Source of the DNA: an uncultured Clostridia bacterium
GTDB taxonomy: Bacteria > Bacillota > Clostridia > Oscillospirales > Ruminococcaceae
Assembly: GCA_947627905.1 (NCBI GenBank)
Contig: CANQXX010000002.1
Location: 1-64,000, forward strand
Direction of reading: 5' to 3'
Length of the DNA: 64,000 nucleotides
The notes under the pieces were generated by a model that made no database searches, was not told the DNA's origin, and saw nothing but the letters and a program-made list of their open reading frames with translations. Of the stretch, positions 1-64,000 are shown in pieces. The position numbers and the translations under genes were made by a program. Position 1 is the first letter of the stretch. Every line of letters starts with the position of its first letter.

Positions 1-116
1 AATGTCCCCTTTCGTTAAACTTCATTTCGGTATATTTATATTATACCACATTGTCTAACAAAAGGGGAGCATTTCATTCTGGCAGCCCTGTAATTTTTAT
101 GACATAGCATGAAAAA

Positions 117-147
117 ATATCCGGAGTGATACTATCGCTCCGGATAT
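117..147 (-). terminator. Intrinsic terminator of the mscS-like gene
   Basis: ATATCCGGAG pairs with CTCCGGATAT across an 11-base loop. Read on the minus strand it is followed by ATTTTTTC. It lies just downstream of the minus-strand channel gene. Confidence 0.8.
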
Positions 148-157
148 TTTACTGCTT

Positions 158-979
158 TTAAGACTTGTCCACCATGTGAACGTCAAGCTGATTGTAGGGA
201 ATATGGATTTTTTCTTCGTCGAATTTTTCTTTTACCTGCTGGATCATGTCAAAGTAAACGTCCCAGTAATTGGCATTATTTGTCCATACTCTTACGGTCA
301 AATTAACGGCGTTGGCATTAAGTTCGCCGATACGAACGAAAATTTCTTTGTCCTGAAGGACAAGAGGGTGTTTCTCCGCAACGCTCTTGATAGCTTCAAT
401 AGCTTTTTTGTGGTCGCAGTCATGCGCGATAGAGAACACCAGATCAACCCGGCGTTCGCTTTCTGAGCTGTAATTTATCAGTGAAGACGTTGAAACGACA
501 CCGTTAGGAATGTATATATCCTTATTGTCAAGAGTAACTATTTTTGTGAAAAGTATGGAAATTTCCTCTACCACACCTGCATATGCGCCTACTTCAATAT
601 AATCTCCGACTTTAATAGTGCGGTTTATGAGCAGGAGAACTCCGCCTGCAACGTTTGAAAGGCTGTCTTTAAGGGCAAGACCTACTGCAACGCCGGCAGT
701 TCCGAGAACGGTGATTATAGAGGTCATAGGTATTCCGAGAACAGTCAATACTATAATAAGTACGATCGATGTTATAACGATCTTTATTACAGAGGACAGG
801 AATTTTTTGACTGTTTCGTCCATTTTGGTTTTTTCCGTTCCCTTTGAAAAAAGGTTCAGTACCAGCTTGTTAAGGAAAAATCCTACAATGTAAATTACTA
901 TTGCAAGCAGCAAAGTGGGGATAAATGTAATTATTGCGTCCAACATTCTTTTTAAATATCCGAGATAAATATCGACCAT
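158..979 (-). CDS. Small-conductance mechanosensitive channel (MscS family)
   Basis: This 273-residue protein should form a tension-gated membrane channel that releases solutes on hypo-osmotic shock. Seen: three hydrophobic N-terminal segments (about residues 15-40, 65-85, 90-120). The last is the Gly/Ala-rich pore helix with AGVAVGLALKDSLSNVAGG, the family hallmark. A beta domain follows (GDYIEVGAYAGVVEEISILFT) and then the alpha/beta cytoplasmic vestibule. The length equals the short E. coli MscS type. The ATG follows a GGGAG ribosome site. It is monocistronic, with its own terminator, and shares no transcript with the plus-strand OadG/OadB genes. Confidence 0.9.
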   Translation of the reverse strand: MVDIYLGYLKRMLDAIITFIPTLLLAIVIYIVGFFLNKLVLNLFSKGTEKTKMDETVKKFLSSVIKIVITSIVLIIVLTVLGIPMTSIITVLGTAGVAVGLALKDSLSNVAGGVLLLINRTIKVGDYIEVGAYAGVVEEISILFTKIVTLDNKDIYIPNGVVSTSSLINYSSESERRVDLVFSIAHDCDHKKAIEAIKSVAEKHPLVLQDKEIFVRIGELNANAVNLTVRVWTNNANYWDVYFDMIQQVKEKFDEEKIHIPYNQLDVHMVDKS

Positions 980-1229
980 AAACAGGTTCTCCCTTCATAA
1001 ATATTTAATAATATCACTATATCGCATTTTTTATGTCATTAATAGTAGAATTATGTGTATTTTTATTTAAAAATCTGTTAATTATTGATTTAAAGCCGTG
1101 TTGTTACTGTGTTCATAAATATTCCTTAAAAAAATCTATAAAATGTGATTTTTTTATCAAAAAATATATTGCAAAATTATCCGAAATAGGCTATAATAAA
1201 TTAGATATTGTTTAAAGGAGAACTTTACT

Positions 1230-1625
1230 ATGGAAATGCAAATGGAATTATCTTATGTTTTTGCAGTGGTAATTACCGGTCTGGTAGTCGTTTTCCTCGG
1301 ACTGGTGTTGCTTATTGCATTTATAAACATTATAGGAGCAATATTCAAAAGCATTGACAAAAAGAGAAAGGACGCGGAAAAAGCCGCTGCCGCTTCAAAA
1401 CCGTCAGCCTCCGGAACAAGGATAGAAAGCGCTCCGGTGATCCAGCCTGCGGCAGACAGCGAGGACGAGGACGAAATAATTGCGGTGATCTCTGCGGCTG
1501 TTGCTATGATGAGCGCTGCGGAGGGTAAGGCTTACCGTGTAAGATCCGTCCGCGCCGTTAAGGGAGCGCCTGTCGGAAATGCATGGGCTTCGGCTGCTCT
1601 GAGAGAAGCCACAAGACCTTTTTGA
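1230..1625 (+). CDS. OadG-family small subunit of a sodium-pumping decarboxylase
   Basis: The 131-residue protein resembles the gamma subunit of membrane decarboxylase sodium pumps, which anchors and helps assemble the complex. Seen: one N-terminal membrane helix (about residues 8-35, VITGLVVVFLGLVLLIAF), a charged Ala/Pro-rich linker, and a C-terminal segment (EIIAVISAAVAMM...) typical of clostridial OadG proteins. AAAGGAG sits 9 nt before the ATG. It is followed 47 nt later by the beta subunit. No carboxyltransferase alpha subunit or biotin carrier lies nearby, so the decarboxylated substrate cannot be named. Confidence 0.8.
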   Translation: MEMQMELSYVFAVVITGLVVVFLGLVLLIAFINIIGAIFKSIDKKRKDAEKAAAASKPSASGTRIESAPVIQPAADSEDEDEIIAVISAAVAMMSAAEGKAYRVRSVRAVKGAPVGNAWASAALREATRPF

Positions 1626-1672
1626 TCGTTCTTAGGATTTTATAATTTTATTCAGAAAGGAAACCGATCCAA

Positions 1673-2863
1673 ATGTTTGAAGTTTTTAAGGACGCCATTA
1701 CAGAGCTTGCGCAAACAAGCGGATTTGCTGCAATCGGCTGGAAGGAAATAGTAATGATACTTATTTCCTTTGTATTCATGTATCTTGCTATTTCAAAGAA
1801 TTTTGAACCGCTTTTGCTGCTGCCGATATCTTTTGGTATGCTTCTTACAAATCTGCCGCTTTCGGGACTGTATAATCCCGATCTGTTCATCATAAACGAG
1901 GAAGGACATATTGATGTTCTCAACGTACTTACAAACGGCGGTCTGCTTGACCTGCTGTATCTTGGAGTAAAGCTGCAGCTTTATCCGCCGCTTATATTCC
2001 TCGGCATAGGCACTATGACGGACTTTTCTCCTCTTATCGCTAACCCGAAGAGCTTTCTTCTTGGCGCTGCCGCTCAGGCAGGAATATTCTTTACCTTTAT
2101 AGGCGCGGCATTGCTTGGAATGTCTCCCACAGAAGCCGGCTCAATTGCTATCATAGGCGGCGCTGACGGTCCTACTGCGATCTATGTTTCAAGTAAGCTG
2201 CTGAAGCCTACCGATACCATAGATACAGGTACTATCGCTCTGGCTGCATACACATATATGGCACTTGTTCCTATTATACAGCCGCCTATAATGAAAGCAC
2301 TCACAACAAAGAAAGAACGCTCCGTAGTTATGGAACAGCTCAGAACTGTTTCCAGAACGGAAAAGATCATATTCCCGGTAGCAGTTACAATAGTAATTTC
2401 TTTGCTGGTACCGTCCGCAGCTCCGCTGGTAGGTATGCTGATGCTGGGAAATCTTCTCAAGGAAAGCGGAGTCTGCAACCGTCTTGTTGATACGGCTCAG
2501 AATGCGCTTATGAATATTGTAACGATCTTCCTCGGCGTTTCCGTAGGAGCTACAACACAGGCAGACAAGATACTTAATGCTTCATTTGCAAAGGTAATTG
2601 TTCTTGGTGTTATAGCATTTTCCATAGGAACAGCAGCAGGCGTCCTCTTTGGAAAGCTGATGTATGTTTTCACAAAGGGAAAGGTAAATCCGCTTATAGG
2701 CTCAGCCGGAGTTTCCGCCGTTCCTATGGCGGCAAGAGTATCCCAGAAGGTTGGCGCAAGCGAAAATCCTACAAACTTCCTGCTTATGCACGCTATGGGA
2801 CCTAACGTTGCCGGCGTTATCGGTTCGGCTGTTGCTGCCGGTGTTCTGCTCAGCATAATATAA
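1673..2863 (+). CDS. Sodium-ion-translocating decarboxylase beta subunit (OadB/GcdB/MmdB family)
   Basis: This 396-residue polytopic protein is the beta subunit that couples decarboxylation of a biotin-bound carboxyl group to export of Na+. Seen: about ten hydrophobic segments and the family's GGADGPTAIYVSS motif, with the conserved Asp of the ion site, near residue 165. Also seen are NLLKESGV and the C-terminal GPNVAGVIGSAVAAG. The length fits the family (about 370-430). The preceding OadG gene is clearly its operon partner. The carboxyltransferase and biotin subunits must be encoded elsewhere, and choosing oxaloacetate, methylmalonyl-CoA or glutaconyl-CoA needs them. A hairpin terminator follows. 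Confidence 0.9.
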   Translation: MFEVFKDAITELAQTSGFAAIGWKEIVMILISFVFMYLAISKNFEPLLLLPISFGMLLTNLPLSGLYNPDLFIINEEGHIDVLNVLTNGGLLDLLYLGVKLQLYPPLIFLGIGTMTDFSPLIANPKSFLLGAAAQAGIFFTFIGAALLGMSPTEAGSIAIIGGADGPTAIYVSSKLLKPTDTIDTGTIALAAYTYMALVPIIQPPIMKALTTKKERSVVMEQLRTVSRTEKIIFPVAVTIVISLLVPSAAPLVGMLMLGNLLKESGVCNRLVDTAQNALMNIVTIFLGVSVGATTQADKILNASFAKVIVLGVIAFSIGTAAGVLFGKLMYVFTKGKVNPLIGSAGVSAVPMAARVSQKVGASENPTNFLLMHAMGPNVAGVIGSAVAAGVLLSII

Positions 2864-2883
2864 ATATCTGCGAATATTAAATT

Positions 2884-2919
2884 ATCCCGTTTGCTGCTGA
2901 TCGGTAAACGGGATTTTTG
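2884..2919 (+). terminator. Intrinsic terminator after the OadG/OadB operon
   Basis: ATCCCGTTT and AAACGGGAT form a 9-bp stem with a 13-nt loop, followed by TTTTTG. Confidence 0.85.
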
Positions 2920-2972
2920 TAAGCGGATAAATACATTCTTGACAAAAGCAAACGGCGTATAGATTTGGAATA

Positions 2973-3002
2973 TTGACATATTCCTGAAAGCTATGATATA
3001 AT
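2973..3002 (+). promoter_or_regulatory. Sigma-A promoter of the XRE-cupin regulator gene
   Basis: TTGACA at 2973-2978 and TATAAT at 2997-3002 are separated by 18 bp, 31 bp upstream of the start codon. Confidence 0.75.
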
Positions 3003-3032
3003 ATATCCAATAAATAAAAAAGAAGGCAGAAC

Positions 3033-3578
3033 ATGGATTACCTCAGCTACAATATTTCAAAGAATTTGAACCGTATACGCACTTCACGGGGAATGAGCCT
3101 TGACGCTGCTGCGGAACAGACAGGCGTCAGCAAGAGTATGCTTTATCAGATAGAACAAGGCGGCGCAAATCCGTCAATAAATGTTCTCGGAAAGATCGCA
3201 AGCGGTCTGCGGATAGATTTCACCGAACTGATAGCTTCACCTCCGGAAGAATCATATCTTATAAGAACTTCGGACGTTCTCCCGATAAAAGAGGGCGAAA
3301 AATACACGGTAAAAACTTGTTTTCCCTATGAGGATAATAAGAAGATCGAAATTTACAGGATAGACATTCTTCCCGGAGGAGTATATGTCAGCGGAGGTCA
3401 TGGCGCAGGAACAAGAGAATATCTTGCCGTCCTTGAAGGAATACTTACCATTGACACGGGGCGGGAAACACAAAATATCGAACCTAATGAAATTTTCCGC
3501 TTCAATTGTGAGGAAGAACATAAATACATCAACAATGGTAATTCGTGCGTTAGTTTTATATGTTTTTTCACAGCATAG
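3033..3578 (+). CDS. XRE-family transcriptional regulator with C-terminal cupin domain
   Basis: A 181-residue DNA-binding regulator. Seen: an HTH_XRE domain at about residues 9-62 (SLDAAAEQTGVSKSMLYQIE, the classic helix-turn-helix). A short linker leads to a small cupin barrel at about residues 105-178 (GGVYVSGGHGAGTREYLAVLEG), which in this family binds a small effector. Proteins of this plan often control neighbouring amino-acid or polyamine uptake and catabolism genes. Here it sits directly upstream, same strand, of the aminotransferase/ABC operon, its most likely target (inference). It has its own promoter, and no convincing terminator follows it. Confidence 0.85.
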   Translation: MDYLSYNISKNLNRIRTSRGMSLDAAAEQTGVSKSMLYQIEQGGANPSINVLGKIASGLRIDFTELIASPPEESYLIRTSDVLPIKEGEKYTVKTCFPYEDNKKIEIYRIDILPGGVYVSGGHGAGTREYLAVLEGILTIDTGRETQNIEPNEIFRFNCEEEHKYINNGNSCVSFICFFTA

Positions 3579-3744
3579 GGTACTATGCTGCTTTTTATAA
3601 CCATTTTGTTTAATATACTAAACATAATATGAATTTATTTATTAAAATAATTGCATAAATTTTTATAATTTATAAAATACATAAATATAAAAACTTGTAT
3701 TATCGGGGAAATTCGTGCATAGTGACAAAATTAAGCGAAAGTTA

Positions 3745-3773
3745 TTGACATAAAACTTGCATAGTGGTATACT
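3745..3773 (+). promoter_or_regulatory. Sigma-A promoter of the aminotransferase/ABC operon
   Basis: TTGACA (3745-3750), a 17-bp spacer and TATACT (3768-3773). Transcription would start near 3780, giving an 80-nt leader that holds a strong hairpin. Confidence 0.8.
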
Positions 3774-3799
3774 GTAATTGTTCAAGATAATAAACCCAA

Positions 3800-3847
3800 A
3801 AAGACAACGGTGTCCTTTAAAGGATATCGTTGTCTTTGTGTTTTTTT
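3800..3847 (+). promoter_or_regulatory. Leader hairpin with U-run: candidate transcription attenuator
   Basis: AAAGACAACG pairs with CGTTGTCTTT, and an inner TCCTTTAAAGGA palindrome extends the stem. GTGTTTTTTT follows at once. It is an intrinsic-terminator shape placed between the promoter and the start codon, ending just before the AGGAG ribosome site. It could act as an attenuator. Alternatively the promoter upstream of it could make a short RNA, with the gene read by leakage. Confidence 0.6.
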
Positions 3848-3861
3848 AGGAGATGATAGTC

Positions 3862-5082
3862 ATGAAGCTTGCAGACACAGGCTTTACCGCCGAAGAGATC
3901 AAGGCAAAGGCAAAAAAATATATTATCGAGACCTATGAACGCTTTGATTTCATAGCTGACAGCGCAAAGGACGTTTATATGTATGACGAGAAAGGAACGC
4001 CGTATCTTGACTTCTATGCCGGAATTGCCGTAAACTCGGTAGGAAACTGCTGCGAAAGAGTTGTGAACGCCGTTTGCGATCAGGCTAAAACACTTATGCA
4101 GTCTTTCAATTACCCTTATACCGTTCCGCAGGCGCTTCTGGCGGAGAAGATCTGTACCGCTATAGGAATGGATAAGATATTCTTCCAGAACACCGGTACG
4201 GAAGCAAATGAAGCAATGATAAAAATGGCTCGTAAGTACGGTGTTGAAAAATATGGAGCAAGCCGCTACAATATCGTTACCGCAGAAAATTCTTTTCACG
4301 GAAGAACTTTTGGCTCAATGAGCGCGACCGGTCAGCCGGACAATGCCTGTCAGATAGGCTTCGGAGGAATGGTCCCGGGATTTACATACGCTCCGTATAA
4401 CGATCTTCAGGCATTCAAAAACGCCTGCACGAGCAACACCATTGCGATCATGATAGAGCCGGTACAGGGCGAGGGCGGAGTTAATCCCGCGACTATGGAA
4501 TTTATGACCGGACTGCGTAAATTCTGCGACGAAAACAATATGCTGCTCCTGCTTGACGAAGTCCAGACAGGCTGGTGCAGAACAGGCGCTGTAATGTCCT
4601 ATATGAATTATGGCATAAAGCCCGATATCGTTTCAATGGCTAAGGCAATGGGCGGAGGAATGCCCATAGGCGCTATCTGTGCAACGGAGGAGGTTGCAAA
4701 AGCCTTTACAATGGGTTCTCACGGAACGACATTCGGCGGACACCCGGTATGCTGCGCGGCGTCCTATGCGGCAGTTTCCGAAATGCTTGAAAAGGATCTT
4801 GCAGGAAATGCAAAGAAAATGGGCGATTACTTCATGAAGAAACTTTCCGCACTTCCGCATATCAAGGAGGTACGCGGTCAGGGACTTCTCGTAGGCGTGG
4901 AGTTTGACGATAAAGTAAACGCTGTTGAAGTAAAACACGGCTGCTTTGACAGAAAACTTCTGATTACAGCTATTGGTTCAAACATAATCAGAATGGTGCC
5001 GCCGCTTATTATTACCGAAGGCGACTGCGACAGAGCATTCGATATTATCAAAGAAGCTGTTTGCGAAGCGGCAGAAAAATAA
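3862..5082 (+). CDS. Class III PLP-dependent aminotransferase (ArgD/GabT type)
   Basis: A 406-residue fold-type I aminotransferase moving an omega- or alpha-amino group to a 2-oxo acid. Seen: TGTEANEAMIKMARK (phosphate-cup region), the PLP-binding Asp in LLLLDEVQTGWCRTG and the Schiff-base Lys in SMAKAMGGGMPIGA. I start at 3862 because AGGAG at 3848-3852 abuts the track's ATG at 3853 but lies 9 nt before this one. Ornithine, acetylornithine and 4-aminobutyrate enzymes cannot be told apart by eye. No other arginine gene is near. The downstream amino-acid importer and alcohol dehydrogenase instead suggest uptake and fermentation of an amino acid, with reduction of the resulting aldehyde (inference). 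Confidence 0.88.
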   Translation: MKLADTGFTAEEIKAKAKKYIIETYERFDFIADSAKDVYMYDEKGTPYLDFYAGIAVNSVGNCCERVVNAVCDQAKTLMQSFNYPYTVPQALLAEKICTAIGMDKIFFQNTGTEANEAMIKMARKYGVEKYGASRYNIVTAENSFHGRTFGSMSATGQPDNACQIGFGGMVPGFTYAPYNDLQAFKNACTSNTIAIMIEPVQGEGGVNPATMEFMTGLRKFCDENNMLLLLDEVQTGWCRTGAVMSYMNYGIKPDIVSMAKAMGGGMPIGAICATEEVAKAFTMGSHGTTFGGHPVCCAASYAAVSEMLEKDLAGNAKKMGDYFMKKLSALPHIKEVRGQGLLVGVEFDDKVNAVEVKHGCFDRKLLITAIGSNIIRMVPPLIITEGDCDRAFDIIKEAVCEAAEK

Positions 5083-5115
5083 ATTTCACCCCCAAATACT
5101 GAAAGGAGAATTTTT

Positions 5116-6027
5116 ATGAAAGTAAAAAGATTATTTAAAGCCATAGGTATACTTACGGCAGGAATTATGGCGCTTTCCTCATTTGCAGGCTGTTCGGATA
5201 CATCGTCGGGTAATGCGGAAAATTCGGCTGCTTCCGGCGGAAGCGCTTCCGCGTCGGAAAGCAATGTGCTGAGAGTGGGTATGGAGTGTGCTTATGCACC
5301 TTTCAATTGGACGCAGGTAGGTACGGAAGTTCCTAACGGTGATACAGCCGTTGAAATTTACGGCGGTGGCGGATATGCCTACGGCTATGACGTTATGGTG
5401 GCAAAAAAACTTGCTGAACAGATGGGCATGGAGCTTGAAGTACATAAGGTAGAGTGGGATTCAATAGGCATTTCAATGGATTCCGGCGAATATGACTGCA
5501 TAATCGCCGGAATGGGCAGAACTGCCGAGCGTATGCTTTCCTATTCGTTTACAGAGCCTTATTATTACAGAAGCAACTGCGTTGTTGTAAAGAAAGGTTC
5601 GGAAATTGAAAATATCACCGGACTTTCCGATCTTGCCGGAAAGAACATTACGGTAACAACACAGCTCGGAACAGGCTGGGTACCGCTCCTTGACCAGATT
5701 CCCGATGCGGTAAAGGGAGCAAATTATGAGACTACTGCGGAAGTATTTATGGCACTTTCAAACGGTACGGCGGATCTTGCGGTAATTGATCTTCCGACGG
5801 CTCAGTCGGCACTGCTTACGAATGATGATCTTAAGATCATAACACTTGCCGACGGCGATACATTTGTAGGCGATGAAGAAATGACCAATGTCTGCATTGC
5901 TACAAGAAAAGATGATACCGAATTTCGTGATAAATTGCAGGCGGCAATGGACGCAGTAGGTCTTGACAGAGACACTATGAACTCAATGATGGAGGAAGCT
6001 ATATCCGTTCAGCCTGCGGCAAATTAA
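5116..6027 (+). CDS. Amino-acid ABC transporter substrate-binding lipoprotein
   Basis: A 303-residue extracellular receptor of the SBP_bac_3 family. Seen: an N-terminal signal ending in a lipobox (ALSSFAGC, acylated Cys near residue 26), then a Ser/Ala-rich tether. The body carries RVGMECAYAPFNW, typical of polar amino-acid receptors, and later IIAGMGRTAERMLSYSFTEPYY. An aromatic and glycine-rich insertion near residues 75-92 (EIYGGGGYAYGYD) shapes the pocket entrance. AAAGGAG precedes the ATG. It lies 33 nt after the aminotransferase and before its permease and ATPase, so the three make a complete importer. Confidence 0.92.
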   Translation: MKVKRLFKAIGILTAGIMALSSFAGCSDTSSGNAENSAASGGSASASESNVLRVGMECAYAPFNWTQVGTEVPNGDTAVEIYGGGGYAYGYDVMVAKKLAEQMGMELEVHKVEWDSIGISMDSGEYDCIIAGMGRTAERMLSYSFTEPYYYRSNCVVVKKGSEIENITGLSDLAGKNITVTTQLGTGWVPLLDQIPDAVKGANYETTAEVFMALSNGTADLAVIDLPTAQSALLTNDDLKIITLADGDTFVGDEEMTNVCIATRKDDTEFRDKLQAAMDAVGLDRDTMNSMMEEAISVQPAAN

Positions 6028-6040
6028 CTGTTCAAATAAA

Positions 6041-6070
6041 CGCCGCTTCCGGGTAGGTACGGAGGCGGCG
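6041..6070 (+). promoter_or_regulatory. Intercistronic hairpin between binding-protein and permease genes
   Basis: CGCCGCTTCCG and CGGAGGCGGCG form a GC-rich stem without a strong U-run. Such hairpins after a binding-protein gene usually protect the upstream message and keep the receptor more abundant than the permease (known pattern; inferred here). Confidence 0.55.
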
Positions 6071-6109
6071 GTATTGTTAAGATAACTTTTGCAAAGAAGG
6101 GAGATATTT

Positions 6110-6865
6110 ATGACAAATACACCAAACGGAGTTTTTGAATGGATATGGTTCATTGCTTCTGAATACGCGCAGTTATTTGTTGAAGGTACGCTGATAACTC
6201 TTGCCGTTTCGGTTGCCGGAACTATACTCGGATTTATTCTCGGCTTCATTGTGGGTATTGCGGAGGATTCAAAACTGAGCAGGAACGATCCCGTTCCGAA
6301 AAAGATATTTTTAGGTATCATAAAAGGAATAAGCAAGGTATATATCGAGCTTTTCCGCGGAACGCCTATGATCGTACAGGCAATGATAATTTATTACGGG
6401 CTGCGTCAGGGCGGTTTTGAAATTGACCCGATAATGGCAGGAATTTTAGTTACCGTTCTTAACACCGGAGCATATATGGCGGAGACGGTACGCGCCGGAA
6501 TAAAATCCATAGATATAGGTCAGCGCGAGGGCGCGCTTGCTATGGGAATGTCGCCTATTTCGGCAATGATGAATATAGTTCTTCCGCAGGCGTTCAAGAA
6601 TATAGTTCCCGAAATGGCAAATATGTTCCTGACAAATCTGAAAATGACTTCGGTGCTTAATGTTATCGGAGTAAAGGAATTGTTCCTGCAGGCAAAAACG
6701 GCAGGCGGAACATATTACAAATATCTTGAATCCTATCTTGTAATTGCAATAATTTATTTTGTTCTGTGTTTCCTTTTCAACAGGATATTCCTGTTTATAG
6801 AAAAGAAAATGGCAGGCAAAAAAGATTATGCGCTTGCTGTGGAATATATGGATAATAACGAATAA
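6110..6865 (+). CDS. Amino-acid ABC transporter permease
   Basis: A 251-residue inner-membrane subunit of the HisMQ/GlnP family. Seen: about five membrane helices, [12 protein letters not shown] at the start of the core, and the EAA loop [23 protein letters not shown] that docks on the ATPase. The track begins at a TTG (6089). I use the ATG at 6110, 7 codons on, because AAGGGAG sits about 7 nt before it. Being alone, it probably works as a homodimer. The next gene begins 14 nt later. Confidence 0.92.
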
Positions 6866-6879
6866 GGGGGGGCGCGAAT

Positions 6880-7647
6880 ATGAGTGATAATAACAAAAAA
6901 GAAATTATCCGCGTTGAAGAACTTAGCAAAAATTTCGGCGAACATCAGGTGCTGCGGAAAATCGACTTTTCCGTAAACAAAGGCGATGTTATCTGCATAC
7001 TTGGTTCTTCCGGTTCGGGAAAATCCACTTTGCTCCGCTGCATAAACCAGCTTGAAAAACAGACTTACGGAAAAATTTATTTTGACGGAAAAGAACTGGG
7101 AAGAACACAGCACGAAATAAACATATACCGTTCCAAGGTCGGCATGGTATTTCAGTCCTTTAATCTGTTCAATAATATGACCGTTCTGAAAAACTGTATG
7201 ACCGGAACGCGCAAGGTGCTTCACCTTTCAAAAGAAGAAGCCCATGAACGCGCTATAAATCATCTCAGATCTGTGGGAATGGCTCCGTTTATAAATGCGT
7301 ATCCTGCACAGCTTTCCGGAGGACAGAAACAGCGCGTTGCAATTGCAAGAGGACTTTGTATGGATCCGGACGTCCTGCTTTTTGATGAACCTACCAGCGC
7401 ACTTGATCCGGAAATGGTGGGAGAAGTCCTGAATGTTATGAAATCACTTGCAAAAACAGGTCTTACAATGCTGATAGTAACTCACGAAATGGGCTTTGCG
7501 AGAGATGTTTCAACGAGAGTATTGTTTATGGACAAAGGCTATATAGTTGAAGACGCGCCGCCGGAAAAATTCTTTACATCTCCTGAAAATGCCCGTACAA
7601 AGGAGTTCCTCAGCAGATATATTTCCGACGGTGAAAGGAGATCGTAA
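6880..7647 (+). CDS. Amino-acid ABC transporter ATP-binding protein
   Basis: A 255-residue nucleotide-binding subunit of the GlnQ/HisP type. Seen: Walker [11 protein letters not shown]-loop VFQSFNLF, signature LSGGQKQR, Walker [13 protein letters not shown] and switch histidine in VTHEMGF. All catalytic residues are present. It energises the permease coded just before it, with the lipoprotein receptor as delivery subunit. The start follows a G-rich ribosome site (AAGGGGGGGC). Only 3 nt separate it from the next gene. Confidence 0.95.
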
Positions 7648-7650
7648 AGC

Positions 7651-8283
7651 ATGAAAAATTATGTCGTTACGGTTGCAAGAGGTTTCGGAACAGGCGGAAA
7701 AGCAATTGCCTCAAAACTTGCTGCCGATCTGGGCATACACTGTTATGAAAACAGGATACTGACCCTTGCTTCTCAGTTAAGCGGTCTGGACGAAAAACTT
7801 TTCAAGGAAGTCAACGAGAAGCTCCGTACTTCCGGCAACAGCTTTGCAAGTCTTATGAAAGGACTTCCCCGCGCAAGAAAATATATCGCAAGGAATGAGA
7901 AATTTGTTTCGGACGATACACTTTTTGAATACCAGAAAAAAATAATTTTAAATCTTGCTGAAACGGAATCCTGTGTGATCGTCGGGAAATGCGCCGACTA
8001 TATATTACAGGGCAGGGAAAATGTTGTAAGTGTTTATATTGAAGCTCCCAGAGATTTCTGCATAAAACGAACCATTGAAAATATGGGGGTTACCGAGGAA
8101 GTAGCGCAGGCAACTATCCGTCAGACGGATAAATTCCGCGCCGATTATTATCAGTATTACACTCACGGAAATTACTGGACAAATCCGATAAATTATGATA
8201 TGACCCTGAACAGTGAAAAAGTCGGGATAGACAACTGCGTTACGGTCATAAAGGACTATCTTAAAATAAAGGGGCTGATATGA
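7651..8283 (+). CDS. Cytidylate-kinase-like P-loop protein
   Basis: A 210-residue protein of the cytidylate-kinase-like family. It should be a cytosolic NMP-kinase-fold protein, but these proteins are distinct from housekeeping Cmk and their substrate is unproven. Seen: a loose P-loop ARGFGTGGKAIASKLAADLG at residues 9-28, a mid-section with SCVIVGKCADYIL, and a lid region with basic residues (FCIKRTIENM, RQTDKFRADYYQYY). It is translationally tied to its neighbours: 3 nt after the ABC ATPase and directly abutting the dehydrogenase. A link to the transporter operon's catabolism is suggested only by context. Confidence 0.8.
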   Translation: MKNYVVTVARGFGTGGKAIASKLAADLGIHCYENRILTLASQLSGLDEKLFKEVNEKLRTSGNSFASLMKGLPRARKYIARNEKFVSDDTLFEYQKKIILNLAETESCVIVGKCADYILQGRENVVSVYIEAPRDFCIKRTIENMGVTEEVAQATIRQTDKFRADYYQYYTHGNYWTNPINYDMTLNSEKVGIDNCVTVIKDYLKIKGLI

Positions 8284-9414
8284 TTGGAATTTCGTTATCA
8301 TCTTCCCGTAAACCTTATATTCGGCAGGGGAACTGCCGGTAAGATCGGAGAGATAGTTTCCGTATACGGGAAAAAAGTCCTTGTTGTTACGGGAACAGGC
8401 AGTACAAAACGTTCAGGACTTCTGGACAGAACGGTAAATTCTTTAAAAATGTCAGGCACAGAAGCTGTTATATTTGACAAGGTAACACAAAATCCGCTGA
8501 CAACAACGGTTTACGAGGGCGTTTCAATTGCCAAAGAGAATAACTGCGATGCTGTCCTCGGCGTTGGCGGAGGCTCGGTAATGGACGCCGCAAAGGCGAT
8601 AGCTTTCTGCTTTGTAAATGAGGGCGATGTTTCCGACTATATTTTCGGAAAGAAAAAGGGAAATGGTGCACTGCCGATAATACTTGTTCCCACCACCTGC
8701 GGAACAGGCAGTGAGGGAAATCAGATAGCCGTTCTTACAAATCCGGAAACAAAGGACAAAAAAGCGCTCTATACTATGGAAATAATGCCGTCCGCTTCTG
8801 TAATTGACCCCGATGTTATGATGACAATGCCAAAGCAGGTGCTTTCTTCGGTAGGATTTGATGCATTTACTCACGCGCTGGAAGCATATACTTCAAAAAA
8901 GGCAAATCCTCTTACCGACGCTCAGGCAATTACGGCAATGAAATTGATCGCAGATCATCTTCCTGAGCTAATGGAAAATTATGACGATCATGAAGCATGG
9001 GAATCGGTAAGTCTTGCCGCATCTCTCGGAGGAATGGTAATAGGCGCAGCAGGAGTATCCGCCGCTCACGGAATGGAACACCCTGTTTCCGGACTAAAAA
9101 ATATCGTTCATGGCAAAGGACTGGCAGCGCTTACTCCGGCAATTGTCAAAAGGCTTGCTCCTGCAAGTCCACAAAAATTTTCCGAAGTATCAAAAATCCT
9201 CGGAGGAAAAAACGAAAACGACTGCGCTGACAAAATACAGGAATTTTTATGCAGGATAAATCTTTCCGTAACGCTTGGAGAGCTTGGGATAACAGCTGAT
9301 GACATTGAATGGCTGACAAAAAACTGTATGAAAATTTCTTCGGGCAATCTGAGCAATGCGCCTGTTGTTTTCGGCGAAAGTGAAATTGCGGAAATTTATC
9401 ATGAAGCACTTTAA
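8284..9414 (+). CDS. Iron-containing alcohol dehydrogenase
   Basis: A 376-residue NAD(P)-linked group III alcohol dehydrogenase, reducing an aldehyde or oxidising an alcohol in the cytosol. Seen: the N-terminal NLIFGRGTAGKIGE strand, GVGGGSVMDAAKAIA (NAD-binding GGGS motif), PTTCGTGSE, and metal ligands in FDAFTHALEAY and the HGMEHPVSGL/HGKGLA stretch. The start is an unusual TTG immediately after the TGA of the previous gene, with AAGGGG about 9 nt upstream. The nearby ATG at 8280 is out of frame. As the last enzyme of the operon it may dispose of an aldehyde or semialdehyde from the transaminated substrate (inference). Confidence 0.9.
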   Translation: MEFRYHLPVNLIFGRGTAGKIGEIVSVYGKKVLVVTGTGSTKRSGLLDRTVNSLKMSGTEAVIFDKVTQNPLTTTVYEGVSIAKENNCDAVLGVGGGSVMDAAKAIAFCFVNEGDVSDYIFGKKKGNGALPIILVPTTCGTGSEGNQIAVLTNPETKDKKALYTMEIMPSASVIDPDVMMTMPKQVLSSVGFDAFTHALEAYTSKKANPLTDAQAITAMKLIADHLPELMENYDDHEAWESVSLAASLGGMVIGAAGVSAAHGMEHPVSGLKNIVHGKGLAALTPAIVKRLAPASPQKFSEVSKILGGKNENDCADKIQEFLCRINLSVTLGELGITADDIEWLTKNCMKISSGNLSNAPVVFGESEIAEIYHEAL

Positions 9415-9442
9415 AGATCAATATTTCGGAAGGAGTTTTTTT

Positions 9443-9781
9443 ATGATCGAACCAACTAACGCTTTTATCAGCAAGAATGTTCCGAAAGGCTCGGAAACAG
9501 TTCCGGACAGTATCAAAACCCACGGTTCATACAGCGACGATATAAAAGTAATTCCCGATGAAAACAAGCGCCATTCCGGCGACGCTTCAAGACCGAAAAT
9601 AATCCCCAATGAAAATATCCCGGATATAAACCGTGCTTTCGGCAGGGAGGGAGTTCCTTTCAACACCGGGGAAAATATCAGGATCGCGCCGGAAAATCAT
9701 TCCGTATCTTATCATAACGATGATGAAAAGATACCAAGCTATATAAAACTTCACAATGAAAATAAAGGTAACCGCATATAG
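9443..9781 (+). CDS. Small hypothetical protein with weak internal repeats
   Basis: I do not recognise this 112-residue protein. The ORF track starts at 9356 inside the dehydrogenase gene. I start at ATG 9443, preceded by GGAAGGAG. It has no signal peptide or membrane segment and is rich in Asn, Pro, Asp, Glu and Ser, so probably disordered. Short look-alike stretches recur (KVIPDEN, KIIPNENIP, IRIAPEN), suggesting degenerate internal repeats of 25-30 residues. It sits 28 nt after the dehydrogenase and before the operon terminator, so it is probably cotranscribed. Confidence 0.6.
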   Translation: MIEPTNAFISKNVPKGSETVPDSIKTHGSYSDDIKVIPDENKRHSGDASRPKIIPNENIPDINRAFGREGVPFNTGENIRIAPENHSVSYHNDDEKIPSYIKLHNENKGNRI

Positions 9782-9825
9782 AATTTTATACTGAATTGCG
9801 GAAAAAATTATTTCTCAAAGAAAAA

Positions 9826-9859
9826 GATCCTGTCTTACTGAATAAAATAAGACAGGATC
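9826..9859. terminator. Bidirectional terminator between the amino-acid operon and malQ
   Basis: GATCCTGTCTTA pairs with TAAGACAGGATC (12 bp, 10-nt loop). A T-rich tail follows on the plus strand, and TCTTTTTCTT follows on the minus strand, so it can end both convergent units. Confidence 0.85.
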
Positions 9860-9888
9860 ATATTTTACCGTATCGGGTCAATTAAAAC

Positions 9889-11421
9889 TCAGCTTTCTTT
9901 TTTTACCGACTTTACCTTTATTTTTTTTCTTTCCGGAACTCTGAAATAACGTTTTGAATAATCAAGTATCTTATCGGAAAGTTTTTTTGTAAGCTCGTCT
10001 CCCGAAAGCCTCCAAGCCCAGTTGCCTCCGCCTATGGTGGAGGGCGTGTTCATTCTGGCTTCCGAGCCCAGTTCAAGGAAGTCCTGCATCTGTATGATGA
10101 CAAGATCGGAAACGCTTGCATATGCTGTGCGTATCATTCCCCAGCTGACGCCTTCCTTTTTGCGGAGAGCCAAGTATTTTTTTGCATTTTTGCGGGTCTT
10201 TTTATCTGAATTTTCATACCAGCCGAGAGCGGTATCATTATCGTGAGTTCCGATATAGGTAACGCTGTTTTTTACATGATTATGCGGAAGATAATTGCTA
10301 TTGTCTCCGCCGAAAGCAAATTCCAGTACATTCATTCCGGGGAAGCCGGATTCTTTCAGCATTTTTTTCACGTCTGCCGTAAGAAAACCAAGATCCTCAG
10401 CAACTAAGCTGACATTGCCAAGCTCCGCTTTTATAGCGCGGAAAAGTTTCATCGAAGGACCGGGAAGCCATTCGCCGATCTCTGCGGTCTCGTTTCCGTA
10501 GGGAATTGCATAAAAACTTTCAAATCCGCGGAAATGGTCTATTCTTGTCAGGTCAAACAGTCTGCATGAATATCTTACTCTTGATATCCACCATTTGTAA
10601 TGTGTTTTCTCCATGTAGTCCCAGTCATAAAGCGGATTTCCCCAAAGCTGTCCGGTGGGAGAAAAATCGTCCGGAGGACAGCCCGCGACCTTTACAGGGC
10701 GTCTGTCTTTATCCAGCATGAAAAGCTTTGGCGAAGCCCATATGTCCGAACTGTCCATGGAAACATATATCGGCATATCGCCGTAAATTTTTATGCCTTT
10801 GGAATTAACGTATTTTTTTAATGAGTAATACTGTTCAAAGAATTTATACTGAATAAATTTTATACAGGTTATGTCTTTAAGAAGCATCTGAGAATATTTT
10901 TTTACGGCTTCCGGTTTTCTGAGACGTATATCGTCCTCCCATTCGGTCCACATAACGTCTTTGAAGTAGGATTTAAGAGCTGTGAACAAAGCGTAATCAT
11001 CCAGCCAGAAGCTGTTGCGGCGGCAAAATTCTTCAAAATGTTCTTTCTTTTCTTCCGAAGCGTCCGAAGCAAATTTTGCAAATGCCTTTTTCAGCAATAT
11101 CTGTTTGAAGCTGTTCAGCTTGCCGTAGTCGTCAAACTTACCGGTCTTTTCTATTATTTGCAGATCGTGGTCGTCCTCGTTTATAAGACCTTCCTTTATC
11201 AGAGCTTCAAGGTCGATCAGCAGGGGATTTCCGGCGTATGCAGAAAAGCTCTGATATGGAGAATCGCCGAATCCTGTAGGTCCTATAGGAAGTATCTGCC
11301 AGTATTCCTGACCGCTTGCAGCCAGAAAATCTGCAAATCTCCGCGCCTCAGCGCCCAGAGTACCGATCCCGTATTTACCGGGCAGACTGGAAATATGAAG
11401 TAAAATTCCACAGCTATGCAT
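9889..11421 (-). CDS. malQ: 4-alpha-glucanotransferase (amylomaltase, GH77)
   Basis: A 510-residue cytosolic enzyme that transfers alpha-1,4-glucan chains between maltodextrins and releases glucose. Seen: the N-terminal SSLPGKYGIGTLG, WQILPIGPTGFGDSPYQSFSA, the nucleophile region RIDHFRGFESFYAIP, acid/base VAEDLGFLT and THDNDTALGWY near the C-terminus, all GH77 hallmarks. I trim the track's start by 20 codons to the ATG at 11421, because AAAGGA lies 9 nt before it. A lysine-rich tail (ERKKIKVKSVKKES) ends the protein. It stands alone, so glycogen or starch use is not otherwise visible here. Confidence 0.95.
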   Translation of the reverse strand: MHSCGILLHISSLPGKYGIGTLGAEARRFADFLAASGQEYWQILPIGPTGFGDSPYQSFSAYAGNPLLIDLEALIKEGLINEDDHDLQIIEKTGKFDDYGKLNSFKQILLKKAFAKFASDASEEKKEHFEEFCRRNSFWLDDYALFTALKSYFKDVMWTEWEDDIRLRKPEAVKKYSQMLLKDITCIKFIQYKFFEQYYSLKKYVNSKGIKIYGDMPIYVSMDSSDIWASPKLFMLDKDRRPVKVAGCPPDDFSPTGQLWGNPLYDWDYMEKTHYKWWISRVRYSCRLFDLTRIDHFRGFESFYAIPYGNETAEIGEWLPGPSMKLFRAIKAELGNVSLVAEDLGFLTADVKKMLKESGFPGMNVLEFAFGGDNSNYLPHNHVKNSVTYIGTHDNDTALGWYENSDKKTRKNAKKYLALRKKEGVSWGMIRTAYASVSDLVIIQMQDFLELGSEARMNTPSTIGGGNWAWRLSGDELTKKLSDKILDYSKRYFRVPERKKIKVKSVKKES

Positions 11422-11550
11422 ATTTATCATTCCTTTGCTAATAATTAATAACATTATACACCATGTTGACTTGAATTTCAAGCGTTGTGTATAATTTGTC
11501 TCCGCAATTTTGAAAATATACGGAGAAAATATATTAAGGAGTGTAAAAAA

Positions 11551-11685
11551 ATGAGCAATCAGAATCAGAACCAGAATAACAGCCAGAACAACAATCAGAA
11601 TAATAATCAGAACAGTAAGCAGAGCCAGAACAGCAAAAACAACAGCCGCAGCAGCAACAAAAGCAGCGACCAGAGCGACAGATAG
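11551..11685 (+). CDS. Tiny Asn/Gln/Ser-rich low-complexity protein
   Basis: A 44-codon ORF starting at ATG 11551 after a good AAGGAG site. The track's upstream start lacks one. Almost the whole protein is Asn, Gln, Ser and Lys (NQNQNQNN, NNQNNNQN, NKSSDQSDR), with no hydrophobic core or membrane segment. I cannot name it. Small Asn/Gln-rich proteins in clostridia are sometimes spore-associated, but nothing in the context shows that here. The coding sequence is itself a degenerate AAYCAG-type repeat that may expand and contract. Confidence 0.55.
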   Translation: MSNQNQNQNNSQNNNQNNNQNSKQSQNSKNNSRSSNKSSDQSDR

Positions 11686-11697
11686 TTTTTGAAGGTA

Positions 11698-11731
11698 TAA
11701 AAAGCAGCCGCCGGAACGTTCCGGCGGCTGC
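11698..11731 (-). terminator. Terminator of the trp operon
   Basis: GCAGCCGCCGGAAC and GTTCCGGCGGCTGC form a perfect 14-bp inverted repeat with no spacer. On the minus strand a TTTTTATA tail follows, 9 bp beyond the trpA stop. The plus-strand side has only a weak T tract. Confidence 0.88.
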
Positions 11732-11739
11732 TGATCTTA

Positions 11740-12525
11740 TCAAAGCACAGCGTTTTTGAGTGACTTTACAAATTCTCCTACTTTGTCTGCGGAATTTTTT
11801 CCGTATTCCGCAACTATTTTTACAACCGCGCTTCCGACGATTATTCCGTCACAGTAGCTGCTCATCTTCTTTGCCTGTTCGGGGTTTGAGATACCAAATC
11901 CCACCATGGCGGGAACTTTGCAGCTCTTTTTTATCTCGCCGAAAAATTCGTCAAAATCAGTGGTAAATCTGCTTCTTGTGCCGGTAACGCCTGTTGAAGA
12001 AACGCAATACAGAAATCCTTCCGCTTCGGAAGCAATATCCGCTATCCTCTGATGTGATGTAGGAGCTACCATGCTTATTGCAAGCACTCCGTTGCTTTTT
12101 GCATAAGGCTTTATTTCTTCTCTTTCTTCATACGGAAGATCCGGAACGATAACGCCGTCAACGCCTTTTTCCCTGCAAAGCGTAAAGAATTTCTCCGTTC
12201 CGAAACGGAAAATAGTATTAATGTACATCATAAGTATAAGCGGCTTGTCGGTCTGCCTGCGGAGTTTTTCCACCATTCCGAAAATTCCCGTCAGATCCGT
12301 TCCGTGAGAAAGGGAACGCAGACTTGCCGCCTGTATTACTTTTCCCTCGGCTACCGGGTCGGAAAAGGGAACGCCTATTTCTATAATATCCGAACCGCTT
12401 TCAAACATTTTCAGCACAAGTTTTTCTGTTGTATCAAGATCGGGATCGCCTGCCGTTACAAATGTTATAAGAGCTTTTTCACCTTTGTTTTTAAGCTCTG
12501 CAAGCGTTTTTTCTATTCTGTTCAT
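11740..12525 (-). CDS. trpA: Tryptophan synthase alpha subunit
   Basis: A 261-residue TIM-barrel subunit that cleaves indole-3-glycerol phosphate to indole and glyceraldehyde 3-phosphate, and passes indole to TrpB. Seen: ALITFVTAGDPDLDTT, the catalytic Glu in IIEIGVPFSDPVAEG, the catalytic Asp region GVDGVIVPDLPYEE, and the phosphate-binding GFGISNPEQA and DGIIVGSAVV loops. Length is normal. It is the last gene of the operon, 18 bp after trpB, with a GAAAGGAAG ribosome site. Confidence 0.97.
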   Translation of the reverse strand: MNRIEKTLAELKNKGEKALITFVTAGDPDLDTTEKLVLKMFESGSDIIEIGVPFSDPVAEGKVIQAASLRSLSHGTDLTGIFGMVEKLRRQTDKPLILMMYINTIFRFGTEKFFTLCREKGVDGVIVPDLPYEEREEIKPYAKSNGVLAISMVAPTSHQRIADIASEAEGFLYCVSSTGVTGTRSRFTTDFDEFFGEIKKSCKVPAMVGFGISNPEQAKKMSSYCDGIIVGSAVVKIVAEYGKNSADKVGEFVKSLKNAVL

Positions 12526-12543
12526 GGGTATGCTTCCTTTCTA

Positions 12544-13740
12544 TCAAGAATTAACAACGTCTTTTCCGCGGTATTTTGCTATGGAGTAAACGTCCTTGTC
12601 ACCCCGTCCGGAAAGATTTATTACCAGTATCTGATCCTTGCTCATCGTTGGGGCGATCTTCTGAGCAACTGCTACAGCGTGAGCGGATTCGATAGCCGGA
12701 ATGATCCCTTCTGTTCTTGAAAGATATTCAAATGCCTGAACGGCTTCTTCATCTGTTATGGGAACATATTCCGCACGTCCGGTCTTGTAAAGCATAGCGT
12801 GCTCCGGACCTATTCCCGGATAGTCAAGACCTGCCGAAATGGAGTAAACAGGGTCTATCTGTCCGAAATCGTTTTGCAGGAAGAGTGATTTCATTCCGTG
12901 GAAAATACCTGTAGTTCCTTTTGCAATGGTTGACGCGTGCTTGCCCGTTTCAACGCCGAGACCTGCGGCTTCCGCGCCTACAAGACGAACTGACTTGTCG
13001 CCTATAAAATCATAGAACGCACCCATTGAGTTTGAACCGCCGCCGACACAGGCGCATACACAGTCCGGGAGTTTTCCCTCTTTTTCCATGAGCTGTTCGC
13101 GAATCTCTTCCGAGATGATCTTCTGAAAATCACGGACCATAGTAGGGTAGGGGTGAGGTCCCATTACCGAACCTATGCAGTAGAAAGTTGTGTTTACATT
13201 TTCCGCCCAATCGCGCATAGCCGCATTGATAGCGTCTTTCAGCGTGTCCGTTCCCTCATGAACGGCAATTACACTTGAGCCGAGCAGCTCCATTCTGTAA
13301 ACGTTAAGAGACTGACGTACAGCGTCCTCTGCGCCCATGTAGACCTGACATTCCAGACCGAAAAGCGCGCAGGCTGTTGCAGTTGCAACACCATGCTGAC
13401 CTGCTCCCGTTTCCGCAATAATGCGGGTCTTTCCCATTCTTTTAGCAAGAAGTATCTGTCCGAGAACGTTGTTTATCTTGTGAGAACCGGTATGGTTCAG
13501 ATCCTCACGCTTGATGTAAATTTTTGCTCCGCCAAGGTCTTTGGTCATCTTTTCTGCATAATAAAGCAGGGACGGTCTGCCGGCATAATCTCTGTAAAGA
13601 GCTTTCAGCTCGTTTTTGAAATCGGGATCGTCCTTGTATTTTGTGTAAGCTGCGTCAAGCTCGTTCACCGCATTCATAACAGTTTCGGGAACGTACTGTC
13701 CGCCGAAGATATCAAATCTTCCCTTTGAAGTTTCAGACAT
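12544..13740 (-). CDS. trpB: Tryptophan synthase beta subunit
   Basis: A 398-residue PLP enzyme joining indole and serine to make tryptophan. Seen: [31 protein letters not shown] with the PLP lysine in HTGSHK, the phosphate cup [12 protein letters not shown], and [11 protein letters not shown]. It is the long TrpB1 type that pairs with TrpA. The track begins at a TTG. I use the ATG at 13740, 9 nt after AAAGG. Its first codons overlap the end of trpF by 8 bp, consistent with translational coupling. Confidence 0.97.
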
Positions 13741-14359
13741 TTTTATCAACCTTTCGTACTAAATTCATAATTGCTTGTATTTTGGCAGGGTCTTTAACGC
13801 CGTCTGTCTCCGTTCCGCCGGAAATATCAACTCCGCACGGAGAAATTTTCATTGCCTCGGAAATATTATCAATGTTTATTCCGCCTGCTAAAAGATACGG
13901 CATGGAAATTTCCGTCCGCCGTATAAGCTCCCAGTCGGCTGTTTTTCCCGTACCGCCGTTTGCATTAGGGGAATAACTGTCAAGAACGAGCATATCCGCA
14001 CCAAGCTTTTCGGCAGCGGAAATATCCGCTTTGCTTTGAACGCGGACGGCTTTCCATATTTTTGCATCGGAAATTTTTCTTAGCTCAGAAATATATTCTG
14101 CGTTTTCATTTCCCTGAAGCTGAACTGCATAAAAGCCTGATTTTACGGCAGTTTCCGCAACAAATTCCACCGGCTGGTCTATGAAAACGCCCACTGCTTT
14201 TACAGAACTGTCAAGCTGTTTTGCAAGCGTTTCAGCAGTTTCCGGAGAAATGGTCCTGCGGTAGCCTTCCGCAAGGATAAATCCCGCAAAATCAGGCTTT
14301 GCCTCGTTGATGTAAGCAATATCTTCGGGACGTCTTAACCCGCAAAGTTTTATCATCAT
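13733..14359 (-). CDS. trpF: Phosphoribosylanthranilate isomerase
   Basis: A 208-residue TIM-barrel enzyme for the Amadori rearrangement that follows TrpD. Seen: the N-terminal [12 protein letters not shown] with the catalytic Cys, [17 protein letters not shown], the catalytic Asp in [16 protein letters not shown], and [26 protein letters not shown] at the phosphate site. It starts in an ATGA overlap with the stop of trpC. Confidence 0.95.
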
Positions 14360-15144
14360 AACAGTTTTTTCAACTCCTTGACAGCGGAAACTGGATCGCC
14401 GCTCCTCATAAGAGTTTCACCTATAAGAACAGCTTTTGCACCGCAGTCGGTCACAAATTTTATGTCCTCGGCTGTTTTTATCCCGCTTTCCGAAACTATC
14501 ACGCCGCCCTCCGGAACAAGTTCCGCAAGCGTCTTTGTAGTCTCAAGTGTAACATTGAAAGTTTTCAGGTCGCGGTTATTTATTCCGAAAATTGTGCAGC
14601 CTGCTTCCGCAACGGCTTTAAGCTCATCGGCATTATGGCTTTCCGCAAGAACGTCCATTTTCAGCGACTCGGCTATCTCACGAAATTCTCTCATCTGAGG
14701 AACGTCAAGCATTGCAGCTATCAGCAGTATTGCGTCAGCTCCCATTGCTTTTGCTTCGTATATCTGATACGGGTGGATAATGAAATCCTTGCGCAGCATT
14801 GGGATATTAACTTTTTGGCGTATGGCTCTGAAATATTCAGCCGAACCTTTGAAATAGTATTCCTCCGTCAGGCAGGAAATAGCCGCCGCACCTGCGGAAA
14901 CATATGCAAGAGCCTGTTCTGTCGGACGAAAATCCTCACTTATTATGCCTTTTGAGGGGGAGGCTTTTTTAACTTCCGCAATAAATGCTGGCGGCGGGGA
15001 AGCCGTTATTGCCTTACGGAAGCTCCGTCCGGTCTCGGTTTTAGCAGCAGTTTCCGCCGCCCTGCGCACTTCCTCAAAAGGAACTGCGGACATATCCCGT
15101 TCAAGCTGTTCACGGCGTTTTTCTGCAATATCGTCAAGTATCAT
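14356..15144 (-). CDS. trpC: Indole-3-glycerol phosphate synthase
   Basis: A 262-residue TIM-barrel enzyme that closes the indole ring. Seen: N-terminal ILDDIAEKRREQLE, the catalytic lysine region FIAEVKKASPSKGII, MLRKDFIIHPYQIYEAKAMGADAILLI, FGINNRDLKTFNV and VSESGIKTAEDI, ending with the phosphate loop AVLIGETLMRSGDP. All key residues are present and the length is typical. It lies 25 bp after trpGD and overlaps trpF by 4 bp. Confidence 0.97.
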   Translation of the reverse strand: MILDDIAEKRREQLERDMSAVPFEEVRRAAETAAKTETGRSFRKAITASPPPAFIAEVKKASPSKGIISEDFRPTEQALAYVSAGAAAISCLTEEYYFKGSAEYFRAIRQKVNIPMLRKDFIIHPYQIYEAKAMGADAILLIAAMLDVPQMREFREIAESLKMDVLAESHNADELKAVAEAGCTIFGINNRDLKTFNVTLETTKTLAELVPEGGVIVSESGIKTAEDIKFVTDCGAKAVLIGETLMRSGDPVSAVKELKKLL

Positions 15145-15169
15145 AATTAATTTCCTTTCGGGGAAAATA

Positions 15170-16801
15170 TCATACCCTGTTTGTAAAATCTCTCATCTTC
15201 TCAAATTTAGCGTATGCCTTGCCGCTGTCTATGGATTCACGCGCCATTGCAATACCTTCTTCTATGGAAGAAGCCGCTCCGGTGCAGTAAATCGCGCTTC
15301 CTGCATTGAGCAGAACTATGTCACGCTTTGCACCCTTTTCAATGCCTTTGAGAATGTTGAGAGTGATCTGAGCGTTTTCATCGGGAGTTCCGCCTGTTAT
15401 TTCCGAACGGTTCGCACGTCTGAATCCGAGATCCTCAGGATCTATTTCATATTTGATAAGTTTTCTGTCGCGCAGCTCGCAGACTTTTGTAGTTCCGCAT
15501 ACGGTCATTTCGTCCAGACCGTCGCCGTAAACTATCATTGCGCCCTTTACGCCTACGTTCATAAGGACTTTTGCCATAACTTCCAGAAGTTTTTCATCGT
15601 AAACGCCGAGGAGGATATAATCCGAAAGCGCAGGATTAGCAAGAGGCCCGAGAATGTTGAATACTGTTCTTACGCCTATTTCACGTCTTGCAGGACCTAC
15701 GAACCGCATTGCCTTGTGGAAAGACTGTGCAAACAGGAAGGAAATGCCGGTCTCTTTCATGCAGGCGGCAGCCATTGCAGGGGTAAGGTTCAGCTTTACA
15801 CCCAGAGATTCCAGAACGTCTGCTGCGCCGCTCTTGCTGGAAACGCTGCGGTTTCCGTGCTTTGCAACATTAAGACCTGCGCCTGCAATTACAAATGAAG
15901 ATGTTGTGGAGATATTGAATGTATTTGAAACGTCTCCTCCTGTACCTACTATATCCACCGCCGAACGCGCTGCCGGAACAACGCTTGCTTTCTGTCTCAT
16001 TATCTTTGCAAAGCCGGTGATCTCTTCGATCGTTTCGCCCTTGCAGCGCAGGGCCATAAGGAATGCCGCTATCTGAGCGTCGGTAGCACCGTCGGACATG
16101 ATTATGTTCATTGCGTTTTCTGCGTCCTCCATGGAAAGATTCTTTCCGTCGGCAGCCATTGCAATATATTTTTTAAGAGCGACCCTCTTTTCCTTGGGCA
16201 GCGAAGAAACTTCAACTCCTGTGCTCTTTATTCCGGCAACACGGAGGAATGAAGCCAATATTGCAGCGCCCTGCTCGGTAAGAATGGACTCCGGGTGGAA
16301 CTGTACGCCGAAAGTAAGGTGCGTTTTATGGCGTATAGCCATTATCTGACCTTCGCCGTCGGTAGCAACAACGTTTATGCAGTCGGGGATAGATATTGAA
16401 TCCACTACGAGGGAATGATATCTTGCTGCCGTTATCTTTTCGGGAAGATCTGCAAATATAGGACAGCCTGTGTTTATTGAAATTTCAGTGCTTTTGCCGT
16501 GCATAGGAAGTTTGGCTTTTACTATCTTTCCTCCGAAAGCCTCTGCTATTGCCTGATGACCAAGGCAGATACCCAGAATAGGTATCTGACCGCTGAAACG
16601 CTTTACCGCTTCAACTGAGATACCAGCGTCGGCAGGGTAGCCCGGACCGGGAGAAATTATAAGAGCTTCCGGAGAGAGCTTTTCGATCTCATCAAGAGTT
16701 ATCTCGTCATTTCTTACTACTTTTATATCGGGATATATAGTTCCTATAAGCTGATAAAGATTATAGGTAAAGCTGTCGTAATTATCTATCATAAGTATCA
16801 T
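15170..16801 (-). CDS. trpGD: Fused anthranilate synthase component II / anthranilate phosphoribosyltransferase
   Basis: A 543-residue fusion of two pathway steps. Residues 1-190 are the glutamine amidotransferase that feeds ammonia to TrpE: IDNYDSFTYNL, the nucleophile in ILGICLGHQAIAEAFGG, and the His-Glu pair in FGVQFHPESI. After a linker around residues 190-215, residues 215-543 are the phosphoribosyltransferase: DGKNLSMEDAENAM, DIVGTGGDVSNTFNISTTSSFV with the PRPP loop, KHGNRSVSSKSGAADVLE and the metal-binding DEMT near the C-terminus. Such fusions are known from enteric bacteria and some clostridia. The partner trpE is 18 bp upstream. Confidence 0.96.
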   Translation of the reverse strand: MILMIDNYDSFTYNLYQLIGTIYPDIKVVRNDEITLDEIEKLSPEALIISPGPGYPADAGISVEAVKRFSGQIPILGICLGHQAIAEAFGGKIVKAKLPMHGKSTEISINTGCPIFADLPEKITAARYHSLVVDSISIPDCINVVATDGEGQIMAIRHKTHLTFGVQFHPESILTEQGAAILASFLRVAGIKSTGVEVSSLPKEKRVALKKYIAMAADGKNLSMEDAENAMNIIMSDGATDAQIAAFLMALRCKGETIEEITGFAKIMRQKASVVPAARSAVDIVGTGGDVSNTFNISTTSSFVIAGAGLNVAKHGNRSVSSKSGAADVLESLGVKLNLTPAMAAACMKETGISFLFAQSFHKAMRFVGPARREIGVRTVFNILGPLANPALSDYILLGVYDEKLLEVMAKVLMNVGVKGAMIVYGDGLDEMTVCGTTKVCELRDRKLIKYEIDPEDLGFRRANRSEITGGTPDENAQITLNILKGIEKGAKRDIVLLNAGSAIYCTGAASSIEEGIAMARESIDSGKAYAKFEKMRDFTNRV

Positions 16802-16818
16802 AAAAATATTCCTCCCTG

Positions 16819-18291
16819 TTAAATGTTAGATGCTTCGGCAATTGCGTTTACAACTGCAAGAGCCTTGTTTCTTGTTTCTTCATATTCCTTTTCAGGAACG
16901 CTGTCATAAACAATTCCTGCGCCTGCCTGTACATAAGCCTTTCCATGGCGGAAAAGAACTGTTCTTATAGCTATGCAGGTGTCGATATTTCCGCTGAAGC
17001 CGAGGTAACCCACCGTTCCTCCGTAAAGACCGCGCTTTTTGTTTTCCAGTTCGTCGATTATTTCCATTGCGCGGACCTTAGGCGCACCTGAAAGTGTTCC
17101 GGCAGGAAGTACGGACATAAGCGCGTCCATAGCCGTTCTGCCTTCTGCAAGACGTCCCTGAACGTCGGAAACAAGGTGCATAACCTTTGAGTAGCGTTCA
17201 ACTCTCATAAAGTCAGTAACGTTGACCGTTCCGAAGCTGCATACCTTGCCAACATCGTTTCTGCCAAGATCGACAAGCATTGTGTGTTCCGCGCGTTCTT
17301 TTGGATCGGAAACAAGCTGTTTTTCAAAAGCCTTGTCCTCTTCATCGGTCTTTCCTCTGCCGATAGTTCCTGCAATAGGCTTTGTGATAACGGCACCGTC
17401 TGTAACGCTTACCAGCATTTCCGGAGAAGCTCCGGCTATGCAGTAATCCTTATGATCAAAATAATAAAGGTAGGGCGACGGGTTGGTAGAACGGAGCATA
17501 CGGTAAACATCAAAAGGAGCAGGGGGATCGGCAACTTCAAATCTCTGCGACAGCACTACCTGACTGATATCACCGTTTACAATGTGTTCCTTGGCCGATT
17601 CGACCATGGAGATAAATTCTTCCTTTGTAACATTTGAGGTGACCTTTATATCCTTTGCTTCGCCTGTTCCTGTTTTGAAAGACGGATTTGCATCGGCAAG
17701 AATCTTTCCGATATCCATTGACTTCCTGAAACATTCCTCATATTTTGCGTCAACATTTTCGCCGGCATTGATGTTCAGGATTATCACAGCCTTGTTTGTA
17801 AGGTGGTCATAAGCGACTATCTCATCATAAAGGAACATATTTGAATCCGGCATCTGAAGATCGTCCTCAGGGATATTAACGAGCTTTTTCTCAAATCTTC
17901 TTACGGTGTCGTAACCGAAATATCCTATCAGACCGCCTGTGAGCTTAGGTCTGTTTAGAAAAACAGGAGAGTTCCTTTTTTCAAGAATAGAATTGAAAAG
18001 CTCTATCGGATTTTCGCATGATCTGTTTTCAACTTTTCCGTTTTCGATTATTTCCGCTTTGTCGCCGAAGATGCGGACTTCCATTTTAGGGTCTATACCT
18101 ATAAAGGAATATCGTCCCCACTGTTCGGTATTGTCCACGCTTTCAAGAATGAAGCAGTTGTCGAATTTTTCCTTGAGCGCGGCAAACAGTCCCACAGGCG
18201 TACAGCCGTCAATGAGCATTTCATAGAATACCGGAACTGTTTTGTAATTCTGAAGAAGCGTTTTTACTTCTTCTTTTGATGGATACAACAT
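16819..18291 (-). CDS. trpE: Anthranilate synthase component I
   Basis: A 490-residue chorismate-using subunit that makes anthranilate with ammonia from TrpG. Seen: the feedback-site motif ILESVDN in the N-terminal domain, implying tryptophan inhibition, then the catalytic chorismate-binding domain with SPYLYYFDH, GASPEMLV, PIAGTIGRG, DLGRNDVGKV, GTLSGAPKVRAMEIIDE and YGGTVGYLGF. It is the first gene of the operon, behind AAAGGAG, and is controlled at transcription by the T-box upstream. Confidence 0.97.
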   Translation of the reverse strand: MLYPSKEEVKTLLQNYKTVPVFYEMLIDGCTPVGLFAALKEKFDNCFILESVDNTEQWGRYSFIGIDPKMEVRIFGDKAEIIENGKVENRSCENPIELFNSILEKRNSPVFLNRPKLTGGLIGYFGYDTVRRFEKKLVNIPEDDLQMPDSNMFLYDEIVAYDHLTNKAVIILNINAGENVDAKYEECFRKSMDIGKILADANPSFKTGTGEAKDIKVTSNVTKEEFISMVESAKEHIVNGDISQVVLSQRFEVADPPAPFDVYRMLRSTNPSPYLYYFDHKDYCIAGASPEMLVSVTDGAVITKPIAGTIGRGKTDEEDKAFEKQLVSDPKERAEHTMLVDLGRNDVGKVCSFGTVNVTDFMRVERYSKVMHLVSDVQGRLAEGRTAMDALMSVLPAGTLSGAPKVRAMEIIDELENKKRGLYGGTVGYLGFSGNIDTCIAIRTVLFRHGKAYVQAGAGIVYDSVPEKEYEETRNKALAVVNAIAEASNI

Positions 18292-18317
18292 AATAAAAAC
18301 TCCTTTCGTATCTGACG

Positions 18318-18687
18318 ATCAAAATAAAAGAGGTCTAACCTCCGGATCGCCGAATAATATCGGTGATCGGGACGATAGACCTCGTGGTGCCACCCGTTTT
18401 TACGGAATTAAAAAATTCCGCCTCATTGGATACAGACTGATGCGGAACTTCAACATTTTTGTTAAAACAGTTCAAGTACGCCGCTAATGCAGTTATACCC
18501 TATCCACTAACGCAGGAAATCGGCGCGGACTACTTGGGAAATTAATATCACCCGTTTGCCGTTGCTTCTCACAAACCCATTCACAGATACCGTTATGATC
18601 CGCACTCACACCAACGGCGGATTCTCTGATACATCAGCATATCTGCTACTTACTTTTGATCGTCGAATTTAAAAATATTAAATTACG
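18318..18687 (-). promoter_or_regulatory. T-box leader (tryptophan) upstream of trpE
   Basis: The transcript carries the conserved antiterminator element GGGTGGCACCACG (plus-strand 18383-18395). The UGGC bulge is complementary to a tRNA 3' end with discriminator G, as in tRNA-Trp. A competing terminator follows: GAGGTCTA with TAGACCTC (18330-18383), then TTTTATTTT. A large stem I region with an AGAGA-type motif lies near the 5' end. A TGG in its internal loop is the likely specifier, but I cannot fix its position without folding. Uncharged tRNA-Trp should stabilise antitermination and switch on the operon. Confidence 0.93.
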
Positions 18688-18693
18688 TTAATC

Positions 18694-18722
18694 ATTTTAC
18701 GCCCTACAATATTATTTGTCAA
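18694..18722 (-). promoter_or_regulatory. Sigma-A promoter of the trp operon
   Basis: On the minus strand TTGACA (18722-18717), a 17-bp spacer and TAAAAT (18699-18694). Transcription would start near 18687, giving a leader of about 395 nt that contains the T-box. Confidence 0.85.
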
Positions 18723-18737
18723 TAGGGAAAGAATAAA

Positions 18738-18787
18738 ATTGTCACACCGCACAATTTACTAACGCAAAATTTGTGCAGCATGACAAT
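18738..18787 (-). terminator. Terminator-like hairpin after the PBP-GGDEF gene
   Basis: ATTGTCA and TGACAAT form an outer stem, and GCACAATTT with AAATTTGTGC an inner stem. On the minus strand an AATTTTATTC tail follows. It separates the cyclase gene from the trp promoter. Confidence 0.6.
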
Positions 18788-18798
18788 ATTAACATTTG

Positions 18799-20739
18799 TT
18801 ATTTTACGCTTCCGGATTTTCTGTAGAAAAATCCTTCTTCCTGCTTGAATTTTTCCTTTGCTGAGAACATTCTGCTGTCGGCAATATTGAAAGGCTTTTC
18901 AATAGAATCATAATCCGTCACCGGACCGAAGAACGTACCTATGCTTATAGTTATCGAGTAAGGCTTATCCGCAGCTTCATTGACATTTTTCAGATAATCG
19001 TTTATCTGTTTTTCCGTTTCTGCGATCTTGTCCTCCGAAGCGACCGATCCGCTTATTATAACATATTCGTCGCCGCCTATCCTGTAGCATCTCATATCGT
19101 CCCTGCACGCTTCGCGGAAAGCATTTGCAACGGCTTTTATAGCGAAATCGCCTTCACCGTGTCCGAAAGTGTCATTTATGTATTTAAGGTTATTAAGATC
19201 TCCGAGAATTATAGTAAGACAGCCGCCGTTTTCCTTTATGCTTGAAAAGATATTTACGGAATACAGGTTGAAGCCGTTTCTGTTGTATATTCCGGTAAGA
19301 AGATCCGTAACGGCATTATCTTCCATTTTTTTATACATATACATAAGGTTTCTCTGTCTGCGCAGGCTTTCAAGAGAAGTGCATACATACCTTATCCACT
19401 GGCTGTAGCAAGCCGGATAACAATTCAGATCATCATCAGAGAAAACGGCATAGCCAAAGCACCTGTCATTGAAATGTACCGGACTGAAATAGAATGCACG
19501 CGGCTTCGGACGTCTGTCAAACAGCGTCGGGAACATTTCGGAAATATCAAATTCCAGTTCCGGATTAACGCGTTTTTCATCTCCCATTTTGCGCAGAGGC
19601 AATGTCATTTTCTGGGAATATCCTGCCTTGCGGTAATTCTGATTTTGTTCAGTCTCACCCATATTATCCCAGTTGTCACACAGACAAAGACTGAAATTTG
19701 AATTATTTCCCAAAAGATAAGTATACCATGCCAGAGTAGTCATGTAGCTTTTAAGATCCTTCTGAGAAATAAGCGATTCAAGCATGAAATTGTATGTGGA
19801 ATTGAACGCGCCGTAATAATCATGATCCCGCCAGTTCTTGTATTTTTGCCGTATCTCTTCGGCGGCTTCGTTGGGACAGCCGCAGCTTTTACCGTAAATT
19901 ATATCCGTTCCGCAGGTCTCGTCGATGAATTTTGTATCGGTCATCAGGCTGTGGAGCATACTTACCGCTCTTCTGCCGGTCACCTCCGACGGAAGCTCGC
20001 ATGAGGTAATGCATGGGATATAATTTATTCCTGCTTCGATAGAATCGTATCCCGTGACCGCAACATCTTCGGGAACTCTGTAGCCGTGGGCTTTAAGAGC
20101 TTCACATACGCTTACTGCCATTGTATCGCTTGCACAGGCGATAGCCTGCGGCATAGGACGTGGATCGTCTATAAGCGTCTGAACGACTTCTTCACCTTTT
20201 TCATACCAGAAATCCCCATAAAAAACTCTGCTCTGATCTATAGGGATATCATGTTCTATAAGCGCTTCATAATATCCGGTAAGTCGGTTGGTAGAATGCG
20301 GATGCCCTTTGATACCGGTCATGAATGCTATATCCGTGAGACGGTGTTTTTCAATAAGGTGTGAGATTATCTTCTTTATGCTGAGGATATCGTCAGTAAA
20401 AATATTATGGAAATGCTCGCTTTTTATATCGACTGATACTACGGGCTTTTTGAACTTTTTGATCATATCCTGTTCGACTATCTTGTCGATATTATTTATT
20501 CTCAGTGTGTCCGGCACGAAAATTATCCCGTCAAGGGCAGAATAATTTATCATATTGAAAATGTTTGCTTCGCCGGCGTGCCAGTCCGTGGAAAGCTCAT
20601 CTTTTATTAGTGTAGAAAACACAGCTATATCGTAATTGAGCTTGAATGCCTGTTCGGTTATGCCTGAAAGAAGTTTATGCTGATATGGAGCATCAGGCTG
20701 TGAAAGTATAACGCCGATGAGCTTCCGGAATTTTTTCAT
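18799..20739 (-). CDS. Cytosolic LacI-type receptor domain fused to a GGDEF diguanylate cyclase
   Basis: A 646-residue protein likely to make cyclic di-GMP in answer to a small ligand. Residues 1-290 look like the periplasmic-binding-protein-like domain of LacI regulators (RKLIGVILSQPDAPYQ, AIACASDTMAVSVCEALKAHG, VPEDVAVTGYDSIEAGI), but without the DNA-binding helix-turn-helix. A middle region (about 300-470) has no motif I can name. Residues 480-640 are GGDEF: LTGIYNRNGFNLY, GDLNNLKYINDTFGHGEGD and the active site RIGGDEYVI. No RxxD product-inhibition site is at the usual place. There is no signal peptide or membrane helix, so the sensed ligand is intracellular. I start at ATG 20739, which has GGGAGTG 9 nt before it. 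Confidence 0.85.
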   Translation of the reverse strand: MKKFRKLIGVILSQPDAPYQHKLLSGITEQAFKLNYDIAVFSTLIKDELSTDWHAGEANIFNMINYSALDGIIFVPDTLRINNIDKIVEQDMIKKFKKPVVSVDIKSEHFHNIFTDDILSIKKIISHLIEKHRLTDIAFMTGIKGHPHSTNRLTGYYEALIEHDIPIDQSRVFYGDFWYEKGEEVVQTLIDDPRPMPQAIACASDTMAVSVCEALKAHGYRVPEDVAVTGYDSIEAGINYIPCITSCELPSEVTGRRAVSMLHSLMTDTKFIDETCGTDIIYGKSCGCPNEAAEEIRQKYKNWRDHDYYGAFNSTYNFMLESLISQKDLKSYMTTLAWYTYLLGNNSNFSLCLCDNWDNMGETEQNQNYRKAGYSQKMTLPLRKMGDEKRVNPELEFDISEMFPTLFDRRPKPRAFYFSPVHFNDRCFGYAVFSDDDLNCYPACYSQWIRYVCTSLESLRRQRNLMYMYKKMEDNAVTDLLTGIYNRNGFNLYSVNIFSSIKENGGCLTIILGDLNNLKYINDTFGHGEGDFAIKAVANAFREACRDDMRCYRIGGDEYVIISGSVASEDKIAETEKQINDYLKNVNEAADKPYSITISIGTFFGPVTDYDSIEKPFNIADSRMFSAKEKFKQEEGFFYRKSGSVK

Positions 20740-21057
20740 TAAATAATGCACTCCCATATTCTGTAAATAAATTTATATTTTTTGCCTTGCTGGCAATAAT
20801 ATTTTACAATATTTTACAATCAGCAAATGTATACTGCCGTTGATAATATTTTAACATATTTTTTTGAGAATGTCACCATGTTTTTAAAAAATAATCTGCA
20901 TTTTTTCAGAGAGATTTTTGTGCATTTTATAGTGATTTGCAAAATTATTTCAAATACAACTGCAAATTATTAACTATTTATTGTTTAATGCAGCGGATTT
21001 TAAGGATATAATTATACTTGTATACTTTAGAATAATGAGACAGGTCGGTAGAATATT
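20740..21057. other. Intergenic region between divergent genes
   Basis: An AT-rich 318-bp gap between the cyclase (-) and the MFS gene (+). It holds a tandem AATATTTTAC repeat near 20798-20820 and a TATAAT at 21007-21012 without a good -35. I see no gene or stable RNA structure in it. Confidence 0.5.
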
Positions 21058-22299
21058 ATGAAATTTACATATAAACATACGCTTGCTGCCTGCTATTCGG
21101 GATATATAACGCAGGCGATAGTAAACAATCTTTCTCCGCTGCTGTTTGTTACATTCAACAGAACGCTCGGGATATCGCTTGAAAAGATATCTCTGCTGAT
21201 AACAGTGAACTTCGTAACGCAGATAGTAACGGATATATGTTCCTCAAAGATAGCTGCTTGTATGGGAGTCCGCCGTTCAATGGTCATTGCACATCTGGTT
21301 TCCGCAGCAGGGCTTGTAGGAATGGGCGTCTTTCCGTATATATTTTCCGATCCTTTTGCAGGACTGGTGCTTTCCGGCATATTATGCGCAGTGGGCGGCG
21401 GTCTGGATGAGGTCCTTGTCAGTCCTATAGTTGATTCACTGCCCGGAAGCGCAAAGGCTTCTTCAATGAGCCTGCTCCATTCGTTCTACTGCTGGGGACA
21501 GGCAGGAGTTATAATATTTTCAACGCTGTTTTTTACATTTGCCGGCATTGAAAACTGGCGGATACTTCCGGCGATATGGGCAATAGTACCTATATTAACA
21601 TCGCTGCTTTTTGTAAAAGTCCCGCTTCTGCCTTTTGCGGAAGAAACGGGAGAGAAAACGTCTTTCCGTAAAATAATGCTTAACGGGAAATTCCTGCTGT
21701 TCTGCCTGCTGATGATATCGGCAGGAGCTGCGGAGCTGGCGGTCTCCCAGTGGGCGTCTCTTTTTGCGGAAAGGGGACTGGGAGTTTCCAAGACAACGGG
21801 AGATCTGTTAGGACCTTGTATGTTTGCGCTGTTAATGGGTTCGGCAAGATTATGGTATGGTATATTCGGCAAAAAAATAAAACTTGCTCCGGTAATTGCA
21901 GCAAGTTCGGCGCTTTGCGTTTTAAGCTACGGACTTGTGGTATTTTCGCCTTATGCATGGCTTTCGCTGGCAGGCTGCGGACTTTGCGGACTTTCGGTGG
22001 GAATAATGTGGCCCGGAACTTTCAGCCTTGCAACTGAAAAATTTCCGTCGGGCGGAACGGCAATGTTCTCCGTTCTGGCGCTGTGCGGAGATATAGGCTG
22101 TTCGTCCGGACCGGGACTTGTGGGTATATTCACAGGCGCGGCTGAAAAGGGTTCCGAATGGATAATGAAGATTTTTCCGAATGCAGAAGCGTCAATGTCC
22201 GGATTGAAAGCCGGTCTTATGTTTGCGTCGGTATTTCCGGCAATTATGCTTCTGGGAGTTATCTTACTTTCAAAAAAAGAAAGGAAAGGCAATGTTTGA
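21058..22299 (+). CDS. Major facilitator superfamily transporter
   Basis: A 413-residue inner-membrane carrier with about twelve hydrophobic helices in two halves separated by a polar loop near residues 195-205 (EETGEKTSFRKIMLNGK). Seen: an N-terminal helix start ACYSGYITQAIVNNLSPLLF, the loop 2-3 region SKIAACMGVRRSMVIAHL, and the later GLCGLSVGIMWPGTFSLATEKFP, reminiscent of the fucose/sugar-permease (FHS) subgroup. The substrate is unknown, with sugars a reasonable guess. The ribosome site is poor. The downstream kinase gene starts 33 nt later. Confidence 0.85.
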   Translation: MKFTYKHTLAACYSGYITQAIVNNLSPLLFVTFNRTLGISLEKISLLITVNFVTQIVTDICSSKIAACMGVRRSMVIAHLVSAAGLVGMGVFPYIFSDPFAGLVLSGILCAVGGGLDEVLVSPIVDSLPGSAKASSMSLLHSFYCWGQAGVIIFSTLFFTFAGIENWRILPAIWAIVPILTSLLFVKVPLLPFAEETGEKTSFRKIMLNGKFLLFCLLMISAGAAELAVSQWASLFAERGLGVSKTTGDLLGPCMFALLMGSARLWYGIFGKKIKLAPVIAASSALCVLSYGLVVFSPYAWLSLAGCGLCGLSVGIMWPGTFSLATEKFPSGGTAMFSVLALCGDIGCSSGPGLVGIFTGAAEKGSEWIMKIFPNAEASMSGLKAGLMFASVFPAIMLLGVILLSKKERKGNV

Positions 22300-22332
22300 T
22301 AATCGGAAAATCGGGATCTATAGGAGTATATT

Positions 22333-22863
22333 ATGAAAATAATAGCAATAGGAGCCATAACGGCAGGAGGAAAAACAACGATCGTCAATGCAGTGAAAGA
22401 CCGGCTGCCAAGAACGGCATCACTTCACTTTGACGACTATTCTTTTGAGGGAGAAGTTGAAGATTTTTCCAAGTGGTTATCGGAAGGCGCAGATGTTAAT
22501 GTATGGGATCTGACACCGCTGAAAGCGGACATTGAAAATATCATGCAAAGCGGTAATTACGATTATCTGCTGCTTGATTATCCGTTTGCATATCAGCATA
22601 ACATGATCAGGGACTATCTGGATTGCTGCATATTTATTGATACACCGCTCGATATAGCGCTTGCACGGAGAGTTATCAGAGATATGAAAGACGCTGATGC
22701 AGACGAGATACGCAATGAGATGTATTCATATCTGCAATTTGCAAGAATTGTTTATGTTCAAATGCAGCAAGAACATTTGTCGTCTTGTGATAATGTGATC
22801 GACGGTGCAAAGGAACTTGATGACATCATAAATGAAATCGCAGAAATAATTTTAAAATGTTGA
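22333..22863 (+). CDS. Uridine-kinase-like P-loop nucleoside kinase
   Basis: A 176-residue small kinase-fold protein. Seen: the variant P-loop GAITAGGKTT at residues 7-16, the DD pair in LHFDDYSFEG (substrate-binding Asp as in uridine kinase and phosphoribulokinase relatives), and LDYPFAYQHN with CIFIDTPLDIALARRVIRD, the lid-type arginine motif of nucleoside kinases. The phosphorylated substrate is not clear. TAGGAG precedes the ATG, and the phosphatase gene follows after 30 nt. Confidence 0.75.
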   Translation: MKIIAIGAITAGGKTTIVNAVKDRLPRTASLHFDDYSFEGEVEDFSKWLSEGADVNVWDLTPLKADIENIMQSGNYDYLLLDYPFAYQHNMIRDYLDCCIFIDTPLDIALARRVIRDMKDADADEIRNEMYSYLQFARIVYVQMQQEHLSSCDNVIDGAKELDDIINEIAEIILKC

Positions 22864-22893
22864 ATTTCCATAATTCCTAAAGGAGAAAGGATC

Positions 22894-23556
22894 ATGCTTA
22901 AAATTTATTTTGTCCGCCATGCTCAGGCTATGGGAAATGTTCTGAAATTCTTTCAGGGACGTACCGACTGCGAATTGAGCGATCTTGGCAGGGAACAGTT
23001 AAAATATCTTGCTGAAAGATTTAAAGAAATACCCATTGAAAAAATTTATTCCAGTCCGCTTAAAAGAACTATGGAAACGGCGGAAGCGGTAAATAAATAT
23101 CACGGTGTTCCCATAATTCAGGATAACGGACTTATCGAGATAAACGGCGGTGTTCTTGAAGGACGTCCTTGGTCGGAATTTACCGAAAAATATCCTGTTG
23201 AATTTGACCTCTGGCAGAATAAAATGCAGGATTTTTACATAAAAGACGGCGAGACGATGCGCGAAGTTTTTGAGCGCATGAAAAATACCATGACAAAAAT
23301 AATTTCCGAAAATCAGGGAAGAACGATCGCCGTGGTTTCTCATGGCTGCGCGCTGAAAAATTATCTTTGTTATGCGAACGGCGACGAGATAGAGAAGATC
23401 GCAGACGTTGGCTGGTCCACAAATACGGCGGTATCGCTGGTGGAATATGACGATGAAAATTCTCCGAGGATAATTTTCAAGAATGATATCAGTCATCTGC
23501 CGGAGGAAGCATCAACGCCAATGCCTTTTAAGACAAACGAGAATATTACTGTCTGA
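22894..23556 (+). CDS. Histidine phosphatase family protein
   Basis: A 220-residue cytosolic phosphatase of the phosphoglycerate-mutase-like branch. Seen: the catalytic FVRHAQAMGN (RHA instead of the usual RHG, phosphohistidine at residue 8), the phosphate-binding arginine in SSPLKRTMETAEA, the acid region EINGGVLEGRPWSEF, and the second catalytic histidine in VVSHGCALKNYL. Targets in this family range from sugar phosphates to nucleotides and none is indicated. AAAGGAG lies before the ATG. Confidence 0.88.
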   Translation: MLKIYFVRHAQAMGNVLKFFQGRTDCELSDLGREQLKYLAERFKEIPIEKIYSSPLKRTMETAEAVNKYHGVPIIQDNGLIEINGGVLEGRPWSEFTEKYPVEFDLWQNKMQDFYIKDGETMREVFERMKNTMTKIISENQGRTIAVVSHGCALKNYLCYANGDEIEKIADVGWSTNTAVSLVEYDDENSPRIIFKNDISHLPEEASTPMPFKTNENITV

Positions 23557-23592
23557 ATCCCGCAGATCACAAAATGATAAAGGAGAATTTTA

Positions 23593-24018
23593 ATGCGTAT
23601 AATGGCAGTTGATCTCGGTGACAGCAGGACCGGCATAGCAGTATGCGACAGGGACGAGATACTTGCTTCGCCGCTGACGGTAATTACCGAATATAATACC
23701 GAAAAATGTGCGGAAAAAGTTGCCGCGCTTGCAAAACAGGAAAAAGCGGAAATGATAGTTGTGGGACTTCCTAAAAATATGAACGGGACTTCCGGAGAAC
23801 GTGCGGAAAAGTGTACGGGATTTGCACGACTTGTGGGGGAAATATCCGGACTTCCCACCGAAATGTGGGACGAGCGCAGGACTACAGTTACGGCGCATAA
23901 TTATCTCAACGAGACGAATGTACGCGGGAAAAAGCGCAAAGCCGTCGTTGATGCAGTTGCTGCTACGATAATTCTTGAGTCGTATCTTGAGTATCGGAAG
24001 AATTGTCCGAAGCCCTGA
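23593..24018 (+). CDS. ruvX: Putative pre-16S rRNA nuclease / Holliday junction resolvase RuvX (YqgF)
   Basis: A 141-residue RNase H-like nuclease needed for 16S rRNA 5' end processing in some bacteria and once proposed as a Holliday resolvase. Seen: MAVDLGDSRTGIAV with the first catalytic Asp, IVVGLPKNMNGTSGERAE, the conserved MWDERRTTVTAHN, and the last acid in KAVVDAVAATIILESYLE. The 3' end overlaps the converging TauE-type gene by 56 bp. Confidence 0.93.
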   Translation: MRIMAVDLGDSRTGIAVCDRDEILASPLTVITEYNTEKCAEKVAALAKQEKAEMIVVGLPKNMNGTSGERAEKCTGFARLVGEISGLPTEMWDERRTTVTAHNYLNETNVRGKKRKAVVDAVAATIILESYLEYRKNCPKP

Positions 24019-24361
24019 AAAACAGTTCCTTAAAACCTATGATAAGGATAAATACTGCGAAAATTTTCCGCAGACCTTGTGAGCCGATATATTTAGCCGC
24101 AAAAGCTCCGAGCACGGCGAAAATACTTCCCGTTATTACTGCGGGAAGTATTTTTTTCCATTCGATAAGTTTGTTTTTAGTGTGTATAATTACAGAGAGT
24201 ATAGCTATAGGTATAAAATAAACAAGATTTATTCCCTGCGCCGCAAGCTGATCGTATCCTGCAAAAACTGTCAGATATATTATCAGTATCATTCCTCCGC
24301 CAACGCCGAGGGACGCAAATATCCCTGTAAAAAACGCTGCTGCAAAAGACCAGAACATCAT
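23963..24361 (-). CDS. TauE/SafE-family permease, second half
   Basis: A 132-residue membrane protein with about four helices, matching one half-repeat of TauE/SafE (DUF81) anion exporters. Seen: ASLGVGGGMILIIYL near the N-terminus, the repeat hallmark, and GSIFAVLGAFAAKYIGSQGLRKIFAVFILIIG near the end. It begins in an ATGA overlap with the stop of the other half-gene. The Ser/Thr/Gln-rich tail crosses into the ruvX 3' end. Likely function is export of a sulfite- or sulfonate-like anion, but the specificity is open. Confidence 0.85.
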   Translation of the reverse strand: MMFWSFAAAFFTGIFASLGVGGGMILIIYLTVFAGYDQLAAQGINLVYFIPIAILSVIIHTKNKLIEWKKILPAVITGSIFAVLGAFAAKYIGSQGLRKIFAVFILIIGFKELFFRASDNSSDTQDTTQELS

Positions 24362-24717
24362 AAAAATAATATCCTTCCGCCGGAAATCATCAATATTATG
24401 CCAAAAATCCTTCTTAATAAATTTGTAGGGATCTTTTTCATTAAATATCCTCCCAGAGCCGCGCCTGCAAGCCCGAACGGGATAAGCGGCAGGGCGTCAT
24501 TCCATTGAAAATTCTTTCCGTATGCGTAAAAAAACGCCGATATCAGCGACAGCGGAAGAGTAAGCGCAAGGGAAGTGGCGTGAGCTTTTTTTATCGGTAT
24601 GCCTCCTTTTTTCAAAAGCGGTACGGCGGCAATGCCTCCTCCGGAACCGAAAAGCCCGTTGCATATCCCTGTGACTGCGCCTAAAATGCAGTAATATGTT
24701 TTCTTGAATTTTTCCAT
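24358..24717 (-). CDS. TauE/SafE-family permease, first half
   Basis: A 119-residue membrane protein with about four helices equal to the N-terminal half of TauE/SafE permeases, which are normally about 250 residues. Seen: GLFGSGGGIAAVPLLKKGGIPIKKAHATSL, the paired glycine-rich hairpin. It couples translationally to the second half through a 4-bp overlap, so the two presumably assemble as a heterodimer. I see no frameshift that would restore a fusion: each half has its own ribosome site (GGAG here, AAGGAT for the next). Confidence 0.85.
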   Translation of the reverse strand: MEKFKKTYYCILGAVTGICNGLFGSGGGIAAVPLLKKGGIPIKKAHATSLALTLPLSLISAFFYAYGKNFQWNDALPLIPFGLAGAALGGYLMKKIPTNLLRRIFGIILMISGGRILFL

Positions 24718-24791
24718 AAAAAATCTCCGAATCTATAATATAAAAATATTATTTTACGGACGGCATTGATTTATTCTGTTATTTTTGCAAA

Positions 24792-24823
24792 TAAAAAGCG
24801 GACCTCCGAACGGAAGTCCGCTT
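24792..24823 (-). terminator. Terminator of the 6S-like RNA
   Basis: AAGCGGACCTCC pairs with GGAAGTCCGCTT, tetraloop GAAC. On the minus strand TTTTTAT follows. Confidence 0.85.
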
Positions 24824-25039
24824 ATCTTCTAAAATAACCGCCTTGCCGCCATGTGAAGCATAAAACCCGCACTCAGCAGGTGGGCAACAGCCCATCAGTT
24901 TCACGCTCCCTGCGTCCGTTGTTCCCCACATCTAATGGGGCGGGAGGTCTGCAATCCGCTGACGGAGACTGAATCCCTTTATTTATGTGTTGGATTATAA
25001 AATCACACTTTATCGGACAAGGCAGAAATTCATTTTCTG
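24824..25039 (-). ncRNA. ssrS: Probable 6S RNA (SsrS)
   Basis: A stand-alone minus-strand RNA of about 215-245 nt with its own promoter and terminator and no ORF. Its ends close with GCCTTG / CAAGGC. Between them lie two imperfect long arms with GC-rich hairpins (CCCCATTAGATGTGGGG-type, CGTCAGCGG with its partner) flanking a less paired centre, the rod-and-bubble layout of 6S RNA. 6S binds sigma-A RNA polymerase and damps transcription in stationary phase. The identification rests on size, architecture and the independent unit. An Rfam RF00013 search would settle it. Confidence 0.6.
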
Positions 25040-25045
25040 TATATT

Positions 25046-25074
25046 ATTATATCACATGATAAAATAAAAATCAA
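25046..25074 (-). promoter_or_regulatory. Sigma-A promoter of the 6S-like RNA
   Basis: Minus strand TTGATT (25074-25069), 17 bp, TATAAT (25051-25046). Confidence 0.75.
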
Positions 25075-25136
25075 TAGAAATTTTTAGATTTTTTCGGGAA
25101 ATTACTTTTCATGCGGAAACAATTGCTGTTCCGGAT

Positions 25137-25161
25137 AAAAAAGAGACAGCCACGCTGTCTC
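25137..25161 (-). terminator. Terminator of the DUF1292 gene
   Basis: GAGACAGC-cac-GCTGTCTC stem with a TTTTTT tail on the minus strand. Confidence 0.85.
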
Positions 25162-25169
25162 CGGAAAAA

Positions 25170-25496
25170 TTATTCTTCTTCATCTTCATCGTAAATGTCA
25201 TTAAGACGTTCAAGGAACATATTTCCTATACGTTCATATTCTTCGTCATTGTCGATAGAAACGAGAGTTTCTTCATTGTTTTCGTCATATTCGGATTTGA
25301 GAACTACAAGCTCCGTATCTTCGGCAAGCTGGGCAGCCGGGTCACTGCTATAAGGAACAAGCGCATAATAACGTTCGCCGTCCACGTCCATAGTGTCAAG
25401 AAGTTCAAACTGCTGCTCGACGCCTTCCTCGTCCTCAAGGGTATAGATGTCGGCAAGCATATCCATATCGTCGTTCATATTATTCATATCCGGCAT
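25170..25496 (-). CDS. DUF1292 domain-containing protein
   Basis: A 108-residue very acidic cytosolic protein with the DUF1292 core: DIYTLEDEEGVEQQFELLDTM, ERYYALVPY, ELVVLKSEYDENNEETLVSIDNDEEYERI. The family is widespread in Firmicutes, often near yqgF/ruvX and alaS-type genes, and has no established function. Here ruvX is about 1.2 kb away, in loose keeping with that. An Asp/Met-rich N-terminus and DEDEEE tail flank the domain. AAGGAGG lies before the ATG. Confidence 0.9.
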   Translation of the reverse strand: MPDMNNMNDDMDMLADIYTLEDEEGVEQQFELLDTMDVDGERYYALVPYSSDPAAQLAEDTELVVLKSEYDENNEETLVSIDNDEEYERIGNMFLERLNDIYDEDEEE

Positions 25497-25605
25497 GATG
25501 TATCCTCCTTAAAATTCAGAATGGGTGTCCGGCTTTCCGACACCCAACTATTTAATTATATAATATACGGAAATGATTGTCAAGATAAAAAATCAACAAA
25601 AATTC

Positions 25606-25664
25606 TGCACAAATACTGTGGAGTATTTTTATCAAAAAACTATTGACATTGCACAATATCTGTG
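25606..25664 (+). promoter_or_regulatory. Two operator-like dyads at the array promoter
   Basis: TGCACAAATACTGTG (25606-25620) and TGCACAATATCTGTG (25650-25664) are near-identical. Each contains the dyad CACA-N5-TGTG, and they are 44 bp apart, about four helical turns. The second fills the spacer between -35 and -10, an ideal repressor position. The regulator is unknown. Confidence 0.5.
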
Positions 25665-25671
25665 ATATATT
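25643..25671 (+). promoter_or_regulatory. Strong promoter of the tiny-ORF array RNA
   Basis: TTGACA (25643-25648), 17-bp spacer, TATATT (25666-25671) with an extended -10 TGA just before it. The predicted start is near A25678. Confidence 0.85.
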
Positions 25672-25710
25672 ATACTCAAGGACAAAGAAAAGATACAGAG
25701 GTCAAATTAA

Positions 25711-25811
25711 GGAAGCCGGTTTCAGAAGATCGGTTACTGCCGACGATGGTCAGGCACAACCCTTTGACAAGTCTTGTGAAGCTGCTGAGTAGGACGATGT
25801 TCCGAGCTTCC
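25711..25811 (+). ncRNA. Structured domain in the 5' part of the array RNA
   Basis: GGAAGC (25711-25716) can pair with GCTTCC (25806-25811), closing a ~100-nt domain with smaller hairpins inside (TCGG-ttactg-CCGA, ACAAG-tc-TTGT). Just 3' of it, ATCCG, CGGAT and ATCCGTG (25840-25873) are mutually complementary and offer two exclusive pairings, a switch-like layout. Confidence 0.45.
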
Positions 25812-25958
25812 GGATCGTTCCTGTAACTTTAAAGTTCTTTATCCGAAAGAAACGGATCCGATGAAAATCCGTGATTTCCACACGGTACATTCAGTCTGAG
25901 AATGGATCTGACGGGTTCGGAAATCTGTAAATTTTTCTTGGAAAGGGTGGCGAGTCCA

Positions 25959-26027
25959 ATGGAGGATGTAATTGAACAGCAGTTTACTCAGGCAGTCCGC
26001 AGCGACTCGTTTACAGCTTTGCTTTAA
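25959..26027 (+). CDS. 22-codon ORF in the 5' part of the array RNA
   Basis: An ORF of 22 sense codons starting at the ATG inside GAGTCCAATGGAGG, the same context as the downstream repeat copies. GGAAAGGGTGG sits about 8-12 nt upstream as a ribosome site. The peptide (starts MEDVIEQQ, ends SFTALL) is acidic and polar and unlike the basic peptides of the array. It may be the translated founder of the motif, or a leader peptide. No homologue is recognised. Confidence 0.35.
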   Translation: MEDVIEQQFTQAVRSDSFTALL

Positions 26028-26039
26028 GAAAAATTGTGT

Positions 26040-26079
26040 GGGGAGTATAAATGTAAGCGTCTTTAAGACCTCACTCCTG
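26040..26079 (+). promoter_or_regulatory. Hairpin with start-stop codon pair and anti-motif CTCACTCC
   Basis: GGAGT (26042-26046) pairs with ACTCC (26073-26077), enclosing ATG TAA and a small GTCTTTAAGAC hairpin. The 3' arm contains CTCACTCC (26070-26077), the exact reverse complement of the GGAGTGAG element found five times downstream. Extended to CTCACTCCTG it matches the copy at 26612-26621 over 10 nt. Confidence 0.5.
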
Positions 26080-26128
26080 AATTAAGCGATTAGCAATTAA
26101 ATATCTTGAAGTATATAATGATAACGAG

Positions 26129-26171
26129 CCGCAGTTTTAGCAGATCATAGCTGAATTTGCGGTATTTTTAT
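26129..26171 (+). terminator. Internal terminator-like hairpin of the array RNA
   Basis: CCGCAGTTTTAGC and GCTGAATTTGCGG pair at 12 of 13 positions with an 8-nt loop, followed by TATTTTTAT. It could end a ~490-nt RNA, or act conditionally ahead of the array. Confidence 0.6.
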
Positions 26172-26291
26172 ACCCTCAGGCTTGATATACAGTGCATCGA
26201 CGGTCTGCCGCCATGAATGTCCCGAATGGGCTTTACATAAAATGCTGTATGTTTTGATTTGAGGATTTTTTATCTTCATTGTCAGAACGGG

Positions 26292-26307
26292 TCACCAGTA
26301 AGAGGTG
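26292..26307 (+). promoter_or_regulatory. Hairpin masking the ribosome site of the first array ORF
   Basis: TCACC (26292-26296) pairs with GGTGA (26303-26307), hiding the AGAGGTGAT ribosome site 8 nt before ATG 26315. TCACC itself mimics the anti-Shine-Dalgarno end of 16S rRNA. Confidence 0.5.
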
Positions 26308-26314
26308 ATGTCCT

Positions 26315-26356
26315 ATGAGAAAACTTAATATAGGTATCAGATACGTTATGAATTGA
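26315..26356 (+). CDS. Array tiny ORF 1 (13 aa)
   Basis: It encodes MRKLNIGIRYVMN. AGAGGTGAT is an excellent ribosome site 8 nt upstream. The stop is 7 nt before the element GGAGTGAGACCACC. The peptide is basic with alternating hydrophobics. Coding status is inferred from the site and the repeated arrangement only. Confidence 0.4.
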   Translation: MRKLNIGIRYVMN

Positions 26357-26363
26357 TGTGATT

Positions 26364-26377
26364 GGAGTGAGACCACC
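26364..26377 (+). repeat. GGAGTGAG element copy 1 (ACCACC type)
   Basis: GGAGTGAGACCACC, shared exactly with the last copy at 26941. No start codon follows. It marks the left boundary of the array. Confidence 0.65.
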
Positions 26378-26424
26378 TGACAGGTTAATTTCTTCCTGAT
26401 ATTGAATTTTAAGAAGGGATGCAT

Positions 26425-26466
26425 ATGAGGTATTTTGAATATGCGTATCACGATCTGAATATCTGA
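26425..26466 (+). CDS. Array tiny ORF 2 (13 aa)
   Basis: It encodes MRYFEYAYHDLNI, four aromatics in 13 residues. AAGAAGGGAT supplies the ribosome site. The stop is 14 nt before the divergent element AGGTGAGTCC. Confidence 0.38.
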   Translation: MRYFEYAYHDLNI

Positions 26467-26480
26467 ATGAATTTTGAAAG

Positions 26481-26498
26481 AGGTGAGTCCGACAGGAC
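26481..26498 (+). repeat. Divergent GGAGTGAG element copy 2
   Basis: AGGTGAGTCC keeps the GTGAGTCC core. Its GTCC pairs with a nearby GGAC (GTCC-gaca-GGAC, 26487-26498) instead of leading to ATGGCATA. Confidence 0.5.
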
Positions 26499-26570
26499 GT
26501 GCATAACGGTTTTGACCGATACGGAAAAAATCTATCGGGTGTTTCCCGTTAAGAATTGAGTGATCTTCAA

Positions 26571-26606
26571 ATGGTAATGAGAAAGGCTTTTAACAGAAAA
26601 ATCTGA
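26571..26606 (+). CDS. Array tiny ORF 3 (11 aa)
   Basis: It encodes MVMRKAFNRKI (or MRKAFNRKI from the second ATG). The ribosome site is the weakest of the set (GAGTGAT about 10 nt upstream). The stop lies 7 nt before element copy 3. Basic peptide. Confidence 0.33.
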   Translation: MVMRKAFNRKI

Positions 26607-26613
26607 TAAAGCA

Positions 26614-26634
26614 GGAGTGAGTCCAATGGCATAG
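26614..26634 (+). repeat. GGAGTGAG element copy 3 with Met-Ala-stop mini-ORF
   Basis: GGAGTGAGTCCAATGGCATA followed by G. GGAG stands 8 nt before an ATG that reads Met-Ala-stop (TAG). The flanking GGCAT can pair with ATGCC 14 nt downstream. Confidence 0.7.
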
Positions 26635-26687
26635 TTTGCGGCTTCAATGCCTTAATGAATTTACAATTCCAAAAGGAGTCGGTTTAT

Positions 26688-26729
26688 ATGATCTGTTCAA
26701 TAACTGTACTGAAGGAATTTGATTTTTAA
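26688..26729 (+). CDS. Array tiny ORF 4 (13 aa)
   Basis: It encodes MICSITVLKEFDF, the only array peptide with a Cys and the least basic besides ORF 2. AAAAGGAG is 9 nt before the ATG. The TAA stop directly abuts the GGAGTGAG of copy 4, so a terminating ribosome would cover that site. Confidence 0.42.
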   Translation: MICSITVLKEFDF

Positions 26730-26750
26730 GGAGTGAGTCCAATGGCATAG
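26730..26750 (+). repeat. GGAGTGAG element copy 4 with Met-Ala-stop mini-ORF
   Basis: Identical over all 21 bases to copy 3, including the TAG stop, although the flanking sequences differ completely. That points to selection on the element itself. After the TAG the same frame stays open into tiny ORF 5. Confidence 0.7.
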
Positions 26751-26792
26751 TCTTATTCTCTTGATGAATATTTCCGAAGGAGCTGTTGCTTT

Positions 26793-26825
26793 ATGCGCAG
26801 AAAATTTTACAGTAAGAAATATTGA
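26793..26825 (+). CDS. Array tiny ORF 5 (10 aa)
   Basis: It encodes MRRKFYSKKY, strongly cationic (five K/R and three aromatics in ten residues). GAAGGAG is 10 nt upstream. The stop is 7 nt before copy 5. Confidence 0.42.
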   Translation: MRRKFYSKKY

Positions 26826-26832
26826 TTTTATG

Positions 26833-26853
26833 GGAGTGAGTCCAATGGCATAA
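26833..26853 (+). repeat. GGAGTGAG element copy 5 with Met-Ala-stop mini-ORF
   Basis: Matches copies 3 and 4 over 20 bases. The only change turns the stop from TAG to TAA, so the Met-Ala-stop reading is kept while the base is not. Confidence 0.7.
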
Positions 26854-26901
26854 GTACAGATGTTCCGCTTTATCGTTTAATTCTGAAAGGAAGCGGTGTC
26901 T

Positions 26902-26934
26902 ATGAAAAATGTTCGGAGTTATTTGAAAATCTGA
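26902..26934 (+). CDS. Array tiny ORF 6 (10 aa)
   Basis: It encodes MKNVRSYLKI, basic. AAAGGAAG supplies the ribosome site. The stop is 6 nt before the last element. Confidence 0.4.
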   Translation: MKNVRSYLKI

Positions 26935-26940
26935 AAGATC

Positions 26941-26954
26941 GGAGTGAGACCACC
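26941..26954 (+). repeat. GGAGTGAG element copy 6 (ACCACC type)
   Basis: GGAGTGAGACCACC, the same subtype as copy 1, closing the array before the terminator. Confidence 0.65.
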
Positions 26955-27001
26955 AGAACATTTAGTTGTGCTGCAAAGCCATATTTAATTAAAATAGATT
27001 G

Positions 27002-27036
27002 ATCCGCAGGATGTTGCTCCTGCGGATTTTTGATTT
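27002..27036 (+). terminator. Terminator of the array transcript
   Basis: ATCCGCAGG and CCTGCGGAT form a 9-bp stem with an 8-nt loop, followed by TTTTTGATTT. Confidence 0.88.
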
Positions 27037-27050
27037 ATATGCAATTTGTT

Positions 27051-27079
27051 TTGACTATTTCTGCGTTACTGCATATAAT
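27051..27079 (+). promoter_or_regulatory. Promoter of the asparagine synthetase gene
   Basis: TTGACT, 17 bp, TATAAT (27074-27079), start near 27086, then GGAGG before the ATG at 27113. Confidence 0.85.
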
Positions 27080-27112
27080 ATTACCGAAATAAATTTTTTG
27101 GAGGAATTTATT

Positions 27113-28954
27113 ATGTGCGCTATTGCAGGGCAAATTTTTCCCGCCGGAATAAAGGCGGAAAAATTCCGCGGAACATATGAAAAAATGTACCGTACAATGA
27201 CCCGCCGCGGTCCGGATCAGAACGGCTCTTTTATAGATGAAAACGCCGCTCTTATCCATGCAAGACTTTCCGTAGTCGATCCGGAAAACGGTTTGCAGCC
27301 TATGGAACTGCATATCGGTGAAAAACATTTTATACTTATTTACAACGGCGAGATCTATAACGCTTCAGAACTTAAAAATGAACTTTCTGCCCTTGGACAT
27401 GATTTTACAACACATTCTGATACTGAAGTCCTGCTCCATGCTTATGCAGAATGGGGCGAAGAATGTACCGGACATCTCAACGGCATTTTTGCTTTTGCCG
27501 TATGGGAAAAGCATAACGGACGCATCTTTTTTGCACGCGACAGAATGGGCGTGAAGCCGTTCTTTTACGCAGTCTGCAATAACAGCTTCATTTTTGCTTC
27601 CGAAATAAAAACTTTGCTTGCACATCCGTTTTTAAGACCTGAGCTTGACCGTGCCGGTCTTATGCAGATAATGCTGTTAGGTCCGGGACGTATCCCCGGT
27701 GACGGCGTTTTCAAGGATATAAAAGAGCTTCTTCCCGGTGAACAGGGATACTTCTATTCCAAAAATTCCGGACTTGAAAAAAAAATTTACTGGCAGCTTG
27801 AAGATAAGGAGCATACCGATAATTTTGAACAGACCGTCGAAAAAGTCAGATTTCTTGTGACGGATTCGATAGAACGGCAGCTCGTATCGGACGTTCCGGT
27901 ATGTACATTTCTGTCGGGAGGATTGGATTCAAGCATAATCTCAGCCGTTGCCGATAAACATTTTACCGAAAAAGGAGAACGCCTTAAAACCGTTTCGGTA
28001 GCCTATAAGGATAACGAAAAATATTTCAGGGCAAGCAAATTCCAGCCAAACAGCGACGAAAACTTTATCAGGATAATGAATGAAAATTTAAATGCGGAAC
28101 ATATGCTTGTCCTTATTGATACTCCCGAGCTTGCATCGGCTCTTTATGAAGCTGTGGACGCGCGCGATCTTCCCGGAATGGCTGACGTGGATTCGTCCCT
28201 GCTGCTGTTCTGCAAGGAGATAAAAAAAGTCGCTACAGTTGCGCTTTCCGGCGAATGTGCCGACGAGATATTCGGCGGCTATCCTTGGTATAGGGATAAA
28301 ACTATCCGGGAAAGAGAGGGTTTCCCATGGGCACAGTCTACAGCATGGAGAGCAGGATTTTTCCGCCCGGAATTTCTTGAAGGTACAGATCCGGTGAAAT
28401 ATGTAGATCACTATTACAGAAAAACCGTTGATGAAAGTTCGATCCTTCCCGGTACAGACAAAACCGAAGCCCGCATGAAGCAGATGATGAACCTGAATGT
28501 AAAATGGTTCATGCAGACGCTTCTTGACCGCAAGGACAGAATGAGTATGTACAGCAGTCTTGAAGTGCGCGTGCCGTTCTGTGACCACAGGATAGCGGAA
28601 TATCTTTATACCGTTCCGTGGGATTTCAAGGATCATAACGGCTGCGAAAAGGGACTGCTCCGTGAAGCGATGAAAGGACTTCTCCCCGAAGAGGTCTTGT
28701 GGCGGAAGAAAAGTCCATATCCAAAAACGCATAATCCCTCGTATATGAAAGCTGTTTCGGAGGAGCTTAGAAAAATAATTTCCGATCCTGATTCTCCTCT
28801 TTTGTCACTCGTGCGGAAAGAAGCTCTGGAAGAACTTCTTGTTTCGGAAAATGCTGCTCCGTGGTACGGTCAGTTAATGAATATCCCCCAGACGATAGCG
28901 TATTTTCTTCAGCTGAATTATTGGCTCGGGAAATACAATGTACAGATCGTATGA
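27113..28954 (+). CDS. asnB: Asparagine synthase (glutamine-hydrolysing)
   Basis: A 613-residue two-domain enzyme turning aspartate, glutamine and ATP into asparagine. I start at ATG 27113, after TTGGAGGAA, because this puts Cys at residue 2 (MCAIAGQIFPAG), the N-terminal nucleophile of the class II glutaminase domain (residues 2-200, RRGPDQNG, YNGEIYN). Residues 230-600 are the synthetase with the PPi loop FLSGGLDSSIISA, ALSGECADEIFGGYPWY and LDRKDRMSMYSSLEVRVPF. The track's upstream start would bury the Cys. It is monocistronic with its own promoter and terminator. Confidence 0.93.
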   Translation: MCAIAGQIFPAGIKAEKFRGTYEKMYRTMTRRGPDQNGSFIDENAALIHARLSVVDPENGLQPMELHIGEKHFILIYNGEIYNASELKNELSALGHDFTTHSDTEVLLHAYAEWGEECTGHLNGIFAFAVWEKHNGRIFFARDRMGVKPFFYAVCNNSFIFASEIKTLLAHPFLRPELDRAGLMQIMLLGPGRIPGDGVFKDIKELLPGEQGYFYSKNSGLEKKIYWQLEDKEHTDNFEQTVEKVRFLVTDSIERQLVSDVPVCTFLSGGLDSSIISAVADKHFTEKGERLKTVSVAYKDNEKYFRASKFQPNSDENFIRIMNENLNAEHMLVLIDTPELASALYEAVDARDLPGMADVDSSLLLFCKEIKKVATVALSGECADEIFGGYPWYRDKTIREREGFPWAQSTAWRAGFFRPEFLEGTDPVKYVDHYYRKTVDESSILPGTDKTEARMKQMMNLNVKWFMQTLLDRKDRMSMYSSLEVRVPFCDHRIAEYLYTVPWDFKDHNGCEKGLLREAMKGLLPEEVLWRKKSPYPKTHNPSYMKAVSEELRKIISDPDSPLLSLVRKEALEELLVSENAAPWYGQLMNIPQTIAYFLQLNYWLGKYNVQIV

Positions 28955-28961
28955 ATATTTT

Positions 28962-28994
28962 ACCGGCGGATACGATATATCCGCCGGTTTTTTA
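28962..28994 (+). terminator. Terminator of asnB
   Basis: ACCGGCGGAT / ATCCGCCGGT stem followed by TTTTTTA. Confidence 0.88.
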
Positions 28995-29057
28995 TGCAAT
29001 GATATATTCCCGTGAAAAGTGCATATAATATTTTTTGAAAAAAATTTTTATTTCCTA

Positions 29058-29109
29058 TTGACAAATACCCTTATGGGGTATATAATATGTGTATACCCCA
29101 TAAGGGTAT
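29058..29109 (+). promoter_or_regulatory. csoR-copA promoter with two CsoR-type operators
   Basis: The consensus promoter TTGACA (29058-29063), 17 bp, TATAAT (29081-29086) is overlaid by ATACCCTTATGGGGTAT (29065-29081), which fills the spacer. The exact reverse complement of the same 17 bp lies at 29093-29109 over the start site, centres 28 bp apart. Pseudo-palindromes with GGGTA/TACCC arms are typical CsoR sites. Apo-CsoR should repress and Cu(I) release. Confidence 0.88.
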
Positions 29110-29134
29110 TATACTTTGACGGGGAGAGGATATT

Positions 29135-29443
29135 ATGTCTGAAAATAGATCGTGCGAATGCTGCGAAAAGTCTACCATGCGTTCAGATGATGAAAAAAAG
29201 AAACTTATACACCGTCTCAACCGTATCGAGGGACAGATACGCGGCATACGGGGAATGATCGAAAACAACGCTTACTGCACGGACGTGCTTATCCAGTCGG
29301 CAGCGGTAAATTCAGCGGTAAATTCCTTTAACAGGGAGCTTATTGCAAGCCATATCAAAGGCTGCGTCACAAGGGATATCCGCGACGGCAAGGAAGATGT
29401 GGTAGACGAGCTGGTACTTACTTTGCAGAAGCTAATGAAATAG
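29135..29443 (+). CDS. csoR: Copper-sensing transcriptional repressor CsoR
   Basis: A 102-residue all-helical DUF156/CsoR-family repressor. Seen: HRLNRIEGQIRGIRGMIE, and the Cu(I)-binding triad Cys48, His73 and Cys77 (AYCTDV, ASHIKGC) with the 25- and 4-residue spacing of the Mycobacterium CsoR Cys-His-Cys. That separates it from formaldehyde and nickel members. The extra N-terminal cysteines (CECC, residues 7-10) are unusual and might bind a further metal. It is first in the copper operon and sits behind two matching operators, implying autoregulation. Confidence 0.93.
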   Translation: MSENRSCECCEKSTMRSDDEKKKLIHRLNRIEGQIRGIRGMIENNAYCTDVLIQSAAVNSAVNSFNRELIASHIKGCVTRDIRDGKEDVVDELVLTLQKLMK

Positions 29444-29453
29444 AGGTGTGACT

Positions 29454-31946
29454 ATGACACAGTTCAATGTTACCGGCATGAGCTGCGCCGCCTGCAGCGC
29501 AAGGGTCGAAAAAGCAGTTTCGGGCGTAGCGGGAGTGACTTCATGCTCCGTCAGCCTGCTGACTAATTCTATGGGCGTTGAAGGTACTGCCGCTCCGGAG
29601 GAGATCATATCCGCTGTTGAAAAAGCCGGATATGGAGCGTCGCTGAAAACTTCATCTTCGTATAAGACCCGTACTTCTCCGGCTGATGATGCTCTTGCGG
29701 ATAAAGAAACTCCTAAATTGAAAAAACGTCTTATTGCGTCGCTTGTTTTTCTGGCAGTTTTAATGTATTTTTCTATGGGACATATGATGTGGGGCTGGAA
29801 AATACCTGCATGGTTTGATGGAAATCATGTTGCCATGGGTATGCTGCAAATGCTTCTTGCAGGCATTGTAATGGTCATAAACCAGAAATTTTTCATAAGC
29901 GGTTTTAAAGGACTTATCCACCGTTCGCCAAACATGGATACGCTTGTTGCCATGGGTTCTATGACGTCTTTTCTGTGGAGCGTTTATGTCCTTTTTGAAA
30001 TGACGGACGCTCAGCTTCACGGAGATCACGAAGCGGTGATGTCATATATGATGGATCTGTATTTTGAGTCCGCAGCAATGATATTAGCTTTGATAACTCT
30101 TGGAAAGATGCTTGAATCCTATTCAAAGGGCAAGACTACCAATGCCCTGAAAGGTCTTATGAAACTTTCTCCTAAAACTGCCGTTATAATAAAGGACGAA
30201 AATGAAATTACCGTTCCTATAGAGCAGGTCCGCAAGGGCGATATTTTTGTGGTAAGACCGGGAGAAAATATTCCTACAGACGGAATAGTCATAGACGGCA
30301 GCAGCGCCGTAAATGAATCTGCGCTTACCGGTGAAAGCATTCCCGTTGACAAGGCAGCAGGGGACAGTGTTTCTGCCGCAACGGTAAACAGATCTGGTTT
30401 TTTGAAATGTGAAGCTACCCGTGTAGGCGAAGATACTACTCTTTCACAGATAATTAAAATGGTAAGTGATGCGGCAGTAACAAAAGCTCCTATCGCCAAA
30501 ATAGCGGATAAGGTCTCGGGAATTTTTGTTCCTGCGGTAATAGGTATTGCTGCTGTCACTCTTATAGTATGGCTTGCCGCAGGGCAAACCGCCGGTTATG
30601 CTCTTGCAAGAGCAATTTCCGTTCTTGTAATAAGCTGCCCATGCGCTCTCGGACTTGCCACTCCTGTGGCAATAATGGTTGGCAACGGAGTCGGCGCACG
30701 AAACGGCATACTGTTCAAAAATGCAGTTTCCCTTGAAGAAACAGGAAAAATTAAAATAGCAGCGCTTGACAAGACCGGAACTATCACAAAGGGCGAACCG
30801 GAGGTCACAGATATTTTTCCGGCGGAAGATCTTTCCGAAAATGATTTTCTGACTATTGCCGCATCGCTTGAAAATAAAAGCGAACATCCCCTTGCAGGAG
30901 CGGTGATGAAAAAAGCTGCCGAAAAAAATATTTCTCCGGAAGAAGTTTCGGATTTTAAGGCATTTTCGGGAAACGGACTTTCCGCAGTTATGGACGGAAA
31001 GACCATAACCGGCGGAAGCGTAAAGTTCATATCTGAAAATACAACAGTTCCGGAGGATATCCTTTCCCGTGCCGACGCATTGTCTGAAAAAGGAAAAACG
31101 CCTGTGCTTTTCACTTCCGACGGAAAATTCATAGGTATGATAGCTGCCGCCGACGTTATCAAAGAGGATAGTTACGAAGCAATAAAGGAACTTAGGGAAA
31201 TGGGAATAAGGGTAGTAATGCTTACCGGCGACAATGAGCGCACCGCAAAAGCTATCGGCGAACAGGCAGGCGTTGATGAGGTCATTGCCGGCGTACTTCC
31301 TGACGGAAAGGAAAGCGTTATCCGTTCATTGCAGGAACAGGGCAGGACGGCAATGGTGGGCGACGGTATCAACGACGCTCCTGCGCTTACAAGAGCGGAT
31401 ATAGGCATTGCAATAGGAGCAGGTGCTGACATTGCAATAGATGCGGCGGATGTCGTTCTTGTAAAAAGCAGGCTGAGCGATGTTCCGGCGGCTGTGCGCC
31501 TCAGCAGAGCGGCGCTAAGAAATATCCACGAAAATCTTTTCTGGGCATTTTTCTATAACGTTATAGGTATTCCTCTTGCTGCCGGCGTATGGATACCTAT
31601 ATTCGGCTGGACGCTCAACCCGATGTTCGGAGCGGCGGCTATGAGCCTGTCGAGCTTCTGCGTAGTTACGAACGCATTAAGGCTCAATCTTTTCAAAGTG
31701 AACAGCAGAGCAAAGGATAATGCCGATACACCGGAAAATATGCGTATCATAAAAATAAAGGGCATGATGTGCGAACACTGTGAAGCCCGTATAAAAGGCG
31801 CTCTGGAAGCTCTTCCGGAGATAAATTCTGCGAAGGCAGACTATAAAAAAGGAACGGCTGTTGTTTCAATAAATTCCGATATAGACGCTGAAAAAGTCCG
31901 TTCGGCAATTGAGGAACAAGGTTATAAATTCAAATCTATAAAATAA
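29454..31946 (+). CDS. copA: Copper-exporting P1B-type ATPase
   Basis: An 830-residue membrane pump that exports Cu(I) using ATP. Seen: an N-terminal heavy-metal domain with GMSCAACSARVEKA, six to eight membrane helices, the transport-site CPC in VISCPCALGLATP, the phosphorylation loop DKTGTITKGEP, the actuator TGES and the hinge VGDGINDAPAL. Unusually, a second heavy-metal domain (GMMCEHCEARIKGA) is attached at the C-terminus, about residues 765-830. Start at ATG 29454 with AGAGGTG 5 nt before it; the track's GTG overlaps that site. It lies 10 bp after csoR. Confidence 0.95.
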   Translation: MTQFNVTGMSCAACSARVEKAVSGVAGVTSCSVSLLTNSMGVEGTAAPEEIISAVEKAGYGASLKTSSSYKTRTSPADDALADKETPKLKKRLIASLVFLAVLMYFSMGHMMWGWKIPAWFDGNHVAMGMLQMLLAGIVMVINQKFFISGFKGLIHRSPNMDTLVAMGSMTSFLWSVYVLFEMTDAQLHGDHEAVMSYMMDLYFESAAMILALITLGKMLESYSKGKTTNALKGLMKLSPKTAVIIKDENEITVPIEQVRKGDIFVVRPGENIPTDGIVIDGSSAVNESALTGESIPVDKAAGDSVSAATVNRSGFLKCEATRVGEDTTLSQIIKMVSDAAVTKAPIAKIADKVSGIFVPAVIGIAAVTLIVWLAAGQTAGYALARAISVLVISCPCALGLATPVAIMVGNGVGARNGILFKNAVSLEETGKIKIAALDKTGTITKGEPEVTDIFPAEDLSENDFLTIAASLENKSEHPLAGAVMKKAAEKNISPEEVSDFKAFSGNGLSAVMDGKTITGGSVKFISENTTVPEDILSRADALSEKGKTPVLFTSDGKFIGMIAAADVIKEDSYEAIKELREMGIRVVMLTGDNERTAKAIGEQAGVDEVIAGVLPDGKESVIRSLQEQGRTAMVGDGINDAPALTRADIGIAIGAGADIAIDAADVVLVKSRLSDVPAAVRLSRAALRNIHENLFWAFFYNVIGIPLAAGVWIPIFGWTLNPMFGAAAMSLSSFCVVTNALRLNLFKVNSRAKDNADTPENMRIIKIKGMMCEHCEARIKGALEALPEINSAKADYKKGTAVVSINSDIDAEKVRSAIEEQGYKFKSIK

Positions 31947-31960
31947 ATGGAGGAATAGCA

Positions 31961-32215
31961 ATGTACAAAACAATCCTTGAAGTTGAAGGCATGATGTGCG
32001 GCCACTGTGAGGCGCACGTCAATGACACAGTAAGAAAATCATTTGATGTGAAAAAAGTCACATCTTCTCACAGCAAAGGACAGACGGAAATTATTTCCGA
32101 ATCGCCGCTCGATGAGGAAAAGCTCAAGGCTGCGATAAACGAAACAGGCTATACTGTAAATTCGGTAAAAACAGAAGAATTTGACAAAAAAGGCTTTTCA
32201 CTTTTCAATAAATAA
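31961..32215 (+). CDS. copZ: CopZ-like copper chaperone (heavy-metal-associated domain)
   Basis: An 84-residue single-domain metallochaperone handing Cu(I) to the ATPase. Seen: the ferredoxin-like fold with metal loop GMMCGHCEAHVNDTV, closely like the C-terminal domain of the preceding CopA (GMMCEHCEARI). This suggests the two arose by duplication within the operon. A tail (EFDKKGFSLFNK) extends past the usual 70 residues. TGGAGG precedes the ATG. Confidence 0.88.
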   Translation: MYKTILEVEGMMCGHCEAHVNDTVRKSFDVKKVTSSHSKGQTEIISESPLDEEKLKAAINETGYTVNSVKTEEFDKKGFSLFNK

Positions 32216-32231
32216 AGGAGGAAATATTATC

Positions 32232-32435
32232 ATGGAGATCACAAAGGAAACTATAATGGGCGATATGCTCCAGTATGACGGAGGGATAGCATATATCCTT
32301 ATGCAGTCGGGAATGCACTGCGTAGGCTGTCCTTCGTCTATCGGCGAATCTCTTGAGGAAGCCTGCATGGTGCACGGTCTTGACCCTGACGCCGTACTTA
32401 AAGATATCAATGAATATCTTGCATCAAAAAAATAA
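32232..32435 (+). CDS. DUF1858 (hybrid-cluster-associated redox disulfide) protein
   Basis: A 67-residue protein starting at ATG 32232 behind AAAGGAGG; the longer track version overlaps the chaperone gene. Seen: TIMGDMLQYDGGIAYILMQSGMHCVGCPSSIGESLEEAC, with the conserved CxxC pair of the DUF1858 family, which is often met beside hybrid-cluster proteins in anaerobes. The function is unproven. A thiol-redox or metal-binding role fits its place at the end of a copper operon (inference). Confidence 0.85.
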   Translation: MEITKETIMGDMLQYDGGIAYILMQSGMHCVGCPSSIGESLEEACMVHGLDPDAVLKDINEYLASKK

Positions 32436-32448
32436 TCTGACAGGTCAG

Positions 32449-32478
32449 ATTCAGGTCAGCCGTACGGCTGACCTGAAT
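32449..32478 (+). terminator. Long perfect palindrome ending the copper operon
   Basis: ATTCAGGTCAGCCGT is followed directly by its reverse complement, 15-bp arms with no spacer. Only TTTGC follows, so termination on the U-run alone would be weak. It could instead be an RNA-processing or protein site. Confidence 0.55.
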
Positions 32479-32665
32479 TTGCAGAAAAATATAATGCAGC
32501 GCATGATATTTTTCAATGGGATTTAAAACAGCAGGCAAAAACTATACGAATTTTAAAATAAAACAGAGATATTATGATAAATACTATAAAATCTCGCTTT
32601 TTTTGTACATGAATTAAGAGGAATTTTTTAATTTCCTGTGCTAATATTGATCTGAGGTGATAAAC

Positions 32666-33505
32666 ATGGAATGGGTGGAACGGTTAAACAGATCCCTGAA
32701 ATACATAGAGGAACATCTTACGGACGAAATTGATTATGAGAAATTGGCGCGTACAGCCGGCTGTTCGTCATACCACTATCAGAGAATGTTTGTTTATATG
32801 GCCGGGATTCCTCTTTCGGAATATATCCGCAGACGGAAAATGTCACTTGCCGCCGTTGATATCAATAACGGTGCAAAAATTATAGACACTGCTCTGAAAT
32901 ACGGTTACAATTCTCCTACAGCATTTAACAGAGCGTTCCAAAGTATTCACGGAATTGCACCCTCCGCCGTAAAGACAGAAGGCGCGGCTGTCAGATTTTT
33001 CCCTGCAATCACCTTTACAATTTCAATAAAAGGAGCAGAGGAAATGAATTATCGTATCGAAACAAAAGAACCGTTCAGGATCGTTGGAATTTCAATTCCA
33101 ATTGCAAAAGATCTTGAAACAAATTTTAATGACGTTCCGAAAAAATGGAACGAAGCCGCTTCCGACGGAACTTTGCAGCAGCTTGTAAAGTTAATGGATA
33201 CGCCGCCTATGGGCGTGCTGGGACTTTGCGTTTACAATGAGGAACAGTGGCGGTATTTTATTGCTGTTGCGAGTTCAAAGGATGCAGGTGATTTTGAGGA
33301 ATACACAGTTCCTGCGGCAACGTGGGCGGTGTTTTCCGGAGAGGGAACGTCCAAATCAATTCAGGAGCTGGAAAGGCGCATTTATACGGAATGGCTGCCC
33401 ACTTCGGGATATGAATACGGGAACGCTCCCGATGTGGAGGTTTATCTTGACCCCGATCCTGCAAATTCAAAATTTGAAGTATGGATACCTGTAATCAAAA
33501 AGTAA
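32666..33505 (+). CDS. AraC-family regulator with GyrI-like effector domain
   Basis: A 279-residue transcription factor. Seen: an N-terminal double helix-turn-helix at residues 8-105 (YEKLARTAGCSSYHYQRMF, DTALKYGYNSPTAFNRAFQSIHG). A C-terminal GyrI-like/SOUL-type effector fold spans residues 125-279 (YRIETKEPFRIVGISIPI, AATWAVFSGEG, GYEYGNAPDVEVYL), which in this family binds hydrophobic or cationic drugs. ATG 32666 follows GAGGTGAT; the track's GTG is inside that site. No obvious target gene is adjacent. Confidence 0.9.
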   Translation: MEWVERLNRSLKYIEEHLTDEIDYEKLARTAGCSSYHYQRMFVYMAGIPLSEYIRRRKMSLAAVDINNGAKIIDTALKYGYNSPTAFNRAFQSIHGIAPSAVKTEGAAVRFFPAITFTISIKGAEEMNYRIETKEPFRIVGISIPIAKDLETNFNDVPKKWNEAASDGTLQQLVKLMDTPPMGVLGLCVYNEEQWRYFIAVASSKDAGDFEEYTVPAATWAVFSGEGTSKSIQELERRIYTEWLPTSGYEYGNAPDVEVYLDPDPANSKFEVWIPVIKK

Positions 33506-33507
33506 TT

Positions 33508-33543
33508 TTTTACGGCTGTGATGATCTTCACAGCCGTAAATTA
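33508..33543 (+). terminator. Terminator of the araC-type gene
   Basis: TTTACGGCTGTGA and TCACAGCCGTAAA stem around a short TGATCT loop; T-poor tail. Confidence 0.7.
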
Positions 33544-33557
33544 TGTGTAAAAAACTA

Positions 33558-33586
33558 TTGCAAAACCCCGAAAAATAATGTATAAT
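33558..33586 (+). promoter_or_regulatory. Promoter reading into tsaD
   Basis: TTGCAA, 17 bp, TATAAT (33581-33586). The expected start, near 33593, coincides with the ATG of the methyltransferase-like fragment. Confidence 0.7.
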
Positions 33587-33592
33587 TGATTT

Positions 33593-33745
33593 ATGACTAT
33601 TCCCGAAAATGAATTTTATCATTTTGATGCGCCCTGCACAATTGAAAATCAGATATTGCTTTTTGAAAACGCCGGATTTGAAAATGTCCGCAAAGTTTTC
33701 AGAATGGGCAATACAACAATTATTATCGGTCAAAAAGGAAAATAA
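33593..33745 (+). pseudogene. C-terminal remnant of a SAM-dependent methyltransferase
   Basis: A 50-codon ORF absent from the ORF track. Its end (LLFENAGFENVRKVFRMGNTTII) looks like the last strands of class I SAM methyltransferases, with the motif 'AGF..V...' and a terminal beta hairpin. All SAM-binding motifs are missing, and no upstream sequence in frame supplies them. It has no ribosome site, and its ATG would be at the transcript's first base. It is most simply a decayed gene fragment now carrying the tsaD promoter, 3 nt before tsaD. Confidence 0.55.
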
Positions 33746-33748
33746 ATT

Positions 33749-34765
33749 ATGAAAATTCTTGCAATCGAAAGCTCCTGCGATGAAACTGCTGCGGCTGTGG
33801 TGGAGGAAGGCAGAAAGATCCTTTCAAACATCGTCGCTTCGCAGATCGAGGAGCATAAAAAATTCGGCGGTGTCGTTCCCGAGCTTGCTTCAAGGCGGCA
33901 CTGTGAAAATATTCTTGACGTGGTTAAACGTTCTCTTGCGGACGCGGAATGTTCCCTTGACGATATTGACGTATTTGCGGTAACATATGCGCCGGGACTT
34001 ATCGGTGCACTGCTTGTGGGAACGAGCTTTGCAAAAGGTCTTGCAATGGCGACCGGGAAACCTCTCGTTCCCGTTCACCATATCGCGGGACACATCGCGG
34101 CAAATTACCTCACGGACGAAACCCTTAAACCGCCTTACCTCTGCCTTGTTGCAAGCGGCGGACATTCGCATATTATAGAAGTCCTTGACTACACAAAGTA
34201 TCACGTTATCGGCAGAACTCGTGACGATGCGGCAGGGGAAGCCTTTGACAAGGCGGCAAGAGTTCTTGGATTCCCGTACCCCGGCGGCGTTCATATTGAC
34301 AAGGCGGCGCAGACGGGAAACCCCGATACTTATACTTTGCCCCACCCGAAAATTTCGGGCTGCGAATTTGATTTTTCATTTTCAGGACTGAAAACAGCGG
34401 TAATAAATATTGCCCACAACGCGGAACAAAAGGGCGTTGAAATAAATAAAAACGACCTTGCGGCGTCTTTTCAGAAAACCGTTTCGGAAATTCTGGTGAG
34501 CAGGACGATCGCCGCTGCGGAACAGTTCGGATATAAAACAGTTGCACTTGCGGGGGGAGTTTCCGCAAATTCAGCGGTGAGAAATTTACTTGAAAAAGAG
34601 TGCAAAAAGAAGGGCTTCAAGCTTTATATGCCCGCGCTGTATCTTTGTGGAGACAACGCCGCAATGATAGGCTGTCAGGCGTATTACGACTATCTTGCGG
34701 GACGGCGCGCGGACGAAAGTCTTAACGCTGTAGCAACACTTTCGCTGGACGAAATTTCAACATAA
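33749..34765 (+). CDS. tsaD: tRNA N6-adenosine threonylcarbamoyltransferase
   Basis: A 338-residue ASKHA-fold enzyme that, with TsaB and TsaE, attaches threonylcarbamoyl to A37 of ANN-decoding tRNAs. Seen: ILAIESSCDETAAAVV, the metal-binding HHIAGH (VPVHHIAGHIAAN), LVASGGHSHI, AGEAFDKAARVLGFPYPGG, ALAGGVSANSAVR and the last ligand in LCGDNAAMIG. Full length. tsaB and tsaE are not in the window. Confidence 0.97.
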   Translation: MKILAIESSCDETAAAVVEEGRKILSNIVASQIEEHKKFGGVVPELASRRHCENILDVVKRSLADAECSLDDIDVFAVTYAPGLIGALLVGTSFAKGLAMATGKPLVPVHHIAGHIAANYLTDETLKPPYLCLVASGGHSHIIEVLDYTKYHVIGRTRDDAAGEAFDKAARVLGFPYPGGVHIDKAAQTGNPDTYTLPHPKISGCEFDFSFSGLKTAVINIAHNAEQKGVEINKNDLAASFQKTVSEILVSRTIAAAEQFGYKTVALAGGVSANSAVRNLLEKECKKKGFKLYMPALYLCGDNAAMIGCQAYYDYLAGRRADESLNAVATLSLDEIST

Positions 34766-34787
34766 TTTTTTAATGGGGGAAAAATAA

Positions 34788-35981
34788 ATGAAATTTTTTA
34801 ATTACGCGTGGAAAATAATTTTAATGGCGGCTTTGCTTTGCGGAATGGTCGTCGGTTGGTTCATAATTGCTTTTTCAATGTCGGACGGACTTTTCGGCGG
34901 CGGACCTTCGGAGGCGGAATGGGCAATTATATGGCTGATCTCTGCGGCGGCTTTTGCTGCATACATTTTCCTTGGGATAAAATTGAGCCGTGTGGGGAAT
35001 GCAAGACCTGAAGAAACGGACAGCATTCCCCAAAAGGCAAAACAGCCGCTTTTAGTGATAATTCCGTCAATTGCATTGGCTGTTCTTGTATTTGCTTTTC
35101 CTTCATTACAATATAATTTTGAAGAATTTATCACCGCCAAAAAAGCGCAGGCGGCTGTAAAAAATGCGGAAGAAATAATTCAGTATGAACAGGGCGGGAA
35201 TATATACGGTTCAACAATTTATGACACTTCCGTAAATAAGGATTCCGTGTTGATAGACTATGACAGCAAAACCGTCACATTTCTTTTCAGTTCTCCATTA
35301 GACGAATGTATTCAGGTGGAACTGCAAAGCGGCGGTCTGCACGGCAAGCAGAATTTTCAGTATGTTACAAAGCTTGGCTCTCCCGGAAAAACTTTTACCA
35401 CATTTTACAGCAAAGAGGGTTATGAACATCTCACTTCCGGAATACTTCTGGAAATGGAGAACGGCACGGTTTATTCCGCCGAACTTGACAATGAATATCT
35501 TGGGCTTAGTGTTTATCCGTGGGGATATATAAAAAATGTTCTCGAAGCATCGGATATATCAATTCCATACGGCAATACTTTTCCCGACAATTATTTTGAA
35601 ATTGAAAAAAGTACGCTTTTCCTTGATACAAAAACAAATACCGTCTCGGTGGCATATTGTGATGAGGGACGTGTAGGCTGTAGCAGTTATGAACTTCAGA
35701 AAACCGATAAGGTGGAAGATATTTATTTGCAGGCAAAAATTCCCCTTGAGGTTGGGGGGACTGTTTACGCATATGCAATAGGAGTTTCTAAAGATTCGTG
35801 GGATAAAAAACGCACTGACGGATTTGTACTTATTGATGAGGACGGCAGTATTTTCACAGATGATGACAGAGACAATCCCGAAAGTTTCTGGGGATATTGG
35901 AACTTTTACTATTCGGAATACAAATGCCCGGAAGAACACGTTGACATAACGGCAGACGGGATCATAAAAAGAAATGATTAA
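34788..35981 (+). CDS. Hypothetical membrane-anchored protein
   Basis: I do not recognise this 397-residue protein. Seen: three N-terminal membrane helices (about residues 8-30, 45-65, 85-105), then a large soluble part of about 290 residues, probably outside the membrane. That part is rich in beta strands and aromatic residues (GSTIYDTSVNKDSVLIDYDSKTV is an example of the texture), with no catalytic motif I can name. It lies 22 nt after tsaD with GGGGGAAAA as ribosome site, and 26 nt before yhbY, so it is probably in their operon. Confidence 0.65.
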   Translation: MKFFNYAWKIILMAALLCGMVVGWFIIAFSMSDGLFGGGPSEAEWAIIWLISAAAFAAYIFLGIKLSRVGNARPEETDSIPQKAKQPLLVIIPSIALAVLVFAFPSLQYNFEEFITAKKAQAAVKNAEEIIQYEQGGNIYGSTIYDTSVNKDSVLIDYDSKTVTFLFSSPLDECIQVELQSGGLHGKQNFQYVTKLGSPGKTFTTFYSKEGYEHLTSGILLEMENGTVYSAELDNEYLGLSVYPWGYIKNVLEASDISIPYGNTFPDNYFEIEKSTLFLDTKTNTVSVAYCDEGRVGCSSYELQKTDKVEDIYLQAKIPLEVGGTVYAYAIGVSKDSWDKKRTDGFVLIDEDGSIFTDDDRDNPESFWGYWNFYYSEYKCPEEHVDITADGIIKRND

Positions 35982-36007
35982 TTATTATTATGTAAAGGAA
36001 AGATATT

Positions 36008-36301
36008 ATGACAAGCAAACAAAGATCAATTTTAAAAGGCATAGCCCAGACCGAGGACACCATTTTGCAGGTGGGAAAAAACGGCGTTATCGACACACTG
36101 GTAACACAGGTCTCGGACGCTCTGAAAGCACGGGAGCTTATCAAAATGAAAGTTCAGGACGGCTGTATGCTTTCTCCTGCGGAAGCCGCCAACGAACTTG
36201 CGGAAAAGACCAAGTCGGAAGTAGTTCAGGTCATAGGCAATAAATTTGTGCTTTTCAAACGCAATCCCCAGAAGCCTAAAATTGACCTGAAAGCAAAGTG
36301 A
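36008..36301 (+). CDS. yhbY: YhbY-family ribosome assembly RNA-binding protein
   Basis: A 97-residue CRM-domain protein that binds pre-50S ribosomal particles. Seen: LKGIAQTEDTILQVGKNGV, LKARELIKMKV and the basic loop IGNKFVLFKRNP. Start after AAAGGAAAG. Its TGA overlaps the GTG of nadD, the usual arrangement in Firmicutes (yqeH-aroE-yqeI(yhbY)-nadD-yqeK). Confidence 0.95.
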   Translation: MTSKQRSILKGIAQTEDTILQVGKNGVIDTLVTQVSDALKARELIKMKVQDGCMLSPAEAANELAEKTKSEVVQVIGNKFVLFKRNPQKPKIDLKAK

Positions 36302-36906
36302 GACTGGGAGTTTTCGGCGGCAGCTTCGATCCCGTTCATCTTGGACACGTTAATCTTGTGAAACAGGTCCGGGAGATCTGCCGTCTTGACAAAGTTGTCA
36401 TTATGCCTGCCGCCGTTTCGCCTTTCAAAACGGATATCGCCCGCAAAGCCGCTTCGGGGGAGGACAGGCTCGAAATGTGCCGTCTTGCTTTTGAGGAGCT
36501 TCCTTTTGTGAAAATCAGCGGCTATGAAGTTTCTCAAAAGGAAGTAAGCTACACCGTGAACACTTTGCGGCATATACGGGAAGTCCGTCCGGACGATGAA
36601 ATTTTCTTCATAATGGGCGGAGATATGCTTCTTTCCTTTGAAAAATGGCGGAATTATGAAGAAATTCTGTCTATTTGTACTTTGCTGGCGGTTTCACGGG
36701 AAAACGATCCGAACGATTTGAAAATTCTGGATAAAAAGGCTTCGGAGCTTGGAAAATACGGCACTGTACGGGTCGTACCTATCGAAACTTTTCCTGTTTC
36801 TTCTACGGAAATTCGTGAAAAAATTAAAAATAATTCGGATATATCTTGCTATGTCCCCAAAAATGTAGTAAAATATATATCGGAGCATGGTCTCTATACT
36901 GCATGA
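36298..36906 (+). CDS. nadD: Nicotinate-nucleotide adenylyltransferase
   Basis: A 202-residue enzyme joining nicotinate mononucleotide and ATP to make deamido-NAD. Seen: the nucleotidyltransferase motif GVFGGSFDPVHLGH, IMPAAVSPFK, FIMGGDMLLSFEKW and the C-terminal SSTEIREK. It starts with GTG in a GTGA overlap with yhbY, and no better ATG exists near. Confidence 0.95.
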   Translation: MRLGVFGGSFDPVHLGHVNLVKQVREICRLDKVVIMPAAVSPFKTDIARKAASGEDRLEMCRLAFEELPFVKISGYEVSQKEVSYTVNTLRHIREVRPDDEIFFIMGGDMLLSFEKWRNYEEILSICTLLAVSRENDPNDLKILDKKASELGKYGTVRVVPIETFPVSSTEIREKIKNNSDISCYVPKNVVKYISEHGLYTA

Positions 36907-36919
36907 TCGGGGGAATTTT

Positions 36920-37519
36920 ATGTATTCCGCAGAGGAAATTATTGATATTCTTGATATAAGGCTGTCAAAAAAACGCTATCAGCACAGCCTGAACGTTGCG
37001 GAGGAAGCCCGCAAACTTGCTGTGCATTACGAATATCCCGATCCCGAAAAAGCCTATTTGACCGGACTGCTCCACGATATCTGCAAGGAAATACCCAAGG
37101 AAGAACAGCTTGCCATGGTAAAAGCGTCCGCGCTTGACGTTACCGATGTTGAACTTGTGACGCCGCCGCTTTATCATGCTATCGCAGGAGCGTGGTATTC
37201 CGAGCAGGCGCTCCATATCCGCGACGCAGATATGCTGAATGCTGTCCGTTACCATACCGTAGGACGAGCAGGCATGAGCCGTCTGGAAGAAATAATATAT
37301 CTTGCCGACCTTGTTTCAGCCGACAGGGATTACAAGGACGTAAATAAAATGCGTAAAATTGCTTATCAGAGCATTGATAAGGCAATGCTTGAAGCACTGA
37401 GATTTTCCATAACCGACGTTGTCGGCAAAGGCTCTATGCTCCCAAAGCATACCATTGAAGCGTATAATCAATACATTTCCATAAAAAAGAAGGACAAAGA
37501 AAGGACGGAGGCTAAATGA
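36920..37519 (+). CDS. yqeK: HD-domain hydrolase YqeK (Ap4A hydrolase, symmetrical)
   Basis: A 199-residue HD phosphohydrolase; family members split diadenosine tetraphosphate to two ADP. Seen: KKRYQHSLNVAEEA (first His), the HD pair in GLLHDICKE, YHAIAGAWYSEQ, VRYHTVGRAGMSRLEEIIYLADLVSADRDY. ATG 36920 has GGGGGA before it. The longer track start lies inside nadD. It overlaps rsfS by 4 bp (ATGA). Confidence 0.92.
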   Translation: MYSAEEIIDILDIRLSKKRYQHSLNVAEEARKLAVHYEYPDPEKAYLTGLLHDICKEIPKEEQLAMVKASALDVTDVELVTPPLYHAIAGAWYSEQALHIRDADMLNAVRYHTVGRAGMSRLEEIIYLADLVSADRDYKDVNKMRKIAYQSIDKAMLEALRFSITDVVGKGSMLPKHTIEAYNQYISIKKKDKERTEAK

Positions 37520-37869
37520 CACGAGATGAGATCCTTGCGGAAGCCGTAAAGATCCTCGACAACAAAAAAGCAGAGGATATACGGGTAATTGAAATAGGCG
37601 ATCTTACTATAATTGCAGACTATTTCATAATCGCAAACGGTATTTCCACCACACATACCAAGGCTCTTGCAGATGAAGTTGAATTTCAGCTCAAGGAAAA
37701 AGGCGTTGAACCGCGTCAGATACAGGGCAACAACGGGGGCGGCTGGATAGTTATGGACTATTCCGACATAGTTATACACATTTTTAATAAGGAAATGCGT
37801 GATTTTTATAACCTTGAAAGGCTGTGGAGCGACGGAAAGGATATTGACCCGTCACAATTCTTGAAATAA
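37516..37869 (+). CDS. rsfS: Ribosomal silencing factor RsfS
   Basis: A 117-residue factor that binds L14 of the 50S subunit and blocks subunit joining in slow growth. Seen: KKAEDIRVIEIGDLTIIADYFIIANG, GGGWIVMDYSDIVIHIFNKEMRDFYNLERLW, the conserved surface. It ends 36 nt before leuS, in the conserved yqeK-rsfS order. Confidence 0.95.
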   Translation: MTRDEILAEAVKILDNKKAEDIRVIEIGDLTIIADYFIIANGISTTHTKALADEVEFQLKEKGVEPRQIQGNNGGGWIVMDYSDIVIHIFNKEMRDFYNLERLWSDGKDIDPSQFLK

Positions 37870-37904
37870 TAAAATATTACAATAGATACAAAGGAATGAT
37901 AGCA

Positions 37905-40310
37905 ATGGAAAGATACGATTTTGCCGCAGTTGAAAAGAAGTGGCAGGATTACTGGGAAAAACACGAGAGCTTCAAAGCAGTCACCGGAAGCCCGAAAAAG
38001 AAATTTTATGCACTTGTTGAATTTCCGTATCCGTCAGGACACGGTATGCACGTTGGACATATCAAGGCATATTCCGGTCTGGAAGTAGTCAGCAGAAAAC
38101 GCCGCCTTGAAGGCTATAACGTTCTGTTCCCCATAGGTTTTGATGCATACGGACTTCCTACCGAGAATACCGCTATAAAAGACGGTATCCACCCACGCAT
38201 CGTTACCGACAGGAATATCGAAAAGTTCACAAATCAGCTTAAAAAAGTAGGCTTCTCCTTCGACTGGTCAAGAGTTATCGACACTACACAGGAAAGCTAC
38301 TATAAATGGACACAGTGGATATTCCTCAAACTATTTGAGAATGGGCTTGTTTTCCGCGACAAAACGCTTGTAAACTATTGTCCGAGCTGTAAAGTAGTTC
38401 TTTCAAATGAAGATTCTCAGGGCGGCAAGTGCGATGTCTGCCACAGCGAAATTATCCAGAAGTCAAAGGAAGTATGGTATCTGCGTATTACCGAATATGC
38501 AGACAAACTGCTTGAGGGGCTGGATACTGTCAATTATCTGCCGAATATCCGTCTCCAGCAGGAAAACTGGATAGGTAAGTCTACCGGTGCGTTTGTGGAG
38601 TTCTCCATTAAGGAAAACGGCGAGAAACTGCGCATTTACACCACCCGTCCCGATACGCTATACGGCGTTACTTTCATGGTAATTGCTCCCGAACACCCTA
38701 TTATCGAAAAGTATCGTGATTCTATTGCAAATATAGACGCTCTTGATGCTTATAAAGCTGAATGTGCAAAGAAGAGCGAATTTGAAAGGACTCAGCTCGT
38801 AAAGGATAAAACCGGTGTAAAGATAGACGGCTTAACAGCTATAAATCCTATCAACGGCAAGGAAATTCCGGTGTATATTTCCGACTATGTCATGATGGGC
38901 TATGGAACTGGCGCAATTATGGCTGTTCCTGCGCATGATACCCGCGACTATGAATTTGCAAAGAAATTCGGAATTGATATTATCGAAGTTATCAAGGGCG
39001 GAGATATTTCCAAGGAAGCCTATACAGGCGACGGCGAAATGGTAAATTCCGGCGTTCTTAACGGTATTGACAACAAGAAAGCCGCTATAGAAAAAATGCT
39101 TGATATCCTTGCGGAAAAGGGCTGCGGCGAAAAGGGCGTTCAGTATAAGATGAAAGACTGGGCGTTCAACCGTCAGAGATACTGGGGAGAGCCTATTCCT
39201 ATCGTTCATTGCCCGAAATGCGGAATGGTTGCCGTTCCTTATGACGAACTTCCGCTGAAACTTCCGCCGGTGGACAATTTTGAACCCGGTCAGGACGGCG
39301 AAAGCCCTCTTGCAAAAATAGATTCTTTCGTAAACTGCAAGTGTCCAAAGTGCGGCGGAGACGCAAAGCGCGAGACAGATACCATGCCCCAGTGGGCAGG
39401 TTCTTCATGGTATTTCCTGCGCTACTGTGACCCGAACAACGATGAAGCCCTTGCTTCAAAAGAAGCGCTTGAATACTGGATGCCTGTTGACTGGTACAAC
39501 GGCGGAATGGAACACGTTACCAGACATATGATATATTCCCGTTTCTGGCATCATTTCCTGTATGATATCGGCGCGGTAAATACCCCCGAACCTTACGCTA
39601 AGAGAACAGCGCAGGGACTTATCCTCGGACCTGACGGCGAAAAAATGAGCAAATCCAAGGGCAACGTTGTTGACCCCAACGATGTTGTTGAAACATACGG
39701 CGCGGACGTTCTCAGGGTATATGTTCTGTTTATGGGCGACTATGAGCAGGCTGCTCCTTGGAGCGAAAACAGTGTTAAGGGCTGCAAACGTTTCCTTGAC
39801 AGGATCTGGGCGCTTCAGGACAAACTTATCGACGGCGATGAATACCGTCCGGAAATGACGGCGGCTATGCACAAGACAATAAAGAAAGTTTCCGAAGATA
39901 TCGAAGCAATGAAGTTCAATACCGCCATTGCTGCTATGATGACGCTCCTTAATAACATTGACAGCATAGGAAGCATCAATAAGGCGGAATATAAATCATT
40001 GCTTATGATGCTCAATCCGTTTGCTCCGCATATTACGGAAGAAATCTACAGCAACAATTTCGGCGCGATACTCAGCGAACAGCCTTGGGTAACTTATGAT
40101 GAGGCTCTGTGCGTTGAAAGCTCCGTTGAAGTCGCAGTTCAGGTAAACGGCAAGATCAAGGCAAAGATAATGATACCTTCTGACGCAGAACAGCCGGAAG
40201 TTCTTGAAATTGCAAAGAATGACCCGAATATTGCCGGACTGGTGAACGGCAAGACCATTGTAAAGGAAATTTATGTAAAAGGCAGACTGGTAAATATTGT
40301 TGTTAAATAA
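37905..40310 (+). CDS. leuS: Leucyl-tRNA synthetase
   Basis: An 801-residue class I synthetase that charges tRNA-Leu. Seen: PYPSGHGMHVGH (HIGH box), a zinc-type cysteine cluster YCPSCKVVLSNE...KCDVCHSE, the CP1 editing domain with GTGAIMAVPAHDTRDYEFA, WYNGGMEHVTRH, the KMSKSKGN loop, and the C-terminal tRNA-binding domain. AAAGGA lies directly before the track's ATG and 9 nt before ATG 37905, which I prefer. Confidence 0.97.
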   Translation: MERYDFAAVEKKWQDYWEKHESFKAVTGSPKKKFYALVEFPYPSGHGMHVGHIKAYSGLEVVSRKRRLEGYNVLFPIGFDAYGLPTENTAIKDGIHPRIVTDRNIEKFTNQLKKVGFSFDWSRVIDTTQESYYKWTQWIFLKLFENGLVFRDKTLVNYCPSCKVVLSNEDSQGGKCDVCHSEIIQKSKEVWYLRITEYADKLLEGLDTVNYLPNIRLQQENWIGKSTGAFVEFSIKENGEKLRIYTTRPDTLYGVTFMVIAPEHPIIEKYRDSIANIDALDAYKAECAKKSEFERTQLVKDKTGVKIDGLTAINPINGKEIPVYISDYVMMGYGTGAIMAVPAHDTRDYEFAKKFGIDIIEVIKGGDISKEAYTGDGEMVNSGVLNGIDNKKAAIEKMLDILAEKGCGEKGVQYKMKDWAFNRQRYWGEPIPIVHCPKCGMVAVPYDELPLKLPPVDNFEPGQDGESPLAKIDSFVNCKCPKCGGDAKRETDTMPQWAGSSWYFLRYCDPNNDEALASKEALEYWMPVDWYNGGMEHVTRHMIYSRFWHHFLYDIGAVNTPEPYAKRTAQGLILGPDGEKMSKSKGNVVDPNDVVETYGADVLRVYVLFMGDYEQAAPWSENSVKGCKRFLDRIWALQDKLIDGDEYRPEMTAAMHKTIKKVSEDIEAMKFNTAIAAMMTLLNNIDSIGSINKAEYKSLLMMLNPFAPHITEEIYSNNFGAILSEQPWVTYDEALCVESSVEVAVQVNGKIKAKIMIPSDAEQPEVLEIAKNDPNIAGLVNGKTIVKEIYVKGRLVNIVVK

Positions 40311-40373
40311 TGTTTTCTGATACCTTGCATAAAATTGTATGAAATATTTTGTACAGTTTTTTTCGGATTGTAC

Positions 40374-40403
40374 TTGACAAAAACAGTATATATGAGGTAT
40401 AAT
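40374..40403 (+). promoter_or_regulatory. Promoter of rpsU
   Basis: TTGACA (40374-40379), 18 bp, TATAAT (40398-40403). Confidence 0.8.
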
Positions 40404-40460
40404 AAAATAGTTATATCATGTATATAAACCTCTGCCGTATGGCAAAGGGAGGGAATTAAA

Positions 40461-40634
40461 TTGGCAGAAATTCGTGTTGGAAAGAACGAATCTCTTGATA
40501 CTGCCCTTAAACGTTTTAAAAGAAGTTGTGCAAAGGACGGCGTTATTGCAGAGGTTCGCAAGAGAGAACACTATGAGAAGCCTTCGGTAAAGCGTAAGAA
40601 AAAGTCCGAAGCTGCTCGTAAGCGTAAGTATTAA
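40461..40634 (+). CDS. rpsU: 30S ribosomal protein S21
   Basis: A 57-residue small-subunit protein absent from the ORF track because it is short. It starts with TTG, 7-8 nt after GGGAGGG. Seen: [39 protein letters not shown] and a Lys/Arg-rich tail ending RKRKY. It has its own promoter and a terminator about 100 nt downstream. Confidence 0.96.
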
Positions 40635-40735
40635 TTGTTAATTATCCGTCGGCTGGTTCCAGCCGTGTCCGGAACTGTCTCTGTGTGCCTGTATAAGATC
40701 CGGCAGCAGGGAAAGTATATTAACGCTTAAATGCA

Positions 40736-40769
40736 AAAAAGCGGGCGGATCATGTTCTGTCCGCTTTTT
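40736..40769 (+). terminator. Terminator downstream of rpsU
   Basis: AAAAAGCGG and CCGCTTTTT pair around a loop, followed by AAATTTG. The terminal T-run lies in the 3' arm. Confidence 0.7.
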
Positions 40770-40939
40770 AAATTTGCAATGTGTGAGCATGACGGAAAAA
40801 ATTATGAAAAACACTTGCAAAATCGGAAAAACTATGGTAAAATATATGTAGACTGATTTTGCATATGAGATTTAAAGTCAGCATAAGAACCGAGGTTCCC
40901 GGGTTTTCGGGTGCTGCTTCGGAAAGGATGGTTTAATTT

Positions 40940-41497
40940 ATGATCACAGCAGGCGATTTCAGAAACGGCGTTACATTTGAGGAAGATGGAAATGTATTGC
41001 AGGTAGTTGAATTTCAGCATGTTAAGCCCGGAAAGGGTGCCGCTTTCGTAAGAACTAAGGTAAAGAACGTTATTACCGGCTCGGTAGTTGAAAAGAGCTA
41101 TAACCCCTCGGCAAAATTCCCTACAGCTTTTGTTGAAAGAAAGGATATGCAGTATTCCTATACCGACGGAGACCTTTATTATTTTATGGATCCCGAAACA
41201 TATGAGCAGGTGCCTATCAGCTCCGCAGAACTGTCGGATAACTTCAAGTTCGTTAAGGAAGAAATGATATGCAAGGTATGCTCCTATAAAGGAAAGGTAT
41301 TTGCTGTTGAGCCGCCGAACTTTGTTGAACTGGTAGTTACAAAGACCGATCCCGGCTTCAAGGGCGATACGGCTACCAATGCCACCAAGCCGGCTACTCT
41401 TGAAACAGGCGCTGAAATAAAGGTACCTCTCTTTATTGATGAGGGCGAAACTATCAGGATAGATACAAGAACAGGCGAATATATGGAGCGCGCCTGA
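40940..41497 (+). CDS. efp: Elongation factor P
   Basis: A 185-residue translation factor that rescues ribosomes stalled on polyproline. Seen: three beta-barrel domains, [38 protein letters not shown] with the tip lysine in PGKG, and the C-terminal signature [24 protein letters not shown]. The sole ribosome site is GGAAAGGATGG. A TTGCAA/TAAAAT promoter lies about 100 nt upstream. Confidence 0.97.
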
Positions 41498-41572
41498 GCT
41501 GCGCTGCTGTTTTTGGCAATATATGATATATGCCGGTGATCCCGGCACAGCTTGAAAAGGAGGATATTTATT

Positions 41573-41995
41573 ATGGACCTTGGCGAAAAAGTATCTTATC
41601 TCAAAGGACTTATGGAAGGCCTTGATATCGACGGTTCTACAAAGGAAGGAAAGATCCTTTCAGTCATGGCGGATATCCTTGCGGATATGGCAGTTGCGGC
41701 TGAGGATATGCAGGATCAGATAGATGAGATCGTTGACGTTGTCGATATGGTCGATGAGGATCTGGGCGAGCTTGAAAATGATTTTTATGAGTTCGACGAT
41801 GATGAATGCTGCGAATGTGATGACGACTGCGATTGCTGCGATGATGACGATGATCTTTATGAAGTTGTCTGCCCGAACTGCGGCGATACTATCTGCCTGA
41901 ATGAGGGTATGCTTGAGGAAGGTTCTATGACCTGCCCCGGCTGCGGAGAACTTCTTGAATTTGATTTTGACGATGAACCGGAGGACGGCGAATAA
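41573..41995 (+). CDS. CD1247-type acidic protein with C-terminal zinc ribbon
   Basis: A 140-residue protein. An N-terminal helical domain (residues 1-65, LGEKVSYLKGLMEGLDID, resembling the clostridial 'CD1247 N-terminal' domain) precedes a very acidic, Cys-rich linker (DDDECCECDDDCDCCDDDDD). The C-terminal zinc ribbon is VVCPNCGDTICL...MTCPGCGELL. The function is unknown. It is 75 nt after efp, with AAGGAGG before the ATG at 41573; the track's TTG lies on that site. Confidence 0.8.
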   Translation: MDLGEKVSYLKGLMEGLDIDGSTKEGKILSVMADILADMAVAAEDMQDQIDEIVDVVDMVDEDLGELENDFYEFDDDECCECDDDCDCCDDDDDLYEVVCPNCGDTICLNEGMLEEGSMTCPGCGELLEFDFDDEPEDGE

Positions 41996-42022
41996 TTTCT
42001 GCCGTACAAATTGAATAATATG

Positions 42023-42150
42023 TTTCAGGGCGAGGTGCAATTCCTCACCGGCGGTAATGGGACGGCAGTCCTTAGTCCGCGAGCGGATAGCGATATCCGC
42101 CGATCTGGTGCGATCCCAGAACCGACGGTACAGTCCGGATGAAAGAAACA
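42023..42150 (+). promoter_or_regulatory. FMN riboswitch
   Basis: All RFN core segments are visible in order: TCAGGGCGAGGTGCAATTCC, CTCACCGGCGGTAATGGG, CAGTCC, CCGCGAGCGG, GATCTGGTGCGATCCCAGA, CCGACGGTACAGTCCGGATG, GAAAGAAA. FMN binding should favour the terminator just downstream and lower expression of the riboflavin transporter. Confidence 0.97.
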
Positions 42151-42170
42151 ACACACATTTCAGTGCATTT

Positions 42171-42208
42171 ACGCCCGTGAAAATATTTTTCACGGGCGTT
42201 TTTATTTT
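42171..42208 (+). terminator. Riboswitch-controlled terminator
   Basis: ACGCCCGTGAAAA / TTTTCACGGGCGT with a 3-nt loop, then TTTTATTTTC, directly ahead of the ribU ribosome site. Confidence 0.92.
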
Positions 42209-42225
42209 CTGAGGAGGTAATTTTT

Positions 42226-42915
42226 ATGCAAAACACAGAAACGGTCAAAAGGGAAACATCTTCCCGCATGGACACTAAAAAACTGACAGTATTGGCGGTA
42301 ATGACGGCTATGGCGTATATAGCGATGATGCTTTTTAAATTTCCGGTGGTATTGTTCCTGAAATATGAACCAAAAGACGTTATAATTACTATCGGAGGAT
42401 TTATGTTTGGTCCTCTTGCGTCTGTGATAATGTCAGCGGTGGTATCACTGGTGGAAATGGTAACGGTAAGCGATACAGGTCCTATAGGAGCGCTGATGAA
42501 TTTCATTTCTACCTGTGCGTTTGCCTGTACAGCGGCAGTCATTTACAAGAAGATACATTCCTTGAAAGGCGCTGTTATAGGTCTTGCTTCGGGAACGGCG
42601 GTAATGGCTGCGCTCATGATGGCTTGGAACTATCTTATTACACCTATTTACATGGGTATAGACAGAGAAACGGTCGCGGGTATGCTTATCCCTGCGTTTC
42701 TGCCGTTCAACCTGCTTAAAGCAATACTTAACAGCGGAATTACCATGCTTATTTATAAGCCGCTTTCCAATATAATGAGAAAAGCCCATGTTCTTCCTGA
42801 AAGTACGCCGGCAAACGGCTCGGAAAGCGGTGTAAAGCGGTATGCATTTATATATATTATTGCCGCATTTATGATCGTGACCTGCATTGCGGTCATAATC
42901 ATATGGAATAATTGA
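42226..42915 (+). CDS. ribU: Riboflavin ECF transporter S component
   Basis: A 229-residue membrane protein with six helices that binds riboflavin and works with the shared EcfA/A'/T module. Seen: VLAVMTAMAYIAMMLFKFPV, LKYEPKDVIITIGGFMFGP and LMMAWNYLITPIYMG, as in RibU. The FMN riboswitch upstream confirms the substrate class. The N-terminal 20 residues are polar and longer than usual, and a C-terminal polar linker leads to a last helix (FIYIIAAFMIVTCIAVIII). Confidence 0.94.
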   Translation: MQNTETVKRETSSRMDTKKLTVLAVMTAMAYIAMMLFKFPVVLFLKYEPKDVIITIGGFMFGPLASVIMSAVVSLVEMVTVSDTGPIGALMNFISTCAFACTAAVIYKKIHSLKGAVIGLASGTAVMAALMMAWNYLITPIYMGIDRETVAGMLIPAFLPFNLLKAILNSGITMLIYKPLSNIMRKAHVLPESTPANGSESGVKRYAFIYIIAAFMIVTCIAVIIIWNN

Positions 42916-42924
42916 TATTGATAT

Positions 42925-42950
42925 TTTGTAAAGTAAAATTACTTTACAAA
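42925..42950. repeat. AT-rich palindrome after ribU
   Basis: TTTGTAAAGTAA and TTACTTTACAAA, 12-bp arms, 2-nt spacer. There is no clean U-run; it may be part of a tandem terminator or a protein site. Confidence 0.5.
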
Positions 42951-42959
42951 TTTCCGAGT

Positions 42960-43005
42960 GGTATCCTTTTTGCTGAAAAGCGATCGGATACCGCCGTTTT
43001 TTATT
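42960..43005 (+). terminator. Terminator of ribU
   Basis: GGTATCC / GGATACC stem with a long inner loop, followed by GCCGTTTTTTATTT. Confidence 0.75.
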
Positions 43006-43103
43006 TGAAATTATTACAATATGGTTACAAAATCTCCGATTTGGGCGAAAAGTTTAAAATTTGATTACAGATTGCGTATAAGTATAGAAAAAAAATTTTT
43101 TTA

Positions 43104-43112
43104 TGTTATAAT
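43104..43112 (+). promoter_or_regulatory. Extended -10 promoter of the carbohydrate locus
   Basis: TGTTATAAT (TG at 43104-43105, TATAAT at 43107-43112) with no good -35, 61 bp before the first permease start. Confidence 0.6.
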
Positions 43113-43173
43113 ATTATATAGGACATCCGACAAATATCTTTGCCGGAAGTACATATGTAAATGAGGTATCGTT

Positions 43174-44112
43174 ATGAAGAACAAATTAAAACCTCCTAAA
43201 ACGTCCGGATCTGCGAAAATAAAGGAGAAAAAGAAAAGGAATTTCAAAAAATTCCTTACAAGCGACGCGGCGTTCCCATATCTTTGCCTGCTGCCAAGTC
43301 TTGTGGGGGTCATGATATTCTTTATAGTTCCGTTTTTTGTAATAATTTTCTATTCAATGGTCGACAATCCTATAAATAAGGAATTTGTATTTCTGGATAA
43401 CTACATAAGCGTGATAAGGAATACAGCGTTTAAAAGAGCGGCTCTGAATACTCTTACATTTTCAATGATATCAGTCCCGCTGGCGGTAATACTTTCAATG
43501 CTGCTTGCTATGCTTCTTGACAGCAAGATACCTTTTGTAAGTCAGTTCCGGACCAGCTTCCTGTGCCCGATGATGGTGCCGGTCGCGTCTATAGTGCTCA
43601 TATGGCAGGTAATTTTCCATTATAATGGTGCGCTGAATGATTTTCTTTCAAACTTCGGGATAGAAAAGATAGACTGGCTAAAATCAACAAAAGGACAGAT
43701 AGTCATCGTCGTGCTGTTTTTATGGAAAAATCTCGGATACAATATGATATTGTTTCTTTCGGCGCTGAATAATATCCCGAAGGATATTATAGAAGTTGCA
43801 ACGCTTGAAGGCGCAGGCGGATTTTATAAATTTTTCCGCATAAAACTCAGATATCTTTCGCCGACGATACTTTTTGTCGGTATACTTTCACTGATAAATT
43901 CCTTTAAGGTATTCAGGGAGATATATCTGCTTACAGGGGATTATCCTTTCGACAGCCTGTATATGCTCCAGCATTTCATGAATAACACATTCAGGAACAT
44001 AGATTATCAGAAACTTTCTTCGGCGGCAATACTTATGGCTATAGTAATGGTCATAATTATAGGAGCGTTATTTATCGCCGAAAATAAATTCGGAGAGGAT
44101 GTGGAGGATTGA
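43174..44112 (+). CDS. Sugar ABC transporter permease (MalF/UgpA type)
   Basis: A 312-residue inner-membrane subunit of a CUT1 carbohydrate importer. Seen: a basic N-terminus (PPKTSGSAKIKEKKKRNFKK), six membrane helices, and the ATPase-docking EAA loop EVATLEGAGGFYKFFRIKLRYLSPTI. GAGGT is the ribosome site. The TGA overlaps the start of the second permease. The locus holds no ATPase, so an MsmX-type shared ATPase is expected (known for CUT1 importers in Firmicutes). Confidence 0.92.
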   Translation: MKNKLKPPKTSGSAKIKEKKKRNFKKFLTSDAAFPYLCLLPSLVGVMIFFIVPFFVIIFYSMVDNPINKEFVFLDNYISVIRNTAFKRAALNTLTFSMISVPLAVILSMLLAMLLDSKIPFVSQFRTSFLCPMMVPVASIVLIWQVIFHYNGALNDFLSNFGIEKIDWLKSTKGQIVIVVLFLWKNLGYNMILFLSALNNIPKDIIEVATLEGAGGFYKFFRIKLRYLSPTILFVGILSLINSFKVFREIYLLTGDYPFDSLYMLQHFMNNTFRNIDYQKLSSAAILMAIVMVIIIGALFIAENKFGEDVED

Positions 44113-45068
44113 GCGAACTGACTAAAGAGATCGACGCTGCCGGATCTGTGACCGGAGCAAAAGTTCCGCTTCGCGTAAGACTTTCCAAAAAGAAGCAGAA
44201 GATCATAATGTGGATACTTACGATCTTTGCGGCGGCAGCAGCACTTATATTCCTTATGCCGACATTCCTTACGATAGCAAATTCATTTATGAGCGCATCG
44301 GAGATAAAAGCGAACTACGGAGTTATATTTGCTGAAAATGAGGACGGCGGAAAGGAATATATTTCCGAAAAGATCAATCTTAAATTCATTCCGGATATGG
44401 TAAGTTTCAGCCAGTACTATACGGTACTGTTCAAAAGTCCGGATTATCTGCTTAAATTCTGGAACTCGGTAATACTTGTAGTGCCGATAGTTATATTCCA
44501 GCTTGTTACAGCGTCATTGGCGGCGTATTCATTTGCGAGACTGAAAGGGCGTCTGAAAGAAATAATTTTCTTTGTTTACATAGTAGTAATGCTCATGCCG
44601 TATCAGGTAACGCTTGTACCTAATTACCTTATTTCGGATTGGCTGCACATACTCAATACCCGTGCCGCGATAATCCTGCCGGGAATATTTACACCTTTTG
44701 CGGTGTTCATACTGTCAAAGATCATGAGAAGAATACCTGTTTCTCTGATAGAAGCGGCTCAGCTTGACGGGGCAGGCGAATTGCAGATATTCATGCATAT
44801 ATGTATGCCTCTTTGTAAAAGTGCGCTGTTTTCGGTAGCGATACTCGTTTTTATAGATTACTGGAATATGGTTGAACAGCCGCTGATACTTCTTTCGGAT
44901 ACGGAGCTTTATCCGCTGTCAGTGTTCCTTTCACAGATAAACAGCGGCGAGATAGGACTTGCTTTTGCAGTAGCCACTATATATATGATACCTACGCTGC
45001 TGATGTTCCTTTACGGCGAGGATTATCTTGTTGAGGGAATAGCCTATTCAGGCGGTATAAAAGGATAA
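44109..45068 (+). CDS. Sugar ABC transporter permease (MalG/UgpE type)
   Basis: A 319-residue partner permease. Seen: six helices, VVMLMPYQVTLVPNYLI, and the EAA loop EAAQLDGAGELQIFMHICMPLCKSA. The start is doubtful: the TTG at 44109 overlaps the previous stop, with GGAGG only 1 nt before it. A GTG at 44148 is the next candidate, and no in-frame ATG precedes the first helix. A periplasmic loop with ENEDGGKEYISEKINLKFIP between helices 1 and 2 is larger than usual. Confidence 0.9.
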   Translation: MSELTKEIDAAGSVTGAKVPLRVRLSKKKQKIIMWILTIFAAAAALIFLMPTFLTIANSFMSASEIKANYGVIFAENEDGGKEYISEKINLKFIPDMVSFSQYYTVLFKSPDYLLKFWNSVILVVPIVIFQLVTASLAAYSFARLKGRLKEIIFFVYIVVMLMPYQVTLVPNYLISDWLHILNTRAAIILPGIFTPFAVFILSKIMRRIPVSLIEAAQLDGAGELQIFMHICMPLCKSALFSVAILVFIDYWNMVEQPLILLSDTELYPLSVFLSQINSGEIGLAFAVATIYMIPTLLMFLYGEDYLVEGIAYSGGIKG

Positions 45069-45089
45069 ATTATTAAGGAGAGAAAAGAT

Positions 45090-47042
45090 ATGAACAAAAA
45101 AAGAGAATGGGTCAAGAATGCCGCGATAATTTTTCTGGCGGTAATGCTTATACTTACGTTTTTCTCAAATACAATAATGAATTATTCGCTGCCTGAAGTG
45201 TCAGCGCAGTATGTGAACAGCGGAAATTTGTCTGAACAGATACGCGGAAGCGGTACCGTTGAAGCAAATCAGACATATGACATCAAGATAGACGAGACAA
45301 GAACCATTGCTTCGGTAGAAGTAAAAGTAGGTCAGGACGTAAAAAAAGGTCAGACGTTGTACAAACTTGAGGACAGTGAAAGCGCCGAGCTTGAAGATGC
45401 CGAGAAAGAACTGAGGGCGGCAAAAAAAGCATATGACGAAGCGCTTTTGTCCGCAGGCTTCGATTACAGCAGCTACGAACTGGATATTGCCAGCAAAGAG
45501 AAAAATCTGGCGTCTTTGAAGGAAGATCTTTCAAATATTTCGGTATATCAGGACGATTACGAAAAAGCAAAGGAAAAAACCGATGAGATAGAAAAAGAAA
45601 TAAAGGATTATGAAAAGCAATCCAAAGATCTCGAAAATGAAACAAAACAGTATGATGATATTATTGCTGCAATAGCGGCAGAGGATTATTCTTCGCTCGA
45701 TGCCGAAAATTACAATAAAATAAAAAATGCGCAGACAAAACTTGATGATGCTGAAAAGGACAAAACCGAGTCCGAAGAAAAGATAAAGGAATACGAAAGC
45801 GATATAGCTTCCGGAGGAAATGCCGATTCAATACTTGCAGCAAGACAGGAGGTAGAAAACAAACAGCTTGAGATAAATAAAACATTGACCGCTATAGCCG
45901 AATATACTTACGGAGAAAATACTGAAACAAGTCTTAGCGATCTTCAGAGTACGCTTGCTCAGCAGCAATTGGATCTTAAATATCTTCAGGAGAGATATAA
46001 TAACGAACTTTCAAAATCAAGCAGTTATGATGTGAACAAACGAAAGCTCGATACGGAAAAAACAAATCTCGGACTTCATCAGGACAAATACGACAGAGTA
46101 AAGAAAAGTTTTGATGAGCTAATCGCTTCCATAAATAGGGACGCTAAAAACAAGAAGTCTGAAATAAGCGACAAAATAGACGATATAAATAATAAAATAG
46201 ATGACGCCAAATCACGCCTTGAGGACGCTCAGGCTGAGGAAGAAGAAGCAAAATCAAAGGCTTCCGTATCTGTGGAGGAGCAAGAAAAGAAAATAAGTGA
46301 TGCCGAATTTGAACTTGAAAAAGCCAGAATAGATCTTTCACAGAAAAAAGAAGAAGATGCAATAACTGCAAGCAAGAATGAGCTTGCCATCAGTGATCTT
46401 CAGGCTTCGGTCACCGACGCTGAAAAAAAGGTCGAAAAATATAAGTCCAAATCTACCGGCGCTGAGATTACGGCAAAGGTCGGAGGCAAGGTCACCGCGC
46501 TGGCATTTTCGGCAGGCGAGGAAGCGACAATGGACTCTGTTGTCGCATCTATAGAAATGACCGAAAAGGGCTATACGCTTGAAATGACGGTTACCGCCGA
46601 GCAGGCAAGAAAGGTTCAGGTAGGAGATGAAGCCGAAGTACAGTATTTCTGGTATGGGGACGCCAAGGCAGTTCTGGATTCTATAACTCCCGATAAGGCA
46701 AATCCGGCTCAGAACAAGATACTTAAATTTTCCATTACAGGAGATGTTACGCCGGGTCAGAATATTCAGCTTGCTTTGGGTACAAAAGGACAGCAGTATG
46801 ACTACATAGTCCCTAACAGCTCTATAAGGGAGGATACCAACGGTAAATTCGTTCTTGTGGTCACCGCTAAGAGCAGTCCTCTCGGAAACAGATATATTGC
46901 CGAAAGAGTGGACGTAGATGTACTTGCTTCCGATGATACTAAATCCGCCGTATCCGGAGGATTCCTCGGAGGAGAATTTATAATCTCTACATCGACAAAA
47001 CCTATAGAACCCGGTATGCAGGTCCGTCTGGTAGACGAATGA
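45090..47042 (+). CDS. HlyD-family membrane-fusion/adaptor protein with long coiled coil
   Basis: A 650-residue adaptor. Seen: one membrane helix at residues 11-30, then the first half of a lipoyl/barrel region (GTVEANQTYDIKIDETRTIASVEVKVGQDVKKGQTLYKLED). About 350 residues of heptad-rich, Lys/Glu/Asp-rich coiled coil follow (about 95-465), then the second lipoyl half (AEITAKVGGKVTALAFSAGEEA) and beta-barrel domains to the end (PNSSIREDTNGKFVLVV). The hairpin is far longer than in MacA/YknX (about 100-150). Such proteins normally pair with MacB/FtsX-type permeases. The next gene has a MacB-like ectodomain, so the two probably form one envelope complex. Confidence 0.88.
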   Translation: MNKKREWVKNAAIIFLAVMLILTFFSNTIMNYSLPEVSAQYVNSGNLSEQIRGSGTVEANQTYDIKIDETRTIASVEVKVGQDVKKGQTLYKLEDSESAELEDAEKELRAAKKAYDEALLSAGFDYSSYELDIASKEKNLASLKEDLSNISVYQDDYEKAKEKTDEIEKEIKDYEKQSKDLENETKQYDDIIAAIAAEDYSSLDAENYNKIKNAQTKLDDAEKDKTESEEKIKEYESDIASGGNADSILAARQEVENKQLEINKTLTAIAEYTYGENTETSLSDLQSTLAQQQLDLKYLQERYNNELSKSSSYDVNKRKLDTEKTNLGLHQDKYDRVKKSFDELIASINRDAKNKKSEISDKIDDINNKIDDAKSRLEDAQAEEEEAKSKASVSVEEQEKKISDAEFELEKARIDLSQKKEEDAITASKNELAISDLQASVTDAEKKVEKYKSKSTGAEITAKVGGKVTALAFSAGEEATMDSVVASIEMTEKGYTLEMTVTAEQARKVQVGDEAEVQYFWYGDAKAVLDSITPDKANPAQNKILKFSITGDVTPGQNIQLALGTKGQQYDYIVPNSSIREDTNGKFVLVVTAKSSPLGNRYIAERVDVDVLASDDTKSAVSGGFLGGEFIISTSTKPIEPGMQVRLVDE

Positions 47043-47059
47043 TAATAAGGAATGATCTT

Positions 47060-48151
47060 ATGAAGCCTAAACATATAATTTTACTTGCGGCAGATGCGGC
47101 GTCAATAGTGTTTTTTGTCTGCACGACAATAATTGCGCTTGTTCTGGCAGGTTCGCTTCCGGATCAGCAGACTGCGGAACGCTGGGGTGGAAAAGAACGG
47201 TATTCTCAGGTGAGTATGTTCACCGATTACGATAACGGGCTGACCATAGATTCTATATTCATGGCAAGAACAGATATAGAAAAGAAGTTAGTTGAAAATT
47301 CCCTGCCCGTTGAAGCTTATGGAGCCAGAGTATGGGTAGATGCGTTTTCTTCCTATGATCTTGCAATGCCGGTTGCATCTGACAGAGCATCTGCGGAATC
47401 GGCTGCAATAATTACCGGAGGAGATTTCTTCCTGTTCCACCCTCAGGATATTATAAGCGGCTATTATTATTCTGAAAGTGATACAATGTATGACAGGATA
47501 GTAATAGACGATGTCCTTGCATGGCAGCTTTTCGGAGCGTCCGATGTTGTCGGAATGCCGGTGACCATAGGCGGAAAGTATTTTTACGTTGCCGGCGTTT
47601 TCAAGCGCAGTGAAAACAGCGACATTGAAAAAGTTTATGGTGAAAAGCCCAGATTGTTCATGCCGTATCAGGGATATTCGCTTATATCTCCGGATGAGGG
47701 AATAAAGTTTTCCTGCTATGAAGCCTGCCTGCCTGATCCGGTCACGGGTCTGGGAAAACAGATAGTTTCCGAATCGTTCAGCGTAAAAGATGAAAACCGC
47801 AGGATAGTTGAAAATTCCGTGCGTTACAGACTTAAAAACCGCTTTTCGCTTATTGCAGATAACGGTATGCGTTCGGTGGTGGATATTCCTTTGGTTTATC
47901 CTTATTGGGAAAATGCGGCGCGAATGACAGAGGACAGATCCGCCGCGCTGCTTGTAATGCAGATAATAGGACTTGCCGCTCCGGTGTTCACGCTGGTTTA
48001 TCTTTTCAGACTGCTTATAAAAAACAGGAAAAAGATATTTGAAAAAGTCCGTGACGGAGCGGTAGGAGCTTACCGAAAGACAAGTGAAAAGATAAAAGAA
48101 AACAAAAAGGTAAATGCAGATAAAAAGCAGGATAATACCGTGAAAAATTAA
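47060..48151 (+). CDS. Membrane protein with MacB-like extracellular domain
   Basis: A 363-residue protein resembling a cut-down MacB/FtsX permease. Seen: an N-terminal membrane helix (residues 7-32), an extracellular domain with the MacB_PCD texture (SAAIITGGDFFLFHPQDIISG, IVIDDVLAWQLFGASDVVGMPVTIGGKYFYVAGV), one C-terminal helix near residues 300-325, and a Lys-rich cytoplasmic tail. A MacB permease has four helices and an FtsX core, so the last two helices and the core are missing. I prefer ATG 47060, which has AAGGA 8 nt before it, over the ATG overlapping the previous stop. Confidence 0.7.
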   Translation: MKPKHIILLAADAASIVFFVCTTIIALVLAGSLPDQQTAERWGGKERYSQVSMFTDYDNGLTIDSIFMARTDIEKKLVENSLPVEAYGARVWVDAFSSYDLAMPVASDRASAESAAIITGGDFFLFHPQDIISGYYYSESDTMYDRIVIDDVLAWQLFGASDVVGMPVTIGGKYFYVAGVFKRSENSDIEKVYGEKPRLFMPYQGYSLISPDEGIKFSCYEACLPDPVTGLGKQIVSESFSVKDENRRIVENSVRYRLKNRFSLIADNGMRSVVDIPLVYPYWENAARMTEDRSAALLVMQIIGLAAPVFTLVYLFRLLIKNRKKIFEKVRDGAVGAYRKTSEKIKENKKVNADKKQDNTVKN

Positions 48152-48285
48152 AACGCTGTCATTGCAGAAAAATATTTTGCTCTATTAACATTTTTACTGT
48201 AAGAATAGAGGAATTTTTTCGTCTTTTATATCAGATAGTATGTTCTGATGAAAACTATCGTTATAGTAAAAATGGAGGTATATTC

Positions 48286-50550
48286 ATGAACAAAATATTC
48301 AAGCAGGTCACGGCGGCGTTACTTGCGGCATTTACTCTTACAGGAATGGTCTCCTGCAAAAGAACAGAGGAAAGCGGAGAAAATTTTACCGGGAACGGCA
48401 GTTCCGTTACGGAAGAAAAAGGCGGTATATTTTCCGGAAATAAAGAAGAAAAGAAGAGCGGACCTCTTGCATCAAAGGAGCATATTTTTTCAGCGGTCAA
48501 CATAAGTATTTCAGGTGGGACGCAGCCTGTAAACGGAATTTTTTCTGACGGAGAAAAAATATTTGCCGCGGTGGGAAGCAAAATTTTTACATATTCTCTT
48601 GACGGTAAACCCGAAAATACAGTTGACATTCTTTCGGATACGGAAGGACAGCGCTTTCTGGCATTTGCGGCAGTCTGCGGATATAATTTCCTGACGGTGG
48701 AAAATTCGGAGGAGCTTCCGTTTGCGGCAAAATATGACATGACCGGAAATAAAATTTCCGAAACGAGCCTTGAAAATATCGTAAACGAAACGGGAGAGCG
48801 AAGTTTGTACGTCACCTCCGCAGCAGTCTCTGATGACGGAACGCTTTTTCTTACTCAGCACGGCGGATTATATTCCGCAAATGAAAATTCAGTGAGAAAG
48901 CTCGCAGGCGGTGCAGACAGATATTTCGGAAATGTTATAAAGACCGGTGACGGCAGGATATTTGCGGAATATTCCGATCCAAGCGGGAATAACATTCTTG
49001 CGGAAGTAAATGATACCGGAACTCTGTCCGGGGAATTTTCCCTTGATGTTTCGGGAGAAATTATAAGCGGCTCCGGCGGATATGATATGTTCATTCTCGG
49101 AAGTACGGAAATTTTTGCCTATGACATTGATACCGGTGAAACTTCAACTCTTGTCGATCTTTCCGCTTCGGGGATAGACGCTGGATCAGTCTCCGCAGAA
49201 AACGGCATAACGATACTCCCCGACGGCAGGATCATAATAACAGTGAAAAACATTATCGCCGGCGGTTTCTATTCGGAATTAGATCTGTCAGCGTGCATAC
49301 TTACCGAGATCCCTCCCGAAGAGATACCGGATAGGGAGCTTGTTAAAATTTACGCGCTGGCTTTAAATAATGATGTTAAACGGGCAGTGACCGACTTCAA
49401 CAAAAACAGCGGCGAATATTACATAGAACTTACAGATTTTTATGACGTGGACGGCGATTACGCGGACAAGCTCTCGCGAATGAACAGCGAAATGACTTCT
49501 GGGAATATTCCAGACATTATAGCGTTAAGCGGAGCAATGCCCGTAGAAAGCTACGCTTCAAAAGGATTGCTTGCAGACCTTTACGATTTTATGGACAGTG
49601 ACCCCGATTTTCACAGAGAGGACTATTTGCAGAACATCTTCGCGGCTTACGAGACCGACGGAAAGCTTTACGAGGCTGTTCCGGAATTCAGTATAAATAC
49701 GCTTGTGGGAAAGACTTCAAAAGTCGGCAGTTCCCAAGGCTGGACAATGGACGAATTTATAGCTTTTGCGGACAAAAATGCTTCTGACGGCTCATGGCAG
49801 GGACTTTTTGAATCCACATCATGCTCAAAAATGAATATGCTTTTAACTTTCATGACGTTTAATTTCAGCAGCTATATGAACGCAAAAACGGGGGAATGTT
49901 ATTTTGACGGCGATGATTTTATAAAGCTGTTGGATTTCTGCAATAGATTTCCCGAAAAGACCGTAAGCAAGGACAAAATCGACTATTCTTCCGAGCTGAC
50001 TGCATATCTTGAGGACAGAACTTTGCTGATGACAACTTCCATATGCAGCTTCCGTGACATAAAAACACTTGAACAGACCGAGTTCGGCGGCAGCATAACG
50101 TTCAAAGGCTATCCCTGCGGCGGGAACGGTTCGTTTATTTCGGAGGATCTTTCCCTTGCGATCACTTCCAAGGCGGCAGAGCCGGAGGGCGCATGGGAAT
50201 TTGTAAAATATTTCTGGTCGGAGGAATATCAGTCGGGATATATCGGAGCGCAAAGCTATAATTTTCCTGTAAAAATTTCCGTTCTGGAACGCGCCGCTGA
50301 GCGTGCAAAGACCAATGCGGACAGAGATATCTATTCAGGCAGACCTGCTGCCGATCCAAACACCGACGAGGACAATGCAAGAATTATGGATCTCATCAAT
50401 TCTCTGACGGAGACCCGAAGCTATAACAGCTATGTTTACGACATCGTAAGAGAAGAAGCAGGAGCATATTTTTCCGGACAGAAATCCGCTGAGGAAGTTG
50501 CGGAGATCATTCAGAACCGCGCTTCAAACTATCTTGCGGAAAACAGATAA
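48286..50550 (+). CDS. Two-domain solute-binding lipoprotein 1 (propeller-like N-part, SBP C-part)
   Basis: A 754-residue lipoprotein (signal with lipobox LTGMVSC, Cys near residue 22). Residues 60-345 carry repeated short motifs like DGEKIFAAVGSKIFTYSLDG, GDGRIFAEYS and LPDGRIIITV, the texture of a beta-propeller. Residues 350-754 are an extracellular solute-binding domain of family 1 (RELVKIYALALNNDVKRAVTDFNKNS, GNIPDIIALSGAMPVESYASKGLLADLYDFM, TSKAAEPEGAWEFVKYFWSEEYQ), the receptor class of CUT1 importers. Normal receptors are 400-550 residues, so the N-terminal half is an addition. It is a paralogue of the next gene. Confidence 0.85.
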   Translation: MNKIFKQVTAALLAAFTLTGMVSCKRTEESGENFTGNGSSVTEEKGGIFSGNKEEKKSGPLASKEHIFSAVNISISGGTQPVNGIFSDGEKIFAAVGSKIFTYSLDGKPENTVDILSDTEGQRFLAFAAVCGYNFLTVENSEELPFAAKYDMTGNKISETSLENIVNETGERSLYVTSAAVSDDGTLFLTQHGGLYSANENSVRKLAGGADRYFGNVIKTGDGRIFAEYSDPSGNNILAEVNDTGTLSGEFSLDVSGEIISGSGGYDMFILGSTEIFAYDIDTGETSTLVDLSASGIDAGSVSAENGITILPDGRIIITVKNIIAGGFYSELDLSACILTEIPPEEIPDRELVKIYALALNNDVKRAVTDFNKNSGEYYIELTDFYDVDGDYADKLSRMNSEMTSGNIPDIIALSGAMPVESYASKGLLADLYDFMDSDPDFHREDYLQNIFAAYETDGKLYEAVPEFSINTLVGKTSKVGSSQGWTMDEFIAFADKNASDGSWQGLFESTSCSKMNMLLTFMTFNFSSYMNAKTGECYFDGDDFIKLLDFCNRFPEKTVSKDKIDYSSELTAYLEDRTLLMTTSICSFRDIKTLEQTEFGGSITFKGYPCGGNGSFISEDLSLAITSKAAEPEGAWEFVKYFWSEEYQSGYIGAQSYNFPVKISVLERAAERAKTNADRDIYSGRPAADPNTDEDNARIMDLINSLTETRSYNSYVYDIVREEAGAYFSGQKSAEEVAEIIQNRASNYLAENR

Positions 50551-50629
50551 GCTATGATATCCCATACCATGTGTTGAAATTTCACAGGTATTGATATATA
50601 ATTAAAGAAAAGAAAGGAAGGTTATCAAG

Positions 50630-53098
50630 ATGAATAAAACAGCATCGAGAATAACTGCCGCGGTAATGGCTGCGGCACTGGCTGTGGGGTTTTCCTCCTG
50701 CGGCAAAAAGGGTGATGTGATCGCTTCAAAGGAACACGTCTACTCTTCACAGATAATAGAGCTTCCCGAGGGCATGACCTACAGGCAGAAGGTGCTTTAC
50801 GGCAATGAAAAGCTCTTTATAATCGGCGAAAATCAATGGGAAGAACCGGCAGATAGTACGGCAGGTGCTTCTTCGGACGGGACTGCTGCCGAAACCACTG
50901 CTGCGGCTGAAGAAATTTTAGCAGATGATGCAGCTCCGGTCGAAACGGTATGGCACAGCGAGACTAAAATGCAGGTCGTTGATATGGAAGGAAATCTTAT
51001 CAAGGAAACAGTCATTTCCTCCAGCGATCAGAATATGAATGAAAGCCGCAATATTTCAAACATGATAGTTTTGAACAGCGGCGATCTGCTATCAATGGAA
51101 CAAACATACCGTTGGGACGAAACAACAGGTGAATCCGACGAGCATTACTATCTTGTAAAATACAGCGCCGAGGACGGCAGCAAAATTTCCGAAGCCGATT
51201 TGCAGGCTGTTTATGATGCCGCTTCAAAAGACGATAATTATGTATATTTCAGAGATATGATTGAAACTGCTGACGGAACAATACTGATCCCCGGCAACGG
51301 TGACGGAACGATCTACATGACAAACGACAAAGGCGAAATGCTCGGAGAGATCAAGAACGATTCCTTTGACGAAAATTCATGGATGAACGGCGTTTACAGA
51401 GCGGGCGACGGCAGGATATTTACAATGGTGACTACAAGCAGAATGGACGGCGACAATTATATCTCCGAGTCAAAACTTGTGGAAATAGATGTTGCCGGAC
51501 GTAAATTAGGCGCAGAATATCCCTGCCATATAAACGGTTCTGTAATGAACGGCACCGATAAATATGACCTGCTTATTACAAGGGATTCCGGACTTTCAGG
51601 ATATGATATCGAAACTGATACTACCGAAACTATGGTAGACTGGCTCAAATCCGGCATTGACACCACGGCTATGGACACTTCAACGGGCATAAGCGTTCTC
51701 CCGGACGGAAGAATTTTCTGCATTACCTATAATTATGACTGGAACGGCGGAGGCGGTTACAGCTGGAGCAGCGACGATCAGGTGGTAAATATCCTTACGG
51801 AAGTTGATCCGTCTACGCTGCCTGACAAGAAGCTCATAAAGCTGTATGCTATATATCTTGACGTTGGGATCAAGCGCCAGATACTGGAATACAACAAGAA
51901 CAGCACCGAATATGAGATAGAGCTTACTTCCTATCAGGATTTTGCAATAAACAGCTACGACGACGCAATTACAAAGCTGAACAATGATATGATAGCCGGA
52001 AATCTTCCCGACATTCTTGTTATCGACAGTCAGCTTCCCGTAGACAGCTATATTTCAAAGGGGCTGCTTGCAAATCTGTATGATTTCATGGACAAGGACG
52101 ATACCTTCAACCGTGATGATTACCTCCAGAATATTTTCAAAGCATATGAAACAAACGGAAAACTTTATGAAATAATCCCGTCATTCACCATAAATACTCT
52201 TGTCGGCAAGACTTCTAAGTTAGGCTCTGAACCGGGCTGGACCGTAGATGAATTTATTCAGTTCTGCGACGAGAACACCGAGTCGGCGGATCAGATATTC
52301 GGCGACAGGTGGGGAACTAAATCTTCAATGCTCAGCAACTTTATGTATTACAACAGCGCCAGCTTTATAAACAAGGAGACGGGCGAATGTAAATTCAATA
52401 CCGGAGAGTTTGAGAAGATACTTGAATTTTGCAACAAATTCCCCAAGGAATACGACGAAAGTGCTATGAACATGGACGACAATTACTGGAACGAGTATGA
52501 AAGCCGTTTCAGAGAGGACAGAGCGCTGCTCAGTCAGGCATATGTAAACAACTTCCGCTTCTTTAAGGAAAACGAACTGGGTACGTTCGGCGAACCTATA
52601 ACCGTAAAGGGCTATCCCACCAGTGAGGGCAACGGTTCTGTCATCAATGCATATACATCAATGGCAATAACCTCAAAGGCGAAAAACGCCGACGGAGCAT
52701 GGGATTTTGTAAAATACTTCTATTCTGACGAATATCAGGATCAGTTTGCAACACCAAATTCCTATGAGTTCCCGGTAAAGATCTCCTCGCTTGAAAAACA
52801 GGCGGCAGCGGCAAAGGAAAAGCCGTATTATACCGATGAGAACGGAGAAAAAGTAGAGTACGAAAACTCTTATTGGATCAACGGACAGTCTATAACCATT
52901 CCCGTGAATACCGATGAGGAAAATCAGAGAATGATGGATTTCATCAAGTCGGTAGATACCTCCGGGCGTTACGATCAGCAGGCTATGGATATAATCACCG
53001 AAGAAGCCACCGCATTCTTTGAGGGTCAGAAATCAGCAAAAGATGTTGCGAATATAATCCAGAACAGAGTTTCAAACTATATTGCCGAAAACAGATAA
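50630..53098 (+). CDS. Two-domain solute-binding lipoprotein 2 (paralogue)
   Basis: An 822-residue paralogue of the preceding protein. Seen: lipobox VGFSSCGKKG, an inserted Ala/Thr/Glu-rich stretch near residues 80-110, the propeller-like part to about residue 395, then the solute-binding part (KLIKLYAIYLDVGIKRQILEYNKNS, VDSYISKGLLANLYDFMDKDD, SKAKNADGAWDFVKYFYSDEYQ). The C-terminal ~400 residues match lipoprotein 1 closely (both end SNYIAENR/SNYLAENR), and the N-terminal parts have drifted. Two receptors for one permease pair suggest different ligands or a mixed receptor. A 79-nt gap separates them. Confidence 0.87.
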   Translation: MNKTASRITAAVMAAALAVGFSSCGKKGDVIASKEHVYSSQIIELPEGMTYRQKVLYGNEKLFIIGENQWEEPADSTAGASSDGTAAETTAAAEEILADDAAPVETVWHSETKMQVVDMEGNLIKETVISSSDQNMNESRNISNMIVLNSGDLLSMEQTYRWDETTGESDEHYYLVKYSAEDGSKISEADLQAVYDAASKDDNYVYFRDMIETADGTILIPGNGDGTIYMTNDKGEMLGEIKNDSFDENSWMNGVYRAGDGRIFTMVTTSRMDGDNYISESKLVEIDVAGRKLGAEYPCHINGSVMNGTDKYDLLITRDSGLSGYDIETDTTETMVDWLKSGIDTTAMDTSTGISVLPDGRIFCITYNYDWNGGGGYSWSSDDQVVNILTEVDPSTLPDKKLIKLYAIYLDVGIKRQILEYNKNSTEYEIELTSYQDFAINSYDDAITKLNNDMIAGNLPDILVIDSQLPVDSYISKGLLANLYDFMDKDDTFNRDDYLQNIFKAYETNGKLYEIIPSFTINTLVGKTSKLGSEPGWTVDEFIQFCDENTESADQIFGDRWGTKSSMLSNFMYYNSASFINKETGECKFNTGEFEKILEFCNKFPKEYDESAMNMDDNYWNEYESRFREDRALLSQAYVNNFRFFKENELGTFGEPITVKGYPTSEGNGSVINAYTSMAITSKAKNADGAWDFVKYFYSDEYQDQFATPNSYEFPVKISSLEKQAAAAKEKPYYTDENGEKVEYENSYWINGQSITIPVNTDEENQRMMDFIKSVDTSGRYDQQAMDIITEEATAFFEGQKSAKDVANIIQNRVSNYIAENR

Positions 53099-53108
53099 AA
53101 CTTTCAGA

Positions 53109-53137
53109 GCCGCCCTTATAAGGGCGGCTTCCTTTTT
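53109..53137 (+). terminator. First terminator after the receptor genes
   Basis: GCCGCCCTTATAAGGGCGGC palindrome, then TTCCTTTTTG. Confidence 0.85.
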
Positions 53138-53175
53138 GTGGAAATATCTGTATAAAATGTATTGCTTTTTTATTG

Positions 53176-53210
53176 AGGTCCTCCGTATATACTGCGGAGG
53201 ACCTTTTTTC
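53176..53210 (+). terminator. Second, tandem terminator
   Basis: AGGTCCTCCG / CGGAGGACCT with a 9-nt loop and a TTTTTTCG tail, 40 bp after the first. The pair separates the transporter operon from the GH5 gene. Confidence 0.88.
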
Positions 53211-53299
53211 GTTAACTTTATATTAATTAAATTCTGTATAAAATTATATTTATAAGTGGTATAATTAACATGATTATATTTTAGTACGAGGTGTTTTGC

Positions 53300-54511
53300 G
53301 TGAATAACAGAATTGTTAAAAAGGCAGGTGCTGTTCTTATGTCCGCCCTGATCGCTGTTTCAATGACTTGCTGCAATTCCGGAAACAATGATGAAGCCAA
53401 TGCTTCGGAAACTGTTTCGGAGACCGCTGCTGAATACACAAAATATGTTTCTACGGTCACACACGATGAAATGCGCGATATTTCATCTTTTGAACTTATC
53501 AAGGAAATGAAAGTCGGCTGGAGCCTCGGCAATACTCTTGACGCATACGACGGACGCGTCGAGGGCAATGAGACCGAGACCTGCTGGGGAAATCCTGCTG
53601 CCACATACGAGCTTTTTACAGCCGTTAAAGACGCCGGATTTAACGTTGTCAGGATACCGGTAACCTGGACAGGTCATATGGACGCAGAAGGCAATATAGA
53701 TGAGGCTTGGATGGACAGAGTTCAGGAAGTAGTGGATTATGCTTACGGACAGGATCTGTTCGTTATACTCAATATCCACCATGAGGACTGGCACGATCCG
53801 TATGATAACAGATTTGAAAAGGCTTCCGAAAAGCTGAAAAAGGTCTGGACGCAGATAGGCGAACGCTTTAAGGATTACGACGAAAAGCTCATATTTGAGG
53901 GACTTAACGAACCCCGTAAGAGAAATACTCCTCTTGAATGGAACGGCGGAGACGCAGAGGGTCATGATGTGGTAAACAAGCTCGACGCTGTGTTTGTTGA
54001 AACTATCCGCAGTCTTGGCGGAAATAATCCGAAAAGACATCTTATGATACCGGATTATGCAGCGTCGGTAACAGATAGTGCTATGAACGATTTCATTTTC
54101 CCGGAGGGAGACGATAAGCTGATACTTTCGCTCCATGCGTATACTCCGTATGACTTTGCTCTTGACCTTGATCTTACGAAGAATGAATTTTCGGAGGATA
54201 AAGGCGGAAAAGATATAAAGTGGGTAATGGATTCCATAAAAACAAAGTTTATTGACAATAATATCCCTGTTATTCTCGGCGAATTTGGCGCAGTAAGCAA
54301 GGGAAATATGGATGAACGGGTCGAATGGGTGAAATTCTATATCAGCGAAGCTAAAAAGATAGGAGTTCCGTGCCTGTGGTTCGATAACGGATCATTTACC
54401 GGAGACGGGGAAAATCTGGGGCTTATAGACAGAACGACATATATGTGGAGATTTAACGATCTGAAAGACGCTATGATCGAAGCCGCAAACGGCGAAGAAA
54501 CGTCTGAATAA
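53300..54511 (+). CDS. Secreted GH5-family endoglucanase
   Basis: A 403-residue glycoside hydrolase that should cleave beta-1,4-glucan or a related hemicellulose outside the cell. Seen: N-terminal signal ending near SMTCCNSG (poor lipobox, two cysteines), a Ser/Thr/Glu linker, then the GH5 barrel: GWSLGNTLDAYD, GFNVVRIPVTWTGHMD, LNIHHEDWHDPY, acid/base Glu in FEGLNEPRK, ILSLHAYTPYDF and nucleophile Glu in ILGEFGAV. There is no carbohydrate-binding or dockerin module, so it is probably cell-bound or free rather than cellulosomal. GTG 53300 follows GAGGTG by 6 nt; the track's GTG is inside that site. Confidence 0.92.
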   Translation: MNNRIVKKAGAVLMSALIAVSMTCCNSGNNDEANASETVSETAAEYTKYVSTVTHDEMRDISSFELIKEMKVGWSLGNTLDAYDGRVEGNETETCWGNPAATYELFTAVKDAGFNVVRIPVTWTGHMDAEGNIDEAWMDRVQEVVDYAYGQDLFVILNIHHEDWHDPYDNRFEKASEKLKKVWTQIGERFKDYDEKLIFEGLNEPRKRNTPLEWNGGDAEGHDVVNKLDAVFVETIRSLGGNNPKRHLMIPDYAASVTDSAMNDFIFPEGDDKLILSLHAYTPYDFALDLDLTKNEFSEDKGGKDIKWVMDSIKTKFIDNNIPVILGEFGAVSKGNMDERVEWVKFYISEAKKIGVPCLWFDNGSFTGDGENLGLIDRTTYMWRFNDLKDAMIEAANGEETSE

Positions 54512-54575
54512 ATATCAAGACGGGGGGAACACTTGACGGTGTTCCCCCTGTTGAACTGGAACAGGAGAGAAATAT

Positions 54576-56318
54576 ATGATAAAAAGACTTGCAAAGTGTG
54601 TGCGCGAATATAAGAATACCTCCATAGCAACGCCCATACTTGTTTCGCTTGAAGTTGTAATGGAATGTATAATACCTTTCATTATAGCCGATCTGGTAAA
54701 CAATATAAAAGCAGGCTGCGAAATAACAGTAATTGTAAAGTATGGTCTTGTGCTGGTGCTTATGGCGTGTCTGTCACTAGCGTTCGGCGCACTGGCGGGA
54801 ATGACCTGTGCTACGGCTTCATGCGGTCTGGCGAAAAATCTGCGCAAGGATATGTTTGAAAACGTTCAGAAATTTTCTTTTGAGAATATAGACAAGTTTT
54901 CAACATCATCGCTAGTAACACGTCTGACTACCGATGTTACAAACGTCCAGATGGCATATATGATGATAATAAGAATTGCTATAAGATGTCCGCTTATGCT
55001 CATATTTGCATTTGTAATGGCATTCGTAATGGGCGGAAGAATGGCTGTTATCTTTCTTTTCGTCGTACCTGTGCTTGGTTTAGGTCTTGCACTTGTAACA
55101 TACAAGACAATGCCGCTGTTCAGGGCGGTTTTCCGCAAATACGACAGCCTGAACGAATCCATTCAGGAAAATATAAAGGGCATGAGAGTGGTAAAATCCT
55201 ATGTCCGCGAGGAATACGAAAAGCAGAAGTTCGGCAGGGCTGCCGAGGACGTCTGCCGGGATTTCACAAAAGCCGAAAGAATACTTGCTCTTAATAACCC
55301 GCTTATGCAGTTCTGTTTGTATGTGGTAATGGTTTTCGTGCTTTCATACGGTTCATACACGATAATCACAACAAGAGGTATAGACCTTGACGTGGGACAA
55401 TTCAGCGCACTGCTTACATACAGCTTTATGATACTCAGCAGCCTTATGATGATATCAATGGTTTTCGTAATGATAACCCTTGCAACGGAATCCGGTCACC
55501 GTATCGTTGAGATACTGGACGAGGAAAGCTCTTTGAAAAATCCCGAAAATCCTGTTTATGAAGTAAAGGACGGCTCTATAGATTTTGACAATGTGAGCTT
55601 CAAATATTCAAAAACTGCCGAAAGAAATGCGCTATCCGATATTGATCTTCATATCAAGTCGGGTCAGACCGTTGGAATTATCGGCGGAACAGGTTCGGCA
55701 AAATCCACACTGGTGCAGCTTATTTCCAGACTGTACGACGTTACCAATGGTTCGGTAAAGGTGGGCGGTGTTGACGTCCGGGAATACGACCTTGATACGC
55801 TGAGAAATCAGGTAGCTGTAGTTCTTCAGAAAAATGTACTTTTCTCCGGAACGATAAAGGAAAATCTCCGCTGGGGCAATAAGGACGCTACCGACGAGGA
55901 AATGATAGAAGCCTGCAAGCTCTCGCAGGCGGATGAATTTATCGAGCGTTTTCCCGATAAATACGATACCTATATCGAACAGGGCGGCGCAAATGTTTCC
56001 GGCGGACAGAAGCAAAGATTGTGTATCGCAAGAGCGCTGCTCAAAAAGCCGAAAATACTCATCATGGACGATTCTACCAGCGCAGTTGATACAAGAACGG
56101 ACGCTCTTATCAGAAAAGCAATGGCGGAATATATACCGTCCACAACTAAAATAATCATTGCCCAGAGGATATCTTCCGTTCAGGAAGCTGACGTTATAAT
56201 CGTTATGGCAGGCGGAAAGATCAGCGCCATGGGTACGCATGATGAGCTTGTAAAAAACAACGAGATATACAGGGATCTCTATACTTTGCAGAATAAGGCA
56301 GGTGATGATGATGAGTAA
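54576..56318 (+). CDS. ABC exporter half-transporter, degenerate-site subunit
   Basis: A 580-residue type IV ABC half-exporter: six membrane helices, then a nucleotide-binding domain (Walker A GGTGSAKST, signature VSGGQKQR). The Walker B end reads LIMDDSTSAVD, so the catalytic glutamate is an aspartate. That is the mark of the non-hydrolysing site in heterodimers such as TM287/288 or BmrCD. The next gene has the intact glutamate, so together they form one asymmetric exporter. Its substrate, lipid or drug, is unknown. It ends inside the start of its partner. Confidence 0.92.
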   Translation: MIKRLAKCVREYKNTSIATPILVSLEVVMECIIPFIIADLVNNIKAGCEITVIVKYGLVLVLMACLSLAFGALAGMTCATASCGLAKNLRKDMFENVQKFSFENIDKFSTSSLVTRLTTDVTNVQMAYMMIIRIAIRCPLMLIFAFVMAFVMGGRMAVIFLFVVPVLGLGLALVTYKTMPLFRAVFRKYDSLNESIQENIKGMRVVKSYVREEYEKQKFGRAAEDVCRDFTKAERILALNNPLMQFCLYVVMVFVLSYGSYTIITTRGIDLDVGQFSALLTYSFMILSSLMMISMVFVMITLATESGHRIVEILDEESSLKNPENPVYEVKDGSIDFDNVSFKYSKTAERNALSDIDLHIKSGQTVGIIGGTGSAKSTLVQLISRLYDVTNGSVKVGGVDVREYDLDTLRNQVAVVLQKNVLFSGTIKENLRWGNKDATDEEMIEACKLSQADEFIERFPDKYDTYIEQGGANVSGGQKQRLCIARALLKKPKILIMDDSTSAVDTRTDALIRKAMAEYIPSTTKIIIAQRISSVQEADVIIVMAGGKISAMGTHDELVKNNEIYRDLYTLQNKAGDDDE

Positions 56319-58206
56319 GAAACGTCACGTTAAAAAGGGTATAATAAAGCGTATAATAAAAACGCTGTTTGAATTTTACCCGGTGATGATGCCGTTCACT
56401 ATCGCCTGCATACTTTTCAATGCAATAGTAACTTCCATACCCTCCATATTCATGCAGAAAGTCATCTCCGCTGTTGAGACAAGCTGGCAGGACGGCAGCT
56501 GGAGCGTTGTGGGAAAGAGCATAATAGGCTATGTTGTTATTCTGGGAATATTTTATGTAGTATCGCTGATATCCGGATTTGTTTTTAACCAGACAATGGC
56601 GATAATAACGCAGGGTTCGCTTAAAAAGCTCCGTGAGAAGATGTTCAACAGGATGCAGTATCTTCCTGTAAAATTCTTTGACACAAACAATCACGGCGAT
56701 ATAATGAGCCATTACACCAACGATATAGATACCCTCCGTCAGATGATCTCACAGAGTATGCCTCAGCTTCTCATTTCATCGGTAACGGTGATAACGGTAT
56801 ACTTTATAATGCTTTACTTCTGCGTATGGCTTGCGCTTGTGGTACTTCTGGGCGTTGTGGCAATGCTTCTCGTTACCAAAAAAGTCGGCGGCGGTTCGGC
56901 AAAGTATTTCGTAAGACAGCAGGCGGCTCTCGGTAAAGAAGAGGGCTACATAGAAGAGATAATGAACGGTCAGAAAGTTGTAAAAGTTTTCTGCCACGAG
57001 GAAGAATGTATTTCGGATTTTGACAAGATAAACGAAAAGCTTTATGAAGAGTCGCGGGCAGCAAACAAATACGCAAACATTCTCGGTCCTATACTCAACA
57101 ATATAGGAAATGTCCTTTATGTTGTTGTAGCTCTTGCAGGAGGCATAATGCTCCTTGCCGGCGTTCCGAATGTAAGCATTTCCGGAATGGCACTCAGCAT
57201 AAGCGTTGTAGTTCCTTTCCTGAACATGACAAAGCAGTTTTCCGGAAGCGTAAGTCAGGTCTCCAATCAGGTAAACTCCGTTGTAATGGGTATTGCAGGT
57301 GCCGGAAGAATTTTTGACCTGATCGACCGCGAACCAGAAGTTGACAACGGTTATGTAACTCTTGTAAACGCAAAGGAAGTAAACGGCGAGATCACCGAAT
57401 GTGAAGAAAGAACAGGTATGTGGGCTTGGAAGCATCCTCATCAGGCTGACGGAACGGTCACTTATACAAAACTGACCGGCGAAATAGTTATGGACGATGT
57501 GGATTTTGCATACGACGAGGGAAAGACGGTCCTCCACAATGTAACGCTCTATGCCGAACCGGGACAGAAAGTAGCGTTCGTAGGCGCTACAGGCGCGGGA
57601 AAAACTACTATTACAAATCTTCTGAACCGTTTCTACGATATTGCCGACGGAAAGATACGCTATGACGGAATAAATATCAATAAGATAAAGAAGGCCGATC
57701 TCAGGCGTTCGCTCGGTATAGTCTTGCAGGATACTAATCTGTTTACCGGAACGGTAATGGATAATATCCGTTATGGACGTCTTGAAGCTCCCGATGAAGA
57801 ATGTATAGCTGCTGCAAAACTTGCAGGCGCTCATGATTTTATAACGCGTCTGCCGCAGGGATATAATACAGTCCTTACCGAAAACGGTGCAAGTCTTTCG
57901 CAGGGTCAGAGACAGCTTCTTGCCATCAGCAGAGCGGCTGTTGCGGACGCTCCGGTAATGATACTTGACGAAGCTACTTCATCAATAGATACCCATACCG
58001 AAGCGGTAGTCCAGCGCGGAATGGATGCTCTTATGATGGGCAGAACGGTATTTGTTATAGCTCACAGACTTTCCACAGTAAAAAATTCCGATGTTATAAT
58101 GGTTCTTGAACAGGGACGTATAATTGAACGCGGAAATCATGAAAAGCTGATCGCCGATAAGGGCAAATACTATCAGCTTTATACCGGAGCTTTTGAACTT
58201 GAATAA
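56305..58206 (+). CDS. ABC exporter half-transporter, catalytic-site subunit
   Basis: A 633-residue partner half-exporter. Seen: six helices, Walker A GATGAGKTT, signature LSQGQRQ, and Walker B VMILDEATSSID with intact Glu. Between membrane and ATPase parts there is an insert (EVNGEITECEERTGMWAWKHPH, about 50 residues) also known from clostridial relatives. Three ATG codons in a row (56305, 56308, 56311) after AAGGCAGG leave the exact start open. It overlaps the first subunit by about 8-14 bp. Confidence 0.92.
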   Translation: MMMSKKRHVKKGIIKRIIKTLFEFYPVMMPFTIACILFNAIVTSIPSIFMQKVISAVETSWQDGSWSVVGKSIIGYVVILGIFYVVSLISGFVFNQTMAIITQGSLKKLREKMFNRMQYLPVKFFDTNNHGDIMSHYTNDIDTLRQMISQSMPQLLISSVTVITVYFIMLYFCVWLALVVLLGVVAMLLVTKKVGGGSAKYFVRQQAALGKEEGYIEEIMNGQKVVKVFCHEEECISDFDKINEKLYEESRAANKYANILGPILNNIGNVLYVVVALAGGIMLLAGVPNVSISGMALSISVVVPFLNMTKQFSGSVSQVSNQVNSVVMGIAGAGRIFDLIDREPEVDNGYVTLVNAKEVNGEITECEERTGMWAWKHPHQADGTVTYTKLTGEIVMDDVDFAYDEGKTVLHNVTLYAEPGQKVAFVGATGAGKTTITNLLNRFYDIADGKIRYDGININKIKKADLRRSLGIVLQDTNLFTGTVMDNIRYGRLEAPDEECIAAAKLAGAHDFITRLPQGYNTVLTENGASLSQGQRQLLAISRAAVADAPVMILDEATSSIDTHTEAVVQRGMDALMMGRTVFVIAHRLSTVKNSDVIMVLEQGRIIERGNHEKLIADKGKYYQLYTGAFELE

Positions 58207-58215
58207 TAAGCAGAC

Positions 58216-58246
58216 AGACCGGACAATACTGTCCGGTCTTATGTTT
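58216..58246 (+). terminator. Terminator of the ABC exporter operon
   Basis: AGACCGGACA / TGTCCGGTCT stem, 4-nt loop, then TATGTTTTG. Confidence 0.75.
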
Positions 58247-58296
58247 TGAATGTGATCGGAATATTTTCGGCATATTTCGTGAAATTCCAAAAAATA

Positions 58297-58325
58297 TTGA
58301 CAATACCGGAATAGTATAGTATAAT
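58297..58325 (+). promoter_or_regulatory. Promoter of the cardiolipin synthase gene
   Basis: Consensus TTGACA, 17 bp, TATAAT. Confidence 0.88.
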
Positions 58326-58358
58326 AATATTTGTATCATTCTGTAAGGGGGAATTTTT

Positions 58359-59921
58359 ATGGAACAGGAACTCAATTTATTGAAAAAGCATAAAAAAGGT
58401 TTGCTCAGAATAGTATTCAGCAGGACAGGTATAGTTATACTTCTTCTGCTGCTTGGGATCGCTTGCTTTCTGTTAGTACAGACTTTTTTTGCCGGACTTA
58501 TATATAAAATACTCGGCGGAGTGGGTATATTTAATTTTATTGTTATACTTGCGCTTATAAACAGCGATATGGATTCTTCCGCAAAGCTGACATGGATACT
58601 TGTAGTTTCATTGACCTCTGTGTTCGGAACGCTTTTTTATCTTTATACAAAAACGAATATCGGGAGCCGTGCTGTAGGAGCAGGTTATAATCATCTTATA
58701 AAGACACATAAGGATGCGATCGTTCAGGACGAAAAAGTTCTTGAAAAATTAAAAAGCGAAAGTCCCGAAACAGCAGAGCTTGTTCATTATCTTGACCACA
58801 GCGGAACATTTCCCGTTACGGACAAAAACAGGATAACATATTATCCTCTCGGCGAGGAAAAATGGTCTGCTATGCTTGAAGAACTCAATAAAGCAGAAAA
58901 ATTTATTTTCATGGAATATTTTATAGTAGAAGAAGGCAGAATGTGGGGTACGATACTCAATATCCTTGCCAAAAAGGCTTCCGAGGGAGTAGAAGTCCGC
59001 GTGATGTATGACGGTACCTGCGCCATTGCGCTTCTGCCGTATAATTATCCTGAAATGCTTGAAAAATACGGTATAAAGTGCAAGATGTTCTCACCGATAA
59101 GACCGTTTGTTTCCACACACTATAACTACCGCGACCACAGAAAGATACTTGTTATTGACGGGAAAGTAGGATTTAACGGCGGCGTAAATCTTGCGGACGA
59201 GTATATCAATCACAAAGAAGTTTTCGGACACTGGAAAGATACCGCTGTTAAAATAGAGGGTGAAGCAGTAAAAAATCTCACTCTTATGTTCCTGAATATG
59301 TGGTGTCTCGGCGAAAAAGAGCCGGATTATCAAAGCTATCTGAACATTCAGCCAGAAACATTTCCCGAAGAAAAAGGCTATGCTGTTCCTTACGGATTTA
59401 ATCCGTTCGATAAGGATAAAGTAGGCGAAAAGGTCTATATGGATATCCTTAACAGGGCAAATTCTTATGTTCATATCATGACGCCTTATCTGATACTTGA
59501 TGATGCGCTGCTCAACGCACTTAAATATTCCGCCGAAAGGGGAATAGAAACAAAGCTGATACTTCCCGGCATACCGGATAAAAAGCCGGTCTATGCCCTT
59601 GCCAAAACTTATTTCAAGACTTTGCTCGATTCCGGAGTTGAGATATACCTTTACACTCCCGGCTTCGTCCATGCGAAAATGTTTATTTCCGACGATAAAA
59701 AAGCCGTTGTCGGAACGATAAATCTTGATTACAGAAGTCTTTATCACCATTTTGAATGCGGAACATACATCTATGGCTCAGACGTTGTATCCGACATTGA
59801 AAATGATTTTTCTGAAACACTGAAAAAATGTGAAAAAGTAACTTATGAAAGTATCAGGAATGACAAGGCTTTGACAAAGTTAACAGGCGGCGTTATGCGT
59901 CTTATAGCTCCGCTTCTTTGA
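58359..59921 (+). CDS. cls: Cardiolipin synthase
   Basis: A 520-residue membrane-bound phospholipase-D-fold enzyme that condenses two phosphatidylglycerols to cardiolipin. Seen: two or three N-terminal membrane helices (residues 20-90) and two HKD motifs, HRKILVIDGKVGFNGG and HAKMFISDDKKAVVGTINLD, with both catalytic His/Lys/Asp sets intact. The length fits ClsA. GGGGG precedes the ATG. It is followed 29 nt later by feoA, possibly on the same transcript. Confidence 0.95.
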   Translation: MEQELNLLKKHKKGLLRIVFSRTGIVILLLLLGIACFLLVQTFFAGLIYKILGGVGIFNFIVILALINSDMDSSAKLTWILVVSLTSVFGTLFYLYTKTNIGSRAVGAGYNHLIKTHKDAIVQDEKVLEKLKSESPETAELVHYLDHSGTFPVTDKNRITYYPLGEEKWSAMLEELNKAEKFIFMEYFIVEEGRMWGTILNILAKKASEGVEVRVMYDGTCAIALLPYNYPEMLEKYGIKCKMFSPIRPFVSTHYNYRDHRKILVIDGKVGFNGGVNLADEYINHKEVFGHWKDTAVKIEGEAVKNLTLMFLNMWCLGEKEPDYQSYLNIQPETFPEEKGYAVPYGFNPFDKDKVGEKVYMDILNRANSYVHIMTPYLILDDALLNALKYSAERGIETKLILPGIPDKKPVYALAKTYFKTLLDSGVEIYLYTPGFVHAKMFISDDKKAVVGTINLDYRSLYHHFECGTYIYGSDVVSDIENDFSETLKKCEKVTYESIRNDKALTKLTGGVMRLIAPLL

Positions 59922-59950
59922 TGATAATAAAAAGGTGAGATGTTTTTATA

Positions 59951-60193
59951 ATGACCCTTGATGAACTTAAAACAGGTCAGTCTGCCGTCATCTCCGAAGT
60001 AGGCGGAGAAGGCGCGTTAAGGTGCAGACTGCTGGATATGGGACTTATCCCTAAAACAAAAGTTATGATACGCAAAGTGGCTCCTATGGGCGATCCTATA
60101 GAACTTTTCCTGCGCGGATACGAGCTTACGATCCGTCTTGAAGATGCGGAAAAGATAACGGTAATTCCTGAGAAAGCCGGTGAAGAAAAATGA
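59951..60193 (+). CDS. feoA: Ferrous iron transport protein A
   Basis: An 80-residue SH3-like cytosolic partner of FeoB. Seen: GQSAVISEVGGEGALRCRLLDMGLIPKTKVMIRKVAPMGDPIELFLRGYELTIR, the full FeoA fold. It overlaps feoB by 4 bp. Confidence 0.95.
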   Translation: MTLDELKTGQSAVISEVGGEGALRCRLLDMGLIPKTKVMIRKVAPMGDPIELFLRGYELTIRLEDAEKITVIPEKAGEEK

Positions 60194-62199
60194 TATTTGC
60201 TCTTGCCGGAAACCAGAACTGCGGTAAGACTACACTTTTCAATCAGCTTACCGGTTCAAATCAGCACGTCGGAAATTTTCCCGGCGTTACGGTCGAACGT
60301 AAGTCGGGCGAAGTAAGGGGACTGAAAAACTGCGAAGTCGTAGATCTTCCGGGAATTTATTCTATAAGACCTTATACCGGAGAGGAACGTGTTACAAGGG
60401 ATTTCCTTATCGACGGCAAGCCCGATGCTATCATAAATATTGCCGATGCGACAAATATTGAACGCAACCTTTATCTGACATTGCAGCTGATCGAAATGAA
60501 TATTCCTATGGTCCTTGCGCTGAATATGATGGACGAAGTGCGTAACAACGGAGGAACGGTAGATGTCAGGGCTTTGTCGGAACGTCTTGGAATACCGGTA
60601 CTGCCTATAAGCGCGGCTAAAAATGAGGGTATAGACGAGCTTATCTCAAAAGCCGAAGAAATTGCTTCAAAAAACAAAAAGCCTAAGAGAACGGATTTTT
60701 GTTCCGGAGCGGTACATAGATGTATACACGCTGTTTCACATATGGTGGAAGATCATGCGCTTCTTGCCGGGGTATCTTCAAAATTTGCTGCTACAAAGCT
60801 GGTTGAGGGCGATCCGGACATAAACGGCAAGCTCGGACTGAATGAAAACGAGCTTGAAATGATAGAGCACAGCGTTACCGAAATGGAGCAGGAACTGGAT
60901 ATGGACAGGAACGCGGCTCTTGCGGATATGAGATATACATTTATTGAGGAAGTCTGCCGCGATACGGTAGTTAAGTGCCACGAAAGCAAGGAACACGCAA
61001 GAAGCGTGAAAATAGACAGCATACTTACGCATAAATATCTTGCTATACCTCTTTTTCTGTGTATAATGCTGTTTGTTTTCTGGTTAACTTTCGGCTCGGT
61101 AGGAGCATGGCTTGGGGACGGATTTTCGTATCTGATAGATAAAGCGTCTTTATATGCTGATAAGGTGCTTACCGCTTACGGACTCAATCCTGTTGTAAAA
61201 AGCCTTATAATAGACGGCGTATTTGCAGGCGTCGGAAGTGTCCTCAGCTTTCTGCCAACTATCATTACATTGTTTTTCTGTCTTTCTATACTTGAGGACA
61301 GCGGCTACATGGCGCGTGTAGCGTTTGTTATGGATAAACTTCTCAGAAAAATAGGACTTTCGGGACGTTCGTTCGTTCCTATGCTTATAGGATTTGGATG
61401 CAGTGTCCCTGCTATAATGGCAACGAGGACGCTTTCATCTGAACGTGACCGTAAGATGACGATATTCCTTACTCCGTTCATGAGCTGCAGCGCAAAGCTG
61501 CCTATTTATGCCGTGTTCACGGCAGCGTTCTTTCCGAAATACAAAGCGCTTGTAATGCTTATATTGTATGTATCCGGAATGATAGTAGGCATAATCTGCG
61601 GTCTGATAATGAATCACACAAGGTTCAGAGGAAAGCCTGTGCCGTTTGTAATGGAGCTTCCCAATTACCGTATGCCGTCTGCAAAGAGCGTATTGCTTCT
61701 GATGTGGGATAAGGCAAAGGATTTTATTGAAAGAGCGTTTACGGTAATATTCTTTGCATCAATAGCAATATGGTTCCTGCAAAGTTTTGACGCTAAGCTC
61801 AATCTTGCTTCGGACAGTTCGGAAAGTCTGCTTGCAATGCTTGGAATGATAATAGCTCCGGTGTTTGCGCCTTTGGGATTTGGAGACTGGAGAGCCGCAA
61901 CTGCCCTTATTACAGGCTTTACGGCAAAGGAAGCGGTAGTTTCTACTCTTGCGGTGCTGACAGGTTCGGATACAACGTCGCTGAATACAGTCCTTGGCGG
62001 GATATTTACACCTCTTTCGGCAGCCAGCTTCCTGATATTCACACTTCTTTATACTCCTTGTGTAGCGGCTATAGCAGCGGTAAAACGTGAAATGAACAGC
62101 AGGCTCTCCGCATTGTATATGGTAATTATCCAGTGCGCTACAGCGTGGCTCACAGCGTTTATAGTATATCAGATAGGCGGATTTATCCTATCTGCATGA
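60190..62199 (+). CDS. feoB: Ferrous iron transport protein B
   Basis: A 669-residue Fe(II) importer. Seen: an N-terminal G domain with GNQNCGKTTLFNQLTG (G1), NFPGVTVERKSG (G2), DLPGIYSIRPY (G3) and LNMMDEV (G4), a helical GDI domain, then eight or more membrane helices with the two Gate repeats (CSVPAIMATRTL, SCSAKLPIYAVF) carrying the conserved Cys. Full length for a clostridial FeoB. Confidence 0.97.
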   Translation: MIFALAGNQNCGKTTLFNQLTGSNQHVGNFPGVTVERKSGEVRGLKNCEVVDLPGIYSIRPYTGEERVTRDFLIDGKPDAIINIADATNIERNLYLTLQLIEMNIPMVLALNMMDEVRNNGGTVDVRALSERLGIPVLPISAAKNEGIDELISKAEEIASKNKKPKRTDFCSGAVHRCIHAVSHMVEDHALLAGVSSKFAATKLVEGDPDINGKLGLNENELEMIEHSVTEMEQELDMDRNAALADMRYTFIEEVCRDTVVKCHESKEHARSVKIDSILTHKYLAIPLFLCIMLFVFWLTFGSVGAWLGDGFSYLIDKASLYADKVLTAYGLNPVVKSLIIDGVFAGVGSVLSFLPTIITLFFCLSILEDSGYMARVAFVMDKLLRKIGLSGRSFVPMLIGFGCSVPAIMATRTLSSERDRKMTIFLTPFMSCSAKLPIYAVFTAAFFPKYKALVMLILYVSGMIVGIICGLIMNHTRFRGKPVPFVMELPNYRMPSAKSVLLLMWDKAKDFIERAFTVIFFASIAIWFLQSFDAKLNLASDSSESLLAMLGMIIAPVFAPLGFGDWRAATALITGFTAKEAVVSTLAVLTGSDTTSLNTVLGGIFTPLSAASFLIFTLLYTPCVAAIAAVKREMNSRLSALYMVIIQCATAWLTAFIVYQIGGFILSA

Positions 62200-62321
62200 C
62201 AGCGGCTTATAATTAAATATAATTGGAATTATTTATGATTCCTCCGAATAATAATTACTGATAGGAAAATATCGCGCCGAACCGTAAAATTTCGGCAGTA
62301 AATTATTTGGAGGAATTTCTT

Positions 62322-63200
62322 ATGCAGGAAAAAAATAACCTTGACGCTGTTGCGGAAAAATATAAAGCGGAAATGATGAGATTATACAGTAAAAAGCGTT
62401 CTGAGCCTGCCGCTGCGGAACATATTGAAAAGGAAGTATATATCTCAGGACAGAAAAATGACAGCGGTGAAAAAAATACGTTTGCCGTTCCTGAAAAACT
62501 TCCGTGCGGATGCGAAGACACAAAAGAAAATGATAAATTCATGGTCCCGCCTATGCCGGATATCCCATATAATGGCGATATCTGCAGCGCAAAAGAAGTT
62601 CCCGAAGAAAAAAACAATACCGAAATTCACACAGATAATGAAAAATGCAGATTTCCGTCTGCCGAAGAGCTTATCAGAATGGACAGCGGGAATAACGAAG
62701 AAGCCGTTCCTGCAACGAATATGAACACCCGGCAAACGGAAGGATATGTTCCTGACACCCGGTTTGACACAGGCATGGATAATTGGCATATGCAGGGAAA
62801 TTACGAGTTATGTGAGGAAGATGAAAAATGCGCTCCGGATAGTTCCGAAGCGGATAATAACGATATGTGCCCCGGGAAAAACGGTCAGGGATTTTTGCAG
62901 GTAGAGGTGACAAACAGCAGTGACGGTTCTCCGGTAGCCGGCGCGGCTGTAGCTGTTCTGAGAAAAGCATGGGATATGGACATACTTGAAACTATGATGT
63001 TTACCGATTCAAACGGAATGACTGAGGCTGTAGGGCTTGAAGTGACATATAAAGAGAACGATCCGCGCCCATATGATGAATATATGATAACCGTTTATAA
63101 GGAAGGCTTTTACAGTGTAAATATGCTTTCCGTGCCGATATTTGACACTATAAAGTCTATCCAGCCTGTGGAAATGAATAAAGCAGGGGAATGTCATTGA
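62322..63200 (+). CDS. Hypothetical protein with C-terminal carboxypeptidase-regulatory-like domain
   Basis: A 292-residue protein starting at ATG 62322 after TTGGAGGAA. Residues 1-190 are polar, rich in Glu, Asn, Asp, Met and Cys, probably disordered. Residues 193-285 look like a small beta-sandwich of the carboxypeptidase-regulatory type (LQVEVTNSSDGSPVAGAAVAVLRK, TDSNGMTEAVGL, YDEYMITVYKEGFYSVNMLSV). There is no signal peptide, so it may be cytosolic; similar domains occur in clostridial spore-surface proteins. No function is assigned. Confidence 0.6.
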   Translation: MQEKNNLDAVAEKYKAEMMRLYSKKRSEPAAAEHIEKEVYISGQKNDSGEKNTFAVPEKLPCGCEDTKENDKFMVPPMPDIPYNGDICSAKEVPEEKNNTEIHTDNEKCRFPSAEELIRMDSGNNEEAVPATNMNTRQTEGYVPDTRFDTGMDNWHMQGNYELCEEDEKCAPDSSEADNNDMCPGKNGQGFLQVEVTNSSDGSPVAGAAVAVLRKAWDMDILETMMFTDSNGMTEAVGLEVTYKENDPRPYDEYMITVYKEGFYSVNMLSVPIFDTIKSIQPVEMNKAGECH

Positions 63201-63211
63201 TCCCTCAAAGT

Positions 63212-63243
63212 AAAAAACCGTTCTGTTTTAAGAACGGTTTTTT
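63212..63243. terminator. Bidirectional terminator between convergent genes
   Basis: AAAAAACCGTTCT / AGAACGGTTTTTT with a 6-nt loop gives a T-run on both strands. Confidence 0.9.
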
Positions 63244-63248
63244 GTTTA

Positions 63249-64000
63249 TCATGAATATATCCGCTTTGCAATATCCACAGTCTCCTTGGCGTCTTTTGCA
63301 TAGTAATCCGCGCCTATCTTTTCGGCATATTCCGGAGTAAGAACAGCTCCTCCTACAACTATTTTGCAATTTGCATTATTTTGATGCAGCAGCTTTACGG
63401 TTTCTTCCATTGATGCAAGAGTAGTTGTCATCAGCGCAGAAAGTCCTACAAGGCGGACGTCGTTTTTCACTGCTGCTTCAAGGACATTTTCCGGAGGAAC
63501 GTCCTTGCCAAGATCAATTACTTCAAAACCGTAATTTTCCAGCAGGACTTTTACAATATTTTTGCCTATGTCGTGGATATCTCCCTTTACGGTTGCAAGA
63601 ACGACTTTACCTTTGCTTACACCGCCTGCGCCGGTCCTGCTGAGATGTTCTTTTATTACTTCAAAGGAAGCCTGCGCCGCACCTGCCGCCATTATAAGCT
63701 GCGGAAGAAACAGCTTTCCTTTTTCAAATTCCGCGCCGGATTTGTCAAGAGCGGGGATAAGCATATTATCTACGATCTCCATTGTATCCTTTGTTTCAAG
63801 AAGTTTTCGGGTCAGCTTGGCGCTTTCCGCTTTCAGACCGTTTTCAATGGCATAGGGAAGATCGTCGGCGGGCATATCATTTTTCGGCTTTTCAGCCGGA
63901 GCGGAGCTGCTTACCGAAGCGGTGAAGCTGCTTCCGGAATATGCCGCAATAAATTCCGCAGAATTTTTGTCAATGTTAGTCAGAAGTTTATATGCCCTGA
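63249..64000 (-). CDS. metH: Cobalamin-dependent methionine synthase-like protein, C-terminal part (cut by window edge)
   Basis: The reading frame stays open from the track's start at 63875 to the window edge (sequence there includes RAYKLLTNIDKNSAEF), so this is a 3' fragment of a longer gene. Seen: the end of a pterin-binding barrel, a Ser/Ala/Pro linker, the helical cap (MPADDLPYAIENGLKAE, LFLPQLIMAAGAAQ), then the B12 domain with GDIHDIGKNIVKVLLENYGFEVIDLGKDV (His ligand in DIHDIGK), LVGLSALMTTT and VVGGAVLT. The protein ends after the B12 domain, without the SAM reactivation domain of enteric MetH, as is usual in clostridia. A corrinoid methyltransferase other than methionine synthase is possible. 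Confidence 0.85.
   Translation of the reverse strand, partial: RAYKLLTNIDKNSAEFIAAYSGSSFTASVSSSAPAEKPKNDMPADDLPYAIENGLKAESAKLTRKLLETKDTMEIVDNMLIPALDKSGAEFEKGKLFLPQLIMAAGAAQASFEVIKEHLSRTGAGGVSKGKVVLATVKGDIHDIGKNIVKVLLENYGFEVIDLGKDVPPENVLEAAVKNDVRLVGLSALMTTTLASMEETVKLLHQNNANCKIVVGGAVLTPEYAEKIGADYYAKDAKETVDIAKRIYS

Follow-up and report, generated by a model that had tools for sequence, protein, structure and literature searches.

A candidate stand-alone RNA with a structured leader and an array of tiny open reading frames in a gut bacterium and its relatives

The window (the whole stretch of DNA analysed, 64,000 nucleotides) carries a stand-alone unit of ∼1.35 kb at 25643–27033, common to its host, a gut bacterium, and to the host's relatives. 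This candidate RNA begins with a structured leader and continues as an array of tiny ORFs on which, judging from what is conserved, ribosomes would apparently begin and end translation again and again without making a useful protein. A first-pass annotation had described the first part as an unlisted structured RNA of ∼490 nt, complete from promoter to terminator-like hairpin and ending at 26171. The promoter, the structured RNA, and the hairpin all hold up, but the end does not: conservation in the ortholog alignment extends from the promoter to a terminator at 27001–27033, and by sequence comparison the 490-nt RNA is real, yet it merely forms the leader of a unit that is longer and apparently translated. 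This unit is bounded by its own promoter and its own terminator, both recognized as conserved sequence, and its main feature proves to be the ORF and the array elements that the annotation had noticed, which form a series of ORFs of 2 to 26 codons preserved throughout the family. The boundaries and leader elements are as follows.

25643–25671 (+), promoter of the unit, TTGACA-17-TATATT, aligned and conserved in orthologs
25680–25940 (+), variable 5′ leader with ATCCG/CGGAT segments, partly or wholly absent from several orthologs
25950–26012 (+), ORF-A hairpin, in which GCGAGUC around the start pairs with GACUCGU from 3′ codons of the same ORF; L098, L099, and L102 show compensatory changes
25959–26027 (+), ORF-A, 22 codons (MEDVIEQQFTQAVRSDSFTALL, then stop), first ORF of the unit; internal gap lengths divisible by three in most orthologs
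26042–26077 (+), H1 hairpin (GGAGU/ACUCC, covarying inner stem), by covariation
26086–26094 (+), H2 hairpin with a GAUUA loop, strong covariation in orthologs
26128–26169 (+), H3 hairpin with U5 run, attenuator-like, between ORF-A and the array; folding against shuffles, and covariation
27001–27033 (+), intrinsic terminator of the unit, stem letters differing on both sides among orthologs

Within the leader, it is the 3′ part that keeps its fold. Over 21 sequences, 91.2% of the cells of H1–H3 are paired, against 33–40% after the 3′ partners have been shifted by 1–3 columns, and the covariation score is 0.301 compared with 0.175 in shuffles. The variable 5′ part shows no conserved fold, and the compact fold proposed for the whole 494 nt is only marginal (z −1.9, with 7 of 100 shuffles equally good). 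The ATCCG/CGGAT segments noted there are present, but their supposed exclusive pairings are not conserved, because 25680–25940 is missing in several orthologs. The 22-codon ORF is where the annotation had placed it, in the GAGTCCAATGG context, and the closed domain of ∼100 nt proves to be the ORF-A domain, with compensatory changes. ORF-A is conserved among the loci and nearly always present, with a length of 15–28 codons, and its start codon sits inside a covarying hairpin whose stem reads GAGUC/GACUC or GGCUC in most loci, GAUUC/GAAUC in L098 and L099, and GAGCC/GGCUC in L102. MAFFT misaligns the 3′ arm of this hairpin in the most distant genera, so its pairings are given here by locus. Two pairings between leader and array were rejected. 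The segment CTCACTCC at 26070, considered as the main partner of the array elements, is the 3′ arm of the local hairpin H1, and pairing of the array GAGUCC with the ORF-A arm fails in L098/L099, where ORF-A uses GAUUC/GAAUC and the array elements remain GAGUCC.

H3 has the form of an intrinsic terminator, a GC-rich hairpin directly followed by a U-run, and its termination activity is a prediction from that form. The hairpin proper (26128–26163, then UUUUU) folds far better than shuffles in 21 of 21 orthologs (mean z −3.6), and a T-run lies 3′ of it in all 21 sequences. H3 reads as a terminator or attenuator separating the leader ORF from the array, although comparison of the leaders found no conserved anti-terminator for it. 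In attenuators of the trp type, a short leader ORF and a terminator-like hairpin control a biosynthetic operon. The unit resembles these in having a short leader ORF in a hairpin and then a terminator-like hairpin with a U-run; it differs in that an array of tiny ORFs follows in place of a biosynthetic operon, no run of regulatory codons is seen in ORF-A, and the gene 3′ of the unit is not conserved as a controlled structural gene would be.

The annotation had recognized no riboswitch or large RNA here and had suggested an Rfam scan, in which a match to a known family such as ROOL, GOLLD, or raiA would have counted against the proposal. The scan returned no such match: no Rfam 15 family (ROOL, GOLLD, raiA, OLE, and 6S included) reaches its gathering score in the unit or in 18 homologous loci, and at relaxed thresholds the unit region gives nothing relevant, the best sub-threshold match (E 0.25) lying far under its cut-off. 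Like ROOL, GOLLD, OLE, and raiA, the unit would be a long structured RNA of anaerobic Firmicutes; unlike them, it has no Rfam match, and what is conserved in it is a set of reading frames, not a single large fold.

Past H3, the array in the window comprises six ORFs of 10–13 codons and three of two codons (ATG-GCA-TAG/TAA), most of them preceded by clear Shine-Dalgarno (SD) sequences, together with SD-like elements that lack a start codon. Micro-ORF peptides are given up to their stops.

26315–26356 (+), micro-ORF B, 13 codons (MRKLNIGIRYVMN), frame conservation
26364–26377 (+), SD-like element without start codon (GGAGTGAGACCACC), motif and 16S-tail pairing
26425–26466 (+), micro-ORF C, 13 codons (MRYFEYAYHDLNI), the sole micro-ORF with a clearly conserved peptide, pN/pS 0.25
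26480–26496 (+), SD-like element without start codon (GAGGTGAGTCCGACAGG), motif and 16S-tail pairing
26571–26606 (+), micro-ORF D, 11 codons (MVMRKAFNRKI), frame conservation
26614–26634 (+), two-codon mini-ORF GGAGTGAGTCCA-ATG-GCA-TAG, SD context
26688–26729 (+), micro-ORF E, 13 codons (MICSITVLKEFDF), frame conservation
26730–26750 (+), two-codon mini-ORF ATG-GCA-TAG, SD context
26793–26825 (+), micro-ORF F, 10 codons (MRRKFYSKKY), frame conservation
26833–26853 (+), two-codon mini-ORF ATG-GCA-TAA, SD context
26902–26934 (+), micro-ORF G, 10 codons (MKNVRSYLKI), frame conservation
26941–26954 (+), last SD-like element without start codon (GGAGTGAGACCACC), motif and 16S-tail pairing

The folded RNA itself could be the working part, the tiny ORFs serving to keep ribosomes on it, either as protection from nucleases or Rho or to hold hairpins open. 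Its leader structure covaries, the downstream 862 nt that hold the array are also more stably folded than their shuffles (z −3.5, 0 of 20), and translation of a two-codon minigene has been reported to stabilize the txe mRNA (PMC8708949). However, the strongly conserved folds are confined to the leader, while the array varies and keeps its start sites and short frames, and we regard this explanation as rather unlikely.

What the array keeps is seen from the sites with the pattern SD-[T/A]CCN-RTG. Among 171 such sites in 32 oriented loci, 110 open ORFs of two (90) or three (20) codons, and one is a bare start-stop. The 90 two-codon ORFs use 30 different combinations of second codon and stop, and one orthologous site encodes MH, MY, MQ, MK, MG, MKG, or MEK, depending on the species. 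ORFs of three codons or fewer follow 66 of 98 sites inside 18 loci but only 2 of 39 in their flanks, and the antisense strand of these loci has just two sites, both opening longer ORFs. The number and spacing of the ORFs are variable, with a spacing of about 50 to 120 nt.

The longer frames are retained in the same manner. Micro-ORFs A–G are open wherever they can be aligned, despite base differences of 3–54%, and in lineages with an alignable orthologous ATG the start and stop persist and the length hardly changes, although some copies are lost (e.g. E in L008 and F in L031). When the observed numbers of substitutions are placed at random, each of ORFs A–G stays open across the lineages compared with a log10 P of −4.7 to −11.8. 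The peptides are another matter, with pN/pS of 0.57–1.0 for A, B, D, E, F, and G and 0.25 for C alone. Hence the frames appear to be selected while most of the peptide products do not; by this contrast, the act of translation, not its product, appears to be under selection.

It follows that a polycistronic micropeptide gene, whose products of 10–26 residues function as peptides, is improbable. Its best case is micro-ORF C, which besides its low pN/pS keeps an HDLN-type C terminus across genera and is duplicated in tandem in L040 and L104; ORF-A, too, is nearly always present. The other peptides drift, dipeptides with any second residue are hardly specific products, and the conservation of ORF-A is partly explained by its hairpin. 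The HDLNI unit of L040 is present as three tandem copies of MITRGFHDLNI (at 776, 911, and 1049), a local unit duplication.

Predicted pairing with the 16S tail points to unusually strong ribosome-binding sites. The tail used is the usual Clostridial sequence and may differ from the host's own, the assembly being without a 16S copy; with it, the array sites average −13.4 kcal/mol, whereas 18 genes of the window have −8.8 (p = 9e-5), and the regions upstream of the mini-ORFs in the 32 loci average −13.0 compared with −5.9 after shuffling. Extended SD pairing has been described in Staphylococcus aureus (PMC13009471). A small GGN...N′CC hairpin at the ribosome-binding site is suggestive (Fisher p = 2e-6, on sites that are phylogenetically non-independent), but GGT-TCC sites in other genera contradict it. 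The start-less elements (GGAGTGAGWCCRCC and GTGAGTCCGACAGG; 26364, 26480, and 26941 in the window, with homologous sites) directly follow micro-ORF stops and pair equally strongly (−13.4 compared with −7.3 shuffled, same tail). They are conserved as well as those with start codons, and initiation does not explain them. The GTG inside GGAGTGAG was rejected as a start codon, being out of frame or missing in several variants. The start-less elements and the conserved peptide of micro-ORF C run against a pure start-stop reading, and at least one product may matter.

That the ATG-NNN-stop strings are instead an untranslated RNA motif, e.g. a protein-binding hairpin that merely looks like an ORF, we judge very unlikely. 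The GGAGTGAGTCC core is kept even where the start codon is absent, as such a motif would be, but all three stop codons and many second codons interchange at a constant spacing after the SD, GTG substitutes for ATG at places in L098 and L102, and the gaps in ORF-A are mostly multiples of three.

The unit's surroundings are more constant on its 5′ than on its 3′ side, where asnB (asparagine synthase) follows in the same direction in the window. A long regulatory leader of asnB is scarcely credible despite this arrangement, since between unit and gene stand a strong terminator and, at 27051–27079, another promoter-like site. Moreover, the downstream gene is not conserved; of the loci searched, those of the nearest relative (L035/L005) alone have asnB next to the unit. 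Upstream lie two divergent neighbours.

25170–25496 (−), DUF1292 gene, beside the unit at almost every homologous locus
24831–25031 (−), 6S RNA (RF00013), next neighbour past DUF1292, by Rfam; beside DUF1292 in 9 of 18 homologous loci scanned

The trio of 6S RNA, DUF1292, and array is syntenic across several genera. The 6S RNA shares the conserved locus but is a separate gene beyond DUF1292, with no sequence or structural match to the unit. Elsewhere in the window, a T-box leader upstream of trp-like genes (18365–18672, −) and an FMN riboswitch (42017–42154, +) are ordinary.

A search of 100 relatives with 25640–27040 matched 20 of 21 genomes of the same genus, the window's own counted, and three other genera of the family. 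Of 398 family genomes, 23 contain the strict array motif and none its reversed control. A covariance model from homologues, as the annotation had advised, was built on H1–H3 alone, independent of the array motif, and matches 13 of 299 family genomes; loci that it found without an array-motif match (L154, L155, and L156) carry mini-ORF arrays, encoding MDS, MER, MER, MDRL, and MEK in L154 and MA, MA, MAS, MA, and MAIKG in L155. By synteny beside DUF1292 only, 14 of 26 further genera carry leader ORFs or mini-ORFs, and the array was not seen in the other 12 so examined. Across the 26, the divergent strand holds 26 ORFs with at most four codons, along with 15 of leader size; the corresponding counts are none and one on the other strand and, in total, five and one in the far flank. 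One of these loci, L162, has six two-codon ORFs (ME, MD) and one start-stop, mostly at ∼55-nt spacing; in its divergent region, at ∼980–995, one unit reads TCCG-ATT-GGA where its neighbours have ATG, possibly an AUU start or a decayed unit. By these searches the system spans much of the host's family, with recognizable copies in only part of it.

In other families of the order, the strict motif occurs a few times, each time opening an ORF of 2–25 codons. The same SD context opens a two-codon MG or MY ORF in L086, L087, and L089 (∼1513 in the oriented locus), and in L086 the MG minigene is single and, as in axe-txe, has a promoter-like site on one side and a protein gene on the other. In L084 and L085, from two other families of the order, GGAGTGAGTCCAATG (1513) opens a 25- or 16-codon ORF shortly past a promoter-like site, possibly a distant version of the leader. 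Phylum-wide, occurrence is at background (four matches in genomes other than the window's own against six control matches). A viral origin was rejected, with no exact 20-mer match and 29 single 16-mer matches that look like chance.

The closest described systems are two-codon minigenes, in the LEE1/ler leader of EHEC and as mg2 of axe-txe (PMC8708949), which share with the unit an SD followed by AUG, one sense codon, and a stop, present three times in the window and 90 times in the 32 loci. They act in cis and, as we propose for the unit, through translation rather than product; with a strong SD they allow reinitiation without ribosome release, and they are toxic via peptidyl-tRNA release (PMC8708949). 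Those minigenes are single and lie in the leader of a protein gene, whereas here several stand in a row in a separate RNA, kept across genera, with a terminator past the array and no conserved gene downstream. Dual-function and peptide-coding small RNAs (PMC5521070) likewise combine a structured RNA with a small ORF, but the unit has many ORFs, most with unconserved products and many of two codons. In the open-access literature searched, we found neither an array of two-codon ORFs in a separate RNA nor a described RNA of comparable kind.

The simplest reading of the sequence would be that the RNA's job is to be initiated on. We consider the chances about evenly balanced that it is an attenuator-gated stand-alone RNA engaging ribosomes or initiation complexes in futile start-stop cycles. 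A transcript would run from the unit's own promoter to its own terminator, as the conserved sequence predicts, with the leader ORF's start codon held, as covariation indicates, in a hairpin with that ORF's last codons. The attenuator-like hairpin and U-run, a structure supported by covariation, would then act, presumably by termination, so that leader and attenuator decide whether the array is made. Beyond it would come a row of strong ribosome-binding sites, some leading into ORFs of 2–3 codons, some into ORFs of 10–14 codons, and some start-less. Frames, starts, and stops have been retained, whereas second codons and most peptides vary freely, so selection very probably targets the loading of ribosomes and brief start-stop cycles, whatever the product. 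By engaging ribosomes or initiation complexes, the RNA would be a sink or sensor of translation capacity; being initiated on may serve to draw off ribosomes as a sink, to sense the capacity for initiation or termination, or to protect the RNA.

To our knowledge, no two-codon ORFs are known other than isolated curiosities and toxic minigenes. If the reading is true, an RNA that preserves whole rows of them throughout a family would mean that bacteria put futile translation to functional use. Such loci escape gene finders and RNA finders alike, since each seeks only half of the signal. 6S RNA sequesters RNA polymerase, and because the unit adjoins it, a ribosome-directed counterpart is a concrete, testable idea. 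More tentatively, and with a real likelihood of being wrong, we suggest that the unit may represent a new class of RNA that captures and cycles ribosomes, attenuator-gated, with tandem strong sites and 1- to 4-codon ORFs, set family-wide beside 6S RNA and, in the way 6S RNA does with RNA polymerase, adjusting or sensing translation capacity.
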